This document shows positions 1 through 64,000 of a stretch of 64,000 nt of DNA, in pieces. The position numbers and the translations under genes were made by a program. This stretch comes from Cyanobacteria bacterium FACHB-471 (GTDB lineage Bacteria; Cyanobacteriota; Cyanobacteriia; Elainellales; Elainellaceae). Every line of letters begins with the position of its first letter. The stretch's first letter is position 1. Under the pieces are notes generated by a model, which searched no databases, had not been told where the DNA came from, and saw only the letters and a list, made by a program, of their open reading frames with translations. The stretch is from positions 186,001 to 250,000 of the forward strand of contig JACJOC010000049.1 of assembly GCA_014695345.1 (NCBI GenBank), in the 5' to 3' direction.

Positions 1-280
1 GGGCGATCAGCAAGAGCAAATCCAATTCTCTGAACTGAGTTTCACTGTCCAACTCAGCAGATAAATTTCGGTGAATTTCAATGCCCTCCTGGCACAGTTG
101 ACGAGTTAGCGGTGTCGTACCTGACCAGTAAGCGATACCGCCATAGCTATAGCGAGTTGCGTTCTCTGGGGTACTATGCTGTTCTAGCAGCAACACCGAG
201 AATTTTTTGCTAGCTAGCTCATAGCTAAGCGCTGCTCCAACGAGTCCACCCCCAACCACAACCCAATCATAGGTTTTCAT
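1..280 (-). CDS. FAD-dependent amino-acid oxidase-like oxidoreductase (N-terminal part)
   Basis: The gene begins at an ATG at 280 and runs off the left edge, so only about 93 N-terminal residues are visible. They open with a hydrophobic strand and a dinucleotide-binding motif, VVVGGGLVGAALSYELA, followed by a beta strand ending in an acidic residue (LLLEQ). This is the Rossmann FAD site of the DAO/glycine oxidase superfamily. Such enzymes oxidise amines or amino acids to imines, releasing H2O2. The gene lies 5 bp downstream of a RidA-family gene on the same strand. That pairing fits, because RidA proteins hydrolyse the reactive imines such oxidases make. The substrate cannot be told from the visible part. 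Confidence 0.8.
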   Translation of the reverse strand, partial: MKTYDWVVVGGGLVGAALSYELASKKFSVLLLEQHSTPENATRYSYGGIAYWSGTTPLTRQLCQEGIEIHRNLSAELDSETQFRELDLLLLIA

Positions 281-285
281 CAAAT

Positions 286-681
286 TCAGCCTTGCTCTTG
301 AATAACCGCGTCTACTTCGACCTCAACTAACATTTCGGGTGTAGCTAGACGGCTTACCTCAACCAGGGTGTTGGCAGGACGAATCTTTCCAAAAAATTCG
401 CAATGGGCTTTGGTCACCTGCTCAATGTCGTCCATGTTAGTAACGTAAACTCTTGTACGAACGACATCCTGGAGGCTGCTATCTAACTGCTTCAGGGCAG
501 CCTCAATCTTTTTGAGGACGTACACCATCTGCTCATAGGCGTCGTCGACGTGAAGAATTTGCCCTGTTGTATCAGCAGCAGTTGTGCCCGAAACGTAGAT
601 GAGAGAACCAACTTGGACAGCACGAGAATAGCCTGCGATCGCTTCCCAAGGTGTTCCTGTCGATATGTGTCTGCGCGTCAT
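286..681 (-). CDS. RidA family (YjgF/YER057c/UK114) enamine/imine deaminase
   Basis: This 131-residue protein has the usual RidA length. Near the C-terminus it carries the family signature (KIRPANTLVEVSRLA, then MLVEVEVDAV), including the Arg that binds the substrate carboxylate in active RidA enzymes. RidA proteins are small trimers that hydrolyse 2-aminoacrylate and related imines to ketoacids and ammonia, protecting PLP enzymes. The gene is 5 bp upstream of a probable FAD-dependent amino-acid oxidase and almost certainly shares its transcript, so clearing imine products of that oxidase is a reasonable inference. RutC-like subfamilies have other substrates, so the exact activity is open. 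Confidence 0.88.
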   Translation of the reverse strand: MTRRHISTGTPWEAIAGYSRAVQVGSLIYVSGTTAADTTGQILHVDDAYEQMVYVLKKIEAALKQLDSSLQDVVRTRVYVTNMDDIEQVTKAHCEFFGKIRPANTLVEVSRLATPEMLVEVEVDAVIQEQG

Positions 682-853
682 CTGCTAGCCGCCTTCAGCC
701 ATCAAGTAGGGTACTAGCAGCATGACTGATCTACAAAGTTGAATCAAGTCTTGGCCAAAACTATCTGAATTTGAGGATGACTTTGCTGAATTCACAGTTA
801 GAATGGGCAAGATTAGCAAGTAATGTCCAACCACTCGCTCTACGCATCCATCT

Positions 854-1096
854 ATGGGTATAAAAATCAATCGCGCTTATCTAGTAATTGCACTTTGTGG
901 CATCCTGGGAGTCATTTTGGGAGGAACTGCTAGCCGAGCAGAACTCAACCAGTGTCTAACCGCTGAAGTGCCTACTAACAGTTGCCTAACCCAAGATCCT
1001 ATCACTGAGACGATTGAAGGCATGGGTGTAGGGTTAGTTGCAGGAGCAGGAGCAGCCGTTGGTGCGACTTGGCAACAGTGGCGCAAGGATACTTAA
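854..1096 (+). CDS. Small hypothetical membrane or exported protein
   Basis: This is an 80-residue frame. A basic N-terminus is followed by a hydrophobic segment (about residues 8-28), a polar middle with two cysteines (about residues 34 and 44), a Gly/Ala-rich second hydrophobic stretch (about 56-71) and a charged end. It could be a two-pass membrane protein, or a secreted peptide with a signal sequence cut near TASRA. No family is recognised. An overlapping minus-strand frame exists, but the plus frame has the more protein-like composition. The gene is solitary, and the assignment as a real gene is moderate. Confidence 0.5.
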   Translation: MGIKINRAYLVIALCGILGVILGGTASRAELNQCLTAEVPTNSCLTQDPITETIEGMGVGLVAGAGAAVGATWQQWRKDT

Positions 1097-1144
1097 ACTG
1101 TAGCGGTAAACTAGCTGAGCTGCATGGACATCTGTGAGATGGCC

Positions 1145-1182
1145 TTAAAAACAAAGCTGCGAGGATTCTTGACCCTCGCAGC
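1145..1182 (-). terminator. Rho-independent terminator downstream of the GlsB/YeaQ-type gene
   Basis: A 9-bp perfect stem (GCTGCGAGG at 1156-1164, CCTCGCAGC at 1174-1182) encloses a 9-nt loop. Read on the minus strand it is followed by a T-rich tail (TTTGTTTTTAA), so it best serves the minus-strand gene ending at 1279. Confidence 0.6.
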
Positions 1183-1278
1183 GTGTTGTAATTCACAGAC
1201 TATTCAGTTTTAAATGAATGGTTTCAAATTGGAACTGATATTTTGAGCTTTGCGGTTTAGAGCTTCCGGTACGCTGAA

Positions 1279-1548
1279 CTATGCAGTTCTGCGAGTGAGC
1301 AAGCCCCACAGGAAGATCAAGATGATTGCTCCAACAACCGCGAAAGCGATGCTGGGGATAGACAAGGCCCCGGCTGCTGCGCCTCCGCCCGTTCCTAACA
1401 GTGCGTGACCGAGCCAGCCGCCTAATATAGCACCCAAGATTCCTAGACCAATGGTTGCGAAAATGCCGCCACCTTGATGTCCAGGATAAATTAATTTAGC
1501 TAACGCTCCAGCAATCAGACCTAAAACAACCCAAGCTAAGATTCCCAT
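1279..1548 (-). CDS. GlsB/YeaQ/YmgE family stress-response membrane protein
   Basis: This 89-residue, very hydrophobic and Gly-rich protein has three predicted membrane segments (about residues 3-20, 30-50 and 60-83). The order MGILAWVVLGLIAGALAK, IYPG, GGGIFATIGLGILGAILGG is typical of the transglycosylase-associated (YeaQ/YmgE/GlsB) family. Members are small inner-membrane proteins induced by general or envelope stress in many bacteria; their biochemical role is not established. It looks monocistronic, with a terminator-like hairpin downstream and almost 500 bp without genes upstream. An AGGAGA-like ribosome site lies just before the ATG. Confidence 0.85.
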   Translation of the reverse strand: MGILAWVVLGLIAGALAKLIYPGHQGGGIFATIGLGILGAILGGWLGHALLGTGGGAAAGALSIPSIAFAVVGAIILIFLWGLLTRRTA

Positions 1549-1830
1549 GTGATTCTCTCCTTAATAACCTTTGTGTTGATAAGCTTTTCTTGACCTAACG
1601 TGCCTATCCTATCGGTAAACTAAAAGTTCCTGCTTCTACCGCAGGAAATAATTAAGTAGATATAAAATTTCCAGGCTACTTTTATGCTGCGTATTCATAT
1701 AGGTTGAGAGAGGTCGGTATCTCATAAAGATAGCTAGGTGAAACGAAAACTTTTCACCTTTTGGGAGTAAACAAAACTCCTCAAAAATGCGAATAGAAAC
1801 AGAGATAGCTGTAGCAATGCAGGTTAGAGC

Positions 1831-1869
1831 AAAAAATGGAGGCAGTCCTAAAGACTGCTTCCATTTTTT
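1831..1869. terminator. Strong bidirectional terminator hairpin in the 1549-2034 gap
   Basis: Seventeen-base arms (1831-1847 and 1853-1869) pair with a single mismatch around a 5-nt loop. They have six A on the left edge and six T on the right, so the hairpin can act on both strands. It lies downstream of the minus-strand atzE-like gene ending at 2035 and is the likely end of that transcript. The rest of 1549-2034 is AT-rich and shows no gene; it probably holds the promoter of the GlsB/YeaQ-type gene. Confidence 0.75.
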
Positions 1870-2034
1870 GCCTGAGCTTAAGCAACCAAAGCTATATTGC
1901 TATATTACAGATTCGAAATATTGATTTGGAGCAAAGAGATGTAAATTTCTCTATTCAAATTCATACTTCATTTGATTACCACTGTTGTGATATAAAGCTA
2001 AGCACTCTCAGGTGAATTCTGCATACTTGAGCAA

Positions 2035-3438
2035 CTATTTAACAACAGCAGCTATAGTTCCTTGTGCTTCTAATAAGGCAGCGGCACGTAAGATTGAAGC
2101 TTCCTGGTAAGGGGCAGCAATGATTTGCACACCTAATGGCAAGCCGTTAGCTTGCTGAATGGGCACAGACAAGACTGGTAAACCAACGAAAGATAGTGGC
2201 TGAGTATATAACCCTAGATTAGGACGAGTTAAAACTTCCGCCCCATCTATAACCATTTTCTCTTGACTGATTAAAGGCGCAACACAGGGCGTTGTTGGAG
2301 CCACAATTAGATCTACGGTTTGAAAGATCTCCTGAAGGCGATCGCTATACCACTTGCGAAATCGCTGTGCCTGTACGTACCAACTGCCAGGAATCATTGT
2401 GCCTGCCAGAAAGCGATCGCGAGTTGCCGGATCAAAATCTTGAGGACGAGATTTAAGGTTAGCAAAATGCAGATTGCTGCCCTCACAAGCTGTGATTACG
2501 TAAGCAGCAGCTCTGGCCCGATGTGCTTCAGGAATGGTGACTCGCTGGCTGGACCCAAGCGCCTGAGCGACCTGTTCAACTGCGGCTAAAGTTTCTGGCT
2601 CAGCACCTTTGGCAAAGTACCCATCTGCAATGGCAATTCGCAATCCGTCAATACCTTTGTTGATTTGAGGCAAACAAGATTCTGGTGGGCGGGTAGTGCA
2701 AACCGGGTCACGGGCATCTGCACCTTGAAGCAGGTCAAACACAGCTGCAATATCGCGCACCGACCGGGCAAAAGGGCCGACATGATCAAAACTGTTGCAA
2801 AACAGAAACGCTCCAGCTCGTGATAACCGACCGTAGGTTGGTTTTAACCCCAAAATGCCGCACAGTGAAGCAGGCACACGAATCGACCCGTTGGTGTCAG
2901 AACCAAGGCTAATCGGCATCAATCCACCTGCAACTGCGGCGGCTGACCCTCCTGATGACCCACCGGCAATCCGGTTCAAATCATGAGGGTTGTGAGTTGC
3001 CCCGTAATGGCTGTTTTCGGTGACAAAACCATAAGCATACTCATCCATGTTGAGCGCGCCGACCAAGATTGCCCCGGCTTGCTTCAGTCTGGCAACAAGA
3101 GTCGCATCTTGGGTCGCAGGTGAATTTTCTCGGTTAATCTTTGAACCTGCTAGGGTCGTCAGTCCCTCAATATCAAATAGGTCTTTGACCGCAAAGGGAA
3201 CTCCTGCCAGCACTCCCGGATCTTGACCAGCCGCGATCGCCTCATCTACCTGAATTGCACTGGCGATCGCCTGATCTGCCATTACGGTCGTGAAGCAATT
3301 GAGTGGATCTTTAGCTGCAATTCGCTCTAGCGCTGCGGAAACCACTGCTTTGGCGGTTATTTCACCCGATCGCACCGCAGTTGAAATGGCGATCGCATCC
3401 GCCTGTTCGAGATCCAACGTTTCGAGATCTAATGTCAT
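2035..3438 (-). CDS. atzE: AtzE-type amidohydrolase (amidase signature family)
   Basis: This 467-residue amidase-signature enzyme has the complete Ser-cisSer-Lys triad: Lys85 (PFAVKDLFDI), cis-Ser161 (GGSSGGSAAAVAGG) and nucleophile Ser185 (GSDTNGSIRVPA). The family includes GatA, but AtzE-type members act with a tiny AtzG partner. In the cyanuric-acid pathway AtzE hydrolyses 1-carboxybiuret to urea-1,3-dicarboxylate. The AtzE reading rests on the adjacent atzG-like gene, whose stop overlaps this start (ATGA, translational coupling). No gatB/gatC lies nearby. The substrate in this organism is inferred; a general amidase or indole-acetamide hydrolase cannot be excluded. Confidence 0.8.
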   Translation of the reverse strand: MTLDLETLDLEQADAIAISTAVRSGEITAKAVVSAALERIAAKDPLNCFTTVMADQAIASAIQVDEAIAAGQDPGVLAGVPFAVKDLFDIEGLTTLAGSKINRENSPATQDATLVARLKQAGAILVGALNMDEYAYGFVTENSHYGATHNPHDLNRIAGGSSGGSAAAVAGGLMPISLGSDTNGSIRVPASLCGILGLKPTYGRLSRAGAFLFCNSFDHVGPFARSVRDIAAVFDLLQGADARDPVCTTRPPESCLPQINKGIDGLRIAIADGYFAKGAEPETLAAVEQVAQALGSSQRVTIPEAHRARAAAYVITACEGSNLHFANLKSRPQDFDPATRDRFLAGTMIPGSWYVQAQRFRKWYSDRLQEIFQTVDLIVAPTTPCVAPLISQEKMVIDGAEVLTRPNLGLYTQPLSFVGLPVLSVPIQQANGLPLGVQIIAAPYQEASILRAAALLEAQGTIAAVVK

Positions 3439-3635
3439 GGTTGAAAAGGCTGGAATGTGGGTGCGGCAACGGTGTCTTCAGGCAAGGGAAATTCCAAAAC
3501 AAGTTGGGCGATCGTGGCAATTCTGCTGAAATTATCAATAACTCCGGGGCGATGTTCGGGAGCGATTGGCAATTCTAGGGCGAGCGCCATCTGGTCAACA
3601 TAGGCTGCTGGGTCAAATTCTGCCGAATCGAGCAT
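3435..3635 (-). CDS. AtzG-like small subunit (DUF4089)
   Basis: From the ATG at 3635 this encodes about 66 residues; an in-frame GTG at 3665 would add ten. The sequence (MLDSAEFDPAAYVDQMALAL, then LPIAPEHRPGVIDNFSRIA) matches the DUF4089/AtzG pattern: an acidic start and a helical bundle like that of GatC. AtzG is the obligate small partner of AtzE, wrapping round the amidase as GatC does round GatA. The stop overlaps the start of the amidase gene by 4 nt, the arrangement expected for a stoichiometric complex. The short length, domain pattern and coupling together make the call fairly safe. Confidence 0.8.
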   Translation of the reverse strand: MLDSAEFDPAAYVDQMALALELPIAPEHRPGVIDNFSRIATIAQLVLEFPLPEDTVAAPTFQPFQP

Positions 3636-3746
3636 TGCTTCTGTTCTGATGTAAAATTCACACACTTAGCCTTTAAGCATATATCTTAAGATTGGACTAC
3701 GCCTGACGTTTTTATTACACTCCTGGAGTTTAACTAGTACCTAATA

Positions 3747-4496
3747 ATGGAGCCTTTTGTTTTAACGGGTATTGCAATACTGTTAGTCATAACGGGTTTT
3801 TACGCCTGGTTTACTTATAGAATTCTGCGTGAACTTCGACAGGAAAATAACTTTTATAAAAACGCAATTGAGAAGCAACTAAAAATTTCTGCTTTTCCTC
3901 ATCTTTACTGCGATATGCAGTGTGATATTCATGAGAATGGCGTGAAGCTAGAAATTTATAATGTTGGCAATGTTCCTGCTTATGACTTACACATCAGCGC
4001 CATTGGAGCTTATACAGAAGAAGGGGTTGACATTGCTACTTTTTTGAGAAACTATGTGCAGCCGCGTTACCGAAAGTATCCGCTTCAGGCTGACAAAGTC
4101 GGCTATTACGGGATTCGCAGTAGTATTCGCTGCCCCATGCTGCCCTTTCAAAAAAGACTGGCGATCGCCCTGGGTTTGCCCCTGCGTCCAGTCGATATCT
4201 ACGTAATGGTTCAATACCGTGAGATTTTAGGCGGCAATTACTATCAGGTCTATTGCTTTTCTGATTTGGATGAAAAAGGCAATTACAGAGCCAATATTTT
4301 AGAACCACAAGGATTTGAACCGATCGAAAGATTCCACTTCTATGATTTAGATGATGCAAACTTTTCGATTACTGACAAATCACTGCCCTATTACGTGAGT
4401 GACTTTATCGATCTGTGGAATCACTCTCTCTCCTATCGGCTTACGGTTCTCTACTCCGACGAGATGCTAAGCCATCAGGAAGTTCATGATGTTTGA
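3747..4496 (+). CDS. Uncharacterised membrane-anchored protein
   Basis: This 249-residue protein has an N-terminal transmembrane helix (about residues 6-26, FVLTGIAILLVITGFYAWFT). A short charged helix (RELRQENNFYKNAIEKQ) follows, then a soluble, beta-rich part containing a NVGNVPAYDL segment. That segment recalls Ig-like beta-sandwich domains in which conserved Asn/Gly turns follow a backbone strand. No catalytic motif is visible. It stands alone between a minus-strand operon and a convergent minus-strand gene whose stop is 13 bp away. I do not recognise a named family. Confidence 0.65.
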   Translation: MEPFVLTGIAILLVITGFYAWFTYRILRELRQENNFYKNAIEKQLKISAFPHLYCDMQCDIHENGVKLEIYNVGNVPAYDLHISAIGAYTEEGVDIATFLRNYVQPRYRKYPLQADKVGYYGIRSSIRCPMLPFQKRLAIALGLPLRPVDIYVMVQYREILGGNYYQVYCFSDLDEKGNYRANILEPQGFEPIERFHFYDLDDANFSITDKSLPYYVSDFIDLWNHSLSYRLTVLYSDEMLSHQEVHDV

Positions 4497-4509
4497 GGTT
4501 CTCGTTAAG

Positions 4510-4959
4510 TTACTCGTCTAGCTGCCGTTCGACAGAAGCCTCCATCGTGCTGGTAAGGTAATGACCTGCCATGACGCTGCTAGAGAGGCGGTATTTATTG
4601 TCGTCAAGCTGATGAAGCGCTTCAAATCCAGTACGACGCTGGCGATCGCCTAGCACCCAATAGCGTTGCACAATTGACTCTGGTGCAATCCAACCTTCCC
4701 CTTCTACTCGTCCTAAAAGGCTGTGCTGAAGTACAAATGTGTACTGACGCTCACCTACATTCAGCCGTCCGCGATACTGAAAGGCAATTTCTTCGCGCTC
4801 GGTCCCTGGAAACATCAGCTTGGTCACCATTGTGTACCAGTTGTCACGGCTCCAGGCGACTAGAATCTTTCCTTTGACAGAAACGGGCAACCCATCTCGG
4901 TCGAGCCAGTTTCCCTGCAAGGTCCAGCGTCCTGCCTCCATTAAAAAGGTATGAGCCAC
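4510..4959 (-). CDS. Conserved hypothetical protein, probable small beta-barrel
   Basis: This 149-residue protein is rich in alternating hydrophobic and polar residues with many Trp, Tyr and Arg (GRWTLQGNWLDRDGLP, REEIAFQYRGRLN, YTFVLQHSLLGRVEGEGWI). The pattern suggests a lipocalin- or calycin-like antiparallel barrel. There is no signal peptide and no obvious catalytic residue set. It is convergent with the membrane-anchored gene to its left and has a hairpin separating it from anmK upstream. The function is unknown and I do not assign a family. Confidence 0.6.
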   Translation of the reverse strand: MAHTFLMEAGRWTLQGNWLDRDGLPVSVKGKILVAWSRDNWYTMVTKLMFPGTEREEIAFQYRGRLNVGERQYTFVLQHSLLGRVEGEGWIAPESIVQRYWVLGDRQRRTGFEALHQLDDNKYRLSSSVMAGHYLTSTMEASVERQLDE

Positions 4960-4990
4960 AGATCTAATTCCTATCTCCTACCTTGTGCAG

Positions 4991-5030
4991 CATAAATGCC
5001 GCTTACATGGCACTCTAACGGCATTTTATG
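4991..5030 (-). terminator. Hairpin between anmK and the 149-residue gene
   Basis: Arms CATAAATGCCG (4991-5001) and CGGCATTTTATG (5019-5030) pair around a 17-nt loop. The hairpin sits 15 bp after the anmK stop and 30 bp before the next start on the same strand. The T tail is weak, so it may be a terminator or a processing hairpin. Confidence 0.4.
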
Positions 5031-5044
5031 TTATCACGCAAACC

Positions 5045-6205
5045 TTAAGCCACAAGGTGAAGTTCTCCTAAAGGTGTTGTATGTCTTGCACCTGTTACAC
5101 CGGGTAGATTACCGGGAATGCCAAGATTACGCCAGTATGCTAGCACTGCAAAGGCGATCGCTTCCTTAAAATCTGCATTTAGCCCTGCTTCATCCGTAGT
5201 CAAGACCGGAATTTTGCCTAGTAGAGCTTGCAGCCGTTGCTTCAAATACAGATTGCGGCTGCCGCCACCACAGAGCAGCACTTGGTCGGGCATTTCTGGC
5301 AAAAAAGTCTGGTAGCTGTGGGCGATCGTTGCTACGGTCAATTCCGTCAGAGTCGCCAGCAGATCGGCAGGGCTGAGCCCATAGGGTTTCGCATCCAGGA
5401 GGCATTGGTTGAAATAGTCCCAACCAAACAGTTCTCGTCCTGTTGATTTGGGGGGCGACTGCTGGAAATAGGGATGTTCTAGCCATTGGTTGACTAGCGC
5501 CTCGCAAGGTTTACCCATTGCCGCCCATACTCCATCCTGATCGTAGGTTTGCTGCCCGTCTGAAAGGTGCTGCACTGCTAAATCTAACAGTGTGTTACCG
5601 GGGCCTGTATCCCACCCCTGAATGCCTTCAAATAGAACGGCTTGCTTCTGCGTAGCAGGAAGATACGTCAGGTTGCCAATGCCGCCGATGTTTTGAACAC
5701 ACCGACTATCAGTGGGATGGCTCAACAAACAGGCATCAATTCGAGAAACTAGAGGCGCGCCTTCCCCACCTGCCGCAATATCAGCAGCCCGAAGATTACT
5801 CACGGTAGGGATACCCGTGAGGTGGGCAATTACGCATCCTCTTCCCAGTTGCAGACTGTGGCCCAGGGAGATGGAGTTTTTTGCCCCCAAATCGACAGGG
5901 CGATGGTAAACTGTCTGACCGTGTGAACCAATCAGTTCTGCTTGGGGTTGGTTCACCTGAATTGAGAGAGCAGCTTGGGCAAATTGAGCGGCGATCGCAT
6001 CATCCAATTCTGCTAGCTCCGCCATTGAGATAGCCTTGCCGCTACAGACTGAGAGAATCTGCGATCGCAACTCATCAGGGTAGGGGTACGTTGCTCCGGC
6101 AATTAGTGTTGCCTGCAAATCGAGATCTGTACCAGAGATATCTACCAGTGCTGCATCAATACCATCAACCGAAGTGCCGCTGATTAAGCCAATTACTCGT
6201 GTCAT
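5045..6205 (-). CDS. anmK: Anhydro-N-acetylmuramic acid kinase
   Basis: AnmK phosphorylates and opens 1,6-anhydro-N-acetylmuramic acid to MurNAc-6-phosphate during cell-wall recycling in the cytosol. The family signatures are all present: [17 protein letters not shown] at the start, [11 protein letters not shown], a central [21 protein letters not shown] and [12 protein letters not shown] near the end. These are the ATP-binding and sugar-binding elements of the ASKHA fold. The start is set at the ATG at 6205, because known family members begin two or three residues before the GLISGTS motif. An upstream in-frame codon at 6253 would add 16 residues that look non-native. It is followed by a hairpin and preceded by ktrA on the same strand. 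Confidence 0.93.
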
Positions 6206-6282
6206 AGGAGACGAATCAGGATTTTGGGTGTGAGCGTTAGCATACTCGCACAATCCTGAGTTATCTATCAGTAAAGCGTCCC

Positions 6283-6978
6283 CTAAACAGGTAAGCGATC
6301 GATACAGCGATTGGAACCGATCACCACCATGACCGAGCCTTTATACAGGCGCATTACTGGACTGGGATTGATTTCAAACTTCTCACCCTGACTGACGGCT
6401 AGCAGGTTTAGCCCGTAGCGCGGTCGCAGTTCTAACTCAGCGACTGTTCTGCCATCAAACTCTGCGGGGACGACCACCTCGACAATGCTATGGTCTGGGT
6501 CAAGCTCAAACCGATCCAGAATGCTGGGTTTAGTGAGCGATCGCGCTAAAGCACAACCCATTTCATGCTCCGGGAAAATCACATGATCGGCTCCAACCTT
6601 TCGCAGTAGCTTGTCATGAATTTCTGAAGAAGCCTTGGCAACCACATGGGATACGCCGTTTTCCTTCAAGTTCATAGTTGTGATAACGCTTTCCTCAACA
6701 TAGTTGCCGATCGCCACAATTACCGTATCAAACTCAAAAATTCCGGCTTCTCTAAGGGCAGAGGGAGATGTTGAATCTAGCTGTATGGCATGAGCAGCTA
6801 GCTGATCGGTCAAAACTTGAGAGACTCGCTTTTCGTCAGAGTCAATCCCCAAAACCTCGTAGCCCAAACGATGCAATGAAGAACAAACAGCCCGTCCAAA
6901 ACGTCCTAATCCAACTACTGCAAACTGCTTATTTGTAGTACGCAGGCTACGAAAGAAACTCAGAGAAGATAAATTCAC
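6283..6978 (-). CDS. ktrA: Potassium uptake regulatory subunit KtrA (RCK/TrkA type)
   Basis: This 231-residue cytosolic protein has an N-terminal Rossmann RCK_N domain ([13 protein letters not shown], residues about 19-31, with the acidic strand end GIDSDEKRV) and a C-terminal TrkA_C domain (about 150-225). KtrA forms an octameric ring under the KtrB channel dimer and gates Na+-dependent K+ uptake in response to ATP/ADP or NAD(H), which matters for osmotic adaptation in cyanobacteria. Its ktrB partner starts upstream on the same strand, 96 bp away. The third cyanobacterial subunit, KtrE, is a glycosyltransferase-like gene and is not in this window. Confidence 0.92.
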
Positions 6979-7074
6979 AAATTGACTCCAGGGTTACTTA
7001 TCCTAAGCCCCACATTTATTAATACAAGCAAGAGATATACCTTTCTAGGGTATCAAGATTCAGATGCACCAACA

Positions 7075-8409
7075 TTAACCAACCAACAAGTTTTCCTCTG
7101 GATACCGAATCGCAGTGGGGTTTGGATCTCCCAAAATTGCTGACATCAAGAGCAAAACTCCAACTCGTCCGATGTACATTGTGGCGACTAAAACCAGCTT
7201 AGCAAAAATCGAAAGACCAGCCGTAATTCCAGTTGAAAGTCCAACCGTTGCAAAGCCTGATACGACCTCATATAGAACTAGAATAAAGTCTACATCTGGA
7301 TCAGTAAATGTAATTAAAGCTGTCATTAAGATCACAGTGGTAGTTGATCCGACCAATACTCCGATTGCTTTTAGAATCAGGTTAATTGGCACTTGACGAT
7401 CATACAAAACAACCTCTTCCTTTCCCTGCAAAATTGCTTTTGTAGAGCTAGTAAGAATACGCAAAGTCGTTGTTTTTATGCCGCCAGCAGTACCACCAGG
7501 GCTGCCTCCTATAAACATTAAAGCAACTGTGATGAACAGCGCAGCAGTCGTCATTTCACCAATATTAATCGAATTAAATCCGGCTGTCCTAGGAACCACG
7601 GCCTGAAACCAGGCTGCCATAATTTTGGTAGCAAAATCCATAGAGCCAAGGGTCTCAGGATTATTTAACTCAGCCAAGAAAATTGCGACCGTCCCAACCA
7701 GCAAAAGTACAATAGTCGTACTAACAGCAACTTTGAAATTGAGAGAGATAATAATTTTATTAGGTCGCCTGAGTAGATGATCACGTAGCCAGAGATACAT
7801 TTCAAAAATTGCCTCGTAGCCAATCCCACCAAAAATGATTAATCCTGGAATTACCAAATTTACTATTATTGATGATTGATAGCCGATTAAATTATCGCTA
7901 AACAAGCTAAAACCAGCGTTGTTCCAGGCACTAATACTGTGAAAAATAGACAGCCATAAAGCACGACCGAAATCATAGTCGCGCGAGAAAACGATTAAAA
8001 GCAGCAGCATTCCAGTAATCTCAAAGATTACTGTAAGCGCAATAACCGAGCGGATAACTTGAGTGCTACCTTGAATGCCAGGTCGGTCTAAAGCTTGCTG
8101 AATTGCAATCTTGTCTCGCAGTGCAAACTTGCGGCCCACTAATAGAAGCAGGAAAGTGGTTGCAGTCATGTATCCCAGCCCACCAATTTGAATTAGGGCA
8201 AGAATAAAGAATTGTCCAATTGGGGAGAAATAGGTTGCAGTATCAACGACGATGTGCCCAGTGACACAAACGGCTGAAGTGCTGGTAAATAGAGCAACAA
8301 TGGGGTCATTCCAGGTTCCTTCACTGGTAGAGAAGGGCATGAGCAAAAGTAGAGTGCCAATGGCGATAACCGTAATGAATCCTAAGCAAATCGTTCTAGA
8401 AACTGTCAT
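7075..8409 (-). CDS. ktrB: Potassium uptake channel subunit KtrB (TrkH/KtrB family)
   Basis: This 444-residue membrane protein is built from four M1-P-M2 repeats. The four pore loops each supply a selectivity-filter Gly: TSAVCVTGHIVVD, ISAWNNAGFSLF, VVPRTAGFNSIN and SGFATVGLSTGI. The intramembrane gating loop region is Gly-rich (MFIGGSPGGTAGGIKTTT), as in KtrB. Together with KtrA it mediates K+ uptake, Na+-coupled in known cyanobacterial systems. The length fits KtrB (about 440) better than TrkH (about 480). It lies directly upstream of ktrA, so the order ktrB-ktrA-anmK on the minus strand suggests one transcript. Confidence 0.93.
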   Translation of the reverse strand: MTVSRTICLGFITVIAIGTLLLLMPFSTSEGTWNDPIVALFTSTSAVCVTGHIVVDTATYFSPIGQFFILALIQIGGLGYMTATTFLLLLVGRKFALRDKIAIQQALDRPGIQGSTQVIRSVIALTVIFEITGMLLLLIVFSRDYDFGRALWLSIFHSISAWNNAGFSLFSDNLIGYQSSIIVNLVIPGLIIFGGIGYEAIFEMYLWLRDHLLRRPNKIIISLNFKVAVSTTIVLLLVGTVAIFLAELNNPETLGSMDFATKIMAAWFQAVVPRTAGFNSINIGEMTTAALFITVALMFIGGSPGGTAGGIKTTTLRILTSSTKAILQGKEEVVLYDRQVPINLILKAIGVLVGSTTTVILMTALITFTDPDVDFILVLYEVVSGFATVGLSTGITAGLSIFAKLVLVATMYIGRVGVLLLMSAILGDPNPTAIRYPEENLLVG

Positions 8410-8499
8410 GGGCTAGTTTGTGACTAACAAAGGCTAAATTCGTTCAAATTCATTCAAGATAATAGTTGAATGCCCTTGTATAAAGATTACTCTCAACTG

Positions 8500-9342
8500 A
8501 TGACTTCAACTCTGCAACAGCAAATCCAGCAATTTTATGACGCTTCTTCAGGTCTGTGGGAGCAGATCTGGGGTGAGCATATGCATCACGGCTATTATGG
8601 CGCGGCGGGCAACGAACGCAAAGAGCGACGGCAAGCGCAAATTGACCTAATAGAGGAATTGCTGAAATGGGGGGAAGTTCGCGAGGCAGAGCAAATTCTG
8701 GATGTGGGATGCGGCATTGGCGGCAGTTCACTGTACCTAGCTGAAAAGTTTGGGGCGATCGCCACTGGCATCACGCTCAGCCCCGTTCAGGCAAATCGCG
8801 CCACCGAACGCGCCACCGCTGCTGGCATCAACGCTAACTTCCAGGTTGCCGACGCGCTAAATATGCCTTTTCCCGACCAGTCATTTGACCTGGTCTGGTC
8901 GCTAGAAAGCGGTGAACATATGCCCGACAAGACCCAGTTTTTGCAGGAATGCTATCGAGTACTGAAGCCAGGCGGACTGTTTTTAATGGCGACCTGGTGC
9001 CACCGTCCGGCTCAGCCGCCTCATTCACCACTCAGCCAGGATGAGCAAAAGCATCTAGCAGAAATCTACCGCGTGTACTGCCTGCCCCAAGTGATTTCGC
9101 TGCCAGAATATGAGGCGATCGCCCACCAGCTCAACTTTCAAAACGTCCGTACAGCAGACTGGTCTGCCGCTGTAGCTCCATTTTGGGATATCGTGATCGA
9201 TTCTGCTTTTACGCCTGCTGCCCTATTGGGCTTGCTTTTCTCAGGTTGGACAACGATTCAGGCAGCGCTCTCACTGGGATTGATGCAGCGGGGCTACCAG
9301 CAGGGCTTAATCAAGTTTGGCTTGCTCTGTGGCACTCGCTAG
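8500..9342 (+). CDS. Tocopherol O-methyltransferase (gamma-tocopherol methyltransferase type)
   Basis: This SAM-dependent class I methyltransferase has motif I at ILDVGCGIGGSSLYLAEKFG, post-I ATGITLSP and the motif LVWSLESGEHMPD. These are characteristic of the tocopherol/sterol methyltransferase branch. The enzyme methylates gamma- to alpha-tocopherol, the last step of vitamin E synthesis. The N-terminal QQIQQFYDASSGLWEQIWGE matches cyanobacterial gamma-TMTs, so the ATG at 8500 (280 residues) is preferred over the one at 8470. Just downstream on the same strand is homogentisate phytyltransferase, the committed enzyme of the same pathway. This strongly supports the call over a plastoquinone or other small-molecule methyltransferase. 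Confidence 0.88.
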   Translation: MTSTLQQQIQQFYDASSGLWEQIWGEHMHHGYYGAAGNERKERRQAQIDLIEELLKWGEVREAEQILDVGCGIGGSSLYLAEKFGAIATGITLSPVQANRATERATAAGINANFQVADALNMPFPDQSFDLVWSLESGEHMPDKTQFLQECYRVLKPGGLFLMATWCHRPAQPPHSPLSQDEQKHLAEIYRVYCLPQVISLPEYEAIAHQLNFQNVRTADWSAAVAPFWDIVIDSAFTPAALLGLLFSGWTTIQAALSLGLMQRGYQQGLIKFGLLCGTR

Positions 9343-9410
9343 GCTAGGTTCGGTCTTTGAAACGATCCCCGAATTGCTTAAGATAAAGCCTGAATATCAC
9401 TTGGGCATCC

Positions 9411-10427
9411 ATGAGCCAGATTTCTCCGCAAGAATCCTCCATTTCTTCCCATCGTGCTGCAAAGTCAAACCTGGTTCAAAAACATGCCCCCTGGCTCTAT
9501 GCCTTCTGGAAATTTTCCCGTCCGCATACAGTCATTGGCACTAGCCTCAGTGTTTTGGGGCTATACGCCATCAGTTGGGCAATTGGAAATGGGGAATGGC
9601 AAACGGAAAGTGCATCGATTGGCGATCGCCTCCTGCCCCTACTGTTTGCCTGGATCGCCTGTCTCTGCGGCAACGTCTATATCGTTGGGCTAAACCAGCT
9701 TGAAGATGTGGCAATCGATCGGGTGAATAAACCTCATCTGCCGTTGGCCTCAGGGGAATTTTCTCGGCGGGAAGCCTGGGCGATTGTGCTGGTTACGGGA
9801 GCGGCAGCGCTGGCGTTGTCAGTCTGGCAAGGTCAGTTTCTAGCAGCAATGGTATGGTCAAGCCTGGCGATTGGAACTGCCTATTCTCTCCCACCCATTC
9901 GTTTGAAGCGGTTTCCGTTCTGGGCTTCGCTGTGCATCTTCACAGTACGGGGGGCGATCGTCAATCTAGGGCTGTTTCTGCACTTTAGCCAGCAGTTTGA
10001 AGGAATTGACGGAATTCCAGTGTCGGTTTGGGCACTGACGCTATTTATTCTGCTGTTTACGTTTGCGATCGCCATTTTCAAAGATATTCCTGATCTGGAA
10101 GGCGATCGCCTCTACAACATTTCGACCTTCACCCTGCGGCTAGGACAGCAAACTGTGTTCAACCTGGCCCGCTGGGTGCTAACCGTCTCCTACATAGCCA
10201 TCATCCTGGTAGGTGCATTTCTGCCTTCCACAAATGCTGTATTCCTGATTGGTACACACCTCCTAACGTTGTTTGCCCTTTGGTGGCAAAGCTTCAAGGT
10301 AGATTTGAACGACAAGCAGGGCAAAAATGTAGCAGGCACACTCTCCTACACCGCTTTTTACCAGTTCATCTGGAAACTGTTTTTTCTAGAATATTTCATC
10401 TTTCCGATCGCTTGCCTGCTAGTTTGA
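9411..10427 (+). CDS. Homogentisate phytyltransferase
   Basis: This 338-residue UbiA-family prenyltransferase has about nine membrane helices. The first Asp-rich motif is NQLEDVAIDRVNKP (Asn95, Asp99, Asp103), and a second, FKDIPDLEGDRLYNI, lies in the later cytosolic loop. These bind Mg2+-prenyl diphosphate. The enzyme condenses homogentisate with phytyl diphosphate, with decarboxylation, to make 2-methyl-6-phytylbenzoquinol for tocopherol. Both motifs and the SRPHTVIGTSLSVLG entry segment are those of plant VTE2 and cyanobacterial Slr1736-type enzymes. The gene follows the tocopherol methyltransferase by 68 bp, forming a vitamin E pair. Confidence 0.92.
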   Translation: MSQISPQESSISSHRAAKSNLVQKHAPWLYAFWKFSRPHTVIGTSLSVLGLYAISWAIGNGEWQTESASIGDRLLPLLFAWIACLCGNVYIVGLNQLEDVAIDRVNKPHLPLASGEFSRREAWAIVLVTGAAALALSVWQGQFLAAMVWSSLAIGTAYSLPPIRLKRFPFWASLCIFTVRGAIVNLGLFLHFSQQFEGIDGIPVSVWALTLFILLFTFAIAIFKDIPDLEGDRLYNISTFTLRLGQQTVFNLARWVLTVSYIAIILVGAFLPSTNAVFLIGTHLLTLFALWWQSFKVDLNDKQGKNVAGTLSYTAFYQFIWKLFFLEYFIFPIACLLV

Positions 10428-10555
10428 AAGGTAGCCATCCCAGCAAGATAGAATCGAAGTGATTTGACAAGCAAATATTAGTGTCAAAGTATAAAATTTC
10501 ATCACGCTAGTTCAACAGCTTCAACAACTAGATCACGAGAGGAGAGTCCCAACGC

Positions 10556-12709
10556 ATGGGTAAAGTAGTCGGCATTGACTTAGGCACAACCAATTCAGTT
10601 GTAGCCGTTATGGAGGGCGGCAAGCCTGTTGTCATAGCCAATGCAGAAGGAATGCGAACTACCCCCTCTGTGGTTGGCTTTAGCAAAGAGGGCGAACGGC
10701 TAGTCGGTCAGATGGCCCGCAGGCAGACCGTGCTAAATCCACAAAACACCTTCTATGGCGTAAAGCGCTATATCGGACGCAAGTACACCGAACTGACTCC
10801 AGAATCCCGGCGAGTTCCCTACACCATTCGCAAAGACGAGTATGGCAACGTCAAAATCAAGTGCCCTCGCCTCCAAAAAGAATTTGCTCCCGAAGAAATT
10901 TCGGCAATGGTGCTGCGAAAACTGGCAGAAGAAGCCAGCCGTTATCTAGGTGAACCGGTTACGGGTGCAGTAATCACCGTTCCAGCTTATTTCAATGACT
11001 CTCAGCGACAGGCAACGCGAGATGCAGGGCGAATTGCCGGACTTGATGTAAAACGCATCCTGAATGAGCCGACTGCCGCCTCCCTGGCTTATGGCTTAGA
11101 CAACCAAGAGAGCCAAACTATCCTGGTATTTGATTTGGGTGGTGGCACCTTCGACGTTTCTATCCTTGAAGTTGGGGATGGCGTATTTGAAGTAAAGGCA
11201 ACTAGCGGTGACACGCAGCTTGGCGGCAATGATTTCGATAAAAAGATTGTGGATTGGTTGGCAGAACAGTTTTTAGAAACTGAGGGAATTGACCTGCGGC
11301 GGGAACGCCAATCCCTGCAACGGCTCATGGAAGCAGCCGAAAAAGCCAAAATTGAGCTTTCTGGGGTCAGTGTCACTGACATTAACTTGCCTTTTATCGC
11401 TGCTACCGAAGATGGTCCAAAGCATTTAGAAACCCGCTTGACTCGCTCTCAGTTTGAAGGGCTATGTGGTGATTTGATTAGCCGCTTGCGGCTGCCCGTC
11501 AAGCAAGCTCTAACCGATGCAGGGCTAAGCCCAGTACAGATTGATGAAGTGGTTTTGGTGGGCGGGTCTACGCGCATTCCGCTGGTACAACAGTTGGTGC
11601 GATCGCTCGTCGATAAAGAACCCAACCAAAACGTCAATCCTGACGAAGTAGTCGCTGTTGGTGCGGCAATTCAGGCAGGTATTCTCACCCAGGAAGTGAG
11701 AGATATTCTGCTGCTAGACGTTACTCCACTGTCGTTGGGTTTAGAAACGATTGGCGGCGTGATGAAAAAACTGATTCCGCGCAACACCACGATCCCGGTT
11801 CGTCGCTCGGATGTTTTCTCCACTGCTGAGAACAATCAAACCCTGGTAGAAGTTCACGTTCTCCAGGGTGAACGCGAAATGGCATCTGACAACAAATCCC
11901 TCGGACGCTTTAAGCTGATGGGTATTCCTCCGGCTCCCCGAGGCGTACCGCAAATTTCAGTCTCTTTCGACATCGATGCAAACGGCATCCTCCAAGTGAC
12001 CGCCCTGGATAGAACTACTGGACGAGAGCAAGGCATCACCGTTCAAGGCGCTTCCACGCTGAGTGAATCTGAAGTCAACCGGATGATTCAGGAAGCAGAG
12101 CGGTTTTCTGCCTCCGACCGGGAAAGACGAGAGCGGGTGGAAAAACGGACCAAAGCGGAAGCACTCACCTTTCAGGCAGAACGTCAGCTTCGCGAAGTTG
12201 CCCTGGATTTTGGCATGCAGTACGCCAGCAACCATCGCCGTCGCATCGAAAACCTGATTCAGGAATTGCGAGAAAGCCTAGCGCAAGAAGATGATCGGGG
12301 TATCGACATTGCTCAAGCTGAGCTGCAAGATGCTCTGTATGAGCTGCGGCGAGAAGTTTATCAGTACGCCAAAGAGCTGGATGAGGAAGATGACTTTTTC
12401 GGTTCCATCAAGCGAACCTTTACCGGCGAACGGGATCGCGATCCCTACGACCGTGATCCTTACGCCCGCGACCCCTATGCGCGTGATCCTTACGCTCGTG
12501 ACCCCTACGCTCGTGACTCTTATAGTAGGGACAATAATTCCTATAACCGAGATAGTTGGGATCAAGACGATTGGGATGCGCCATCTCGCTCGCCCCGTCG
12601 CCCCTCCGACAACAATCGTCCCTCCTATGACAACAGTGGGTATGGGACTGGCGGTGGTCGTTACAATGCCCCCGTTGATGATGATTGGGATGATGATGAT
12701 GGCTGGTAG
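10556..12709 (+). CDS. dnaK: Chaperone DnaK (DnaK3-like, with extended Arg/Asp/Tyr-rich tail)
   Basis: This is a 717-residue Hsp70. The ATPase domain has [35 protein letters not shown] and [17 protein letters not shown]. The substrate domain starts near [17 protein letters not shown] and is followed by the helical lid. After about residue 610 comes a long polar tail with six RDPYA-like repeats and a final Asp/Trp-rich end ([10 protein letters not shown]). It lacks the EEVD-like or short ends of housekeeping DnaK. Cyanobacterial DnaK3 proteins carry long tails and associate with thylakoids, and are encoded beside a dnaJ gene as here. A strong ribosome site (GAGAGGAGAG) precedes the ATG. Confidence 0.93.
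12437..12526 (+). repeat. Six 15-bp tandem repeats inside the dnaK3 tail
   Basis: Six in-frame 15-bp units encode RDPYD, four copies of RDPYA, then RDSYS. The units differ at third codon positions, so the peptide is conserved better than the DNA, which suggests selection on the protein. Confidence 0.85.
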
Positions 12710-12885
12710 ATGTGGCGATCAGCCAGGAGTTGAGAGAAGATGTATGATTAGTGACCCTATCTAATTCATATAGCCTGATTCTCTAAGCTGAATCGATTAA
12801 ACCGTTGCAGCAGGTTTCTGTTTGCCATCTACCCCCTCCCTTCTTTCAACCTTTATGGAACGCCATAGCGATCGCCAATTCACCT

Positions 12886-13860
12886 ATGCAAAACTTTCGG
12901 AACTACTATGAGATTCTGGGCGTTCCCAGAGATGCAACGGTTGAAGAAATTAAAAAGGTATACCGCCGACTCGCACGGCAGTATCACCCAGACTTAAATC
13001 CAGGGGATAAGGCTGCTGAGGAAAAGTTTAAGGACGTAGGGGAAGCCTATGAAGTCCTGTCTGATACCAGCAAACGGGCGCAATACGATCAGTTCAGCCG
13101 TTTCTGGAAGCAGGGAGGCTTTCAGGGCAATACACCCCGCTCAAAAAGCTGGAACAACCGAGGGGGCGATCGCACTGCCACTCAAGAAGTCGATTTCAGC
13201 GATTTTCCTGACTTTAATAGCTTCGTAGACCAGCTTCTCAACCGCCGCGCGGATGCTTCTGGTGGAACGACCCGCAGCACCACAGCCCGCGATCCCTATC
13301 GTCCAGGAAACACTAAAACCGCTTATACTGTCACCTCATCTCGTCCTGGTCGCCGAGATGCTGAAGCACGCCTGAGCGTACCGTTAGACAAAGCCTATCA
13401 GGGCGGCAGAGAGCGAATTCGCTTGGAAGATGGGCGATCGCTAGAGGTCAATATGCCGCCTGGAATGGTCACAGGGCAGCGCATCCGGCTCAAAGGTCAG
13501 GGTGTATCTGGAGGTGACCTGTATCTCAAAATTGACGTAGCGCCTCACTCTTTCTTCAAAGTAGAAGGCTCAGACATCTTCTGCCAGCTTCCCGTCACCC
13601 CAGTTGAAGCTGTCTTAGGTGGGGCGATCGAGGTGCCCACGCTAGATGGTTTAGTGAAGATGATGATTCCCTCGGGCGTGCGGTCAGGGCAAAAACTGCG
13701 GCTGAGCGGCAAAGGCTATCCGCTTGACGGACGGCGCGGCGATCAAATCGTTGAAATCCAGATCATCGTTCCCAAGGAAGTCAGCCCCCAGGAACGAGAT
13801 CTCTACGAAAAGCTGCGCCAGCTTGAAACCTTTAACCCTCGCGTCGGGCTATCTCTGTAA
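12886..13860 (+). CDS. dnaJ: DnaJ-type co-chaperone (type II, no zinc finger)
   Basis: The J domain (about residues 4-70) carries the HPD motif ([18 protein letters not shown]). A polar linker of about 80 residues follows, then two beta-rich C-terminal substrate domains ([15 protein letters not shown] to [12 protein letters not shown]). There is no CxxCxGxG zinc finger, so this is a CbpA/Sis1-like type II J-protein. It stimulates the ATPase of its Hsp70, here almost surely the DnaK encoded 176 bp upstream. The ATG at 12886 is chosen because known family members start a few residues before [11 protein letters not shown]. An in-frame TTG at 12805 would add 27 atypical residues. Confidence 0.92.
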
Positions 13861-13869
13861 CAATTGCGC

Positions 13870-14481
13870 TCAAGTCAACGTCGGAACTGCCATACCGCGC
13901 TGCACAGCAGGTCTTTGACCTACCGCTTCAACCCATCGCTTTAGATTAGGGTGGTCATCAAGGGTTAAGCCTTGAAACTCGTAGATTGCAACCCAGGGAT
14001 AGGTTGCAACATCGGCAATGGAATAGTCACCACAGATAAACTCGCGATCTTGAAGCTGCTTGTCTAGTACACCATAGATCCGCAGCGTTTCTTTTTCGTA
14101 GCGTGCGATCGCATAGGGAATTTGCTCTGGCGCAAACTTACGAAAGTGGTTGAGTTGCCCGAACATCGGACCCACACCCCCCATTTGAAACATCAGCCAT
14201 TGCAGCACCTCGTAGCGGCTCTTTGGCTCAGTCGGCATCAGCTTCCCCGTCTTTTCTGCCAGGTAAATCAAAATCGCGCCTGACTCAAAGATCTTCATAC
14301 CCGTGTCTTGATCGACGATTGCCGGAATCTTGCTATTTGGGTTGACCGCCACGTACTCTGGCGTGAATTGATCATTCTTACGAATGTCAATGACATGAAC
14401 GCTGTAAGGTAAACCAACCTCTTCCAGCATTACAGAAGCCTTGCGTCCATTTGGAGTAGTGAATGTGTACAAATCAATCAT
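13870..14481 (-). CDS. Glutathione S-transferase family protein (YfcG/Ure2-like)
   Basis: This is a 203-residue protein from the ATG at 14481. An N-terminal thioredoxin-fold GST domain (IDLYTFTTPNGRKASVMLEE, then NPNSKIPAIVDQDTG and IFESGAILIYLAEK with the ES pair that binds the gamma-glutamyl group) is followed by an all-helical C domain. The TPNGRK start and the PNSKIPAI motif fit the nu-class/YfcG group, which often act as disulfide reductases using glutathione. A longer frame to 14610 would add 43 residues with no GST character. It is convergent with dnaJ, with 9 bp between stops. Confidence 0.87.
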   Translation of the reverse strand: MIDLYTFTTPNGRKASVMLEEVGLPYSVHVIDIRKNDQFTPEYVAVNPNSKIPAIVDQDTGMKIFESGAILIYLAEKTGKLMPTEPKSRYEVLQWLMFQMGGVGPMFGQLNHFRKFAPEQIPYAIARYEKETLRIYGVLDKQLQDREFICGDYSIADVATYPWVAIYEFQGLTLDDHPNLKRWVEAVGQRPAVQRGMAVPTLT

Positions 14482-14969
14482 AAAGTCAGGTTTAACGAAA
14501 CAATAAATCCACTGTAATGCGAATAGATTAAGGCTGCATTGTAGAAGTTTTACCCTTACGTCAGTAAAACTATCAGGAGAGGACTTCAGGGGAATATTAG
14601 GTGATAACACGAGTCGCCTAACTTCTTGGCATAAGCATTTGCCTTCAGATAGGAATAGAGAAAAGAAAAAGCTAGTAATTTGACGGTATTAGTTATTCTC
14701 TATTGCAGAATTATACTCACGTTTTACGCACAGAATACCTTCTCTTCTACGTGGAATCATCTGACAGAAAAGCTTTTAAGAAATTTGAGTGAAATTAGTA
14801 TTTTACTCATTGCCGCTTCAATGTTTCATAAATAACCTTAAATCATGCAACATTTTCTGTGTTGTTATTCCCTATCAATTGGCTAGACCTTCTTTAGATT
14901 TACAAGTCCAAATTGATGGATCTAAAGCAATTCAAGCTTTAACTGCGTAAGTACTAAACAAGCAAAACG
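14482..14969. other. 488-bp gene-free region upstream of the PEP-CTERM gene
   Basis: This AT-rich stretch lies between the divergent GST and PEP-CTERM genes and should hold both promoters. No convincing gene, tRNA or strong hairpin is seen. One short open stretch ends with a TAA near 14950 but has no start or ribosome site. Confidence 0.5.
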
Positions 14970-15749
14970 ATGAAACTAAAATACATTGCAACTTGTGCTG
15001 GGCTGATAGCGAGCAGCGTTCTAGCCTTCTCTAATGCTCCAGCTCAAGCTTTTTCGTTCACGACCAATTTTTCGGGCAACAATCCCAAAGGCAACATTCT
15101 TCTAAACTCAGTTAAACTCACCGATGGAAGCGTGATTGACGATTTTGCCCTGGTTAATCGAGCTAACATCATCAGCAACGATCTATGGACAGGCGGAAAT
15201 ACTGGCGCTGCCAGCGCTGATATGGGAGATCAAGCAACGATTGGCACTCAGCAAGAGCGGCTTGACAACAACAGTGCAGTCGCGGCTCTGGGCAACCTGA
15301 ACCTGAACAGCATTATCGATACTGAAGATTCAGGACGCTCGGTCATTGATGTTTTCTTCTCCTCCGCAGTAGACAACTTGTTCTTCTGGGAGAGAGGCAT
15401 GAACAGTAAGCTAGACATTCAGGCGCTTGATGCCAGCGGAAGGGTGATTGGCAATCTGCTAACTTCCTATTCTGGACAATGGCAATACGCTGGATATGGC
15501 ATCGATACGAAGGAAATTAGCGGCACTCAGCGAGTTGGCTCTTTGGGCATCAGTTTGGCAGACCTGGGAGTAGCCAGCCCAATCTTTGGAGTCCGTGTAG
15601 CTAGCCGAGGTGCTGCATACAACGGTCCGGATTGGAAAGTAGCAGGTTCAGCTACTTCTGTTCCTGAACCCGCTACTTTAGCAGGTTTGGGCTTGGTGGC
15701 AGGTGCGATCGCCACCTCTCGCCGCCGCAAAGCAGGCAATCCTGCTTAA
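14970..15749 (+). CDS. PEP-CTERM exosortase-sorted surface protein
   Basis: This 259-residue exported protein has an N-terminal signal peptide (residues 1-27, ending APAQA before FSFTTNFSG). A beta-rich body carries repeated NLxxNSI/DV strands. The C-terminal sorting signal is SVPEPATLAGLGLVAGA, then a hydrophobic helix and a basic end (TSRRRK). PEP-CTERM signals are processed by exosortase and direct proteins to the extracellular matrix or outer surface. The body, with an LNSVKLTDGSVIDDFALVN opening, resembles cyanobacterial exosortase-dependent surface proteins of the XDP type, though I hold that subfamily loosely. It is monocistronic, with a strong terminator 31 bp after the stop. Confidence 0.85.
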   Translation: MKLKYIATCAGLIASSVLAFSNAPAQAFSFTTNFSGNNPKGNILLNSVKLTDGSVIDDFALVNRANIISNDLWTGGNTGAASADMGDQATIGTQQERLDNNSAVAALGNLNLNSIIDTEDSGRSVIDVFFSSAVDNLFFWERGMNSKLDIQALDASGRVIGNLLTSYSGQWQYAGYGIDTKEISGTQRVGSLGISLADLGVASPIFGVRVASRGAAYNGPDWKVAGSATSVPEPATLAGLGLVAGAIATSRRRKAGNPA

Positions 15750-15779
15750 CTCGGTTCTTCTAGAAGTTAAGTGCCTGAG

Positions 15780-15810
15780 AAGGGGGTGGGACAAAGTCCC
15801 ACCCCTTTTT
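15780..15810 (+). terminator. Rho-independent terminator of the PEP-CTERM gene
   Basis: A perfect 10-bp GC-rich stem (GGGGTGGGAC and GTCCCACCCC) with a 3-nt loop is followed by five T on the plus strand, directly after the PEP-CTERM gene. It also separates that gene from the convergent minus-strand operon ending at 15813. Confidence 0.88.
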
Positions 15811-15812
15811 AT

Positions 15813-16217
15813 CTATCTCAAGAGTTTTGGCTTACAGCTTGTGGTGTAGGCACGCCAGCCGCCCCATTGAGTAATTTCAAGTTGGTCTTTGCAGAGAAAG
15901 GCTTCTCCAAGAACACCTAGAACCACTTCGCCATTGTTCAAACGAACCTTGCCAATGCAAAGCCCGGGGGGTTCTTGTAGCAAAATCTGGCAAACGCCTG
16001 CGGGAGGAACTGCCCAGATTTCGACGGCGATCGCTGCTCCTCCTTCAGCAACTTTCATCATGGCGGGATGGCGGTCGGCAATTGACCAGAGCCGATAAGC
16101 GGGTTCTGTAATGGTTTCTCGCACAAACTCAGCGCCCGCTTTTTGTAGATTTTGGTTTAATTCCAGTCCGCGCATCAGGGTGCCGTTGACTGCCAGGTAA
16201 ATTTTCTTCATCTGCAC
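15813..16217 (-). CDS. Allophanate hydrolase C-terminal-domain (AHC) related protein
   Basis: This 134-residue protein starts with KKIYLAVNGTLMRGLELNQN, the fold-opening motif of the gamma-glutamylcyclotransferase-like AHC domain at the end of allophanate hydrolases. It continues with AYRLWSIADRHPAM and GEVVLGVLGEA. In full-length allophanate hydrolase an amidase domain attacks allophanate, and the C domain is reported to help convert the resulting N-carboxycarbamate. Here the domain is free-standing, with no amidase part. It directly abuts a biuret/triuret-type hydrolase gene (stop and start adjacent) and is the last gene of the operon, so a role in ureide breakdown is a fair inference. Activity is unknown. 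Confidence 0.72.
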   Translation of the reverse strand: MQMKKIYLAVNGTLMRGLELNQNLQKAGAEFVRETITEPAYRLWSIADRHPAMMKVAEGGAAIAVEIWAVPPAGVCQILLQEPPGLCIGKVRLNNGEVVLGVLGEAFLCKDQLEITQWGGWRAYTTSCKPKLLR

Positions 16218-16937
16218 CTAACCAACCGGAGTATTGACTAAATCCAGAGCAGCCTTGGGAGTATCCCAGCCCGTTTCTGCTAGTCCTTGTAAGACCGCAG
16301 CGGCGGGAGCAGTCCAGCCAACAATGCCGCCTTGAGCGCAAACCATTTCTAGCGTGGCTTGCTTGAACTCAGGGAAGTAGCTCTCGGTGCAGTCTTCTAT
16401 TAGCAGGCACTCATAGCCGCGGTCGTTGGCTTCTCGCATCGTGGTTTGAACGCAGACTTCGGTGGTTACACCAGTAATCAACAGATGAGTGATGCCTCGT
16501 TCCTGCAAGTGGGTTGCTAGATCCGTGTTGTAGAAAGCGCCCTTTCCTGGCTTGTAAATGATGGTTTCTCCTGAAACGGGTGCCAGTTCTGAAATGATGC
16601 CGTTTCCAGGTTCGCCTTTGATTAGGATTCGTCCCATCGGTCCGGGGTCGCCAATTTTGAGCGCAGCTTTACCCCGATTGAGTTTGGCGGGCGGACAGTC
16701 TGATAGGTCAGGCTGATGACACTCAATTGTGTGAAAGACGGGTAAGCGATACTGCCGAAATGCTGCCAGCAACTGTCTTAGCGTTGGTACGATCGCCTGC
16801 AATCGGCTGACATCATTTCCTAAAGCATCTCCGAAACCGCCTGGTTTCAGGAAATCTCGCTGCATGTCAATGATGATCAGTGCTACGCCAGTCAGAGGCA
16901 GTTCGTAATTGTAGGGTTTAGCGGGAATGGTGATCAT
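16218..16937 (-). CDS. Isochorismatase-family cysteine hydrolase (triuret/biuret hydrolase-like)
   Basis: This 239-residue cysteine hydrolase has the triad Asp24 (IIIDMQRDF), Lys129 ([13 protein letters not shown]) and Cys162 ([19 protein letters not shown]). It also has the [19 protein letters not shown] loop and a cis-peptide TGVTTE. It is a clear paralogue of the hydrolase at 18624-19310, sharing the [19 protein letters not shown] and QGG segments, but it differs round the substrate pocket and lacks that protein's N-terminal Tyr/Pro-rich strand. The group includes biuret hydrolase BiuH and triuret hydrolase TrtA, which remove terminal amide nitrogen as ammonia. Its place beside the AHC gene and transporter ATPase suggests a related ureide substrate. 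Which one is not visible. Confidence 0.82.
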
Positions 16938-16946
16938 AGGTTTCTT

Positions 16947-18494
16947 CTAATGTCCTGCCATGCTGCGTCCGATGGTGGCAAAGTCGGCTTGGGCGATCGC
17001 ACTTTCATAGACAAACTTGCCGCCGCTGATCACGAGAATGCGATCAGATAGCTTCAGCAACTCGTCCAGGTCTTCGCTGACCAGAAGGACAGCGACTCCT
17101 CGATTGCGGGCTGCAACAATTTGACCGTGAATGAACTCGACAGCGGCAAAATCTAAGCCAAAACAGGGGTTGGCAGCAATCAGTAGTTTGATTTGATCAG
17201 CAGACAATTCCCTTGCCAAAACGGTCCGCTGCACGTTTCCCCCTGATAAATTGCCGACGGGCGTTTCGGGTGAGGGGGTTTTGACCGAAAACTGCTGGAT
17301 TAAACCTTGAGCGGCTTGGCGCATGGCTTTCAAGATGAGCAAAAAGCCTTTTGCTTGGGGTGGACGGTCAAAGGTTCGTAGGGCCATATTTTCTGCCACG
17401 CTCATGTGAGGCACGCAGGCGTTGCGGAGCGGTTCTTCTGGCAGAGCAAAGACTTTGTGTTTATACATCTCCCGCCGAGTGGCGTTGTAGGGTTCGCCGT
17501 TTACCCAAACTTCGCCGCTGGTGGCGGAGCGCTGTCCAGCTAGCACTTCTACCAGTTCTCGCTGCCCGTTACCTGAGATTCCTGCAATGCCAACGATCTC
17601 GCCACTGTAAACGGTCAGGTTAACACCTAAGACTGCTTCTAAGCCGTTGTCTTTATTGGCACAGATATCTCTGATTTCTAAAACGGGAACCGGATCGGGA
17701 TGGTCTGTTTTCTCGACGGGGGTGGGTTCGCGGCGATCGCCCATCATCATTTCAGACATATCGGAGACGGTCAGGTCGCGCACCATGCCATGACCCGCAA
17801 ATTTGCCTTTTCGCAAAATGGTGACTTCATCAACAAAGGCCATGACTTCTCGGAATTTGTGGGAAATCATCAGGACGCTGAGCTTTCCGGCAGTCACCTG
17901 TTCGCGCAGCAAGCCCAGTACCTCGTCTGCCTCACCGGGAGTCAAGACGGAAGTAGGTTCGTCAAGGATGAGAATTTTGCTCTTGAGATAGAGCTGTTTG
18001 AGGATTTCTAGTTTTTGCTTTTGTCCGGCGGCAAGCTGAGCAATGGGAACATCCAGTGGCACTTGAAAGGGTGCCGTTTTCATGAAGGCATTAAGCTGCT
18101 CGTATTCAGCTTTCCAGTTGATCAAGTTCGTGCTATCAAAGCGAGACAGCACCAGGTTCTCAGCTACCGTCATGGCGGGGACGGAGGTGAAATGCTGGTA
18201 GACCATGCCAATTCCGTATTTGTGGGCATCGCGGGGGCTGGCGATCGCCCGACTCTGCTGATTGATCAATACTTCACCCGATGTGGGTGTGTAAAATCCC
18301 ATGACGCACTTGACCAGGGTGCTTTTACCGGCTCCGTTTTCGCCCAACAGCGCGTGAAAGGTTCCCGGTTTGAGATGCAGGGAGACGTTATCTAGAGCAA
18401 CCAGGCTGCCAAAGCGTTTGGTCATGCTGACGACTTCTAGCTCTGGCGGCTTTTCGATCTCAACGGTGGAAAGTTTTTCGGTTGCGGTTGTCAT
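16947..18494 (-). CDS. ABC transporter ATPase, two NBDs (BMP/nucleoside-ureide importer)
   Basis: This 515-residue protein has two fused nucleotide-binding domains. The first is complete: Walker A GENGAGKST, Walker B ILILDEPTSVLTP and a signature-like LAAGQKQKLEI. The second has the degenerate Walker A GISGNGQRELVE, signature LSGGNVQRTVLAREL and a Walker B-like AANPCFGLDFAA. This asymmetry is typical of importers of the CUT2/BMP group such as NupO/YufO. It would energise the two permeases at 21076-23157 and work with the binding protein at 23206-24378. It sits between two hydrolase genes, 9 bp from the downstream one, so transport and hydrolysis genes are interleaved on one strand. Confidence 0.9.
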   Translation of the reverse strand: MTTATEKLSTVEIEKPPELEVVSMTKRFGSLVALDNVSLHLKPGTFHALLGENGAGKSTLVKCVMGFYTPTSGEVLINQQSRAIASPRDAHKYGIGMVYQHFTSVPAMTVAENLVLSRFDSTNLINWKAEYEQLNAFMKTAPFQVPLDVPIAQLAAGQKQKLEILKQLYLKSKILILDEPTSVLTPGEADEVLGLLREQVTAGKLSVLMISHKFREVMAFVDEVTILRKGKFAGHGMVRDLTVSDMSEMMMGDRREPTPVEKTDHPDPVPVLEIRDICANKDNGLEAVLGVNLTVYSGEIVGIAGISGNGQRELVEVLAGQRSATSGEVWVNGEPYNATRREMYKHKVFALPEEPLRNACVPHMSVAENMALRTFDRPPQAKGFLLILKAMRQAAQGLIQQFSVKTPSPETPVGNLSGGNVQRTVLARELSADQIKLLIAANPCFGLDFAAVEFIHGQIVAARNRGVAVLLVSEDLDELLKLSDRILVISGGKFVYESAIAQADFATIGRSMAGH

Positions 18495-18560
18495 GGGTTT
18501 GTTTTCCTCAACAGCATGGGGTTGCCTGCTTCACGAACGGTGGAACTGAGCCGGGAATTA

Positions 18561-18623
18561 GGGCTTAGCATTCGGGCAGAGTTTGGATTGGGGTTGTAAG
18601 GATGCCTACCGAATGCTAAGCCC
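18561..18623. repeat. Palindromic intergenic repeat, family C copy 1
   Basis: Perfect 15-bp inverted arms (GGGCTTAGCATTCGG at 18561-18575, complement at 18609-18623) flank a 33-nt spacer. The right arm touches the stop codon of the biuret-hydrolase-like gene. A second copy of this family lies at 46887-46960. Confidence 0.85.
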
Positions 18624-19310
18624 CTACAGTGTTTGGAGGGCTTCGATTAGGGCAGTGGAGGGGGCGATCGCACCAAACACGCCGCCTTGCATGGTCACCA
18701 TTTTTAGGGCGGCAAGGTGGTTGCCGTAGTCGCTAGCTCCGGTGCAGTCGGAGAGCAGCAGGCATTCGTAGCCGCGATCGTTGGCATCGCGCATGGTGGT
18801 ATGGACGCAAACATCAGTTGTTACGCCTGCCAGAATGATGTTTTGAATGCCTTTGCGCTGAAGCAACAGGTCTAGATCGGTAGCGTAGAAGGAACCTTTG
18901 CCGGGTTTGTCGATAATCGTCTCGCCAGGAAGGGGAGCCAGTTCAGGAATGATTTCCCAGCCCGGTTCGCCGCGCACCAAAATTTTGCCACAGGGTCCAG
19001 GGTCGCCGATGCCTGCGCCGATTTGGCGCGATCGCCACTGTTTGTTCTCAGGCAAATCTGACAAATCAGGGCGATGTCCTTCGCGGGTATGCATGATGTG
19101 AAATCCCTTTTTACGCATCACGCTTAGTAGCTGCTTGATTGGTTCAATTGGGGCACGGGTGAGGGAAAGGTCATAGCCCATCTTGTCTACATAGCCGCCG
19201 ATGCCACAAAAGTCGGTCTGCATGTCGATGATCAGCAGCACGGTGTTGCCTGGACGTAGCTCACCGTTGTAAGGATAGGGGTAGGGTTCTGAGTTGACGT
19301 AAAGACCCAT
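18624..19310 (-). CDS. biuH: Biuret amidohydrolase-like cysteine hydrolase (BiuH type)
   Basis: This 228-residue isochorismatase-fold hydrolase has the triad Asp29 ([12 protein letters not shown]), Lys135 ([14 protein letters not shown]) and Cys168 ([13 protein letters not shown]). The N-terminal [16 protein letters not shown], the [20 protein letters not shown] stretch and [13 protein letters not shown] are, as far as I recall, close to Rhizobium biuret hydrolase BiuH. That enzyme splits biuret to allophanate and ammonia. This is the strongest substrate pointer in the operon. The related triuret hydrolase TrtA shares the fold and motifs, so triuret cannot be excluded without alignment. Its neighbours are the transporter ATPase downstream and formamidase upstream. 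Confidence 0.82.
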
Positions 19311-19334
19311 GATTCATGACCTCCTAAAGCCGGG

Positions 19335-19413
19335 TAGGTTGGGTGGAGCAAAGCGAAACCCAACGTTTGCAAAAGTTTGAGCTTGTTGGGTTTCATGCTT
19401 CAACCCAACCTAC
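19335..19413. repeat. Palindromic intergenic repeat, family D
   Basis: An inverted repeat of about 30-bp arms begins GTAGGTTGGGT and ends ACCCAACCTAC, with AAACCCAAC/GTTGGGTTT inside. It fills the gap between the formamidase stop and the biuret-hydrolase-like start. Similar GTAGGTTGGGTT-type palindromes are, from memory, common intergenic repeats in cyanobacteria. Confidence 0.8.
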
Positions 19414-19421
19414 AGGGCTGA

Positions 19422-20441
19422 CTAACCCAACACGTCGGCTGGAACTTCTTCGCCCCGGTAAGTGCGGGTTGGGGCCGGGAAACCGCAGGAAGTACCGTTT
19501 GTGTGAACGACTTGTTCTTCCCAAGGGAGGCGGTAGTTGCCGTTCACCAAATCCTGCATATAGGTATAGGGGCAGTCTTGCGCTCCGCCTTTGACGGCGG
19601 TGTAGCCGCGATGCCCAAACTGGTAGATGTTATTCTCAACCGACCAATGATTTCGAGCTTCACGCACTAAGTCGGGGCGCAACTCGGCGGTGATAATCTC
19701 GTTGGGGCGGTGGCTACCCATTGCCAATGGAGTGCCATCAAAGTTGACGAACATTCCTTCGCCCATTGAGTCAAAGGTGCCGTCGGTGCCGCACATACAA
19801 ACCGAAGCGGTGTACATCAGATTGCAAAAGGCGTTTGCCTGATTAGTGATGCGCCAGGAATGCCGAATTGGAGCAGTGTAGCCCGCTGTGCGAATCATGA
19901 TTTCGGCTCCTTTGTAGGCACATTCTCGTGCCATCTCCGGGAACATACCGTCGTGGCAGATGATTAGGGCGATCGCACTGCCATTTGGACCTTCACAGAC
20001 TGGAATGCCGATATTTCCCGGCTCCCAGGGTTCTACAGGTACCCAGGGATGCAGCTTGCGATAGTAGAGCCGCAATTCACCTTTGTCGTCCAGGATGATG
20101 CCGCTGTTGTAGGGGTTGCCGTGTGGATTGTATTCCATGATGGAAAAGCAACCCCAGATGCGGTTGTCCCGACAGGCAGTCTGGAACGCCTCAACTTCTG
20201 GACCATCCAACCGACACATAATCTCTGGATTGGTGTCCATTGATAGCCCGTGCAGAGCATATTCTGGGAACACCACCAAGTCCATCGTGGGCATATTGCG
20301 CCGAGCTTTGCCAACCATGTCGCAAACGCGATCGGTTTGCGCTGCCAGGTCATCGGGCGTAACTACCGTTGGCAGTTGCAGTTGCACCATGCCGAGAACT
20401 ACGCCGTTAGGAGATTTGTTTAAGCCGCCAAGACCATTCAT
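19422..20441 (-). CDS. amiF: Formamidase (aliphatic amidase/nitrilase superfamily)
   Basis: This 339-residue nitrilase-superfamily enzyme has the Glu-Lys-Cys triad Glu60 (LVVFPEYALHGLS), Lys129 (RLYYRKLHPWVP) and Cys162 (ALIICHDGMFPEMA). The 33-residue Lys-Cys spacing matches AmiF. Formamidase hydrolyses formamide to formate and ammonia. Aliphatic amidase (AmiE) is the close alternative; the MNGLGGLNKSPNGVV start and C-terminal TSCGFPAP stretch are what I associate with AmiF. It is encoded with a BMP-type transporter and two ureide-type hydrolases, which fits nitrogen scavenging in the cytosol. A family D repeat separates it from the next gene and 634 bp of repeats separate it from the permease upstream. 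Confidence 0.88.
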   Translation of the reverse strand: MNGLGGLNKSPNGVVLGMVQLQLPTVVTPDDLAAQTDRVCDMVGKARRNMPTMDLVVFPEYALHGLSMDTNPEIMCRLDGPEVEAFQTACRDNRIWGCFSIMEYNPHGNPYNSGIILDDKGELRLYYRKLHPWVPVEPWEPGNIGIPVCEGPNGSAIALIICHDGMFPEMARECAYKGAEIMIRTAGYTAPIRHSWRITNQANAFCNLMYTASVCMCGTDGTFDSMGEGMFVNFDGTPLAMGSHRPNEIITAELRPDLVREARNHWSVENNIYQFGHRGYTAVKGGAQDCPYTYMQDLVNGNYRLPWEEQVVHTNGTSCGFPAPTRTYRGEEVPADVLG

Positions 20442-20494
20442 AGGGATAAGGAATAAAGGATGAGAGATGAAAGGTAAAACTTGTTCATTACTTG

Positions 20495-20596
20495 TTCCCA
20501 GGTTCTACCTGGGAATGCATTTAAAGTGGCTCTGCCACTTGATATCAGGAGGCAAAGCCTCCAGTTCTGCATTCCAAGGCAGAGCCTTGGAACGAG
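20495..20596. repeat. Dispersed intergenic repeat, family A copy 1
   Basis: About 100 bp made of three successive small palindromes: CCCAGGTTCTACCTGGG, AGTGGCTCTGCCACT and GGAGGCAAAGCCTCC, closed by CCAAGGCAGAGCCTTGG. A diverged copy with the same order lies at 40672-40775. It has no gene content of its own. Confidence 0.88.
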
Positions 20597-20607
20597 GTTG
20601 ATTAGAG

Positions 20608-20901
20608 ATGAGGGTTTGAGTTCGGCAAATGAGGGTTTGAACCCGGAGAATGGAGTCCTGAACTGGAGCGATGCTGTTCTAAACAAGAATGATGCAGTCT
20701 TAAACAGGAACGATGTCGCTTCAAACAAGAACAATGCTGTTCTGAGTGAGAATAATGCTGTTCTAAACAAAAACAATGCTGTTCTAAGTAAGAACGATGC
20801 TGTTTTGAACAAGAACGATGCTGTTCTAAACAGGAATGGTAGGGGTTTGAACTAGAATGGTGAGACTTTGACCTGAAATGTTGCAACCTTGAGCTTAAAC
20901 A
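20608..20901. repeat. Tandem array of fourteen 21-bp units
   Basis: Fourteen consecutive units of exactly 21 bp; the central eight are closest to ATGCTGTTCTAAACAAGAAC plus G, and both ends decay. All units keep length 21, so several frames stay open and read as heptapeptide repeats (for example NDAVLNK on the plus strand). No start or ribosome site supports a real protein. Confidence 0.9.
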
Positions 20902-20958
20902 GCGGAACTTTGTAGACCATTTATAAGGTGCGATCGCCCTACACGATGTGCAACTAGA

Positions 20959-21062
20959 TTCCTGGAAACCTTGGTTTCCTGTGGAGCAGGCATCTTGCCT
21001 GATTGATTTGGACAGGCAAGATGCCCATCCCACAAGAGGTTAGAAAAAGTTACACATTGCGT
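20959..21062. repeat. Dispersed intergenic repeat, family B copy 1
   Basis: About 104 bp with inner palindrome CAGGCATCTTGCCTG and CAGGCAAGATGCC, then CCCATCCCACAA and an A-rich GTTAGAAAAAGTTACACATT end. A diverged copy lies at 25991-26092. It ends 13 bp from the stop of the permease gene. Confidence 0.85.
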
Positions 21063-21075
21063 TTCCTTGTCCCTC

Positions 21076-22002
21076 CTAAGTATCTGTGCCCAAGGCACCT
21101 GGCGCACCGGACAGCGTGCGTTTTGGTGAACAGGTGATGATCATGATCAGCAAGGTCAACACATAAGGGGCAGCGTTGAACAAGTAATAGCCCTGCTCAA
21201 TGCCGACTGACTGAAGTGCCGGTCCCAGTGCCTGAGCACCCCCAAACAAGAGGGAAGCCCAGAGACATTGAATCGGATTCCAGTGAGCAAAAATTACGAG
21301 AGCGACAGCCATCAAGCCTTGACCGCTAGAAACCCGTTCGCTCCAGAGTCCGGGATAGTAGAGCGATAAGGAAGCTCCGCCAATTCCGGCTAAAAAGCTG
21401 CCTGCTACGACGCTGAGCATTCGCACCTTGAAGATGGAAACGCCCATTGCTCTAGCAGCTTCAGGGCTGTCGCCCACTGCACGAATAAACAAACCCCAGC
21501 GAGTTGATTGGAAGAACCAGTGCATCAGGGGGGCGATCGCCACACCCAACAAAAACAAGGGGCTAATCTGTAATGCCGACTGCACAGGCGGCAAACTGCT
21601 CCAGGCTCCTAAATTAATCGTTGCCAGTTGTGGAGCAGACGGCTGAATGAATGGCTTCCCCAGAAAAAAGGCGATGCCGCTGCCAAAAATGATCATGGCA
21701 ATGCCCACCGCAACGTCATTCACCCTAGGCTGCTGAGAAAGCCAACCGTGAATTAAACCGAATATCACGCCTGCGAGTCCAGCGGCAATCACGCCTAACC
21801 AGGGCGACCCAGTGAGATAGGAAATGGCGTAGGCGCTCATTGCACCCATCAGCAACGTTCCTTCTAAACCCAGGTTGATTTTGCCGCTCTTTTCGGTCAG
21901 ACATTCACCCAAGCTGACAAATAGGAAGGGCGTTCCCCCGCGCATCATACCAGCGGCGATCGCCAACGGTACCCCCCACCAACCGAGTGCTTCTGTTGCC
22001 AT
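21076..22002 (-). CDS. ABC transporter permease 2 (BMP/nucleoside type)
   Basis: This is a 308-residue membrane protein from the ATG at 22002, preceded by an AAGGAGA ribosome site that decides the start; the frame extends to 22044 without one. It has about eight hydrophobic segments and the family motifs LGLEGTLLMGAMSAY and RAVGDSPEAARAMGVS, the latter being the cytosolic coupling helix of the branched-chain/BMP permease family. NupQ/YufQ-like proteins pair with a larger NupP partner, here the gene upstream. Predicted substrates of this group include nucleosides and purines; the enclosed hydrolases point instead to amide- or urea-like compounds. Confidence 0.88.
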   Translation of the reverse strand: MATEALGWWGVPLAIAAGMMRGGTPFLFVSLGECLTEKSGKINLGLEGTLLMGAMSAYAISYLTGSPWLGVIAAGLAGVIFGLIHGWLSQQPRVNDVAVGIAMIIFGSGIAFFLGKPFIQPSAPQLATINLGAWSSLPPVQSALQISPLFLLGVAIAPLMHWFFQSTRWGLFIRAVGDSPEAARAMGVSIFKVRMLSVVAGSFLAGIGGASLSLYYPGLWSERVSSGQGLMAVALVIFAHWNPIQCLWASLLFGGAQALGPALQSVGIEQGYYLFNAAPYVLTLLIMIITCSPKRTLSGAPGALGTDT

Positions 22003-22025
22003 TAGTAGAATCTCCTTATAAGTGT

Positions 22026-22067
22026 GGGGTTTGTAGAAGCGCAATTAATTGCGCTTCTACAAACCCC
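22026..22067. repeat. Perfect 42-bp palindrome between the permease genes
   Basis: Twenty-one bases (from GGGGTTTGTAGAAGC, centre GCAATT) are followed immediately by their exact complement, with no loop. In mRNA this would form a long hairpin in the 72-bp gap between the two permease genes, just upstream of the ribosome site of the second. It belongs to no coding sequence. Confidence 0.93.
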
Positions 22068-22074
22068 TAGCCCC

Positions 22075-23157
22075 TCACACCACTGCCGTAACTGCGGGTG
22101 CAGACGGAGCCTTGACAATAGGCTCTTTGAAGATGGCAAATTTGCCGTAGAGCGATTCGCTAAACAGGACAACCAGGAAGACGAGTCCCTGGAAGACCAG
22201 AACGGTTGCGTCGGGCAGATTGTGCGATCGCTGCAAAATGCCGCCACTCGCAAGAATTCCGCCTAGCATGATAGACACGAGTGCCGCCGCTAGCGGATTA
22301 TGTCGAGCAATGAAGGCAACCAGAATGCCGCCATACCCGTAGTTAGCATTTAGCGATTCGTTGGCGCGACCATGAACGGCTGCAACTTCAACCATGCCCG
22401 CCAAACCTGCACAGGAGCCTGCCAGGAAGCAAATTGCCATCGTTAGTTTGCCGACGGGCAGTCCGGCGATGCGGGCGGCGCGAATGTTTCCTCCCGCAGT
22501 TCGAGCAGCAAAGCCAAAGGTGGTGCGCTGAATCAGGAAGTAGGCGATCGCACAGGCAATCAGTCCGTAAATCAGTCCGTAGTGAATTCGAGTGCCAGGA
22601 ATAGAGCCCAGCATATTGATTTCAGCGATCGGATAGGTGGAAGGCTTGTTGAGCGAACTGGGGTCACGCATGGGACCACCGACTAAGTGGTTGAGCAGGG
22701 CGATCGCAATATAGTTCATCAGCAAACTGCTGATCGTCTCATTCACAGCGCGGTAGTGCCGCAATGCACCGACCGCACCAATCCACAAACCGCCCGCTGC
22801 CATTCCTGCCAGTGCCATACCGATCTGTACAACCGTAGGTGGGGCAGTAGACAGTGCCAATCCAGCCGCAACTGCACCCAAGCCACCCACGACTAATGCG
22901 CCCTCGTTGCCAATAATCACCAACCCTAGACGAGCAGGAAGCGCCGTACACAAGGCACTTAACATCAGCGGTGAAGCTCGAATCAGCGTATTTTGAAACG
23001 TGCTCCAACTGCCGAATGCTGCCTTCCAAATCGAGGCATATACGCCAAAAGGATTTGCCCCCGCAGCCGCGCAAAATGCGCCAAACAGGACGAGTGAAAA
23101 GGCTAAAGCGCCAACCGGAATGCAGATAGATTCCAGGGTTTTACGATGAGCGACCAT
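22075..23157 (-). CDS. ABC transporter permease 1 (BMP/nucleoside type)
   Basis: This 360-residue polytopic membrane protein has about nine or ten hydrophobic segments, motif NEGALVVGGLGAV and the coupling segment GGNIRAARIAGLPVGKL typical of the NupP/YufP branch. An N-terminal hydrophobic stretch with FCAAAGANPFGVYASIWKAAFG and a YGYGGILVAFIARHNPLAA motif near the end are family features. It forms the membrane heterodimer with permease 2. The binding-protein gene lies 48 bp upstream on the same strand, so this is the front of the transporter part of the operon. Confidence 0.88.
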   Translation of the reverse strand: MVAHRKTLESICIPVGALAFSLVLFGAFCAAAGANPFGVYASIWKAAFGSWSTFQNTLIRASPLMLSALCTALPARLGLVIIGNEGALVVGGLGAVAAGLALSTAPPTVVQIGMALAGMAAGGLWIGAVGALRHYRAVNETISSLLMNYIAIALLNHLVGGPMRDPSSLNKPSTYPIAEINMLGSIPGTRIHYGLIYGLIACAIAYFLIQRTTFGFAARTAGGNIRAARIAGLPVGKLTMAICFLAGSCAGLAGMVEVAAVHGRANESLNANYGYGGILVAFIARHNPLAAALVSIMLGGILASGGILQRSHNLPDATVLVFQGLVFLVVLFSESLYGKFAIFKEPIVKAPSAPAVTAVV

Positions 23158-23205
23158 GGTGAAAGAATGAGAGATAGGGGATGAGGGATGAAGGATAAGG
23201 GGCGA

Positions 23206-24378
23206 TTAGCTAGCAACGCTACCAATCACCCCTTCGACTAGATAATTCATCTGCTCCAGCACAGGGTCTTGCTGCTTCAGCGATTGACTCGCTTCAACCA
23301 CAACTGCGCCCGTGTTGTCCTTAATCTCACCGTTGTAAATCACCATACTGCCGTCCATAAAGGCAGCTTTGGCGGCTTCAGCATCCTGCTTTGCCTGCTC
23401 ACTCACTGCTGGACCGTACTCTGAAAGCTTCCAGAAGCCCTCAGCCAAACCGCCCCGGAGGATATGAGGAATGCTGCCATCCATCAAGTTTTTGCCAGCG
23501 TGAATGTCTTCAGCGATCTTGGAATAAACGCTCGTCCAATCCCATTCAGCACCCGTGAGATAGCCCTTGGGTGCTAGAGCCGTTTGGTCAGCGTGATAAC
23601 CAGAGGAAAAAATGCCCCGCTTTTCTGCGGTTTCCATCACCACTTTGGGGCTATCCACATGACAGGTGAGCACATCAATTCCCTGGTCAGCCATGCTGTT
23701 TGCAGCTTCTGCTTCCTTGACTGGCAGGGCCCAATCTCCGGTAAAAATAGCCTGTGTCGTCACTTCGGGTTTGACACTACGGGCACCCAGCGTGAAGCTG
23801 TTAATATTTCTGAGAACCTGAGGAATTGGCTTTGCGCCGATAAATCCTAATTTTCCAGTTTTGGACGTGTGAGCAGCAACAATTCCAGCAATGTACTGTG
23901 CCTCGTCAATGTAGCCAAAATAGCTAGCTACATTAACCGGATGAGTTCCTTCCTGGTAAAGTCCACCACAGTGAAAGAACTGTACGTCGGGATATTCTTC
24001 TGCCAGCTTGAGAATGTGAGGGTCAAAGTAGCCAAAAGATGTGGGGAAGAGAACAGTTGCACCGTCGATGTCGATCATGCTTCGCATCGATTCCTCAACC
24101 GCAGTGGTTTCTGGAACGCTGGCTTCTTCAACGATCTTGACCCAATCAAAACTCTCTACAACCCCAGCTGCGCCTTCTGCGTGTGCCTGGTTGTAACCGT
24201 AGTCATCTTTAGGTCCAACGTAAATAAAGCCCATCGTAACTTGGTCTGTAGCACCCCCACCCCCCTCGGCTGAGCTGCACCCAGTGCCAAAACGAGCAGT
24301 AATGCCAAAAGCCGTCGTGGCAAGCAAGCCTCGAATGACTTGGCGGCGAGATAGGTGTAGAAGCTTTCTATTACTCAC
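23206..24378 (-). CDS. BMP family ABC transporter substrate-binding lipoprotein
   Basis: This 390-residue exported protein starts at a GTG (24378) with a GAGAGG ribosome site. The N-terminus carries a twin-arginine-like signal (LSRRQVIRGLLATTAF) and then a possible lipobox ending at Cys34 (GTGC), so it may be a Tat-exported lipoprotein. The body has the BMP/PnrA pattern: MGFIYVGPKDDYGYNQAHAEGA, then GKLGFIGAKPIPQVLRNIN and GIDVLTCHVDSP, and YHADQTALAPKGYLTGAEWDW. Known BMP proteins bind purine nucleosides, but related ones are linked to other small N-compounds. It is the first gene of the minus-strand nitrogen run. Confidence 0.9.
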   Translation of the reverse strand: MSNRKLLHLSRRQVIRGLLATTAFGITARFGTGCSSAEGGGGATDQVTMGFIYVGPKDDYGYNQAHAEGAAGVVESFDWVKIVEEASVPETTAVEESMRSMIDIDGATVLFPTSFGYFDPHILKLAEEYPDVQFFHCGGLYQEGTHPVNVASYFGYIDEAQYIAGIVAAHTSKTGKLGFIGAKPIPQVLRNINSFTLGARSVKPEVTTQAIFTGDWALPVKEAEAANSMADQGIDVLTCHVDSPKVVMETAEKRGIFSSGYHADQTALAPKGYLTGAEWDWTSVYSKIAEDIHAGKNLMDGSIPHILRGGLAEGFWKLSEYGPAVSEQAKQDAEAAKAAFMDGSMVIYNGEIKDNTGAVVVEASQSLKQQDPVLEQMNYLVEGVIGSVAS

Positions 24379-24605
24379 GGTTTCCTCTCTGGAAAAGGGA
24401 CGGCTATGCTAGCGACAGGCTTAAACGTGCGTATCGGTGATGGGTGCTAAGCTACATCACTGACGTGAAGAATTAGGGAGAAAATCGGGAAGAAATCGGG
24501 AAGACGCTTAAACGTACTCAAATCCCTGATACTGGAGAAACCTCGTTTTTCAGTCGTCACTTTTGTTCGTCCAACGTTTGCCTAACTTGCTCTTTTTGCC
24601 AAGCC

Positions 24606-25298
24606 ATGACTGAACTAGATTTGCTCATTCTGACGGTCTACATCATCTCGGTTGTGTATGTGCTGTATCAGGCGATCAATACGTTGGATGACCAGACGAC
24701 CTTTCACTTTGATCGCACCACACTCGATCAGACTTTGGATGAGAAAGAGCTAAGGGATTTGATTAATCTCAATTTCAGATTTGACGATCGCTACAAATTT
24801 GAGGAACAGCCCAAAAAGCTATCGATGTCCCTGGAGAACAAATCAACTGACCAATCTTTTGAGGTGAATTGGGACCACAGTTCCTTGACCGATCATGAGG
24901 GGCGATCGCGCCGAGTCATTCGCCTCACCCCTGATAAGCGCTTCAACCTTTCTGAGCAGCAAGTCCCTAGCGTTGTGCCCCCTGGCAAAACCTTAAAGGA
25001 AGAGTTTACGGCTGAGGATATTCTCAAGATGAACATCGATGGCAGCTTGGAAACAGCCTCTCCAATCATTGATCTATTCGGAATTGAGAAAGCTGGCAAG
25101 AAGTCAGACAAGATGAAGAAACTCTACGCTGACTTTATGGAGCGCAAAGCAGACATTACCTTTTCGCTACGACTGGTGGTGAAGATGATTGACCTATCGG
25201 GTGAGGGAAGGAGCGATCGCTCCTATGTCTTGCCTGCCACTTTTCTGATCAAGAAAGTGCCGTGGTCAGACGCTCTTCCCTTCAATCCCAAAAAATAA
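24606..25298 (+). CDS. Uncharacterised membrane-anchored protein
   Basis: This 230-residue protein has one N-terminal hydrophobic helix (about residues 5-24, DLLILTVYIISVVYVLYQAI) and a large acidic/basic soluble part. The latter includes an FEVNWDHSSLTDHEGRSRRV stretch and Lys-rich segments. The central region reads as beta strands with long polar loops. No family is recognised. It is divergent from the BMP-transporter operon (227 bp between starts). That gap shows no clear NtcA consensus (GTA-N8-TAC) and no terminator. Confidence 0.6.
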   Translation: MTELDLLILTVYIISVVYVLYQAINTLDDQTTFHFDRTTLDQTLDEKELRDLINLNFRFDDRYKFEEQPKKLSMSLENKSTDQSFEVNWDHSSLTDHEGRSRRVIRLTPDKRFNLSEQQVPSVVPPGKTLKEEFTAEDILKMNIDGSLETASPIIDLFGIEKAGKKSDKMKKLYADFMERKADITFSLRLVVKMIDLSGEGRSDRSYVLPATFLIKKVPWSDALPFNPKK

Positions 25299-25481
25299 CC
25301 AACGCTACCAAACCCAATTTTCCCTATAACAGAGCAAATCCTTACGCCTCTCTAGCAAACCTCCCTAACCTTCTTCAGGCATCTACACAGAGATGTCTGA
25401 GTTCCGTTTGTTGACCAATACGCTTGACTCAGCCTTATAAAATAATTATAAATATCTAACAGACCTAATAAAAACAACTTT

Positions 25482-25964
25482 GTGAGTCTAGATTCGACAG
25501 ATTATAAGGTAGTGCGAAGTCTAATGGATCAGGGGCGCATCACCTGGTCAGAGTTAGCTGGAATTTTAGAACTCTCTGCTCCTGCAACTGCTGAACGCGT
25601 TCGTCGCTTAGAGGAACGCAGAATTATTAAGGGGTATACCGCCCTAATCGACCCTGAAACCGTTGGCTGTGAGCTAACTGCGTTCATCGCAGTAACACTG
25701 GAGCATTCACATCGAGCTACTTTCTTGCAGCGAGTACAGGAATTAGCGGAGATTCAGGAATGCCATCATGTCACGGGTGAAGATGATTACTTGCTCAAAG
25801 TACGATGCCGCAACACGCGAGGCTTGGAGCAACTAGTCAGCGAAAACTTAAAAGGGTTACCCGGAATTTTGCGCACTCGAACCACCATCGTGCTTTCAAC
25901 AACGAAGGAAACTCCTGCTTTGCCGCTCCAATTCCCAGCCGATTCAGAAACGGTTCAAGGGTAG
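25482..25964 (+). CDS. Lrp/AsnC family transcriptional regulator
   Basis: This 160-residue protein starts at a GTG. An N-terminal winged helix-turn-helix (DSTDYKVVRSLMDQGRITWS, then LSAPATAERVRRLEERRII) is joined to a C-terminal RAM/AsnC effector domain (TAFIAVTLEHSHRATFL, CHHVTGEDDYLLKVRCRN). Such proteins form octamers that bind amino acids. The LysE-family exporter gene 150 bp downstream on the same strand is the obvious target, since Lrp- or LysR-type regulators commonly control a neighbouring amino-acid exporter. A family B repeat lies in between. The effector is not visible. Confidence 0.9.
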   Translation: MSLDSTDYKVVRSLMDQGRITWSELAGILELSAPATAERVRRLEERRIIKGYTALIDPETVGCELTAFIAVTLEHSHRATFLQRVQELAEIQECHHVTGEDDYLLKVRCRNTRGLEQLVSENLKGLPGILRTRTTIVLSTTKETPALPLQFPADSETVQG

Positions 25965-25990
25965 GTATCAACGACGTGAGGGACAGGTAA

Positions 25991-26092
25991 AGTCCTTGAA
26001 ACCTGGGTTCCCTATGGAGCAACGAAATGGCTGCTCAATGTAAGCGGGCAAGCCCATCCCACAAAAAACTTAGAAGAAATTGCACATTGCAT
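25991..26092. repeat. Dispersed intergenic repeat, family B copy 2
   Basis: This aligns along its length with the copy at 20959-21062 (shared TGGAGCA, GGCAAG, CCCATCCCACAA, TTGCACATTGC blocks), but the inner palindrome has decayed. It fills the leader of the LysE-family gene and ends 21 bp before its start. Confidence 0.8.
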
Positions 26093-26113
26093 CTATTAAG
26101 GAGACTTTAAAGC

Positions 26114-26728
26114 ATGGACATTGGATTTTTAGGGCGAGGACTGATCCTTGGATTTTCCATCGCTGCACCCGTGGGGCCAATTGGTGTACTATGCATACGC
26201 CGCACCTTAACCGAGGGAATTGCCTCTGGCTTCTTGTCAGGTTTGGGGGCTGCAACGGCGGATGCAATGTATGGGTGTGTTGCTGGATTTGGTCTGACGT
26301 TTGTAGCCGATCTGCTAGTTGGACAAGCGCTTTGGGTTCGGCTGATTGGTGGTTTGTTTCTTTGCTATTTGGGAGTGAAGACAATTGTGTCTAAGCCTGC
26401 TGAATCAACTATTTCTGGCAAATCACGCAGCCTTTTTACAGCCTATGCCTCAACAGTTGTATTGACGCTGACCAATCCTGCTACTATTCTTTCGTTTGCA
26501 GCAGTGTTTGCAGGTTTGGGTCTGGCTAGCGCTGGCGGCAGCTACGCAGCGGCTGGAGTTTTAGTTTTAGGGGTGTTTTTAGGATCGGCGCTATGGTGGT
26601 TGCTGCTGAGTGGAGGAGTCAGTTTATTGCGACGACGGTTTACCTCAAATGGGTTGCAGTGGTTAAACAGAATTTCGGGTGCAATTTTGCTGGCGTTTGG
26701 TGCGATCGCCCTCAGCTTGAGAGGGTAA
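26114..26728 (+). CDS. LysE family amino-acid exporter
   Basis: This 204-residue membrane protein has about six hydrophobic segments. The N-terminal LysE signature is LGRGLILGFSIAAPVGPIGV followed by CIRRTLTEG, and FLSGLGAATADAMYG with the family Gly/Asp residues comes next. LysE/RhtB proteins export basic or other amino acids and drive out toxic excess. The Lrp-type regulator gene just upstream on the same strand supports amino-acid-controlled expression. The exact amino acid is unknown. The next gene (a peptidase) starts 18 bp after the stop and may be co-transcribed. Confidence 0.9.
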   Translation: MDIGFLGRGLILGFSIAAPVGPIGVLCIRRTLTEGIASGFLSGLGAATADAMYGCVAGFGLTFVADLLVGQALWVRLIGGLFLCYLGVKTIVSKPAESTISGKSRSLFTAYASTVVLTLTNPATILSFAAVFAGLGLASAGGSYAAAGVLVLGVFLGSALWWLLLSGGVSLLRRRFTSNGLQWLNRISGAILLAFGAIALSLRG

Positions 26729-26745
26729 GCTAACAGTTTCAGGAC

Positions 26746-27933
26746 ATGGTTAAACTGCTGAGTCAACTCAAGTTGCGTCAAATCATTCTAAAAATAGTGC
26801 TTGGGCTATGTCTGTTTCTGGCGATTGGCTCAACCTCATTGTCTTATGCACTACCATCAGCCCTACCGTTAGCTCAAGCTGGGTCAGTGGAAAACCTACA
26901 ACAGCAGCAACAACAGATTGAGCAAGAGCGGGATGACATACAGAGGGAGCGCGATCGCCTGCAAAATCTGGAACAATCTGCTCAGGACAGACTGGGCGGC
27001 TTGCAGAATAACATTCGCACCACCGCTGCTCAGATTCAGCAAAATGAGGCACAGATTAAAGCCGCAACAGAGAACCTGAAGAAACTACAGGCAGAATTGG
27101 CGATCGCCGAAAAAGGCTTTCAAGACAAACAGCTTGGCACCGTCGCTCGACTCCGTTTCTTGCAGCGGCAGCAGGGTGGTCAGGGCTGGGCTGTCTTGCT
27201 GCAAAGTAATAATCTCAACGAATTTCTCGATCGCCGCCGTCAACTCAAACTGGTTTATCAAGCCGATCGCCAGATTTTGGCTAACTTAAAAGCTCAATTT
27301 GACAACCTGAATCAGCGCAAACGCACCATTGAGCGGCAAAAGAATGATATTGCCTTATTGACCCAACAGCTTCTTGCCCAAAAATCTCAACTTGAAGCCC
27401 AGTCAAAAATTCAACAAGACCTGATTGCTCGCCTGCGCCAAGACCGCAATGCCCTAGAAGAAGCAGAAGCCCAGCTAGAAAGAGACTCCGCTACAATCGC
27501 CGTTTTGATTCGGCAGCGCCTTTCAATCCCGGGTCCAGTGGTTCGAGGTACGGGGCAATTCACTTATCCCTCGATCGGCATTGTGACTAGCAACTTTGGC
27601 TGGCGCGTTCATCCCATCCTAGGCTATCGTCGCTTTCACGCTGGAATTGACTTTGGCGCAAGTCACGGCAGCACAATTCAAGCTGCTGATGCAGGCGTGG
27701 TGATTTTTTCAGGCTGGTACGGCGGCTACGGCAATGCTGTCGTTATCAGTCACGGGGGCGACTTAACCACGCTTTACGGGCACGCCAGTGAACTTTACGT
27801 CAGCGAAGGACAAACCGTGCAGCAAGGACAGGCGATCGCAGCTATTGGCTCCACTGGATTTTCGACTGGACCTCATTTGCACTTCGAAGTCCGGCAAAAC
27901 GGCGAACCGGTCAATCCCCTAGGGTTTCTCTAA
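26746..27933 (+). CDS. M23 family murein peptidase with coiled coil (EnvC/NlpD-like)
   Basis: This 395-residue exported protein begins with a hydrophobic signal segment (about residues 15-35). A long Gln/Glu/Arg-rich coiled coil follows (about 45-260), then a C-terminal LytM/M23 domain. The zinc ligands are visible: His in the YRRFHAGIDFG motif with its Asp, and the HLHFEVRQNG motif. M23 enzymes cut peptidoglycan cross-links. Coiled-coil forms like EnvC can instead activate amidases, but here the HxGxD and HxH motifs are intact, so catalysis is likely. It probably acts in the periplasm in cell division or wall turnover. Confidence 0.88.
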   Translation: MVKLLSQLKLRQIILKIVLGLCLFLAIGSTSLSYALPSALPLAQAGSVENLQQQQQQIEQERDDIQRERDRLQNLEQSAQDRLGGLQNNIRTTAAQIQQNEAQIKAATENLKKLQAELAIAEKGFQDKQLGTVARLRFLQRQQGGQGWAVLLQSNNLNEFLDRRRQLKLVYQADRQILANLKAQFDNLNQRKRTIERQKNDIALLTQQLLAQKSQLEAQSKIQQDLIARLRQDRNALEEAEAQLERDSATIAVLIRQRLSIPGPVVRGTGQFTYPSIGIVTSNFGWRVHPILGYRRFHAGIDFGASHGSTIQAADAGVVIFSGWYGGYGNAVVISHGGDLTTLYGHASELYVSEGQTVQQGQAIAAIGSTGFSTGPHLHFEVRQNGEPVNPLGFL

Positions 27934-28082
27934 AAATTTCATCTGCGAAAAATCACCAAAGCAGTACACTGCACAAAACACGTTGATCTGTCACGTTAGA
28001 CTGGGGAATAATTTAGCTACAGCCTAGACCTGTGTTGCTCCTGCTTAAGACTCCGTGGCTTGCCTAGTTTTCAAGGTCTGCA

Positions 28083-28949
28083 ATGCCCAAAATTGTCTCT
28101 GTTCACTCCCTCCGTCATGGCACAGGCAAATCTAACCTGGCTGCTAATCTAGCCGTTAGCATTGCAGAGCACGGACAGCGAGTTGGCATCATCGACATCG
28201 ATGTGCAGGCTTCTGGAATTCACACTCTGTTCGGGCTTGACGAAGATCAAACTGATCATGCCCTCAACTACTACCTCTGGAGCAACGTAGGAATTCAGGA
28301 GGCGACCCAGTCACTCAGTCCCCTCCTCAAGATTAACCACGGAGAAATAGCAGTAATGGGAGGAGGCATTTACCTCACTCCTTCTAACATCAAGATTAAC
28401 GAGATGGCCCAACTGCTACAAGAGGGTTACGACACCAGTACATTGAGCCAGGGACTATTTGAACTGAGTCACCGTCTCAAGCTCGACTATTTGTTGATTG
28501 ATACAAATCCTGAATCGAGCGAAGACACGCTGCTGGCGATCGCCCTTTCTGACATTTTGGTGCTAGTGCTGTGTTTAGACCAGCGGAACTTTCAGGACGT
28601 TGCGCTCACGCTGGATGTCGCTAAGAAGTTAGGAGTTCCCAAAATTCTGTTGGTTGCCAATCAGGTTTCATCTAAGTATCTCCAGCAAGACGTTAGGCAA
28701 CAGCTTGAAAGAACCTACGGTCATCCCGTCGCAGCCGTTTTACCCTTCTCCCAAGAGTTGCTGACTTTAGCCAGCAGCGACATCTTTTGTCTGCGCTACC
28801 CCGATCATTCCTTGAGTAAAGATGTCAGAGCGATCGCCCAACAAATTACCAACATTGGCGAAACCAAACGTGCACATCTCCTAAAAGCCTGGTTAACCAA
28901 AGCGAACCCGACTGATAGAGTGTCTGACCCTGGCGTTTCTAATGTTTGA
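28083..28949 (+). CDS. ParA/MinD-like ATPase with atypical Walker A
   Basis: This 288-residue SIMIBI P-loop ATPase has Walker A at SLRHGTGKSNLAANLA, A' at GIIDIDVQASGIHTLFG and Walker B at YLLIDTNPESSEDT. It also has LLVANQVSS, the ParA-type NxV base-binding region. The signature Lys of KGGxGKT is replaced by Arg/His, so dimer-dependent hydrolysis could be altered. No amphipathic MinD-type membrane helix is obvious at the end. Its stop overlaps the next gene (a winged-helix protein) by 8 nt, indicating coupled translation. A role in positioning or signalling is plausible; no ParB or parS site is seen. Confidence 0.8.
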   Translation: MPKIVSVHSLRHGTGKSNLAANLAVSIAEHGQRVGIIDIDVQASGIHTLFGLDEDQTDHALNYYLWSNVGIQEATQSLSPLLKINHGEIAVMGGGIYLTPSNIKINEMAQLLQEGYDTSTLSQGLFELSHRLKLDYLLIDTNPESSEDTLLAIALSDILVLVLCLDQRNFQDVALTLDVAKKLGVPKILLVANQVSSKYLQQDVRQQLERTYGHPVAAVLPFSQELLTLASSDIFCLRYPDHSLSKDVRAIAQQITNIGETKRAHLLKAWLTKANPTDRVSDPGVSNV

Positions 28950-29214
28950 TTTGCTGCTGTTGCCCGACGCTGAACGTCAGCTTATGAACTGGATCATTCG
29001 GCGGGGCAAAGCAACTTTATTAGACTGCGTGAACCATACCGGAAAGCCTGAAGCACTTGTCGAGACCATCCTAGAAAAACTGGTAAAGCAAGGACTACTA
29101 CAATTCAGCCGGGTTGCGGATGACGGATACTACCAAGCTCGACTTGCCTTAGAAAAACAACGGTTACTGCCCAACCAGATTTGGGAAGTCTTAAAAGACA
29201 ACACCCCTGAGTAG
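28942..29214 (+). CDS. Small winged-helix protein coupled to the ParA-like ATPase
   Basis: This 90-residue protein reads as one winged helix-turn-helix: helix MNWIIRRGKATLLDCVNHTG, recognition-like helix KPEALVETILEKLVKQGLLQ and wing FSRVADDGYYQARL. It starts inside the end of the ParA-like gene (8-nt overlap), so the two are very likely made together and may interact, as ParA proteins often work with a small DNA-binding or effector partner. It has no other domain. I do not know a named family. Confidence 0.72.
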   Translation: MFDLLLLPDAERQLMNWIIRRGKATLLDCVNHTGKPEALVETILEKLVKQGLLQFSRVADDGYYQARLALEKQRLLPNQIWEVLKDNTPE

Positions 29215-29366
29215 CTCCCTCGAATTATCCCAAAAAGCTAACCTGGCTTTCCGAATCTCGTTTAGCAGCGAATTTTTCGCTCTAGAAATGAAATTCCCAA
29301 ATCCCGGACTACCTTTGCAGAAAGGTCGAGGGTGGCAGCTTAGTCTTGACCTGGAGAAGGTTCGCA

Positions 29367-30308
29367 ATGGCACAACACTTTCTGAGTTTGATGGACTGGT
29401 CTACCGCAGATTTAGAGGAATTGCTAGACAAAGCAGCTTTTCTCAAGCAGGAATACTTTAGTACAGGACACCAAACCGTAATGCGCGGTAAAACGCTGGC
29501 ATTGGTTTTTCAAAAACCGTCTCTGCGAACCCGTGTCAGTTTTGAACTCGCAGTTCAGCAGTTAGGCGGACATGCGCTCTATCTTTGCAAAGATGATGTG
29601 GACATGGGCGATCGCGAATCCATTGCCGATGTGGTACGAGTTTTAGGTGAATACGTTCACGGCATTGCAGCGCGAGTCAGCGACCATGAAAATTTGCTAG
29701 AAATGGCTGCCTGGTCACCTGTCCCTGTGATCAACGCACTGACTAAATACAACCACCCCTGTCAGGCAATGGCTGATGCACTGACTATCCAAGAAGAGTT
29801 AGGGCGCTTGTCTGGGTTGAAGGTAGTCTACTTAGGTTCTAGCAATCAAGATACTGCCCGCTCCTTACTATTTGCAGCCGTTAAGTTTGGCTTTCAGCTC
29901 ATTCTCAGCAGTCCTGAAGATTTTTGGATGGAAGCGGAAACAATCGAAATGGCGCGGGCGATCGCGGGTGATCAAGTCGTTCAGTGCATTTCAAACCCTG
30001 TTGAGGCAGTCCGAGGAGTAGACGTAATCTACACAGATTCTTGGGAAGGCATGGGTATGTGGGAAAAGGTAAGTGAAGCAGAAGCAACCCGACGTTTGGC
30101 TCTGTTTAGTCCTTACCAAGTGAACGATAGCCTCATGACTCATGCGCCTCAAGCCCTAGTCATGCACTGTATGCCTGCCAATCGGGGACAAGAAATTTCT
30201 GATGCAGCCGCAGATGGGGCACAGTCCAGACTGTTGCAGCAAGCCCAAAATCGAGTGCATGTCCAGAAGGCAATTCTCCTGCATTTAGTAAGCTGTACTA
30301 CTGCGTGA
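29367..30308 (+). CDS. argF: Ornithine carbamoyltransferase
   Basis: This 313-residue enzyme carries the carbamoyl-phosphate loop (KPSLRTRVSFELAV, the cyanobacterial SLRTR form of STRTR), the HPCQAMADALT motif and the ornithine-side HCMPANRGQEI motif. It makes citrulline from ornithine and carbamoyl phosphate in arginine synthesis. The start is the ATG at 29367, with a GGAGAAGG ribosome site, rather than an in-frame TTG at 29346. Its TGA overlaps the GTG start of the following membrane-protein gene (GTGA), so the two are translationally coupled although functionally unrelated at first sight. Confidence 0.95.
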   Translation: MAQHFLSLMDWSTADLEELLDKAAFLKQEYFSTGHQTVMRGKTLALVFQKPSLRTRVSFELAVQQLGGHALYLCKDDVDMGDRESIADVVRVLGEYVHGIAARVSDHENLLEMAAWSPVPVINALTKYNHPCQAMADALTIQEELGRLSGLKVVYLGSSNQDTARSLLFAAVKFGFQLILSSPEDFWMEAETIEMARAIAGDQVVQCISNPVEAVRGVDVIYTDSWEGMGMWEKVSEAEATRRLALFSPYQVNDSLMTHAPQALVMHCMPANRGQEISDAAADGAQSRLLQQAQNRVHVQKAILLHLVSCTTA

Positions 30309-31615
30309 GGAAAGAAGAGACATACCTTGTCGTAACGCTTTGGCTGCTGCTGTTGAGTAATGCTTTAGCCTGTCAGGTCTCTGATGTGGTGGCCGTAAGC
30401 GGTTTTTTGAGCAGCGTTGGAGTCAACCAAATTCTGCTGGTTTGGCTGGTAGATATGCTGCTCACAATTCTGATTACGGGACTGCAATCCCTGGTCGTCG
30501 ATCGGTTTAACCGGGTCAGTTTGATGGGCTGGATGAGCTGTGCCTATGTGCTGATGCTGGTTGTTTTGAGGCTATTATTTAGCCTTCAAGCACCCCGTTG
30601 GCTCAACTATTCGCTCCTCTATCTGCTTGCTGAGCAGCAGTTGCTTTTCTTTCCGCTGGTGTTTTGGATTCTGGCAAACGATCTGTTTGACATGGCGCAA
30701 ACCAAACGGTTGTTTCCGCTGATTGCCACAGGTAGCTTTGTCGGACAAATCCTGGGGTTGGGGTTAGCGGCGATCGCTCCCACTCTCCTCACTCAACTTC
30801 AGCTAAAACCGGAAGAATTGCTCAGTTTGAATGCATTAGTTTATTTGGCTGCATTCCTATTAACTCAGTCGAGATTAAAAGGCATCAAATTTAGACAAGC
30901 TGCTCAAAAGCAAGAGTCAGCGATCGCCACTTTAACAGAAGCCTGGAGCTTTGTCCGAGAGGTATCTTCTTTTCGCTATTTGACGGTTGCAATTCTGGCA
31001 ATTAACGTCTGCCTGACCGTATTTGAATTTCACTTTTTAGTTGTCTCTAATCACGTTTTTAGTACTGCTGATAGCTATCAGCGCTTCTACAGTTTGTATC
31101 GCTTAGGACTCACTCTTACGTCATTTGTTATTCAAGGGTTTTTCACGAGTTTCCTAATCAAGATAACAGGCTTAAAAAACGCGTTTTTTGCACTACCGTT
31201 AGCTCAACTAATCGGTACTTTTTCCATGATGCTTTTTCCAGGAATTGTGGGTGGTGTCAGTGGCTTTTCTTTGTCTAAGCTAACTCAATTTACTATTGAT
31301 GAATCTGCTCGAAAGTCTTTTCAGGCATTTGTCCCTGAGGAACGTCGAGGCAGAGTCAGTATGTTTATGGATAGCTATCTATTTGCAATAGGGACTGTTA
31401 TTGGTTGTCTAGCCATAGGCGTGATTGTATTACTTGGAATTCAATTTAATGTTTCGACTTATTTTTATGCTTATTTATGCATTGGATTGATTGCTTGTGG
31501 AGGGGCGATCGCCGCTATTATTAAAATGCGATCAGTATACGAAGAAAGCTTATTTAACTGGAGACTAAAACGACGGCAGCGAGGCAAAATCATCTTAGAT
31601 AAGCTGAATCTTTAA
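30305..31615 (+). CDS. Nucleotide-translocase-like / MFS-type membrane protein
   Basis: This 436-residue polytopic membrane protein has about 12 hydrophobic segments and starts at a GTG overlapping the argF stop. A segment reading VFWILANDLFDMAQTKRLFP, then LIATGSFVGQILG, recalls the ATP/ADP translocase (NTT) family and its bacterial MFS-like relatives. A later PEERRGRVSMFMDSY is typical of the same group. The hydrophobic helices are Leu/Phe-rich and the end is very basic (RLKRRQRGK). Whether it moves nucleotides is unknown; related cyanobacterial proteins lack a proven substrate. It is followed 34 bp later by a HAMP sensor gene. Confidence 0.72.
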   Translation: MRKEETYLVVTLWLLLLSNALACQVSDVVAVSGFLSSVGVNQILLVWLVDMLLTILITGLQSLVVDRFNRVSLMGWMSCAYVLMLVVLRLLFSLQAPRWLNYSLLYLLAEQQLLFFPLVFWILANDLFDMAQTKRLFPLIATGSFVGQILGLGLAAIAPTLLTQLQLKPEELLSLNALVYLAAFLLTQSRLKGIKFRQAAQKQESAIATLTEAWSFVREVSSFRYLTVAILAINVCLTVFEFHFLVVSNHVFSTADSYQRFYSLYRLGLTLTSFVIQGFFTSFLIKITGLKNAFFALPLAQLIGTFSMMLFPGIVGGVSGFSLSKLTQFTIDESARKSFQAFVPEERRGRVSMFMDSYLFAIGTVIGCLAIGVIVLLGIQFNVSTYFYAYLCIGLIACGGAIAAIIKMRSVYEESLFNWRLKRRQRGKIILDKLNL

Positions 31616-31649
31616 AGCAGGGAGCTCAGAAAAGATTGGGGAATCTACC

Positions 31650-32750
31650 GTGAAATTAGGGAACGTAAAAACAGCAAAACAAAAATCTCAAAAATCTCAT
31701 TTCATTAGCCTTCAGCTTAAAGTTTTAACAGGTTTCACACTAGTCTTTAGTCTTGTCTTTGCAGGTGCCTATTACTGGTTTTATCGATTTGCAACTAATT
31801 TTGCACTTGAACAAATTCGAGAAGATCTAGAAACCACGATGGAAGCTGCTGCAAGCGGCACAAGTACCGAAGATTTTGCTGCTCTGATTGACCAGGGCAC
31901 ACCTAGAGCCGACGGCTACAGCGATGATCCGCGCTACTGGGAACACGTCAACTGGCTAGCTCAGCTAGAAAGCATCGAACCTCGTGCCTACATTTACACC
32001 TATACCGCTTCTTCTACCCCCAACCAAATTGTATTTGTGGGCAGCGGCAGTGCAATTAACCGAAGAATCGACGGCGCAAAATTTCTGGAATACTATGATG
32101 AACCGGAAGGAGGCATTCTACTGCAAGGGCTAACGGCTGAAATTTTTGATGCTGAGCCATTTACAGATGAATGGGGCACCTGGGTGTCTGGTGCAATTCC
32201 GTTGACCAACGGAGAGGGAAAACGGATTGGGGCGTTGGGCGTTGATTTTCGGGCGGATTATGTCTTACAGGTGCAGCAGCAAATTCGCGGGAGTGTTTTG
32301 ATTGCTTTCACGACGACCTATGGAACGCTGTTTATCCTGGTTTGGGTTGTGTCTCGTGTTCTGACCCGACCCATTGTCAACCTCACCCAATCCGTGGAAC
32401 GAATTGGGGAAGGAGACTACAGCCAGAGTTTGTCTTATCTTTCAGGAGAAAGGCAAGTTCGCGATGAAATCACAACGCTGGCTGAAGTATTTGAAATCAT
32501 GGTTGGCAAAGTTCGTCAGCGTGAAGAAATTTTGAAACGCCAGGTTGCAGAACTCCGCATCGAAATTGATCAGACAAAACGCCAGAAGCGAGTCAAAGAA
32601 ATTGTAGACACAGACTTTTTTCAAGATTTGCGAGTCAAAGCCCAGTCCCTTCGTAGGCGCAATCAAAATTTTGGTCCCGGCGCAACCTCAAATTCAGGTT
32701 TAGACCCTACTTCAGATTCCTCCTCAGATTCAGATCCAACAGTTCAATGA
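31650..32750 (+). CDS. HAMP-domain sensor protein without recognised output domain
   Basis: This 366-residue protein starts at a GTG. It has TM1 (about residues 26-46), a periplasmic sensor part (about 47-205, with dCache-like features and a GKRIGALGVDFRADYV end), TM2 (about 210-235) and a HAMP domain (RPIVNLTQSVERIGEGDYSQ). A coiled coil and a basic stretch (DQTKRQKRVKEIVDTDFFQD, then LRVKAQSLRRRNQ) follow, then a Ser/Asp-rich disordered tail. No histidine kinase, cyclase, GGDEF or methyl-accepting domain follows the HAMP. I recall similar EIVxTDFFQDL tails from cyanobacterial HAMP and cyclase proteins, unverified. Its output would have to act through protein contact. Confidence 0.75.
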   Translation: MKLGNVKTAKQKSQKSHFISLQLKVLTGFTLVFSLVFAGAYYWFYRFATNFALEQIREDLETTMEAAASGTSTEDFAALIDQGTPRADGYSDDPRYWEHVNWLAQLESIEPRAYIYTYTASSTPNQIVFVGSGSAINRRIDGAKFLEYYDEPEGGILLQGLTAEIFDAEPFTDEWGTWVSGAIPLTNGEGKRIGALGVDFRADYVLQVQQQIRGSVLIAFTTTYGTLFILVWVVSRVLTRPIVNLTQSVERIGEGDYSQSLSYLSGERQVRDEITTLAEVFEIMVGKVRQREEILKRQVAELRIEIDQTKRQKRVKEIVDTDFFQDLRVKAQSLRRRNQNFGPGATSNSGLDPTSDSSSDSDPTVQ

Positions 32751-32787
32751 TGGGAGAGCATAGCTTAAGAGCAGTTGAGCTTTTCCT

Positions 32788-34155
32788 CTATAGCTCGTGA
32801 ACGCGGCTATACCAACGCAGCAAGATTTTTGCTAAGCGATCGGAGTCGTGGCGGACTTGTCCAGTGTGTTCGTCTTCAAGCATTACATTAGCGATTACAA
32901 CGCGCCGACCTAACTGCATTACAGCTTCCCGGTCCAGGAAAACGGGATGGGAGCCTTCTTGGGCATAGCGAATCAACGCTTGGGCAGAGGGCGTTTTCTT
33001 TTGTACGACGACTGCATCGAAAAGATGATGTCCGGCTGCTGCATCAATGGTGCGAATATGGTCGGAAACGGTGTAGCCCTGGGTTTCTCCAACTTCCGTC
33101 ATGATGTTGCAGACATATACGCGCGGAACCTCACGTTGGGCGATCGCCTCAACAATTTCAGGCACCAGCAAATTGGGGATGATGCTGGTGTAAAGGCTCC
33201 CCGGACCCATGATGATATAGTCTGCTTCCCGAATCGCTTGAAGCGCTTTAGGTAAAGCAGGCGGATTGGAAGGAGTGCAGCCAATTTTAACAATCTTGCC
33301 TTGAGCCTCGGTGATGTGAGATTCGCCTTCAATTCGCCGACCGTCGGATAGCTCCGCCCAGAGCCGCACATCGCTCAGGGTTGCCGGAAGCACTTGCCCC
33401 CGTACTGCTAGCACTTTAGAACTGGCGGCGATCGCCCTTTCCAAATCGCCCGTCACCTCACTCATGACCGTCAAAAACAGATTGCCAAAGCTATGACCCA
33501 CCAGCCCATCTCCAGCCCTAAACCGATATTGAAATAGCTCAGTCAACAGCTTTTCTTCATCTGCCAGGGCTGCTAGACAATTGCGGATATCTCCCGGTGG
33601 CAGCACGCCGATTTCTCGTCGCAGGCGTCCCGACGATCCCCCATCATCTGCAACAGTCACGATCGCTGTAATGTTGGCACTGTAGATCTTTAGCCCTCGC
33701 AGTAAGTTAGATAGCCCAGTGCCGCCGCCTAACACGACAATTCTGGGACCACGGTTTAACCGCCGGTGGGTCATTAGTACATCAATCAGTTCCTCATCCC
33801 CTTCTGGCATCAACACCTGGGTAATTGATCCCAGGCTGCGCGTTTGTCCCCAAAAGATAAACAGAATGCCAATTGCTATGGCGATCGGTCCACTGACATA
33901 GCTGGGAAAGAATGTGGTGACAGTTTCTAAAAAATCTGAAATGAATCGCCCAATGTAGAATACCGGAGTTCGGTTCGTCCAAATGGCTAAACCTAATCCC
34001 GTCAGCAGAACACCGCTAGCACTGACCAACAACCATCGTTTGACAAACAACCCTGGTGCTAGCCACAAAAACCATCGGCTGAATCGCACCGGAGCACGGT
34101 GGCGCGATTCATATCTGATCGCCTTTAAAGCTTGTTTCAGTAAACCAAATGACAT
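32788..34155 (-). CDS. YvcK/CofD-like gluconeogenesis factor family protein
   Basis: This is a 455-residue protein. The N-terminal 125 residues hold two hydrophobic segments ([18 protein letters not shown] and [18 protein letters not shown]). The CofD-like Rossmann core then starts at [19 protein letters not shown], with [32 protein letters not shown] and [11 protein letters not shown]. In Bacillus, YvcK binds UDP-sugars and is needed for growth on gluconeogenic carbon and for cell shape. CofD itself (2-phospho-L-lactate transferase) is related, but cyanobacterial members are the YvcK type. The membrane-anchored N-terminus is a usual feature of cyanobacterial versions. Confidence 0.88.
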
Positions 34156-34556
34156 TGCTGATCACGGGCAAGGTTAGGAAAGTCGACCAAAAACTTCTAT
34201 TGATTGCTGCCCCTATGCTGGTATAGCTCATCTACTAGAGTCAAGGCAGATATCAAGTCCTTTACGTTAAATTAGATACACCATTCTCAGAATGAAAGTT
34301 GCAAAACTGTAATGCTTCCAACAAAGCTATATTTTGAGGGTTAAGCCGCCAGTAAAAAGGCATCAAGGCTGAATTCAAAGCTGAATTACAGTTCAAAGTT
34401 GACTAGGTTACATTGGTTTGCTCAATCTGGTTTTGAAATGTGTGCCACTTATGCAATCTGGACGCTAAACCCTAGACTTTGAATGAACTAGAGTTCAGAG
34501 TCTAAGGTCTAGAGTTTAATATTTTTTAGTTCCCTTGACCTGCCTCTCATTACGCT
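34156..34556. other. 401-bp divergent promoter region of yvcK-like and mlaF
   Basis: No gene or RNA gene is seen. It is AT-rich, with a short direct repeat (AAGGCTGAATTCAAAGCTGAATTACAG region, about 34365-34390) and an imperfect palindrome listed separately. It should hold the promoters of the divergent yvcK-like and mlaF genes. Confidence 0.45.
34473..34504 (+). promoter_or_regulatory. Imperfect palindrome upstream of mlaF
   Basis: TAGACTTTGAA (34473-34483) and TTCAGAGTCTA (34494-34504) pair with one mismatch around a GAAC/GTTC centre, 53 bp before the mlaF start. A TTTAATAT box follows at about 34515. It could be an operator; no binding protein can be named. Confidence 0.3.
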
Positions 34557-35339
34557 ATGGCTGAGCCGTTAATTGAACTGAAGGGAGTTAGCAAGTCTTT
34601 CGGTAATAACGTAGTCCTCGATCAGGTTGACCTAACTATCTACCGGGGTGAAGCTCTGGCGGTAATTGGGCCCTCTGGCACAGGCAAGTCTACGATTTTA
34701 CGAATTATTGCTGGACTGTTAGCCCCTGATTCGGGTGAAGTATTTGTTCAAGGACAGCGGCGGAAAGGGCTAGTTGATGATGCTCAAGATCCCATTGGGA
34801 TTGGCATGGTGTTTCAGCAGGCAGCCTTGTTTGACTCGCTAAGTGTAGATGAGAATGTCGGCTTCTTGCTATATCAACATTCCAGGCTACCACCCCGCCA
34901 TATTCGAGAATTGGTCAACCAAAAACTAGAGATGGTGGGTTTACCTGGAATTGGCGATCGCTACCCAGCAGAACTTTCTGGCGGAATGCGAAAGCGCGTC
35001 AGCTTTGCCCGAGCAATCATGGCAAACCCAGAGAGACCTTCCGATACACCTGAAGTATTGCTCTATGACGAACCGACTGCCGGACTTGACCCCATCGCCT
35101 CGACCGTGATTGAAGACCTGATTCGCGATCTCCAATCCAAGTCAGGTGGGTGCACTACCTATGTAATGGTGACACACCAGGACAGCACAATTCGGCGGAC
35201 GGCTGACCGGATTATATTCCTCTACAAGGGCAAAGTGCAGTGGGCGGGAGCTGTTAGTGAAATTGATTCCACCAAAGACCCTTTGGTGCGGCAATTCTTT
35301 AGTGGCAGCATACATGGTCCGATTCAGGTGGTGGGTTAA
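34557..35339 (+). CDS. ABC transporter ATPase, MlaF/Ttg2A type
   Basis: This 260-residue ATPase has Walker A GPSGTGKSTILRI, Q-loop MVFQQAALFDSL, signature LSGGMRKRVSFARAI and Walker B LLYDEPTAGLDPI. The SGGMRKRV form of the signature is the hallmark of MlaF-type ATPases of lipid-transport (MCE) systems. It would power an MlaE-type permease, not present here, with the MCE protein encoded 163 bp downstream. In cyanobacteria such complexes are thought to move lipids between envelope membranes; in chloroplasts the relatives TGD1-3 import lipids. The permease gene is presumably elsewhere. Confidence 0.9.
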   Translation: MAEPLIELKGVSKSFGNNVVLDQVDLTIYRGEALAVIGPSGTGKSTILRIIAGLLAPDSGEVFVQGQRRKGLVDDAQDPIGIGMVFQQAALFDSLSVDENVGFLLYQHSRLPPRHIRELVNQKLEMVGLPGIGDRYPAELSGGMRKRVSFARAIMANPERPSDTPEVLLYDEPTAGLDPIASTVIEDLIRDLQSKSGGCTTYVMVTHQDSTIRRTADRIIFLYKGKVQWAGAVSEIDSTKDPLVRQFFSGSIHGPIQVVG

Positions 35340-35502
35340 AGAAGTCGGTTAATCTGTTATGAGCATTCATTCTGGCGTTTGCCGTGTACTGCAAATTAGG
35401 TACTGCTGTATAGATAGGATGAATTTGACCAGGTCGATGGAATCCTTACCTGCAAATTCATGTCAAATTGAGCAATGCCGCAAATCGTTTTGAGGAGAAG
35501 TC

Positions 35503-36807
35503 ATGCGATCGCGAACGATACGAGAAGGCTCCGTCGGATTATTAATCCTGGTGGGGTTAGGGCTATTTGGGCTGTTGGCACTGTGGATTCGCGGTTTAAA
35601 TCCGGGAAGTCGTAGCTATCAGGCGATAGTAGAATTCACCAATGTGGTTGGAATGCAGGCAGGTGCGCCTGTCCGGTATCGGGGTGTGGTAGTTGGCAAA
35701 ATTCTGTCGATTCAGCCTGGTCCAAATGCAGTTGCGGTAACGATTGAGATTACATCTGCGAACCTGTTGATTCCCAGTGATGTGCTGATCGAGGCAAACC
35801 AGTCAGGCTTAATTGGCGAAACCTCCGTTGACATGACCCCGCTTGAAGAACCTTCTGCTGCCGTGATTGCAACCACTCCGCTGGATGCTGATTGTGATAA
35901 CACAGTCATTATTTGTAATGGCGATCGCCTTCAAGGCAACGTCGGCGTTAGCTTTGAGGCACTGATTCGCTCTACGGTCGAGTTGACTAATTTGATCACT
36001 GATCCGGTGTTTTTTGGTGAAATTCGTACTCTGACTCGCAACACCTCAGAAGCGGCTGCGGGGGTTGCGGGGTTAACACGGCAAGTTTCGGGGCTCACCC
36101 GCTCGGTCGAGCGGGATTTAAACAGGCTAACCACTTCGGCTGCGACTTCAGCTAACTCGGTCGGGCAAGCTGCTAACCAAATTGGCTTAACGGCTGCTCA
36201 AGTTAGCGTTTTGCTGACAGACAACCGCTCCATTTTAGTTAGCACTCTGGGTAACTTGAACCAGGCCAGCAGCCAACTTCAGCTTACAGTCAGTCGGCTT
36301 GCTCCTGCGATTGAAGAGGGAGAGCTGCTTCAAAATCTGGAAGTTCTCTCTGCTAATGCAGCCGAGGCTTCGGCTAATTTGCGCGATCTGACTGGCGCCG
36401 TAGGTGATGCTGATAACATTTTGCTCTTGCAGCAAACGCTAGATTCTGCCCGTGCTACGTTCCAGAATACTCAAAAGATTACTGCTGACTTGGATGAATT
36501 GACGGGTGATCCAGAATTTCGCCAAAACATTCGTGACTTGGTTGATGGGTTGAGCGGTTTGGTTTCCTCAACTCAGCAGTTGCAACAGCAGACCGCTGTG
36601 GCTCAAGTTTTAGAACCTGCTGCGATCGCTGTTGAGTCTGAAGACCTTGCCCCAACTGACCGTCTAGCTGTAACGATGCCAGAATCAGTTCGTCTGACCT
36701 TGCTCAATTCCCAACAGGCTAGAATGCGCCCCTATACTGTCACCAATTCAGCCACCCACTCAACGGAGGTGACACCAGAAGTCCCGGCTTCGGCTCCGGT
36801 GGAGTAG
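35503..36807 (+). CDS. MCE/MlaD family lipid-transport protein
   Basis: This 434-residue protein has one N-terminal membrane helix (about residues 9-30, SVGLLILVGLGLFGLLALWI). A single MCE domain (about 38-115, with VVGMQAGAPVRYRGVVVGKI and LIGETSVDMTPL) is followed by a long helical, Ser/Thr/Asn/Gln-rich region (about 150-370) that could form the coiled needle or barrel of MCE assemblies. It forms a hexamer that shuttles lipids. It follows the MlaF-type ATPase on the same strand, so the pair is one lipid transporter module. The MlaD-type length and long tail are typical of cyanobacterial and TGD2-like members. Confidence 0.9.
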   Translation: MRSRTIREGSVGLLILVGLGLFGLLALWIRGLNPGSRSYQAIVEFTNVVGMQAGAPVRYRGVVVGKILSIQPGPNAVAVTIEITSANLLIPSDVLIEANQSGLIGETSVDMTPLEEPSAAVIATTPLDADCDNTVIICNGDRLQGNVGVSFEALIRSTVELTNLITDPVFFGEIRTLTRNTSEAAAGVAGLTRQVSGLTRSVERDLNRLTTSAATSANSVGQAANQIGLTAAQVSVLLTDNRSILVSTLGNLNQASSQLQLTVSRLAPAIEEGELLQNLEVLSANAAEASANLRDLTGAVGDADNILLLQQTLDSARATFQNTQKITADLDELTGDPEFRQNIRDLVDGLSGLVSSTQQLQQQTAVAQVLEPAAIAVESEDLAPTDRLAVTMPESVRLTLLNSQQARMRPYTVTNSATHSTEVTPEVPASAPVE

Positions 36808-36824
36808 GTCATTTGGATGACATC

Positions 36825-38651
36825 TCATTCTGATTGGCGCTGGCTGGAGAGTAATTGATAGGCGGCAGTAAAGTCTTCAGCGATGATTTGAATTTGGCTG
36901 GGATCACTAAATCCTTGAGCGCGGTAGCGGCGAATTGCTTCTAGGGCAGCTTGATTGCTCAGCAAAGCAAGATCTGCTCCGTTCCAACCGTCAGTTTGGC
37001 TGGCCCAATCGGTGAGGGTTACATTGGTTAGGGGGCGATCGCTATTGTGAACCCGGAGAATGTCGAGTCGATTTTCTAAATTGGGTAAGTCTACTTTAAG
37101 CTGCAAATCTAACCGTCCAGCTCGCAGAAGAGCTGGATCAAGGGCTTCAGGGCGGTTAGTTGCGCCAACGAGCAACACATTGGGGCAGCCCTGTAAGCCA
37201 TCGAGTTCAGTGAGGAGTTGCCCCACAACGCGATCGCTCACTCCCGAATCTCCGGCATAGCTGCCGCGTGCTGGAGCTAATGTATCAATTTCATCCACAA
37301 ACACGACACAAGGTGCGGCTTGTCTTGCTTTGGTAAATAGTTCGCGCACTGCCTGCTCTGCTGCACCGACCCAGCGACTCAGCAGTTCTGGCCCATTAAC
37401 TGCAATAAAGTTAGCTCTGGCTTGAGAGGCAACGGCTTTAGCAAGAAGGGTTTTGCCCGTGCCTGGAGGTCCCCATAGCAAAATTCCGCGCGGGGCTTTT
37501 GCACCTGTCTGCTGATAAAGTTCGGGATAGAGCAGCGCCCCTTCAACAGACTCTTGCAACGTCTGTTTAATGGTCTCCAGTCCGCCAATTTGTTCCCAAG
37601 AAACTTCGGGAGACTCGACCTCGACGGAGCGCAAAACTGACGGTTTCACCTGCTTGATCGCCTGAAGCAAATCCTGCTGATTCACAGTCATTGTCTCTGG
37701 AATTGGGGCTTCGAGAGACGGAACCTGACGACGTAGGGCAGTGTAAGCAGCTTTTTGACAAACGGCTTTGAGGTCAGCACCGACTAAACCGACTGAGAGA
37801 TCGGCGATCGCCCCCAATTCCACCGACTCGTCCAATGGCATCGACCGAGTCAGAATTGTGAGAATTTCTAAGCGTCCTTCTCGGTTGGGCACCCGAAACT
37901 GCACTTCTCGATCAAGTCGCCCTGGACGACGTAATGCCGGGTCAAGGTAGTCAGGGCGATTCGTAGCAGCGAGGACAATGACTCCTTTAGTTTGGGCAAA
38001 TCCGTCCATTAGCCCTAAAAGCTGGGCAACCAAACGCTTTTCTACTTCCCCTTCAACCTTGCTGCGATCGGGCGCAAGGCTATCGATTTCGTCAATGAAA
38101 ACCAGGCAGGGAGCAGAGCGGACGGCTTTCTCAAAAATACCTCTGAGCCGAGCTTCGGCTTCTCCGTAGTATTTCCCAATTACTTCTGGACCGACGATGG
38201 CAATGTAGTTTACGCCCAAATCTTCTGCCAGGGCACGGGCTGTCAAGGTTTTGCCAGTACCCGGAGGTCCAACTAGCAATACGCCTCGGGTTGGTTCTAA
38301 TCCTAGCTTTGCCAACAATTCGGGGCGCTTCAAGGGAAGTTCAACTAGCTCTCGCAGTTCTTGCAAAACTTCAGAGAGTCCACCGACTTCTCGCAGCGAG
38401 GCTGTAGCAGCAGGAGATTGAGGATCAGCAGGCGGCGTAACGACGACTTCATCGGTCTGGGTGGAAGGAGTTCTACTGGCAGATGGATTTACGCCAATTC
38501 CACTTCTGGGAATATTGCCCTGACGCGGAATGCTGCTGAGGGTGCGGGAGTTAATTTGCACGTCAGCTTTTAGTTCGCCTTTCTCCATCTTTTCTTCTAA
38601 AGCTTTAGCTAGTTCTAAAAGCTGCTCAAATCCCTTAAAGAAGTCACTCAT
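36825..38651 (-). CDS. Double-AAA ATPase of the Cdc48/p97 type
   Basis: This 608-residue protein has two AAA modules. Module 1 (about residues 90-310) has Walker A GPPGTGKTLTARALAED and Walker B LVFIDEIDSLAPDR. Module 2 (about 345-590) has GPPGTGKTLLAKAVASQ and VVFVDEIDTLAPARG, each followed by an arginine-finger region (NRPDYLDPALRRPGRLDRE, NRPEALDPALLRAGRLDLQ). Both Walker B Glu residues are intact, so both rings should hydrolyse ATP. The first 85 residues are polar and lack the Cdc48 N domain, so substrate choice differs from eukaryotic p97. It diverges from a double ArsA-type ATPase gene 90 bp away. Confidence 0.88.
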   Translation of the reverse strand: MSDFFKGFEQLLELAKALEEKMEKGELKADVQINSRTLSSIPRQGNIPRSGIGVNPSASRTPSTQTDEVVVTPPADPQSPAATASLREVGGLSEVLQELRELVELPLKRPELLAKLGLEPTRGVLLVGPPGTGKTLTARALAEDLGVNYIAIVGPEVIGKYYGEAEARLRGIFEKAVRSAPCLVFIDEIDSLAPDRSKVEGEVEKRLVAQLLGLMDGFAQTKGVIVLAATNRPDYLDPALRRPGRLDREVQFRVPNREGRLEILTILTRSMPLDESVELGAIADLSVGLVGADLKAVCQKAAYTALRRQVPSLEAPIPETMTVNQQDLLQAIKQVKPSVLRSVEVESPEVSWEQIGGLETIKQTLQESVEGALLYPELYQQTGAKAPRGILLWGPPGTGKTLLAKAVASQARANFIAVNGPELLSRWVGAAEQAVRELFTKARQAAPCVVFVDEIDTLAPARGSYAGDSGVSDRVVGQLLTELDGLQGCPNVLLVGATNRPEALDPALLRAGRLDLQLKVDLPNLENRLDILRVHNSDRPLTNVTLTDWASQTDGWNGADLALLSNQAALEAIRRYRAQGFSDPSQIQIIAEDFTAAYQLLSSQRQSE

Positions 38652-38741
38652 CAGTTCCTCTCTGTTTTCCCAACTGATCCCAATGGTTTAGTCATCCCAG
38701 ATGGATGGGCATTTTAACGATGCAGGCTTTGGGTAAAAGGA

Positions 38742-40625
38742 ATGCACCAGTACGACAGACTACGGTTGGCAATGTTTAGCGGTAAGGGCGGAGTGGGGAA
38801 AACGACGCTTTCCTGCGGGTTTGCTCGTCGCTGGGCGCAGCAGTTTCCCGATGAGCAAATTTTGTTGGTTTCGACTGATCCAGCTCATTCGCTGGCAGAC
38901 GTTTTGTTGTCGCCAGTTGGAGATGTGCCGCGATCGCTTCCAGATTTGCCAAACCTTCAGGTGAGAGCGCTAGATTCTCAGTCCTTACTTCAACAGTTCA
39001 AAGCAGACTATGGCAAGGTTCTAGAGCTTTTGGTGGAGCGGGGCAGTTTTGTTCAAGGTGAAGACCTCAGCCCAGTTTGGGATCTAAGCTGGCCTGGACT
39101 AGATGAACTGATGGGTATTTTGGAGATTCAACGGCTACTGCGGGAACGAGTCGCCGATCGCATCGTGGTAGATATGGCTCCCAGCGGGCACACGCTGAAC
39201 CTGTTTGAGCTAATGGACTTTTTAGATGGTTTCTTAGAAGCAATGGATTTGTTTCAGGAGAAGCATCGCGTCATCAGCCAAACGTTTGCAGGGCAGTATG
39301 TGCCCGATCAGGCAGATGCATTTTTGGTAGACATCAAGGCAGATTTGGCAGCAGGGCGGCAGCTTTTGCAAGATCAGCAGCAAACAGCTTGCCTGGTGGT
39401 GGCGATCGCCCAACCGATGAGTTACCTGGAAACTCAGCGATTTCTCACAGCCTTAGAAAAGCTGCAAATTCCGGTTGGTGGGTTATTTGTAAACCACATT
39501 CTGCTGGATGCCGACGAGTGCGATCGCTATGACGAACAGCAATTAATTCTTAATAAATTTCAAGCAACCCAACAGCTCCCTATTTTTACAGCACCTCAGC
39601 AAGCTAAAGAACCCGTTGGTACGGTTGCTCTAGATCAACTGATAGCCCAGATTCAGGAATTCCATCAGCAGGACATTAAGCACACGGGTGAAGCGAAACC
39701 TGCACCATTACCCCAAAAAACTCCGCCTGGTTTCAGTGACTTTTTGGCAGAAGGACGGCAGCTAATTCTGGTAGGCGGCAAGGGTGGGGTAGGAAAAACA
39801 ACGGTAGCAGCGGCGATCGGGTGGGCAATGGCTGAACGCCACCCTGACCGAAATATTCGAGTTGTTTCGATTGATCCTGCCCACTCCTTGGGAGATGCAC
39901 TAGGTGTGCAGTTAGGACATCGGCCCGTTGCCTTGAGCACTAATCTCAGTGGGCAGGAAGTCGATGCAGAAGAAGTTCTAGACCAGTTTCGAGCAGATTA
40001 CCTGTGGGAACTGGCAGAAATGATGAGCGGCAAGACAGGTGACGACGACCTAGAAATTGCGTATGGACCTCAAGCATGGCGACAGATCGTGTCTCAAGCA
40101 TTGCCTGGAATCGATGAAATGCTGTCGCTGGTGACAGTAATGGAACTGCTGGAACAAAAGGCGCAAGACTTGATTATTCTGGACACCGCGCCAACAGGTC
40201 ATCTGCTGCGATTTCTAGAAATGCCGACAGCAATGGCAGACTGGCTTGCCTGGATCTTTCGTCTCTGGCTCAAATATCAGGACTTAGTAGGGCGCACAGA
40301 ACTAATGGGAAGGTTGCGATCGCTCCGTCAACGGGTGATGCAGGCGCAAAAACGGCTGAAAGATCCTAAATACACTGAATTTATTGGGGTACTCCAGGCA
40401 CAGTCAGCGATCGCTGCCGAAACCCAACGACTCACGCAGGCTTTAGATAATCTGGGAGTTCAGCAGCGTTATGTCGTGCATAACTGTTATCAAGCTGGGG
40501 AAGAAATTGCGGTTGAAGGATTTGAAGGGAGGGGCGATCGCCTAACTTTTGTTAAGCTGCCCCTGCTACCCCGTTCTATTGATGCCCTTGAACAAATCAA
40601 ACTTGCCTCAAATCTGCTGTTTTAG
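38742..40625 (+). CDS. Tandem ArsA/Get3-type ATPase
   Basis: This 627-residue protein is built of two SIMIBI ATPase halves. Each has a deviant Walker A (MFSGKGGVGKTTLSCGFA at about residue 13; VGGKGGVGKTTVAAAIG at about 344), a switch I STDPAHSLADVL / SIDPAHSLGDAL and a switch II motif (DMAPSGHTLNLFE / DTAPTGHLLRFLE). The pairing matches ArsA from arsenic-resistance operons, but no arsB, arsC or arsR is near. The metal-binding cysteines of ArsA and the CxxC of Get3 are not seen. A role in tail-anchored or other hydrophobic protein handling is possible. It is divergent from a Cdc48-type AAA protein. Confidence 0.88.
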   Translation: MHQYDRLRLAMFSGKGGVGKTTLSCGFARRWAQQFPDEQILLVSTDPAHSLADVLLSPVGDVPRSLPDLPNLQVRALDSQSLLQQFKADYGKVLELLVERGSFVQGEDLSPVWDLSWPGLDELMGILEIQRLLRERVADRIVVDMAPSGHTLNLFELMDFLDGFLEAMDLFQEKHRVISQTFAGQYVPDQADAFLVDIKADLAAGRQLLQDQQQTACLVVAIAQPMSYLETQRFLTALEKLQIPVGGLFVNHILLDADECDRYDEQQLILNKFQATQQLPIFTAPQQAKEPVGTVALDQLIAQIQEFHQQDIKHTGEAKPAPLPQKTPPGFSDFLAEGRQLILVGGKGGVGKTTVAAAIGWAMAERHPDRNIRVVSIDPAHSLGDALGVQLGHRPVALSTNLSGQEVDAEEVLDQFRADYLWELAEMMSGKTGDDDLEIAYGPQAWRQIVSQALPGIDEMLSLVTVMELLEQKAQDLIILDTAPTGHLLRFLEMPTAMADWLAWIFRLWLKYQDLVGRTELMGRLRSLRQRVMQAQKRLKDPKYTEFIGVLQAQSAIAAETQRLTQALDNLGVQQRYVVHNCYQAGEEIAVEGFEGRGDRLTFVKLPLLPRSIDALEQIKLASNLLF

Positions 40626-40671
40626 AGTCTCCAAAATCTGCTAATTTTTCTCCCTTCCACCCGTTTTTACT

Positions 40672-40775
40672 CATTCCTAAGTTCTACTTGGAAATGCCGT
40701 TAAAGTATCTCTGTCACTGGTTTTCAGGAGGTAGCGCCACCAGCTCTACATGCTAAGGAGGAGCCCCGGAACAAG
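40672..40775. repeat. Dispersed intergenic repeat, family A copy 2
   Basis: This aligns over about 100 bp with 20495-20596: same order of CTAAGTTCTACTTGG, AGTATCTCTGTCACT and GGAGGTAGCGCCACC blocks ending CCCCGGAACAAG. It has lost perfect pairing. The rest of 40626-40962 is the hemF leader with no gene supported. Confidence 0.8.
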
Positions 40776-40962
40776 TTTTGTATTCTCTAAACTCACTACT
40801 TCAAGGTTTACTTATGTTCATAAAGTTCAGCGCATGATTCAGCTCGATTCAAGATACTCTAGATCAAACTGTGGCAACTTCAATCTGTTGCCTGGTTTAG
40901 AATCTATTCTTTTACGCCTCATCCAGACATTCAAGCGGGCACAGACGATTTGAAGTAGGGCT

Positions 40963-42000
40963 ATGACAAATTCTTACACCACTGAGATCAAGACCTCCAG
41001 CTTTGCACCCCCCTCTGATTCAAGACAGCGGGTCGGCCAATTTTTGCGAGATCTACAAGATCAGATTTGCCAAAAATTAGAAGAAATAGACGGTGAAGGA
41101 ACTTTTCAGGAAGATGCCTGGACGCGCGAGGAAGGTGGCGGCGGTCGTTCTCGTGTGATGAAAGCAGGCAGGGTGTTTGAGCAAGGTGGTGTCGGCTTTT
41201 CAGAAGTTTGGGGAAAGGATCTGCCGCCCTCGATTTTAGTGCAGCGCCCAGAAGCAGCAGGGCACGGTTTCCATGCGATGGGCACCTCAATGGTGCTGCA
41301 TCCACGTAATCCTTACATTCCTACAGTTCACCTCAACTACCGCTACTTTGAGGCAGGACCGGTTTGGTGGTTTGGTGGTGGAATCGACTTGACTCCCTAC
41401 TACCCGTTTGCAGAAGACGCAGCCCATTTCCACCAAACGATGAAGCAGGCTTGCGATCAGCATCATCCAGAGTACTACCCAACTTTCAAGCGTTGGTGTG
41501 ACGAATATTTTTACCTGAAGCACCGTCAGGAGACGCGGGGAGTCGGCGGTATCTTTTTTGATTACCAGGATGGGCGAGGTAAGCTTTATCACGGTCCCAA
41601 TGCCAGCGGACCAGCAGCAGTCTACAGTGATGCGTTAGAAGAAATAGCGCCGCGCAACTGGGAGCAGTTGTTCAGCTTTGTGCAGGATTGTGGACACTCT
41701 TTCTTGCCTGCCTACATTCCCATCGTGGAGCGGCGGCAGGGAATGGAGTATGGCGATCACCAGCGTCAGTTCCAGCTTTATCGGCGGGGTCGCTATGTCG
41801 AGTTCAACCTGATTTACGACCGAGGTACGATCTTTGGGCTACAGACCAATGGACGCACCGAGTCTATTCTCATGTCCCTGCCCCCAATGGTGCGCTGGGA
41901 ATATAGCTATCAGCCAGAGCCCGACACGCCCGAAGCAGAACTTTACGAGAGATTTCTAAAGCCTCAAGATTGGGCTAGCTGGTCGCCTGATAACCACTAA
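40963..42000 (+). CDS. hemF: Oxygen-dependent coproporphyrinogen III oxidase
   Basis: This 345-residue cytosolic enzyme of haem and chlorophyll synthesis converts coproporphyrinogen III to protoporphyrinogen IX with O2. The family's conserved stretches are present in order: [73 protein letters not shown] and [18 protein letters not shown], the last two near the active-site core. The length matches cyanobacterial HemF. It is a single gene with a terminator hairpin 47 bp after the stop. Confidence 0.96.
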
Positions 42001-42046
42001 TGTTCCACCAAAGGAATAAAACTTCACGTTTTTGAGTGTGAAGGAG

Positions 42047-42078
42047 TAAGGGAGTGAGGGTTATCCAGCACTCCCTTA
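42047..42078 (+). terminator. Hairpin terminator of hemF
   Basis: A 10-bp perfect stem (TAAGGGAGTG at 42047-42056, CACTCCCTTA at 42069-42078) with a 12-nt loop is followed by T-rich sequence. The remaining gap to 42427 shows no supported gene and should hold the promoter of the STAS gene. Confidence 0.6.
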
Positions 42079-42427
42079 TTTCCTTATTCTCCTAATTCCC
42101 AAACGAGTTAACCTGCTACAGGAGGGATAGTAACTCGTAGGGGTGGGTAATCTAGGGGTTGTGGTGCAGCCAATTGCGGCTTAAGCATCCTGGATTTAGC
42201 GAAGCACTGATACATAGCTGCTTAATCAGACCCGACTAGAATGGACACAGTTCTGCGACGGAAGAGACTAGGTGTGTCTACCCTCTCTGGATATGGTTCC
42301 GGAACTGGTATTCTGAGGGCGATCGCATGAGTAGTGCATATCTCTAAATCTTGCTTTGGGGTTTCTTGAGGCTTAGAACACCTGAGAAACTGATACTGCA
42401 ATTCCTAAAAAGAGGGCAATAATTCAC

Positions 42428-42787
42428 GTGGAGCAGACAACACACACCACCCAAGACGGTAAAACGATCATCCTTCTGACCCCAACAGGACGGTTAGATA
42501 TCACAACAGCGTGGCAGTTTCGACTCAAGCTACAGGAGTGCATTTCTAGATTGAGTCCACACGTAGTTGTAAATTTAGGACACGTTAATTTTATTGACAG
42601 TTCGGGCTTAACTTCTCTTGTAGCAGGAATGCGCGATGCCGACAAGGTGAAAGGCAGCTTCCGCATTTGTAACGTTCATCCCGAAGCCAAGCTTGTCTTT
42701 GAGGTGACGATGATGGATTCAGTTTTTGAAATTTTTGATACAGAAGCAGAAGCCCTGGAAGGGGTTCCTCGCGGCATTGCCAGCTAA
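42428..42787 (+). CDS. STAS domain anti-sigma factor antagonist
   Basis: This 119-residue protein starts at a GTG. It is one STAS domain with the phosphorylation motif NFIDSSGLTSLVAGMRDA, the Ser after FIDS being the usual phosphoacceptor. SpoIIAA/RsbV-like proteins bind a switch kinase or anti-sigma factor when unphosphorylated. No kinase or phosphatase gene lies next to it, so the partner is elsewhere. The short acidic C-terminus (DTEAEALEGVPRG) is a common cyanobacterial variant. It ends 107 bp before thf1, on the same strand. Confidence 0.9.
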   Translation: MEQTTHTTQDGKTIILLTPTGRLDITTAWQFRLKLQECISRLSPHVVVNLGHVNFIDSSGLTSLVAGMRDADKVKGSFRICNVHPEAKLVFEVTMMDSVFEIFDTEAEALEGVPRGIAS

Positions 42788-42894
42788 ATTAGCAGCATTT
42801 TTAGTCAGTTTTTGCCTGAGCATTAGCCTCAGCATTGCTTGGCAAACTAGCCGCTACACGAGACAATAGGATCAAGTTATCTTTAAAATTTCTT

Positions 42895-43608
42895 GTGAAC
42901 AACGTCCGCACTGTCTCCGATACCAAGCGAGCTTTCTACAATACTCACACTCGCCCAATTAACTCCATCTACCGCCGAGTTGTAGAGGAGTTGATGGTAG
43001 AAATGCATTTGCTTTCCGTCAATGCGGATTTTCATTATGATCCCATTTACGCACTAGGTGTAGTTAATGCATTTGAGCGATTTATGCAGGGCTACCGGCC
43101 GGAAAACGACAAAGTTTCTATTTTTAACGCGCTCTGCCAATCCATCGGCAGCGACCCTCAAACCTATCGGCAAGATTTTGAGCGGTTGCAGTCAGAAGCA
43201 TCTGGTCTGTCCTTGGATAACCTGATGGGTCAGCTTAAGCAGTCTGAAAACGCCGAGGCAGGTAGTCTGACGGGACAATTTCGGGCGATCTCCCAAAACC
43301 CCAAGTTCAAATATAGTCGTCTATTTGCGATCGGCTTATATACCCTGCTAGAACGTGTAGATTTTGACCTCGTTAAAGATGAAAAGCGGCGAAATGAAGC
43401 GATTAAGCAGGTTTGTGATGCACTAAACTTGCCTGAAGAGAAAGTGCAAAAAGATCTGGAACTTTATCGCAGCAATCTAGAAAAAATTGCTCAAGCCCAG
43501 ATCGTCATGGAAGATATGCTCAAGGCAGACCGGAAGAAGAAGGAAGAGCGAGCCAAAGCAAAGGATGCAGTTGCCGCTCCTCCCAGCAATTCTCAGGAAC
43601 CGACGTAA
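42895..43608 (+). CDS. thf1: Photosystem II biogenesis protein Psp29/Thf1
   Basis: This is a 237-residue, mostly helical protein. The N-terminal NNVRTVSDTKRAFYNTHTRP, NSIYRRVVEELMVEMHLLSV and DPIYALGVVNAFERFMQGY are the Thf1 signature. In cyanobacteria Thf1 supports PSII/FtsH complex stability and thylakoid formation. The GTG at 42895 gives the usual N-terminus; the frame continues back to 42835 but those residues are foreign to the family. A Lys/Glu/Ala-rich coiled C-terminus (about residues 205-230) is typical. A terminator hairpin follows. Confidence 0.94.
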   Translation: MNNVRTVSDTKRAFYNTHTRPINSIYRRVVEELMVEMHLLSVNADFHYDPIYALGVVNAFERFMQGYRPENDKVSIFNALCQSIGSDPQTYRQDFERLQSEASGLSLDNLMGQLKQSENAEAGSLTGQFRAISQNPKFKYSRLFAIGLYTLLERVDFDLVKDEKRRNEAIKQVCDALNLPEEKVQKDLELYRSNLEKIAQAQIVMEDMLKADRKKKEERAKAKDAVAAPPSNSQEPT

Positions 43609-43631
43609 GGCACCTTAATAGATAAATCGTG

Positions 43632-43658
43632 AAGGGCACTCCAGAAGGGTGCCTTTTT
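43632..43658 (+). terminator. Rho-independent terminator after thf1
   Basis: AAGGGCAC (43632-43639) pairs with GTGCCTTT (43649-43656), with one G-T wobble, followed by further T. It lies 24 bp after thf1 and just before the convergent end of the next gene. Confidence 0.75.
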
Positions 43659-43670
43659 CGTTGCCTATTT

Positions 43671-44639
43671 TCAGACTTCTGCAGAGCGATTCCGAGCATC
43701 CAGGAACTGAAGCTGCTGATACAGCATTTCAATTTGAGGAATTTTTGCTCCGGCTTGTTGGGCGCTATCGAGTGGATTCCCAAAGATGGCTTTGATTTCC
43801 AATGGACGGCGCTCGTCATAGTCAATTTTCATGCTAGTGCGGTAGGGTTTCATTTTTGCCGTGTGATCCAGCATTTTTTGAACGTAGCTGTCAGGGAGCG
43901 ATCGCCCACACGCCCCAGCAGCTATCTGCACTTCTCGCATTAGCTGCTCTGCCAAACTCTGCACGACCGGGTTTGCCATCATTTCCTCAGTCGTGGCATC
44001 CAGCACAACCGAAAGCCCATTAAAGGGGATATTCCACACGAGCTTCTGCCAGCGTGCTAGAAACAGGTCTTCCGTTAGCTCAATTGGAATATTGGCTTGT
44101 CGAAAATCTTCTGCGATTTCAGACATGCGCTGTGTGATGCCGCATGGCTGATTGTTGGCTGAATACTGCCCCAGCACAATTGCTCCATAGTCCAAATGGT
44201 GAATGTGACCGGGACCAACTTTGTTGGAGCAGATGAAACATAGCCCACCCATGACCTTCTCCGCGCCCACAATTTGAGCGACCTCGGCTTCAACCCCTAA
44301 CCCGTTTTGCAACACTAGCACCGTACTATTTTCGCCGACTAAAGGCGGCAAAAGCTGAGGCAACAGGTGATTTTGAGTCGTCTTTAAAGCAATCACAACT
44401 ACATCACAAGGCGGCATTTGCTCAACACTGGCATAGGCGTTCACCTGGGGCAGCTTAAAGTCACCTTGCACTGAATCGATGGTCAGTCCATGGTGGCGAA
44501 CATGCTGGTAGTCACTTCGCAGCAAAAAGTGCACTTCTGTCCCCAATTGCTGTAGCCGTGCGCCATAAAACCCGCCTAACGCTCCTGTCCCCAAGATGGC
44601 GTAGCTGCGATTGGATTTAGAGGTGTTTAGAAGAACCAT
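43671..44639 (-). CDS. Ketopantoate reductase family protein (PanE-like)
   Basis: This 322-residue two-domain reductase has an N-terminal NADP-binding Rossmann motif (YAILGTGALGGFYGARLQQ). It has the family's catalytic Lys in the C-terminal domain region (WQKLVWNIPFNGLSVVLDATT) and the Ser/Glu segment near PYRTSMKIDYDERRPLEIKA. PanE makes pantoate from ketopantoate for coenzyme A. The family also includes paralogues with other substrates, and cyanobacteria often carry several, so I leave the symbol open. It is convergent with thf1 and divergent from the lipoxygenase gene. Confidence 0.85.
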   Translation of the reverse strand: MVLLNTSKSNRSYAILGTGALGGFYGARLQQLGTEVHFLLRSDYQHVRHHGLTIDSVQGDFKLPQVNAYASVEQMPPCDVVVIALKTTQNHLLPQLLPPLVGENSTVLVLQNGLGVEAEVAQIVGAEKVMGGLCFICSNKVGPGHIHHLDYGAIVLGQYSANNQPCGITQRMSEIAEDFRQANIPIELTEDLFLARWQKLVWNIPFNGLSVVLDATTEEMMANPVVQSLAEQLMREVQIAAGACGRSLPDSYVQKMLDHTAKMKPYRTSMKIDYDERRPLEIKAIFGNPLDSAQQAGAKIPQIEMLYQQLQFLDARNRSAEV

Positions 44640-44885
44640 CGTGACATTCTGTTAGAAGAAATCCTGTTTGATTTGAAAAATTTTTAGAAATTTCAGGAAA
44701 GGACTTTGATTTATTTGTTTAGTTTTCAATAAGTGGGTGCAGATGATTAGACTCAACACTTCGCTTCTGAAAAATGCTACTTCAGCTTTATTGAGTTTCG
44801 TTTCAGCTATTTAGACCGATTTACATAGAACTGATTCACGACCGTTCGACAGTTGCGTCTTAGCTAAACTCATTCAGGACATATC

Positions 44886-46844
44886 ATGCTCCATCTTCCT
44901 CCAGAACAGCAGCAGGGATTCTATCGCTACAGTCCAGTGGGGTTGAAACAGCGTGGCCCTGCACGATTGTTTGCCCACATCGGTGAAGATGGGGCACTGG
45001 GCTACGGATTAACTCGAATTTACCAGAATTTAATTGAGCAAGGACGTGTTTCACCACCGTTGAACCTGCTGATGCAGTGGCTTGAATCAACGGTTCAAAA
45101 AACTGGTCAGCAGGTGGATAGATTGAGTACATTGCTGGCGGATGTAGAGTTTCTACATTCCGATTGGCTCAACTGGACATTGCCACCTGGAGAAACGTTT
45201 AACAGCAACTATGTGCGCAAACGCCTCGAAATGGGTCAGGCGTTAAAAGCTGCCAGCAAAGCCGCGATCGCCGATCGCCTACAAGATGCTTCCCCTTCAA
45301 AAGATGCGGGGCCTGGTAGCGAACGGCAGCGGTTACGGTTCTATACAGAACTAGAACAACGGTGGAAGCGCGAGCGCCCCAAGGTCAGTTTCATTCACGC
45401 TAGGGATGGGGAATTAAGCGATCGCGAGTTTGCCCGTCAGCGTTTGGCAGGGACAAATCCGATGATTTTGCATCGTATTCAAGAAGCAGACCGGGAGCGG
45501 CTACAAGCCTGGACAACCCAAGACTACTCAGTAGCAACTGAGAAAAATGTGAATTTGCTGGATGCGGCTGCTCAAAATCGCCTGTTTTTGGCAGATTATC
45601 CCTTATTTAAAGATCTCACTTCAACCGATCTTCAGTTGGGGCGCTATGTAGGAAATCCACAGGCTTTGTTTTACCGCACGGAGCAGGGGCTTTACCCGGT
45701 CTTAATTCAATTAGAGTCGGGCAGCAAATGGGTAACTCCAACTGCGGCGGCAGATGATTGGATGCGGGCAAAGCTCTATACCCAAGCGGCAGACATGACG
45801 CATCACGAGCTAATTGACCACTTGTGTAACACGCATTTGTCAATGGAAGCGTTTGCGATCGCTACCTCCCGCCAGCTTCCAGTTGGTCATCCGCTGTATC
45901 AGCTTCTGCGGCCGCATTTTCGCTTTTTACTAGCGATCAACACACGCGGCAATACGCTGCTGCTAGCCGAAGACGCTGCGATCGAAGACCTGCTAGCTCC
46001 AACGCGAGAAGCCTCAGTCAGCCTGATCAATCAGTCTTATCGGCAGCGCTCGTTTACCGACGGGGCACTTCCTTATGACATTGCCAGACGAGGGCTAGAG
46101 CCAGAGTTTTTGCCTGACTTTGCTTACCGCGATGATGCTCAGCTTTTGTGGGATGCGATCGCTACTTATGTCAGCAGCTACTTACAGCGCTATTACCGTG
46201 ATGATACTGCTGTTTTGCTTGATCCCTACCTGCAAGCTTGGGCAGCGGAATTGGGACAGCCTTTGAGCGATCGCCCCCTTTCGGAATTTCCTGAACTGCC
46301 AGACTGGATACCGGCTGAATTTGCTGCTAAGACAGGAATTCAGGTTGATACGTTGCCCGATTATCCTCGCGTGCCTAACTTTCCAGCAGCGACCAGTGCT
46401 AATCAGCGTCCAGGAGAAATTCAAGGGCTTCAGCAGCTCATTGAGATTGCTACGCAGATCATTTTTACCTGTGGGCCCCAGCACGCGGCGGTGAATTTTT
46501 CTCAGTTTGACTACGCGGGGTATATGCCTAATGCACCGCTGGCGACCTATGCTCGCCCCGATGCAGCGGTGAAGCTAGAAGAAGTTTTACCTCCTGTAGA
46601 CCAGGACTTAAATCAGATGGAGTTGACCTTTGCCCTCAGCGGCATTATTTGGGGACAATTGGGTGATTCAAAACTGATTCAGTACGAGGAAGAAGGCGAT
46701 CGGCAAATCCTGCACCAGTTTCAACTCAAGCTGAAAAGCATTGAGCAAGAAATTCAGCAGCGCAACCAGCAGCGGATAAATCGGGACGGGGTAGATTATC
46801 CTTATCTACTGCCGTCGAGGATTCCCAATAGCATCAACATCTAG
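44886..46844 (+). CDS. Lipoxygenase family protein
   Basis: Lipoxygenases add O2 to polyunsaturated fatty acids using non-haem iron. All five expected iron ligands are visible in this 652-residue protein: His307 and His312 (MTHHELIDH), His533 and Asn537 (CGPQHAAVNFSQ), and the C-terminal Ile652 in a PNSINI end matching the plant PNSI-S-I end. The family helices HLSMEAFAIATSRQLPVGHP and YDYAGYMPNAP-like (FDYAGYMPNAPLATY) follow the first pair. There is no PLAT domain; residues 1-220 form a helical extension. The hydroperoxide product and regio-specificity are not visible. It is a single gene, divergent from panE-like. Confidence 0.92.
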   Translation: MLHLPPEQQQGFYRYSPVGLKQRGPARLFAHIGEDGALGYGLTRIYQNLIEQGRVSPPLNLLMQWLESTVQKTGQQVDRLSTLLADVEFLHSDWLNWTLPPGETFNSNYVRKRLEMGQALKAASKAAIADRLQDASPSKDAGPGSERQRLRFYTELEQRWKRERPKVSFIHARDGELSDREFARQRLAGTNPMILHRIQEADRERLQAWTTQDYSVATEKNVNLLDAAAQNRLFLADYPLFKDLTSTDLQLGRYVGNPQALFYRTEQGLYPVLIQLESGSKWVTPTAAADDWMRAKLYTQAADMTHHELIDHLCNTHLSMEAFAIATSRQLPVGHPLYQLLRPHFRFLLAINTRGNTLLLAEDAAIEDLLAPTREASVSLINQSYRQRSFTDGALPYDIARRGLEPEFLPDFAYRDDAQLLWDAIATYVSSYLQRYYRDDTAVLLDPYLQAWAAELGQPLSDRPLSEFPELPDWIPAEFAAKTGIQVDTLPDYPRVPNFPAATSANQRPGEIQGLQQLIEIATQIIFTCGPQHAAVNFSQFDYAGYMPNAPLATYARPDAAVKLEEVLPPVDQDLNQMELTFALSGIIWGQLGDSKLIQYEEEGDRQILHQFQLKLKSIEQEIQQRNQQRINRDGVDYPYLLPSRIPNSINI

Positions 46845-46886
46845 GGAATTGCGCGTTGGAAGAACGTAATCTGTAGCCCCAAAACC

Positions 46887-46960
46887 TGTAGAAGCGTAGC
46901 ATTCGGGCAAAAATTCTCGGTTTGTTTCAGAGTTTACTTGCCGAATGCTGCGCCCTTACA
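46887..46960. repeat. Palindromic intergenic repeat, family C copy 2
   Basis: This has the same structure as 18561-18623: GTAGCATTCGGGCAA and TTGCCGAATGCTGCG arms round a 28-nt spacer, ending CGCCCTTACA. It sits between the convergent lipoxygenase and ccs1 genes and could serve as a terminator. Confidence 0.82.
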
Positions 46961-46986
46961 CAAGACACTCCTCATTCAAACACCCT

Positions 46987-48387
46987 TTAAGGGTTAGGGA
47001 CGAGGGATTTTGGGTCGCTAACTGCCTCAGCATCAGAAGTTGAGGGTTCTAAGCTGTCCAAAATTTCTAGCATCTCCCGCTCAAAAGCAACCTGGGCGCG
47101 ATTGGTTCTACCGCCAATGTAGAATTTTCCGGCTTCTTCTAATGCCCAGATTTGGGAATGGGAAATGTAGCTCATCAACACACTGATCATGAGTAAACCG
47201 AAACCTGTGTAAACAATTGGAATACCAGGATCAGCTTTGATCTGTAAGCCTGTGCTACCCACAATTTCGGCGATCGCCAATGTCACACCATTCACTTCGG
47301 TAGACATTCCCTGACGCACGGTTGAGAGCAACTTGCCCTCTGTGTCGTAAAGCAGCAGTATGCCTTGAAGATCTTTTGCTAGAACGGATACACCCTCACT
47401 CAGATCAGGCTTTGTCGGAATCCAGGTGCCCCAGACACGACCACCGCCATCTGTACCAATCTCTACCATTGGCAGTTGCAGGATTGGGCTTTCGTTAAGC
47501 CGAATGCGAACTGCGGCAATTCCCCAGTCTGCCTGGTAGAGCGTTACACCCTCATGACGCAGCGGTTCGTTGACGTGAATCGTTTTACGCTGAATCTCTT
47601 CGTCTTGATCGTTTAGAACAGAGAGATCGGAGTAAAACTGGTCAATCTTGCCCTCGGGGGTGTAGTCGATCCAAAAGCGATTGACCCGTACTGACCAATC
47701 CTGAGGAATTTGCGCTCCTGCCCAGGGCCCAGCGTCAAAAATATTCTGAATCCGAAACGTTTCGCCGCTCGGCACCATTTCCTGAGCAAAAAAGCCTGTC
47801 ATTGCGCCCACGATCGCCCCTAGCAAAATCAGGATCATGCTGGCGTGAACGATAATGGGTCCAATCCGTCCAACAATGCCCCTATCGGCATAAAGCGTGT
47901 TATCCCGTCGAAAAACTCGGTAGCGGCGTTTTTCAAGCAACGGGCTCAGTTGCTTGATCGAAGCGTGATCAAGTTCTGCACTTAGGGCAAATTTTTCAAA
48001 CTGACGAGGTTTGGTGTAAAAATTCCAGGTGCGGGAAAACCAGCGCAGCGCAGGAATTTGCCGCTGAAAGGTGCAGGTAATGAGGCTGGAGCCAAACAGA
48101 ATAAGCAGCGCCAAAAACCACCAGGTACGGTAGACGTGGTCTAGCCCCAGAGTCAGTAAAACCTTCCAGGTGAGGAAGCCAAACAGAGCTGGGTCTTCTG
48201 GGTAGTTTGCCTGGTAAAACTCTAGGGATCGTCCCTGCTCAATGACGGTGCCAGTGATGCTAAAGACGGCGATCGCCAACAGCAGGGCGATCGCCAGCCG
48301 CAAATCTGCCAACAGCGGAAACAATTCTCGCTTGAGATAACGCTGTGGGATCGCAGTCCAATTGGTTGAAGGATTTTCTGAAGTCAT
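46987..48387 (-). CDS. ccs1: Cytochrome c biogenesis protein Ccs1/ResB
   Basis: This is a 466-residue membrane protein. Three N-terminal helices (about residues 28-48, 80-100 and 180-200) flank a loop, a large lumenal domain spans about 210-400, and a last helix ([20 protein letters not shown]) precedes a cytosolic tail. [23 protein letters not shown] and FYQANYP are the Ccs1 signature. With CcsA, not in this window, it delivers and ligates haem to c-type cytochromes such as cytochrome f. The neighbouring ccdA gene, which supplies reductant for the same system, ends 12 bp upstream, so the two form an operon. Confidence 0.92.
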
Positions 48388-48398
48388 GAATTAAGCTC

Positions 48399-49139
48399 TT
48401 AAATTCCGGCTGGAAAAAACCGGAACAGCAGGGAGAAAACACCAAACCCAACTAGCAACGCACCGCTTGCCGGAGTAATCCAGCTTGACCAGCGGCGCAG
48501 TTCTAACAACTTTTTGATTGAGGCAGTGAAGGTGCCTGCTAAAACCAGTGGGGTGACGTAACCCACGGTATAGGACAACAACAATACACCACCCAAAACA
48601 GGATCTTTTGTCTCAGTCACCCAGGCCAGCAGCGTAATCAAAACTGGAGTGCTACAGGGAGAAGCCACTAATCCAAACGTTAGACCAATTAGGTAAGAAC
48701 GAACGCCTTCGGGCAAATCCTTGGAGATCCAATCCATCCTGCCCCAGTTCGGCAATTGCAGCGGTAAAGCCTCCAGCAGGTTTAGCCCCATAAGAATGGC
48801 GATCGCACTCACCACAATTGGCAGCCCCACCCCAACCTGACCATACACACTGCCCAAACCCGCTGCCACAATTCCCAGTCCTGCTAGTGTCGTCGCCAAA
48901 CCTAGCGCAAACCAGGTAGACTGCGTTGCTGCCTGAATTCGACTTCTGGCTTCATAGCCGCCGATATAGCCAATCGTAATGGGCAGCATTGACAGCATAC
49001 AGGGAGTCAAACTGGTTAACAGACCTGCCAGAAAGATGATTCCGACGCTCGTCACAGTTAGGTGCGACAACTGATTTGCTACCAGGGTGTCAGCAAAGTT
49101 TCCTAACTCGTATAGTCGAGTCTGTAGGGTTTCCAGCAT
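48399..49139 (-). CDS. ccdA: Cytochrome c biogenesis protein CcdA
   Basis: This 246-residue protein has six membrane helices. The redox motif GLLTSLTPCMLSMLPITIGY gives the first Cys; the second lies in LIGLTFGLVASPCSTPVLIT. CcdA carries electrons across the thylakoid or plasma membrane to keep apocytochrome CxxCH cysteines reduced, working upstream of Ccs1/CcsA. Both essential Cys are present and the gene directly precedes ccs1. Length and helix count match the short cyanobacterial and chloroplast form rather than DsbD. Confidence 0.94.
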   Translation of the reverse strand: MLETLQTRLYELGNFADTLVANQLSHLTVTSVGIIFLAGLLTSLTPCMLSMLPITIGYIGGYEARSRIQAATQSTWFALGLATTLAGLGIVAAGLGSVYGQVGVGLPIVVSAIAILMGLNLLEALPLQLPNWGRMDWISKDLPEGVRSYLIGLTFGLVASPCSTPVLITLLAWVTETKDPVLGGVLLLSYTVGYVTPLVLAGTFTASIKKLLELRRWSSWITPASGALLVGFGVFSLLFRFFPAGI

Positions 49140-49236
49140 AGTTTGAAGATGGCGGAGCGATCGAATCTACTGTTAGACGTATCTTCATCTTATCGGAGGC
49201 GGACTGTAGAAATGGCGATCGCCCTCTAACCATCGC

Positions 49237-50430
49237 TCAAGCACCGGGCAGACTACCTCGCTGCCGCCGATGACGCCGATGGTCAAGCGAGACCACTTTG
49301 GCCTCACTGCCTTCACGGGCAATGCGAATGAGCAGCCCTGCCAGCAGCAAACTGGCAATCATTGAATTTCCGCCATAGCTAAAAAATGGAAACGGTAAAC
49401 CTGTCGTGGGCAGTGCGCCCGTCGCCACGCCAATATTGAGCAGCGATTGCCCAATCAGCAGAATTACAGTTCCGATCGCCACCAGTCGGTGAACCGGGTT
49501 AATTGCTTTTAGCGCCACCTTTAAACCCAGCGTGGCATAGGCTGCTAGCAGCAGCAGCAGTAACATACTGCCGATGAAGCCAAATTCCTCAGCGTATACA
49601 GCAAAAATAAAGTCAGTATATTGGATCGGCAAATAAAATAGCTTTTGTTGAGATAGCCCAAACCCAGCTCCACCAAAGCCACCCGACCCGATCGCCATCA
49701 AACTTTGGGTAAGCTGATAGCCGTTTCCCATCGGGTCAGCCCAGGGATTGAGAAACGACATAATTCGCTCTCGCTGATATTCCTTGATGCTGACACTGAC
49801 AATTGCCGCTGCGAGTCCAGCGATCGCCGTTGCTCCTAGATAAAGGTAGGGCAACCCTGCTGCCAGCGCCACCAGCCACAACACCATACCGCAGAGCGCT
49901 GCTGTACTCAGGTTGGGCTGAAGCAAAATACCAGCCACAACCGCCGCAAAAATGCCTAACCACACCAAGCGAGTGGAATTAGATAGTCGTTCCCACTGCC
50001 CAAACACACGGGCACTTTGAAGCACCAAGAATGGCTTAATAATTTCAGAAGGTTGAAGTAGTGCATATGATCCCAGCGAGATCCAACGATTAGCCCCATT
50101 GATGCTGGTACCCAAGCCTGGAATGATGGTGAGCAAGATTAGTCCCAATAGCGCTATTAAAATCCAGTCGGCTGCTGCCAAGACGTAGCGCAGAGGCGAG
50201 TGCACCAACACGCCAAAGCCAACCAACCCAACCGCGACCCAAATGATTTGCCGTTTGAAGTAATACAGCCCATCACCAAAGTCCGCATCCGCAACCGCAT
50301 AGGATGCAGAAAACAGCATCACCAGTCCGACAAACAGCCACAGAAAAGTCAGCCATCGCAGTAGCCGAGCTTCTAAAGCCCATTCTTTTACAGAAGAGTC
50401 CAATAGCGGAATTAGATATCGAAGATTCAC
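49237..50430 (-). CDS. ftsW: FtsW/RodA family peptidoglycan polymerase (FtsW)
   Basis: This is a 397-residue SEDS protein with about ten membrane helices. Signature stretches include VMLFSASYAVAD, IPGLGTSINGANRWISLGSY, LQPSEIIKPFLVLQSARV with the catalytic-site loop, and TGLPFPFFSYGGNSMIASLL near the end. SEDS proteins polymerise lipid II; FtsW acts at the division site with FtsI. The GTG at 50430 gives an MNLRYLIPL-like start, as in other cyanobacterial FtsW. An in-frame TTG at 50439 adds three residues. RodA is the close alternative, but the end and neighbourhood beside ccdA suit FtsW. Confidence 0.88.
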   Translation of the reverse strand: MNLRYLIPLLDSSVKEWALEARLLRWLTFLWLFVGLVMLFSASYAVADADFGDGLYYFKRQIIWVAVGLVGFGVLVHSPLRYVLAAADWILIALLGLILLTIIPGLGTSINGANRWISLGSYALLQPSEIIKPFLVLQSARVFGQWERLSNSTRLVWLGIFAAVVAGILLQPNLSTAALCGMVLWLVALAAGLPYLYLGATAIAGLAAAIVSVSIKEYQRERIMSFLNPWADPMGNGYQLTQSLMAIGSGGFGGAGFGLSQQKLFYLPIQYTDFIFAVYAEEFGFIGSMLLLLLLAAYATLGLKVALKAINPVHRLVAIGTVILLIGQSLLNIGVATGALPTTGLPFPFFSYGGNSMIASLLLAGLLIRIAREGSEAKVVSLDHRRHRRQRGSLPGA

Positions 50431-50607
50431 GCAGCTCAACGGGTCATTTAAACAAGTTGCCTATAACAGTAACGCAAGAGTGATTCAAGGAACATGGAGA
50501 GCGGATGCTAGGGGCGATCGCGAAACACAAACTTGCACAAATTCTAAAAAAATTCCTGATGGAGTACCCCATCTGGGAATAAAGGAATGGTAGATGCACC
50601 CTGAATT

Positions 50608-50637
50608 AATCCCTGGCTTCGTGCTGGGGATTTTTTT
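50608..50637. terminator. Hairpin between clpB and ftsW
   Basis: ATCCC and GGGGAT arms with an inner GGC/GCT step, followed by eight T on the plus strand and bounded by AT-rich sequence on the minus side. It most likely ends the minus-strand clpB transcript. Confidence 0.45.
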
Positions 50638-50717
50638 TGCTTGTGAAGTAAGGTTGACCACTCCCATTGATTCACACTTCTGACAAATTAATTTGTCACG
50701 CAACGAACCGGTATACC

Positions 50718-53393
50718 TCAGCTTTCGGCTGCCAAAACTTGAGGCACGATCGCCGTTGGCTCCTCGATCGCCAGCTTTCTCTTATTAAAAGTCAGCTTGT
50801 GGTCTACCAGGTCAATGAGGATTGTGTCACCTTCGATAAACGTGTTCTCTAAAATCTTGGTGGCGATCGGATTTTCCAACTCTTTTTGGATCGCTCGCTT
50901 CAACGGACGTGCTCCATAAACCGGGTCAAAGCCCACTTCAGCGATGTAATTTTGGGCAGTTGGCGTTAGTTCTAGCGTGATTTTCTGGTCTGCTAGCAGA
51001 CGGTGAATCCGCTGAAGCTGAATGCCAACAATCTGCCGCAGCTCTTCTAACCGCAGCGGGTGGAAGAGAATGATGTCATCAACACGGTTCAGAAATTCAG
51101 GACGAAAGTGCGATCGCAGTGCATCGGTCACCCGCTTTCGCATCAGTTCATACTGCGAATCATCTCCTGATACATCCAGAATGTGATCGCTGCCGATGTT
51201 ACTCGTCATCACAATCACCGTATTTCTGAAATCAACCGCTCTCCCTTGAGAGTCAGTAATTCGCCCGTCATCTAACACCTGTAGCAAAATGTTGAACACG
51301 TCTGGGTGTGCTTTCTCCACTTCATCCAGCAGCAGCACCGAGTAAGGGTGACGGCGAATCGCCTCTGAAAGCTGCCCTCCTTCCTCATAGCCCACATAAC
51401 CCGGAGGCGCACCCACTAAGCGTGAAACAGAATGCTTCTCCATGTATTCCGACATATCAAGCCGCACCAGCGAATCGCCAGTGTCAAACAGAGATTCTGC
51501 TAACGCCCGCGCCAGTTCAGTTTTACCAACTCCCGTTGGACCCATAAATAGGAAAGAACCAATCGGACGACCCGGATCTTTCATCCCAGCCCGCGCCCGT
51601 CGAATTGCCGCTGCTACTGCCTCAACCGCTTCCTGCTGGCCCACTACCCGCTCATGCAGGTAAGTTTCAAGCTGCAACAGCTTTTGCCGCTCAGACTCCA
51701 TCAGGCGGTTCACAGGAATACTGGTCCACTTTGCCACGATCTCAGCAATGTCAGCTTCAGTCACCTGCTGCTTAAGCAAAGAAGAACCACGTTCTTGAAT
51801 TTCAATCAGCGTTGCTTCTTTTGCCTCTAGTTCGCGATGCACGACTTCCAGCCGCCCATATTTCAACTGAGCTGCTGTATTCAGGTCGTAGTCTCGCTCC
51901 GCCTTCTCAATCTGCCGTCGCAGCTTTTCCTCTTCTTCGCGCAGGGCATTGATTTCATCTTTCATCTGCTTCTCAGATTCCCACTGAGAATTCAGTTTTT
52001 GCTGCACCTGCTTCAGTTCACTGATCTCGCTCTCAATTCGCTCTAAGCGATCTTTGGCAGCACGATAAGCAACCACGATGCCCGGAGATTGTCCTTCCTT
52101 CTGCAAAGAAAACTGTTCCATCTCAAGCTGCATGATGCGCCGATCAATGGTTTCTAGCTCCTCTGGTTTTGAGGTGCTTTCCATCTTGAGCTTGGCAGCA
52201 GCTTCATCTACCAAATCGATCGCCTTGTCAGGTAAGAAGCGATCGCTGATATAACGGTCAGACAGCGTTGCCGCAGCCACTAGAGCACTGTCAGAAATAC
52301 TCACTTCATGGTGCTTTTCATACCGTTCTTTCAAGCCTCGCAGAATGGAAATTGTGTCTTCCACGCTGGGTTGACCGACATAAACCTGCTGAAAACGTCG
52401 CTCCAGAGCCGCATCTTTTTCAATGTGCTTGCGGTATTCATCTAAAGTCGTCGCCCCAATGCAGCGCAGTTCACCCCGTGCCAACATCGGCTTGAGTAAG
52501 TTACCTGCGTCCATCGTGCCCTGGCTTGCCCCTGCCCCCACAACGCTATGCAGTTCGTCGATGAATAGAACGATCTGACCATCAGAGTTCGTCACTTCGC
52601 GCAAAACTGCTCGCAGCCGATCTTCAAATTCTCCGCGATACTTCGCTCCAGCAATCAGCGAACCCATATCTAAGGTAATCAGGCGACGGTTTTTGAGCGA
52701 TTCGGGCACATCTCCTTTAATGATGCGCTGGGCTAACCCTTCGGCGATCGCCGTCTTTCCGACTCCCGGCTCCCCAATCAGCACTGGGTTATTTTTGGTG
52801 CGACGAGACAGAACCTGCACCACGCGACGAATTTCCTCGTCCCGACCAATTACCGGATCAAGCCTATCTTCCTTTGCCTGCTCAGTCAGATCCCGTCCAT
52901 ATCTTTCCAATGCGTCGTAGCGCCCTTCCGGGCTTTGATCCGTCACTCGCTGGCTACCGCGAACAACTTTGGCAGCAGCTTCAAGCTGTTTTGGATCTAG
53001 GTTAATGTTTCTGGGAAAGCGACGATTGACCCGCTCATATTCTGCCATCCCCAGCAGCAAATGCTCAACTGAGATAAACTCATCCTGCCAGGTTTGCCGC
53101 GCTGCCTCAGCCCGGTCTAACATCAAATCTAGGCTGCGCCCTAAATAAAGCTGCGCGTTTTCTGAAACCTTAGGTTGACGTTGGGCAAAGGTTTCTAGCT
53201 GTTGCTTGAGCGCATTCGGGTCAAGATTTGCCCGCTGCAAAATTGTGTGGGCTAACCCTTCTTGCTCTAGAAGGGCGATCGCCAGATGTTCAACCTCTAG
53301 CTGTTGGTGCTTGAAGCGACGAGTAACATCCTGGGATTTCACAATTGCTTCCCAGGCTTTCTCAGTGAATTTGCTAGGGTCAGTGGGCTGCAT
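50718..53393 (-). CDS. clpB: ATP-dependent disaggregase ClpB
   Basis: This 891-residue Hsp100 has an N-terminal double Clp repeat (about residues 1-150) and NBD1 (Walker [14 protein letters not shown], Walker [14 protein letters not shown]). The long coiled middle domain follows (about 405-530, rich in Glu/Lys/Leu, present in ClpB but not ClpA/ClpC). NBD2 has [16 protein letters not shown] and [14 protein letters not shown]. It pulls proteins out of aggregates together with DnaK. No IGF/L tripeptide for ClpP docking is seen. There is no CIRCE (TTAGCACTC-N9-GAGTGCTAA) operator upstream, so this may be the constitutive paralogue many cyanobacteria have. Confidence 0.95.
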
Positions 53394-53607
53394 GTTCTAA
53401 AGAAATTCCGTCGAAAAACCATATTCTCAGCGACTTTAGTATAACAATCTGGGCGGCTTAATCCTGTAAGCCGCTCTACCAGAATCCATCGCTTTACTTC
53501 AATTATTTCAGGTGTTGCTGATTTGGCGTGAATTTGTGCGACAAGTCAGCCCGTTCCTTTTAGGAATCAGTGAATCTACGAGCGGCTGTGAAATTACTCC
53601 TTTCCCA

Positions 53608-53662
53608 CTAAAAAATCAGGGATGTACCCTCGGGCGCGGCGTGCATCCCTGGTCTTTTAGTC
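53608..53662. terminator. Long hairpin in the clpB-kinase gap
   Basis: Eighteen-nt arms (53608-53625 and 53645-53662) pair with two mismatches around a 19-nt GC-rich loop, core CAGGGATG/CATCCCTG, with A and T flanks. The 597-bp gap 53394-53990 has no supported gene. The hairpin could end a short RNA or be another dispersed palindrome. Confidence 0.5.
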
Positions 53663-53990
53663 CCTAATCTGTGACCAGGAAGGGAGTAGGTGGAAAATTT
53701 CATTCAATCTTGACTGATTCTACAAGCAGCTTTATCAGAGTGTGGGGAATACTGGGAGGTGAAATGGCGAGTTCTCTGTTTCCTCAACTTGCTTTGTGCC
53801 TTCTCGCTCACCCCTTTCAATGCCCTGTTGATCAGTTTTGCTTCTGGTTCGTCGTGCGCTAACCCGTACATCTACGCCTGACAACTTCAGAAAGAATTGC
53901 TGCACTCGATTCAATTTGCCTCCGGGCGAATGCTGCGCGGTTCTTTCAGGGCATTAATTGAAAATCACTTTCTGCAAAACATACTTACTT

Positions 53991-55958
53991 ATGCTGGGAC
54001 AAACACTTGGTGGGCGATACCAAATCAAACGCCATCTAGGTGGGGGAGGATTTGGACAAACCTATCTCGCTGAGGATTTACACTTGCCTGGAAATCCTGA
54101 GTGCGTCGTCAAGCAACTCAAGCCCAAAGTGACCAGCGATGAGGCATTGCAGTCTGCCAGACGCTTGTTTGATCAAGAGGCAAAGGTGCTGGATGAATTG
54201 GGTAGCCACGACCAAATTCCCAGGCTTTTTGCTCACTTTGAGGAAAATCAAGAGTTTTACCTGGTTCAAGAACTGATTGAAGGAGTGGTGCTGAGTCGAG
54301 AGTTGAGGGCAGGTCGGGCTGTAGAAGAACCTGAGGTCGTTGCTTTACTGCAAGATATTCTCACAACGCTAGAGTTTGTTCACCAGCAGCAGGTTATTCA
54401 CCGCGACATCAAGCCTTCTAATTTGATTCGACGGAGCAGCGATCGCAAAATCGTCATGATCGACTTTGGTTCGGTCAAACAAATTAGCTTTCAGGAGTTG
54501 GGCGCAGATCTCTCTACTGTGACGATTGCGATCGGCTCATCAGGCTATATGCCTAACGAACAGATGGCTGGCAAGCCTCGCTTTAGCAGCGATGTTTATG
54601 CAGTTGGAATGGTGGGAATTCAAGCACTTACAGGTTGCTCTCCGGCTCACTTTAGGGAAGATCCCCGCACAGGTGAAGTTATTTGGCGCGAGAAAGCTCA
54701 GGTTAGCCCAGAGTTGGCAGACATCTTGGATGTAATGGTGCGCTATGACTTTCGCCAGCGCTATCAGTCGGCGGCAGAGGCACTAGACGTTCTCAAAGAT
54801 TTAGTGACTCCCCATCACACTACAGTAATCTTGCCGACCGTCCGGTCGGTGAGTTTAGATGGATATCTGCTCTGGTTTGAGCGGGGAGATGAACTATTTC
54901 AGCAGCAGCGATATACCGAAGCGGTTGCCAGTTACGACAAATTCATTCAAGCAGTACCCGACGAATACCTGGTGTGGTTTAAGCGGGGTATGGCACTAGA
55001 ACATTTGCATCAGTATGAAGAAGCTGCAATATCCTACGAGCAGGTCACGAAACTGCAACCTGGAGATTATCTTGCCTGGTTCAAGCGAGCCAAAGCGCTA
55101 GAACATTTGCAGCGCTATGAAGAAGCTCTAGCAGCCTATGACAGAGTAATCAAGATTCAGCCTGATAACTACTGGGCTTGGCACGATCGGGGTAGGGTTT
55201 TGGAGGATTCAGAACAGCATGAAGATGCTGTGACTGCTTACGATCGCGCTGTTCAACTGAAGCCTGACTTTCAGCTTGCGGTTGAGAGCCGCAAACGGGT
55301 TTTGAGCCAGCTTAAGCGGGTTGATCAGCTTTATCATTTGCAGCACTACGAGGAAGCAGTTGCTTCTTGCGATCGCTCTATTCGTGACCAACCAGACGAT
55401 TCCCTCGTTTGGCTAATGCGAGGGATGGCGCTAGAAAATCTGCATCGCTACGAAGAAGCAATCATGTCCTATGATCGCGTGGTGCAAATCCAGCCTGATG
55501 ATCACGTTGCCTGGTTTAAGCGGGGCACAGTTCTGGAATACCTTCAGCAGAATCAGCAGGCAGTGATCTCCTTTGATCGTGTGGTGCAGCTTCAGCCCGA
55601 TAACTACTGGGCCTGGCACGAGCGAGGCAAAATTTTGGAAACGATGCGCTGCCATGAGGAAGCGATCGCCTCCTACGACAAAGCTTTGCAGATTAAACCC
55701 GATCTTCAGTCCGCCTTGGAGGGACGTAAACGACTGCTGGGTCAGGGGCAAGTCAAGCAACAGTTGGATCAATCAGAGCTGGAGCAGGTAAACCAATGGC
55801 AGCCCTCCCAGCTACCTCCCATAACGGGATACCCCGAAACCAGTGGAGTGCAGTGGGGGGCGATCGCCAGCGAATCTTTCGATGAGCCTAACCGATTCAG
55901 CTTTACTCCAGCTCTGACCTCCCCTAACGGCAACAATGGCTTTTGGGGGCAAACCTAA
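53991..55958 (+). CDS. Serine/threonine protein kinase with TPR repeats
   Basis: This is a 655-residue protein. The Hanks-type kinase domain (about 1-280) has the Gly loop LGGGGFGQTYLAED, Lys in CVVKQLKPK, catalytic VIHRDIKPSNLI and IDFGSVKQ in place of DFG-A, then SSGYMPNEQM. From about residue 295 come about nine 34-residue tetratricopeptide repeats (AVASYDKFIQAVPDEYLVWF and so on). Such kinase-TPR proteins are common in cyanobacteria and act in the cytosol as signalling scaffolds. No membrane segment is seen. The ATG at 53991 gives the usual MLGQTLGGRYQI start; an in-frame TTG at 53958 would add 11 residues. Confidence 0.92.
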   Translation: MLGQTLGGRYQIKRHLGGGGFGQTYLAEDLHLPGNPECVVKQLKPKVTSDEALQSARRLFDQEAKVLDELGSHDQIPRLFAHFEENQEFYLVQELIEGVVLSRELRAGRAVEEPEVVALLQDILTTLEFVHQQQVIHRDIKPSNLIRRSSDRKIVMIDFGSVKQISFQELGADLSTVTIAIGSSGYMPNEQMAGKPRFSSDVYAVGMVGIQALTGCSPAHFREDPRTGEVIWREKAQVSPELADILDVMVRYDFRQRYQSAAEALDVLKDLVTPHHTTVILPTVRSVSLDGYLLWFERGDELFQQQRYTEAVASYDKFIQAVPDEYLVWFKRGMALEHLHQYEEAAISYEQVTKLQPGDYLAWFKRAKALEHLQRYEEALAAYDRVIKIQPDNYWAWHDRGRVLEDSEQHEDAVTAYDRAVQLKPDFQLAVESRKRVLSQLKRVDQLYHLQHYEEAVASCDRSIRDQPDDSLVWLMRGMALENLHRYEEAIMSYDRVVQIQPDDHVAWFKRGTVLEYLQQNQQAVISFDRVVQLQPDNYWAWHERGKILETMRCHEEAIASYDKALQIKPDLQSALEGRKRLLGQGQVKQQLDQSELEQVNQWQPSQLPPITGYPETSGVQWGAIASESFDEPNRFSFTPALTSPNGNNGFWGQT

Positions 55959-55982
55959 AGCAACTAATCCTGTTGCAGAAAA

Positions 55983-56759
55983 CTATTCTGATTCTTCTGA
56001 TTTTTGAGCAGGTGCTTGGAGTTGAGTTAGATCTGGCAATTCCAGCAGTTCTTTCTGGGTTTCTTTGAATTCTACAGGTAGCGATAGGGGCTGAGGTTTA
56101 TCTAGCCAGCAGCTCGATACGGGCAAGGTTTGCTCCAGGTCATCCAACGGTCTAGGAATTACCATCACCGCGTGGAGTTCTCCAATTCGCTCGGCTTCGT
56201 GCATTCCGGCTTCTACGGCGATCGCCACATCTGCAACTCGACCGCGAATAATTGCAGTACATAGCCCTTCGCCAACGATTTCATAGGCCGCAAACTGCAC
56301 ATCCGCAGATTTAAGCATCATATCGGCAGCACCAACCATTGCCGGAAAACCTCGCGTTTCCAGCAAACCGATTGCCTGATTGCTCAGGCGATTGTGTCCC
56401 CGATTTTCTACAATTTTTGCCAAACGACTACCAATTGGCAGCACCGCATCCAGATTAGGCATAGGGCGCGGAATGATTGCCTTAGAAATGAGTTGACCGA
56501 ACTGTTGAGCAGTTTCTGCACCAATCTCAACCGCGATTCGCACATCTGAAATGCCGCCTCGAACGACAGCCGTGCAGTAGCCGCTGCCAATCTTTTCGTA
56601 ACCCACCAGTGTTACGCCAGACGACTTCAGCATCATGTCTGCCGTACCGACAATAGCGGGAAAGCTACGAGTTGAAACCAACCCCAAAGCTCTGTTTTTG
56701 AAGTCCTTTGGCTGTCCTATTGATCTCGCCAGGACTGACCCCCCATCCTGCACATTCAT
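55983..56759 (-). CDS. ccmO: Carboxysome shell protein CcmO (tandem BMC)
   Basis: This 258-residue protein has two BMC domains in tandem, about residues 22-105 (ALGLVSTRSFPAIVGTADMM, IGSGYCTAVVRGGISDV) and about 125-210 (AIGLLETRGFPAMVGAADMM, VGEGLCTAIIRGRVADV). CcmO forms pseudo-hexameric trimers and is needed for beta-carboxysome shell assembly. The C-terminus is acidic and disordered. Pore segments are KIGSG and IVGEG. It is the last gene of the ccmK2-K1-L-M-N-O run, 33 bp after ccmN, with a GGAGGT ribosome site before the ATG. Confidence 0.95.
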   Translation of the reverse strand: MNVQDGGSVLARSIGQPKDFKNRALGLVSTRSFPAIVGTADMMLKSSGVTLVGYEKIGSGYCTAVVRGGISDVRIAVEIGAETAQQFGQLISKAIIPRPMPNLDAVLPIGSRLAKIVENRGHNRLSNQAIGLLETRGFPAMVGAADMMLKSADVQFAAYEIVGEGLCTAIIRGRVADVAIAVEAGMHEAERIGELHAVMVIPRPLDDLEQTLPVSSCWLDKPQPLSLPVEFKETQKELLELPDLTQLQAPAQKSEESE

Positions 56760-56792
56760 TTGTGACCTCCATTCAGGGCATATCGTGCTCTA

Positions 56793-57401
56793 TCATTCTG
56801 GGGTTTTGCCATTGGAAGACTGGTTTTCAGGGGGTAAATCATCTAAGGAATGCCTACTAGGGAAAAGCGCAATGATCAACTGAGTCAATGCGGTTTTTCC
56901 ATAGATGGGTACACTTGCAGCAGTAGCGAGAGCCGATGGTGAGTGAACCGGAGCAGTTTCAGCAGGCTGAGGAGGTGAAACCTGAGTTGATGCTGTCTCT
57001 GCGTGAGGAGGTGAAGCCTCAGCTGGTACCGATTCCGTCTGGGTTATAGAACGGCTAGGATCTCCAATTAAAGAACCAGCCTGAACGACCTGCTCAGGCT
57101 CAATGGAACTATTGAAAATAGTAACCTTAGAACCGATACAGGCATTTGCTCCTATCCTACCACTGCCAAATAGAAGGACGCTTGCCCCCAAGCTAGCGCC
57201 CTCCTCAATCTCTAAGTTTCCCTGATTAACGTGTAGGACCGTTCCCGCCCCAATGCAAACTCCTGCTGCGATAACAATCTGACTGTCCGCGTCAGCTTGA
57301 AGCAACACACCAGGAGCAATCACCGCACTGGGATGTATCGTGACGTTGCCACTTACACAAAAGTGGACATCGCTGATGGGTCGCAGGGGCGGCAAACGCA
57401 T
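56793..57401 (-). CDS. ccmN: Carboxysome assembly protein CcmN
   Basis: This is a 202-residue protein. A left-handed beta-helix of hexapeptide repeats (about residues 15-115, VTIHPSAVIAPGVLLQAD and later) is followed by a Pro/Ala/Thr-rich linker (about 120-165) and the encapsulation helix SVPIYGKTALTQLIIALFP near the end. CcmN binds CcmM through the N domain, and its C-terminal amphipathic peptide recruits shell proteins to the condensing core. The ATG at 57401 (MRLPPLRPISD) with an AGAGG ribosome site is preferred over the TTG at 57410. The gene lies 44 bp after ccmM. Confidence 0.95.
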   Translation of the reverse strand: MRLPPLRPISDVHFCVSGNVTIHPSAVIAPGVLLQADADSQIVIAAGVCIGAGTVLHVNQGNLEIEEGASLGASVLLFGSGRIGANACIGSKVTIFNSSIEPEQVVQAGSLIGDPSRSITQTESVPAEASPPHAETASTQVSPPQPAETAPVHSPSALATAASVPIYGKTALTQLIIALFPSRHSLDDLPPENQSSNGKTPE

Positions 57402-57445
57402 TGGAAACAAGAACCTCTAACAAATATGCAAGGTCTAAAGCAAAG

Positions 57446-59182
57446 CTATTTGCCAGGTCTTTGGATGATAGTTTCTGAAACTCGTCGTTTGGAAGCCGTA
57501 TCGATGCCATACAGACGGACATATTCACCGCTGTGTTCAGCTAAGCAGATTTCTAAAGCGGCGATCACATCTAACGCATGAATTGTTGAAATAGCCGAAC
57601 AGCTCTTCCAAGAACTCGTCTGGAAGCGACGCGCATCTGCATATTCAACGCCAACCCGATATCCCTGAGACAGCAGCTGATTGACTTGTTGCACTATGTC
57701 TGAGGCAAGGCTCCCTCCTGATGGGGCGAACGCTCCACCGTTTACACTGCTATAACCGTTTGTCGATGCAGCAGGCGGTGTGTAGGATCGACTTGGGGCA
57801 GAACCAACAGAATTACCGTTATCGCCAGGTCTTTGAACAATCAATTCTGACACCCGACGCTTAGCACGGGTGTCAATGCCAAACATACGTACATATTCAC
57901 CACTATGTTCAGCCAAGCATCCTTCCAGAGCAGCGATCGCATCCGATTCACGACTTGCTTGAATCGGCGAACAAGTTTGCCAGGAACTCGTTTGGAACCG
58001 ACGCGCATCTGCATGTTCGGTGCCAATGCGATAGCCCTGAGCCAAAAGCTGACTCACCCGCTGCACAACCTCAGAACTTAAGCGATTGCTTTTAGCTGAC
58101 GAATAGTTCTGAGTGCCATAGCTTTGGCTGCTAGAGCTGCTGCTGGAGCTACTGGGGGTGTAATAGTTACTGCTACTGCTACTGGATGAGGCAGTTGCTA
58201 CCTTATCTCCGGGTCTTTGAACAATCATCTCCGAAACTCGGCGCTTAGATTGAGTATCAATCCCGAATAGTCGGACATATTCACCGCGATGCTCAGATAT
58301 ACAGGCTTCTAGACCAGCAAGCACATCAGCTTGACGGTTGGACTGGATGGGAGCACAGCTTTTCCAGGAACTCGTCTGGAAGCGGCGGGCATCGGCGTGT
58401 TCCATACCGATGCGGTAACCCTGAGCCAAGAGTTGACCCACCTGCTGCACGACTTCAGAACTTAGGCGATCGCTTTGCATTTGACTTTGATTATGGCTAT
58501 TACTATGGTTTTTACTCGATCCGTTTCCGTTAGCGTTGCTAGATTCATAAGTCTGCTCCAACTCAGTGCGAATTGAAGCAATACAGGCAATATTCTCAGC
58601 ACACCGATAACCCGACCGAAGAGCATCATTAATCCCAACAACATGGTGGGCGAATTTAACATCAACCGACTCCACTTCGGGCAACCGGTCTGCCTGCTGT
58701 TGTGTCGTGATGATTGATCCAGAAGGAACATATCGGCCAGGTGGAATCTCTACATCTTGAATCAGCGCGTGCATCATCACGATGCAACCATCGCCAATAC
58801 GAGAATTAAAGATTGTAGAGCGAAACCCAATGAAGCAGTCATCTCCTACATAAGCTGGTCCATGAATCAGCGCCATGTGGGTGATAGAAGTGTCTTTCCC
58901 AATCCAAACAGAGTAGTGTTTTTGGTCATCTCCAATAACTCGCCCCTGCTCTAGACCATGAATGACCACGCCATCTTGAATATTGGTTCCTTCGCCTACA
59001 TAGAAAGGGCTGCCCTCATCCGCTCGAATAGAAGTTCCTGGAGCGATCAGCACATCGGCACCAATAGACACATCTCCAATAATGTTGGAGAAGGAATGAA
59101 CGTATGCTGTCTCATGAATCCTGGGCTGAGCCAGGCTCTTTGACCAGGGAGTGGGAGGAGCAGCAGAACCATGAACGACCAT
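57446..59182 (-). CDS. ccmM: Carboxysome scaffold protein CcmM (gamma-CA plus three SSUL domains)
   Basis: This 578-residue protein starts at ATG 59182, with an AGGAG ribosome site. The N-terminal gamma-carbonic anhydrase beta-helix (about 1-200) keeps the zinc ligands His75, His102 and His107 and the redox pair Cys194/Cys200 ([11 protein letters not shown]) used by enzymatically active CcmM. Three Rubisco-small-subunit-like domains follow (about 237-325, 355-440 and 485-575), each with an [11 protein letters not shown] Cys and a second Cys in a helix (ACISE, GCLAE, ICLAE). They are joined by Ser/Asn/Gly-rich linkers. CcmM condenses Rubisco. A short M35-type form could start internally near Met235. 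Confidence 0.96.
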
Positions 59183-59443
59183 GATGAATTTCTCCTGACT
59201 GAAAAGAGCGATACCGCAAGTCAACTAAAATCAGCTTGCTTAGCAAAGAAAAAAGATTGATCTGAGATTCAAGCCGTAACAGCAGAGGGAGTTGGCACTC
59301 AAAAGACTTGACCGTTGGCAAAATCTGTAAATGACTCACCCCTGGCTTATCTCGACCTCCTAAAGCTTTTGCAAGACAGTAACCGACCCTAGAAAAGCTT
59401 GTTGGGCATCGCTCAGCCTGGACTCTAAAGCAGAATTGAGAAT

Positions 59444-59746
59444 TTAACGATCTTGATCGCGTTTGCTATAAAGGAGCCGATTGTCAACGCTGACCGTATC
59501 AATAATTCCAACTACTAAAGCATCTAGAGGACGGGTTTCGCTGCCAGGAGCCTGGCGCGCAGCACTTCCACGACTCACCAAAACCCATTCATCAATGCCT
59601 GCCCCAACACTATCAGCAGCTACCTCATACTCCGGCAAGGGTTGCCCTTCCTCGTCTAGGAACTGCAATAGTAAGAATTTGACTCCTCTGAGGCTAGGTT
59701 CTTTTTGATTACTGACAACAGTGCCACAAACTTTAGCAATCTGCAT
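59444..59746 (-). CDS. ccmL: Carboxysome vertex protein CcmL (pentameric BMV)
   Basis: This is a 100-residue protein from the ATG at 59746. The EutN/CcmL fold is visible: MQIAKVCGTVVSNQKEPSLR, then FLLLQFLDEEGQPLPEYEVA, ADSVGAGIDEWVLVSRGSAAR and LDALVVGIIDTVSVD. Five copies cap each icosahedral vertex of the shell. An in-frame start at 59890 would add 48 residues that overlap ccmK1 and are foreign to the family. It lies 7 bp after the ccmK1 stop and about 260 bp before ccmM. Confidence 0.95.
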   Translation of the reverse strand: MQIAKVCGTVVSNQKEPSLRGVKFLLLQFLDEEGQPLPEYEVAADSVGAGIDEWVLVSRGSAARQAPGSETRPLDALVVGIIDTVSVDNRLLYSKRDQDR

Positions 59747-59753
59747 TATGAAG

Positions 59754-60095
59754 TTATGGACGGTTGAGAGGACGGATACCGCTGACGCTTTCCCGGAATG
59801 CCTCAACTGCTTCGGTGTAGCGGATGGGGAGGACATATTCCAGGTTTTCATGGGGACGGGCAATGATGTGAGTGGAGAGGACTTGTCCACCGTTCACTCG
59901 CTTAACGTTGTCAACCCCGGCTGCCACTGAAGCCTGCACTTCAGAAACGTCGCCTCGCACAATTACAGTGACGCGACCACTGCCAATTTTTTCGTACCCA
60001 ACTAATGTAACTCTGGCAGCTTTCACCATCGCGTCTGCTGCTTCTACTACAGCGGGGAAGCCCAAAGTTTCTACCATTCCAACTGCGATCGCCAT
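59754..60095 (-). CDS. ccmK1: Carboxysome shell protein CcmK1
   Basis: This 113-residue single-BMC-domain protein has the [20 protein letters not shown] start and pore segment [19 protein letters not shown]-terminal extension beyond the BMC fold ([14 protein letters not shown]) is longer than that of the second copy, as in CcmK1. Hexamers tile the shell facets; the small pore passes bicarbonate and Rubisco metabolites. It differs from the CcmK2-like neighbour at a handful of positions only, so the two probably form mixed hexamers. The order K2, K1, L matches other cyanobacteria. Confidence 0.93.
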
Positions 60096-60186
60096 CGTAT
60101 TCTCCCTTCCAAGTTTTAGTTTTTGAAAAACAAACCTTTTACAATTTAAGCGGTCTGAAACAATCCTTCAGAAGCTTAATTTAGAA

Positions 60187-60208
60187 GTTCAATTATGTTT
60201 AATTGAAC
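60187..60208 (-). other. Stem-loop between ccmK2 and ccmK1
   Basis: Nine-bp perfect arms (GTTCAATTA at 60187-60195, TAATTGAAC at 60200-60208) with a TGTT loop, enclosed by outer TAAGCGGT/ACCGCTTA pieces (about 60147 and 60207). There is no T tail. It could stabilise or process the ccmK2 mRNA and give more CcmK2 than the later products. Confidence 0.5.
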
Positions 60209-60228
60209 CGCTTACCTTTGACTCTTAA

Positions 60229-60537
60229 TTAACTTCGGAATTGCTCTACAGCCTCTGTATATCGAATTGGCAGAACATATTCAAGGTTTTCATGTGGACG
60301 GGCAATAATATGAGTAGAGAGAACCTCTCCCCCATTTACCCTCTTAACAGATTCCACGCCAGCCGCAACAGAGGCTTGCACTTCAGAAACGTCGCCTCGC
60401 ACAATTACAGTGACGCGACCACTGCCAATCTTTTCGTACCCAACTAACGTAACCCTAGCAGCTTTCACCATCGCATCTGCTGCTTCTACCACAGCAGGAA
60501 AGCCCTTCGTCTCAATCATTCCAACAGCAATTGGCAT
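60229..60537 (-). CDS. ccmK2: Carboxysome shell protein CcmK2
   Basis: This 102-residue BMC-domain protein ([20 protein letters not shown], pore [17 protein letters not shown], end [10 protein letters not shown]) is the major shell hexamer of beta-carboxysomes. It lacks the C-terminal tail of the next gene. It is first in the minus-strand ccm run and is followed by a stem-loop before ccmK1. A GGGAGA ribosome site precedes the ATG. Its promoter must lie in the 750-bp gap shared with the divergent ndhF4. Confidence 0.94.
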
Positions 60538-61290
60538 TAGTCATCTCCCGCAAAGAAGAATTTGTTAATAAATACAGTTCTTAACTGAAAATTTGGACGG
60601 AGAGCCCGATTTAATTTTCAGAAAAGCACCTTTAGAGTTCCCAAGCTTAAGAATACAGGGGATGTCTTTACTTTGACAATATAAAGCAGAATGATTATCT
60701 TTAATAAAAAATATAATCCCGACTTATCTTGTAAGCACAATTGTTGAACAATTGCAAGGAATGTAATTCAAAGGAGTCAGAAAATAGCTGAACTCCACCT
60801 CTTGTATTCTTCAAGTGAAAGTATCAAGCAGCAAGTGGAAAGGTTCTAGACTGAATTAAAAGGCTTATTTATGAGATTTTATAATACCACCGATAAGTAC
60901 AGGCTTATTCAGATGGATTTCACTCCTCAACATTAGGTTGAAAAGCTCAACACTAATTCAAACCACTTATAGAATTGCAATGTTGTGAGTTTTTTGTCAT
61001 ATTTCGGTTGAGTCCCAAAGGTGCTACGCTCTTTACTAGGAGCAAGGTCTGTAGACGTTGAGCCTAAATACATGTGGGTTGAGGAAAGCTTTGTTTTTCC
61101 TTTACGACCGAACATTTGGTGAAAACTACTTACAAAAATCCTTTGTTGCAGTTTTGTCACAATTATTATTCTGACTTAAACGAGTCTTTTAGATTTGCGG
61201 TCTGGAGCGATCGCACTTAGCTTCGGGCACAAGCTCTAAAATTTACTTAGCTCATTTAGACCCTAGCGCTTTAATTTAAGGACGATCGTG
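60538..61290. other. 753-bp divergent control region between ccmK2 and ndhF4
   Basis: This AT-rich region holds no supported gene; a weak minus-strand frame at 60933-61160 has no family or good start. Promoters of both the carboxysome and NDH genes must lie here. No CcmR- or NtcA-type box could be called with confidence. A GCGATCGC octamer lies at about 61208. Confidence 0.5.
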
Positions 61291-63159
61291 ATGTCTCAGT
61301 TCCTGATCCAGACAAGCTGGTGGGTACCTGGGTACGGTCTTATCGGTGCCCTGTTGACATTGCCCTGGTCAGCAGGACTGGTTCATCGTACAGGTCCTCG
61401 CCCTGCAGCCTATTTCAACCTGTTAATGACGGCGTTGGCCCTGATCCACAGCGGGGCGTTACTTCAAGCCGTTTGGAATCAGCCGCCTCAGCGTCTCCTG
61501 ATTCCTTGGCTCAAAATCCTGGATCTGGATTTGTCTTTCACTTTAGAGATCTCTGTGATCAGCGTTGGTGCTGCTATCGTCATCACAGCGTTGAGCTTCT
61601 TAGCACAGTTTTTTGCTCTGGGGTATTTGGAGAAAGATTGGGCTTTAGGTCGCTTTTATGCACTGATGGGTTTTTTTGAGGCAGCTATGAGCGGCATCGT
61701 ATTGAGTGACTCGCTGTTTCTCAGTTACGCGCTGCTGGAGATGTTAACGTTATCGACCTACTTATTGGTTGGTTTCTGGTACGCTCAACCCCTGGTTGTG
61801 ACAGCTGCTCGCGATGCGTTCTTGACTAAACGAGTGGGAGACTTGCTGCTGCTCATGGGTGTGTTGGTCGTGTTTACACTTGCCGGAAGCTTGAACTTTT
61901 CGGATTTAGAAACGTGGGCTCAAACCGCGAATTTAGCACCCTTGACTGCAACCCTGCTTGGTTTGGCTTTGATTGCCGGTCCGACTGGTAAATGTGCCCA
62001 ATTTCCATTAAATCTGTGGCTCGATGAGGCGATGGAAGGACCTAATCCGGCATCGATTCTGCGGAATTCAGTCGTCGTTGCCTGCGGGGCCTTTGTGCTG
62101 ATCAAACTTCAGCCTATTCTGGCAATCTCTCCGATTGCCCTGACTGCGCTAATGATTTTAGGCACAATGACGGCAATAGGAGCTTCTCTGGTAGCAATCG
62201 CCCAGATTGACATCAAGCGGGCTCTATCTCATACGACGAGTGCTTACCTGGGGCTAGTGTTTTTGGCGGTGGGAATGCAGCAGACTGATCTAGCGCTGCT
62301 GTTTTTGTTTACCCACGCGATCGGCAAAGCACTGCTGTTCATGAGCATCGGCTCTGTAATTCTGACCACCAACACTCAAGATTTAACTGAGATGGGAGGG
62401 CTTGCTGGTCGAATGCCTGCTACCACGAGCAGCTTTGTGGTGGGAACGTTCGCCTCCATTGGGTTACTGCCTCTAGGCAGCCTTTGGTCAATGCTGGAAT
62501 GGGGGGATAGCTTTTGGAGTTCTCCCTGGTTAGTTGGGGTACTGCTGCTGGTCAATGGATTAACAGCCTTTAACCTGACCCGCGTGTTTGGTTTGGCATT
62601 CTGGGGTGAACCGCAAATTAAAACGCGACGGACTCCTGAAGTGCCTTGGACAATGGCTGTACCAATGGTGTCGTTAGTCATCATCGCGCTGTTGGTACCT
62701 GTGATGCTGCTTCAGTGGCATTTGCTGCCTGCTCTGGAAAACATCAATCTTCTGCTGGTGCTTCTCTTAATTTCATCGGGTATCGTGGGCTGTGGGTTAG
62801 GAGGATTCATTTATCTCAATTCGGGTTGGGCAAAGCCTGTCAATCTAGTTGGAAAGCCGATCAGAGATACCCTGGCTTACGACTTTTGGATAGAAAAAGC
62901 TTATCGCTTAAGCGTTGTTTTAGGAGTTGTTCAGGGGTCAAGACTGACTGCTTGGCTTGACCGCTATGTAGTAGATGGCATGGTTAACCTGGTTGGGGTG
63001 GTTTCTTTGTTTACGGGCGAAAGCTTGAAGTACACCATTTCTGGGCAGTCGCGTAACTATCTGCTAACCGTTTTTGTGGGAGTGATACTCACCTTCATAG
63101 CGCTGGTTTGGTCTTTTCACTTTCCTTATTCCATTGCCCAAAGTTTATTTGGACATTAG
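61291..63159 (+). CDS. ndhF4: NDH-1 subunit NdhF4 (CO2-uptake form)
   Basis: This 622-residue membrane protein of the NuoL/NdhF antiporter-like family has about 16 helices. The core has LEMLTLSTYLLVGFWYAQP, LTKRVGDLLLLMG, LIAGPTGKCAQFPLNLWLDEAMEGPNP (in pieces) and IDIKRALSHTTSAYLG, with the Lys and Glu residues of the proton path. The C-terminal lateral helix region of respiratory NdhF1 is short. The divergent placement beside ccmK2-K1-L-M-N and the ndhD4 gene 92 bp downstream match the ndhF4-ndhD4-cupB locus of other cyanobacteria, the low-affinity constitutive CO2-hydration complex. An ndhF3 reading is the alternative. Confidence 0.85.
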   Translation: MSQFLIQTSWWVPGYGLIGALLTLPWSAGLVHRTGPRPAAYFNLLMTALALIHSGALLQAVWNQPPQRLLIPWLKILDLDLSFTLEISVISVGAAIVITALSFLAQFFALGYLEKDWALGRFYALMGFFEAAMSGIVLSDSLFLSYALLEMLTLSTYLLVGFWYAQPLVVTAARDAFLTKRVGDLLLLMGVLVVFTLAGSLNFSDLETWAQTANLAPLTATLLGLALIAGPTGKCAQFPLNLWLDEAMEGPNPASILRNSVVVACGAFVLIKLQPILAISPIALTALMILGTMTAIGASLVAIAQIDIKRALSHTTSAYLGLVFLAVGMQQTDLALLFLFTHAIGKALLFMSIGSVILTTNTQDLTEMGGLAGRMPATTSSFVVGTFASIGLLPLGSLWSMLEWGDSFWSSPWLVGVLLLVNGLTAFNLTRVFGLAFWGEPQIKTRRTPEVPWTMAVPMVSLVIIALLVPVMLLQWHLLPALENINLLLVLLLISSGIVGCGLGGFIYLNSGWAKPVNLVGKPIRDTLAYDFWIEKAYRLSVVLGVVQGSRLTAWLDRYVVDGMVNLVGVVSLFTGESLKYTISGQSRNYLLTVFVGVILTFIALVWSFHFPYSIAQSLFGH

Positions 63160-63251
63160 GTTAGGAGAGTTAATTGACGAGAGGCTGGTCATCTTGGCGT
63201 TGAATTGTCTAGGTTGAGCTAAATGCAGGGGTTTAAGGAGTAGCTTGTACG

Positions 63252-64000
63252 ATGTTGAGTACCTTGATTTGGGCACCCGTTTTGGGAGCTACTGTAATTG
63301 CCTTTTTACCTCAGTTTTCCAATTCTGAGCGGGCCCGTCAGGCTGCTCTGGCGATCGCCATCTTTACTTTAGGATGGACTGTTTTTCTCATTACTCAATT
63401 TGATATCAGCAATGCAGGCTTGCAGCTTCAAGAGACGCTCCCCTGGGTTGAGCCGTTAGGGTTAACTTACCGCTTGGGAGTGGACGGGCTGTCCCTTCCG
63501 CTGGTCGTGATGAATAGCTTCCTGGTCGTGATAGCTATTTATAGTAGCGATCCAAAAATTAACCGTCCCCGACTTTACTATGCCCTCTTCCTATTGCTGG
63601 GGTCCGCCGTAGCAGGTGCATTTCTAGCTCAAAATTTGCTGCTATTTTTCCTGTTTTATGAGCTGGAGTTGATTCCTCTGTACCTGCTCATCGCCATCTG
63701 GGGTGGTGCAAGACGGGGATATGCAGCGACTAAGTTTTTAATTTACACCGCGACCTCTGGCATTTTGATTTTGGCTGCGTTCTTTGGGCTGACTCTGCTC
63801 ACAGGCGTATCCACGTTTGACTATGCGGCTTTACAATCCCAAGCTTTGCCGCTAGGAACGCAAATCATTCTGTTAGTGACGCTGCTGGTCGGTTTTGGCA
63901 TCAAGATTCCGCTAGTGCCGCTGCACACCTGGCTGCCCGATGCTCACGTTGAAGCTTCTACCCCAACATCAGTTCTTTTGGCAGGTATGCTGCTGAAATT
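63252..64000 (+). CDS. ndhD4: NDH-1 subunit NdhD4 (partial, runs off the right edge)
   Basis: The visible 249 residues begin at ATG 63252 with MLSTLIWAPVLGATVIAFLP, then VEPLGLTYRLGVDGLSLPLV and FFLFYELELIPLYLLIAIWG with the membrane Glu. GIKIPLVPLHTWLPDAHVEA, the Lys/Pro motif of the NuoM/NdhD family, follows. This is a proton-pumping subunit of the thylakoid NDH-1 complex. Its place after ndhF4 and next to the carboxysome genes suggests the CO2-uptake complex, in which a CupB/ChpX protein hydrates CO2. The cupB gene would be expected just beyond the window. Confidence 0.86.
   Translation, partial: MLSTLIWAPVLGATVIAFLPQFSNSERARQAALAIAIFTLGWTVFLITQFDISNAGLQLQETLPWVEPLGLTYRLGVDGLSLPLVVMNSFLVVIAIYSSDPKINRPRLYYALFLLLGSAVAGAFLAQNLLLFFLFYELELIPLYLLIAIWGGARRGYAATKFLIYTATSGILILAAFFGLTLLTGVSTFDYAALQSQALPLGTQIILLVTLLVGFGIKIPLVPLHTWLPDAHVEASTPTSVLLAGMLLK

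Follow-up and report, generated by a model that had tools for sequence, protein, structure and literature searches.

The C domain of allophanate hydrolase decarboxylates N-carboxycarbamate. The N and C domains of the enzyme are reported to carry out sequential reactions in allophanate breakdown, one of them being catalysed by the C domain (PMC5770610). In the triuret/biuret operons of Rhizobium, Sulfitobacter and Ideonella, the TrtA-BiuH-AtzF pathway has been described (PMC7948467), whereas the fate of the allophanate formed by BiuH in R. leguminosarum has been stated to be unknown (PMC5806882, PMC6219798), and biuH is often found without atzF in ammonia-oxidising archaea (PMC12625717). Free-standing proteins consisting of the C domain (AH_C) are already known as sequences and one of them has a solved structure, E. 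coli c4763 (PDB 5c5z; 'allophanate hydrolase-related protein' WP_000214035 at NCBI). We found no published function for c4763.

The stretch of DNA analysed here (the window) comprises 64,000 nucleotides from Cyanobacteria bacterium FACHB-471 and carries an operon which is collinear with these triuret/biuret operons and ends with a gene for a free-standing AH_C protein. This protein belongs to a clade which we call AHC_A. The genes of the operon are:

15813 to 16217, minus strand: free-standing AH_C domain protein of the AHC_A clade (PF21986, PDB 5c5z and Z scores of the model)
16218 to 16937, minus strand: triuret hydrolase TrtA, isochorismatase-like (score to 6xix and residues)
16947 to 18494, minus strand: ABC importer ATPase with two ATPase domains (Pfam ABC_tran; 56% identity to the ATPase of the R. 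leguminosarum pRL10 operon)
18624 to 19310, minus strand: biuret hydrolase BiuH (NCBIfam NF050097, 409.7 bits at a cut-off of 370; 408 bits to BiuH 6azo)
19422 to 20441, minus strand: formamidase AmiF (NCBIfam NF009803, 575.8 bits at a cut-off of 406)
21076 to 22044, minus strand: ABC importer permease 1 (Pfam BPD_transp_2; collinear in pRL10)
22075 to 23157, minus strand: ABC importer permease 2 (Pfam BPD_transp_2; collinear in pRL10)
23206 to 24378, minus strand: BMP-type substrate-binding protein, the first gene of the operon (Pfam Bmp, E 5e-38; collinear in pRL10)

The AHC_A gene is thus the last one, with all the others upstream on the same strand. The order BMP-permease-permease-(AmiF)-BiuH-ABC-TrtA is common to the window, R. 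leguminosarum pRL10, Sulfitobacter and Ideonella; the position after TrtA is occupied by full-length AtzF in Ideonella and by AH_C alone in the window. The two hydrolases were told apart by score and by the residues which PMC7948467 gives as distinctive. The product of 16218 to 16937 scored 299 bits against TrtA 6xix and 216 bits against the biuret hydrolase 6xjm, and it contains all the TrtA-specific residues (F35, N41, E160, Y187 and I205) as well as the catalytic D24, K129 and C162. The specificity residues of BiuH all agree in the product of 18624 to 19310 save for one position, where Ser replaces Thr. The 634-bp gap between the formamidase and permease genes contains a degenerate 21-bp tandem repeat of about 8-10 copies (20608-20836). 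Nine NtcA-type boxes GTAN8TAC were found in the window (5 expected), none of them at a convincing promoter position for the operon. The search for a terminator between the AHC_A gene and the next gene yielded one weak plus-strand match, not above chance.

The open reading frame of AHC_A is real and lies on the minus strand, a strand that the initial annotation did not give: it has 134 codons counted from the GTG at 16217, and the plus strand is interrupted by several stops across 15813-16217. An alternative ATG at 16211, two codons inside the frame and preceded by TAGGTG (which includes the stop of the preceding gene), is judged from the sequence to be the likelier start, which would give a protein of 132 amino acids (15813-16211). 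Pfam AH_C (PF21986) matched residues 7-125 of the protein with model positions 2-122 of 123 (E 8.9e-40, 135.9 bits, cut-off 27), and the Pfam profile search found no amidase domain in it, so that the initial annotation was right in describing the protein as the AH_C domain alone. Sequence searches gave similarity far above chance, with E 3.8e-42 for 5c5z and E 1.3e-10 for the allophanate hydrolase 4gyr. The AlphaFold2 model (25 relatives as input, mean pLDDT 85.8) matches 5c5z (Z 21.3) and also 4iss, the allophanate hydrolase of K. lactis, in its C domain (Z 19.9, rmsd 1.8 over 128 aligned residues), so that the fold comparison with the yeast enzyme which had been suggested along with the annotation came out in its favour. 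The allophanate hydrolase model TIGR02713 (EC 3.5.1.54) reached 98 bits against a cut-off of 511 and matched with its last ~125 positions only. Membership in two other families was rejected: the AtzH-like profile PF11533 gave no match at E 0.1, and the GGACT profile PF06094 scored 19.4 bits, below its cut-off of 22.8.

A maximum-likelihood tree of 57 AH_C domains resolved three clades. One (support 97/94) unites the AH_C domains of allophanate hydrolases, whether fused or split. AHC_A, with 27 rows, forms its own (97/89), to which the window protein, c4763 of E. coli and the fusions of AH_C to carbamate kinase in mycobacteria belong. The third clade, AHC_B, is also free-standing (99/98). Gly12 and Glu66 are common to all three and the GGW motif is nearly always present. 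AHC_A therefore shares the Pfam domain, the fold, Glu66 and GGW with the C domains of allophanate hydrolases and urea amidolyases (K. lactis 4iss, G. bethesdensis 4gyr, AtzF), but it has no fused amidase, forms a separate clade and carries an invariant VNGTL in place of the VVGAH of allophanate hydrolases. This replacement may shift recognition from a second carboxylate to an amide. AHC_B and the allantoinase PuuE are found in exactly the same set of 25 among the 386 cyanobacteria and lie less than 1 kb apart in eight of these (L066:8881-9375; contig C103:26105-26464 of the genome studied here; L059-L078). AHC_B is thus a candidate to fill a gap in allantoin breakdown, for instance as ureidoglycolate lyase.

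E. coli c4763 is 54-58% identical to the window protein. Its operon in strain CFT073 (L219:13190-20403) differs from that in the window: it consists of genes for a TrtA-type hydrolase, an AllH/AllF/AllG-like carbamoyltransferase, carbamate kinase, AHC_A and a cytosine permease, and BiuH is absent. This composition suggests an energy-yielding breakdown of triuret or biuret. The mycobacterial carbamate kinase-AHC_A fusions (L196:8972-10387, L203, L209, L218) are likewise adjoined by genes for a TrtA-type hydrolase and an FdrA-like carbamoyltransferase.

Two AH_C proteins are encoded in the genome from which the window comes (7.15 Mb, 99.9% complete), and each of them is free-standing; its five amidases all lack a fused AH_C. 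A complete allophanate hydrolase containing its own C domain, the finding that would have spoken against the initial annotation, is therefore not encoded elsewhere in this genome. Among 386 cyanobacterial genomes, AHC_A was found in 13 and intact BiuH also in 13, with both present in 12 (Fisher 9e-21, uncorrected for kinship; the 12 genomes span nine families). In four of these 12 the two genes lie apart and AHC_A is retained even so. The sole genome with BiuH and no AHC_A (G060) has a urea carboxylase-amidase-AH_C cluster, i.e. a split allophanate hydrolase. Complete allophanate hydrolase was absent from 33 of 34 AHC_A genomes of several phyla. In a further 49 genomes, nearly all chosen because neither TrtA nor BiuH lies near AHC_A, one or both of these were found elsewhere in 38; the remaining 11, several of which are MAGs, had neither. 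A decaying triuret operon was seen in G215 (contig C57:11920-17192), with BiuH and AH_C interrupted by stops and TrtA still open.

If AHC_A yields urea, urease is expected to act next. The genome studied here has two urease alpha genes. Of 45 genomes tested, 39 have ureC, among them every one of the 13 cyanobacteria, and in six it is weak or absent. Cyanobacteria commonly carry urease, so that finding it in them is weak evidence; its position near AHC_A is more telling. The distance between AHC_A and ureC is 6-16 kb in four Verrucomicrobia and two Sneathiella (9-16 kb in the Verrucomicrobia), and in both Sneathiella AHC_A lies just behind the urease genes. One verrucomicrobial locus carries, on a single strand, ureA/B-ureC-ureF-ureG-BMP-permeases-BiuH-ABC-cupin-AHC_A. 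Except for UreC, UreG and UreB, the urease subunits were assigned from position and length.

We propose that AHC_A is a free-standing decarboxylase of N-carboxylated ureas which chiefly converts allophanate to urea and CO2 and thereby feeds urease, an assignment to which we give an even chance of being correct. The importer would take up triuret or biuret, TrtA would convert triuret to carboxybiuret, and this would pass via biuret to allophanate by the action of BiuH, or take a route through AtzGE. AHC_A would then act on the R-CO-NH-COO- group and release urea and CO2 from allophanate, for which no amidase is needed, and urease would complete the pathway. AHC_A would thus take the place of AtzF, which would deaminate allophanate. 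The proposal rests on the collinear operon, the co-occurrence with BiuH, the near absence of complete allophanate hydrolase from AHC_A genomes and the proximity to ureC, and it builds partly on the C-domain chemistry: allophanate resembles N-carboxycarbamate, with an amide replacing one carboxylate, and may be regarded as the same kind of molecule. The spontaneous decarboxylation of allophanate, which takes place mainly under neutral and acid conditions (PMC7700744), could make an enzyme look superfluous; in an alkaline cytosol, one is nevertheless plausible. Moreover, enzymes have been reported for two related and equally unstable compounds, AtzH (PMC6219798) and TrtB (PMC7948467). The chemistry, the plausible need and these precedents together led us to propose that AHC_A mainly decarboxylates allophanate. 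The 11 AHC_A genomes with neither TrtA nor BiuH count against the proposal, although several are MAGs. The operon of E. coli CFT073 also speaks against allophanate as the substrate, and there carboxybiuret may be the compound acted upon. Since the mycobacterial and Desulfotomaculum AHC_A operons similarly combine a TrtA-type hydrolase with carbamoyltransferase or carbamate kinase genes and lack BiuH, carboxybiuret may also be among the substrates. Both carboxybiuret and 1,3-dicarboxyurea are close alternatives.

The initial annotation offered two explanations, a split enzyme with its amidase encoded elsewhere, possibly by the atzE-like gene at 2035-3438, or a new use of the domain. The atzE-like identity held, and a gene for AtzG was found upstream:

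2035 to 3438, minus strand: AtzE, catalytic subunit of 1-carboxybiuret hydrolase (NCBIfam NF006631, 734 bits at a cut-off of 461)
3435 to 3665, minus strand: AtzG-like subunit, upstream of AtzE (Pfam AtzG-like, 78.2 bits at a cut-off of 24)

AHC_A lies directly before atzG-atzE in 11 other genomes (nine cyanobacteria and two Rokubacteria), which gives substance to the suggested link with AtzE, a possible pathway partner of AHC_A encoded 12 kb away in the window. This arrangement would suit a C domain serving a separately encoded amidase, and genuine split enzymes do occur in other cyanobacteria, with amidase and AH_C genes side by side behind urea carboxylase. Such a split is nevertheless very unlikely for AHC_A and is not the general answer, because AtzE is missing in six of the 12 cyanobacteria having AHC_A and BiuH; AtzE was accordingly rejected as an obligatory partner. 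Any other amidase of the allophanate hydrolase type was rejected too, as none was detected at E 1e-50 in the 13 AHC_A cyanobacteria, the genome studied here included, while it was detected in the four positive-control genomes. The AHC_A clade also stands apart from the fused and split C domains, with N-G-T-L at the invariant positions against V-G-A-H. Of the two explanations offered, the new use is the better reading. The cyanobacterial enzymes split into amidase and AH_C genes were seen at L039, L040, L041, L043, L044 and L062, accompanied by a protein of ~1200 residues, taken as urea carboxylase, at L039, L040, L044 and L062. Like AHC_A, AH_C is a gene of its own there, but unlike AHC_A (compare L039, L040 and L044) it has amidase and urea carboxylase adjacent, and it falls into the allophanate hydrolase clade. 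The same adjacency to atzG-atzE could mean that AHC_A is the counterpart of AtzH and converts the 1,3-dicarboxyurea made by AtzGE to allophanate. AtzH/HpxZ (PF11533), a proposed 1,3-dicarboxyurea decarboxylase (PMC6219798), is a small neighbour of AtzG-AtzE in the same pathway, as AHC_A can be, although it is of an NTF2-type family unrelated to AHC_A. In favour of such a role, one query of limited sensitivity found no AtzH-like gene near 41 AtzE loci. We nevertheless consider this role distinctly improbable, given that half of the AHC_A and BiuH genomes have no AtzE and that 57 of the 63 cyanobacteria with AtzE (among 386) have no AHC_A.

AHC_A might instead perform the TrtB step, the decarboxylation of carboxybiuret, the product of TrtA, to biuret. 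TrtA is its most widespread neighbour, and the AHC_A operons of E. coli, mycobacteria and Desulfotomaculum, which lack BiuH, retain the TrtA-type residues. Carboxybiuret is likewise an N-carboxyureide. In the window, the TrtA stop codon lies directly against the GTG at 16217 (the neighbour had been annotated correctly as a ureide-type hydrolase). A small Cupin_7 protein bears on this reading. It adjoins TrtA in Rhizobium and Sulfitobacter and in many triuret operons (e.g. L220:9662-10015, L221:9722-10006 and L048:1520-1870), and was found neither in the window operon nor in the rest of its genome. Because the cupin follows TrtA in Rhizobium, we take it as TrtB, a likely but unproven identity. 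It is present in eight of the 12 cyanobacteria with AHC_A and BiuH and AtzE in six, at least one of the two occurring in every genome, whereas a close match to the cupin was found in none of the nine cyanobacteria with AHC_A-AtzG-AtzE. The two-sided p of this pattern is 0.06 among the 12 genomes, which is weak, and 5e-4 after adding these nine. It is consistent with carboxybiuret being handled in either of two ways, by decarboxylation, perhaps with the cupin as TrtB, or by AtzGE, and with AHC_A being required whichever of them operates. The carboxybiuret step is variable and AHC_A constant, and AHC_A would therefore act downstream, on the shared product allophanate. The TrtB step is accordingly an unlikely role for AHC_A: it would be redundant in the eight cyanobacteria and the several verrucomicrobial operons which have AHC_A together with the cupin, and it would account neither for the linkage to urease nor for AtzF being absent. 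Finally, AHC_A might be non-catalytic, for example an oligomerisation partner, since a C-terminal fragment of AtzF may influence the oligomeric state (PMC3944691), or a gamma-glutamylcyclotransferase-like enzyme, since GGCT/GGACT enzymes have the fold of the model. Either is most improbable in view of Glu66 and the GGW motif being conserved in the three clades, the GGACT score below its cut-off, and genomic links that are nearly all to ureides.

As regards AHC_A as a proposed allophanate decarboxylase, the new points are its position within the triuret/biuret operon, the near absence of genomes that have both it and AtzF, its link to urease and the functional assignment. We suggest tentatively, and with more doubt than confidence, that free-standing AH_C proteins form a widespread class of N-carboxyurea (allophanate) decarboxylases through which biuret and triuret metabolism has a second way out that depends on urease, that the AtzF fusion is only one branch of the family, and that the third clade, linked to PuuE, carries out a related step that is missing from allantoin breakdown. 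AHC_A is a candidate for the allophanate step after BiuH in cyanobacteria, Verrucomicrobia and others. If the assignment is true, a family with a solved structure, that of E. coli c4763, would acquire a function, and biuret nitrogen could leave as urea and not only through allophanate hydrolase.
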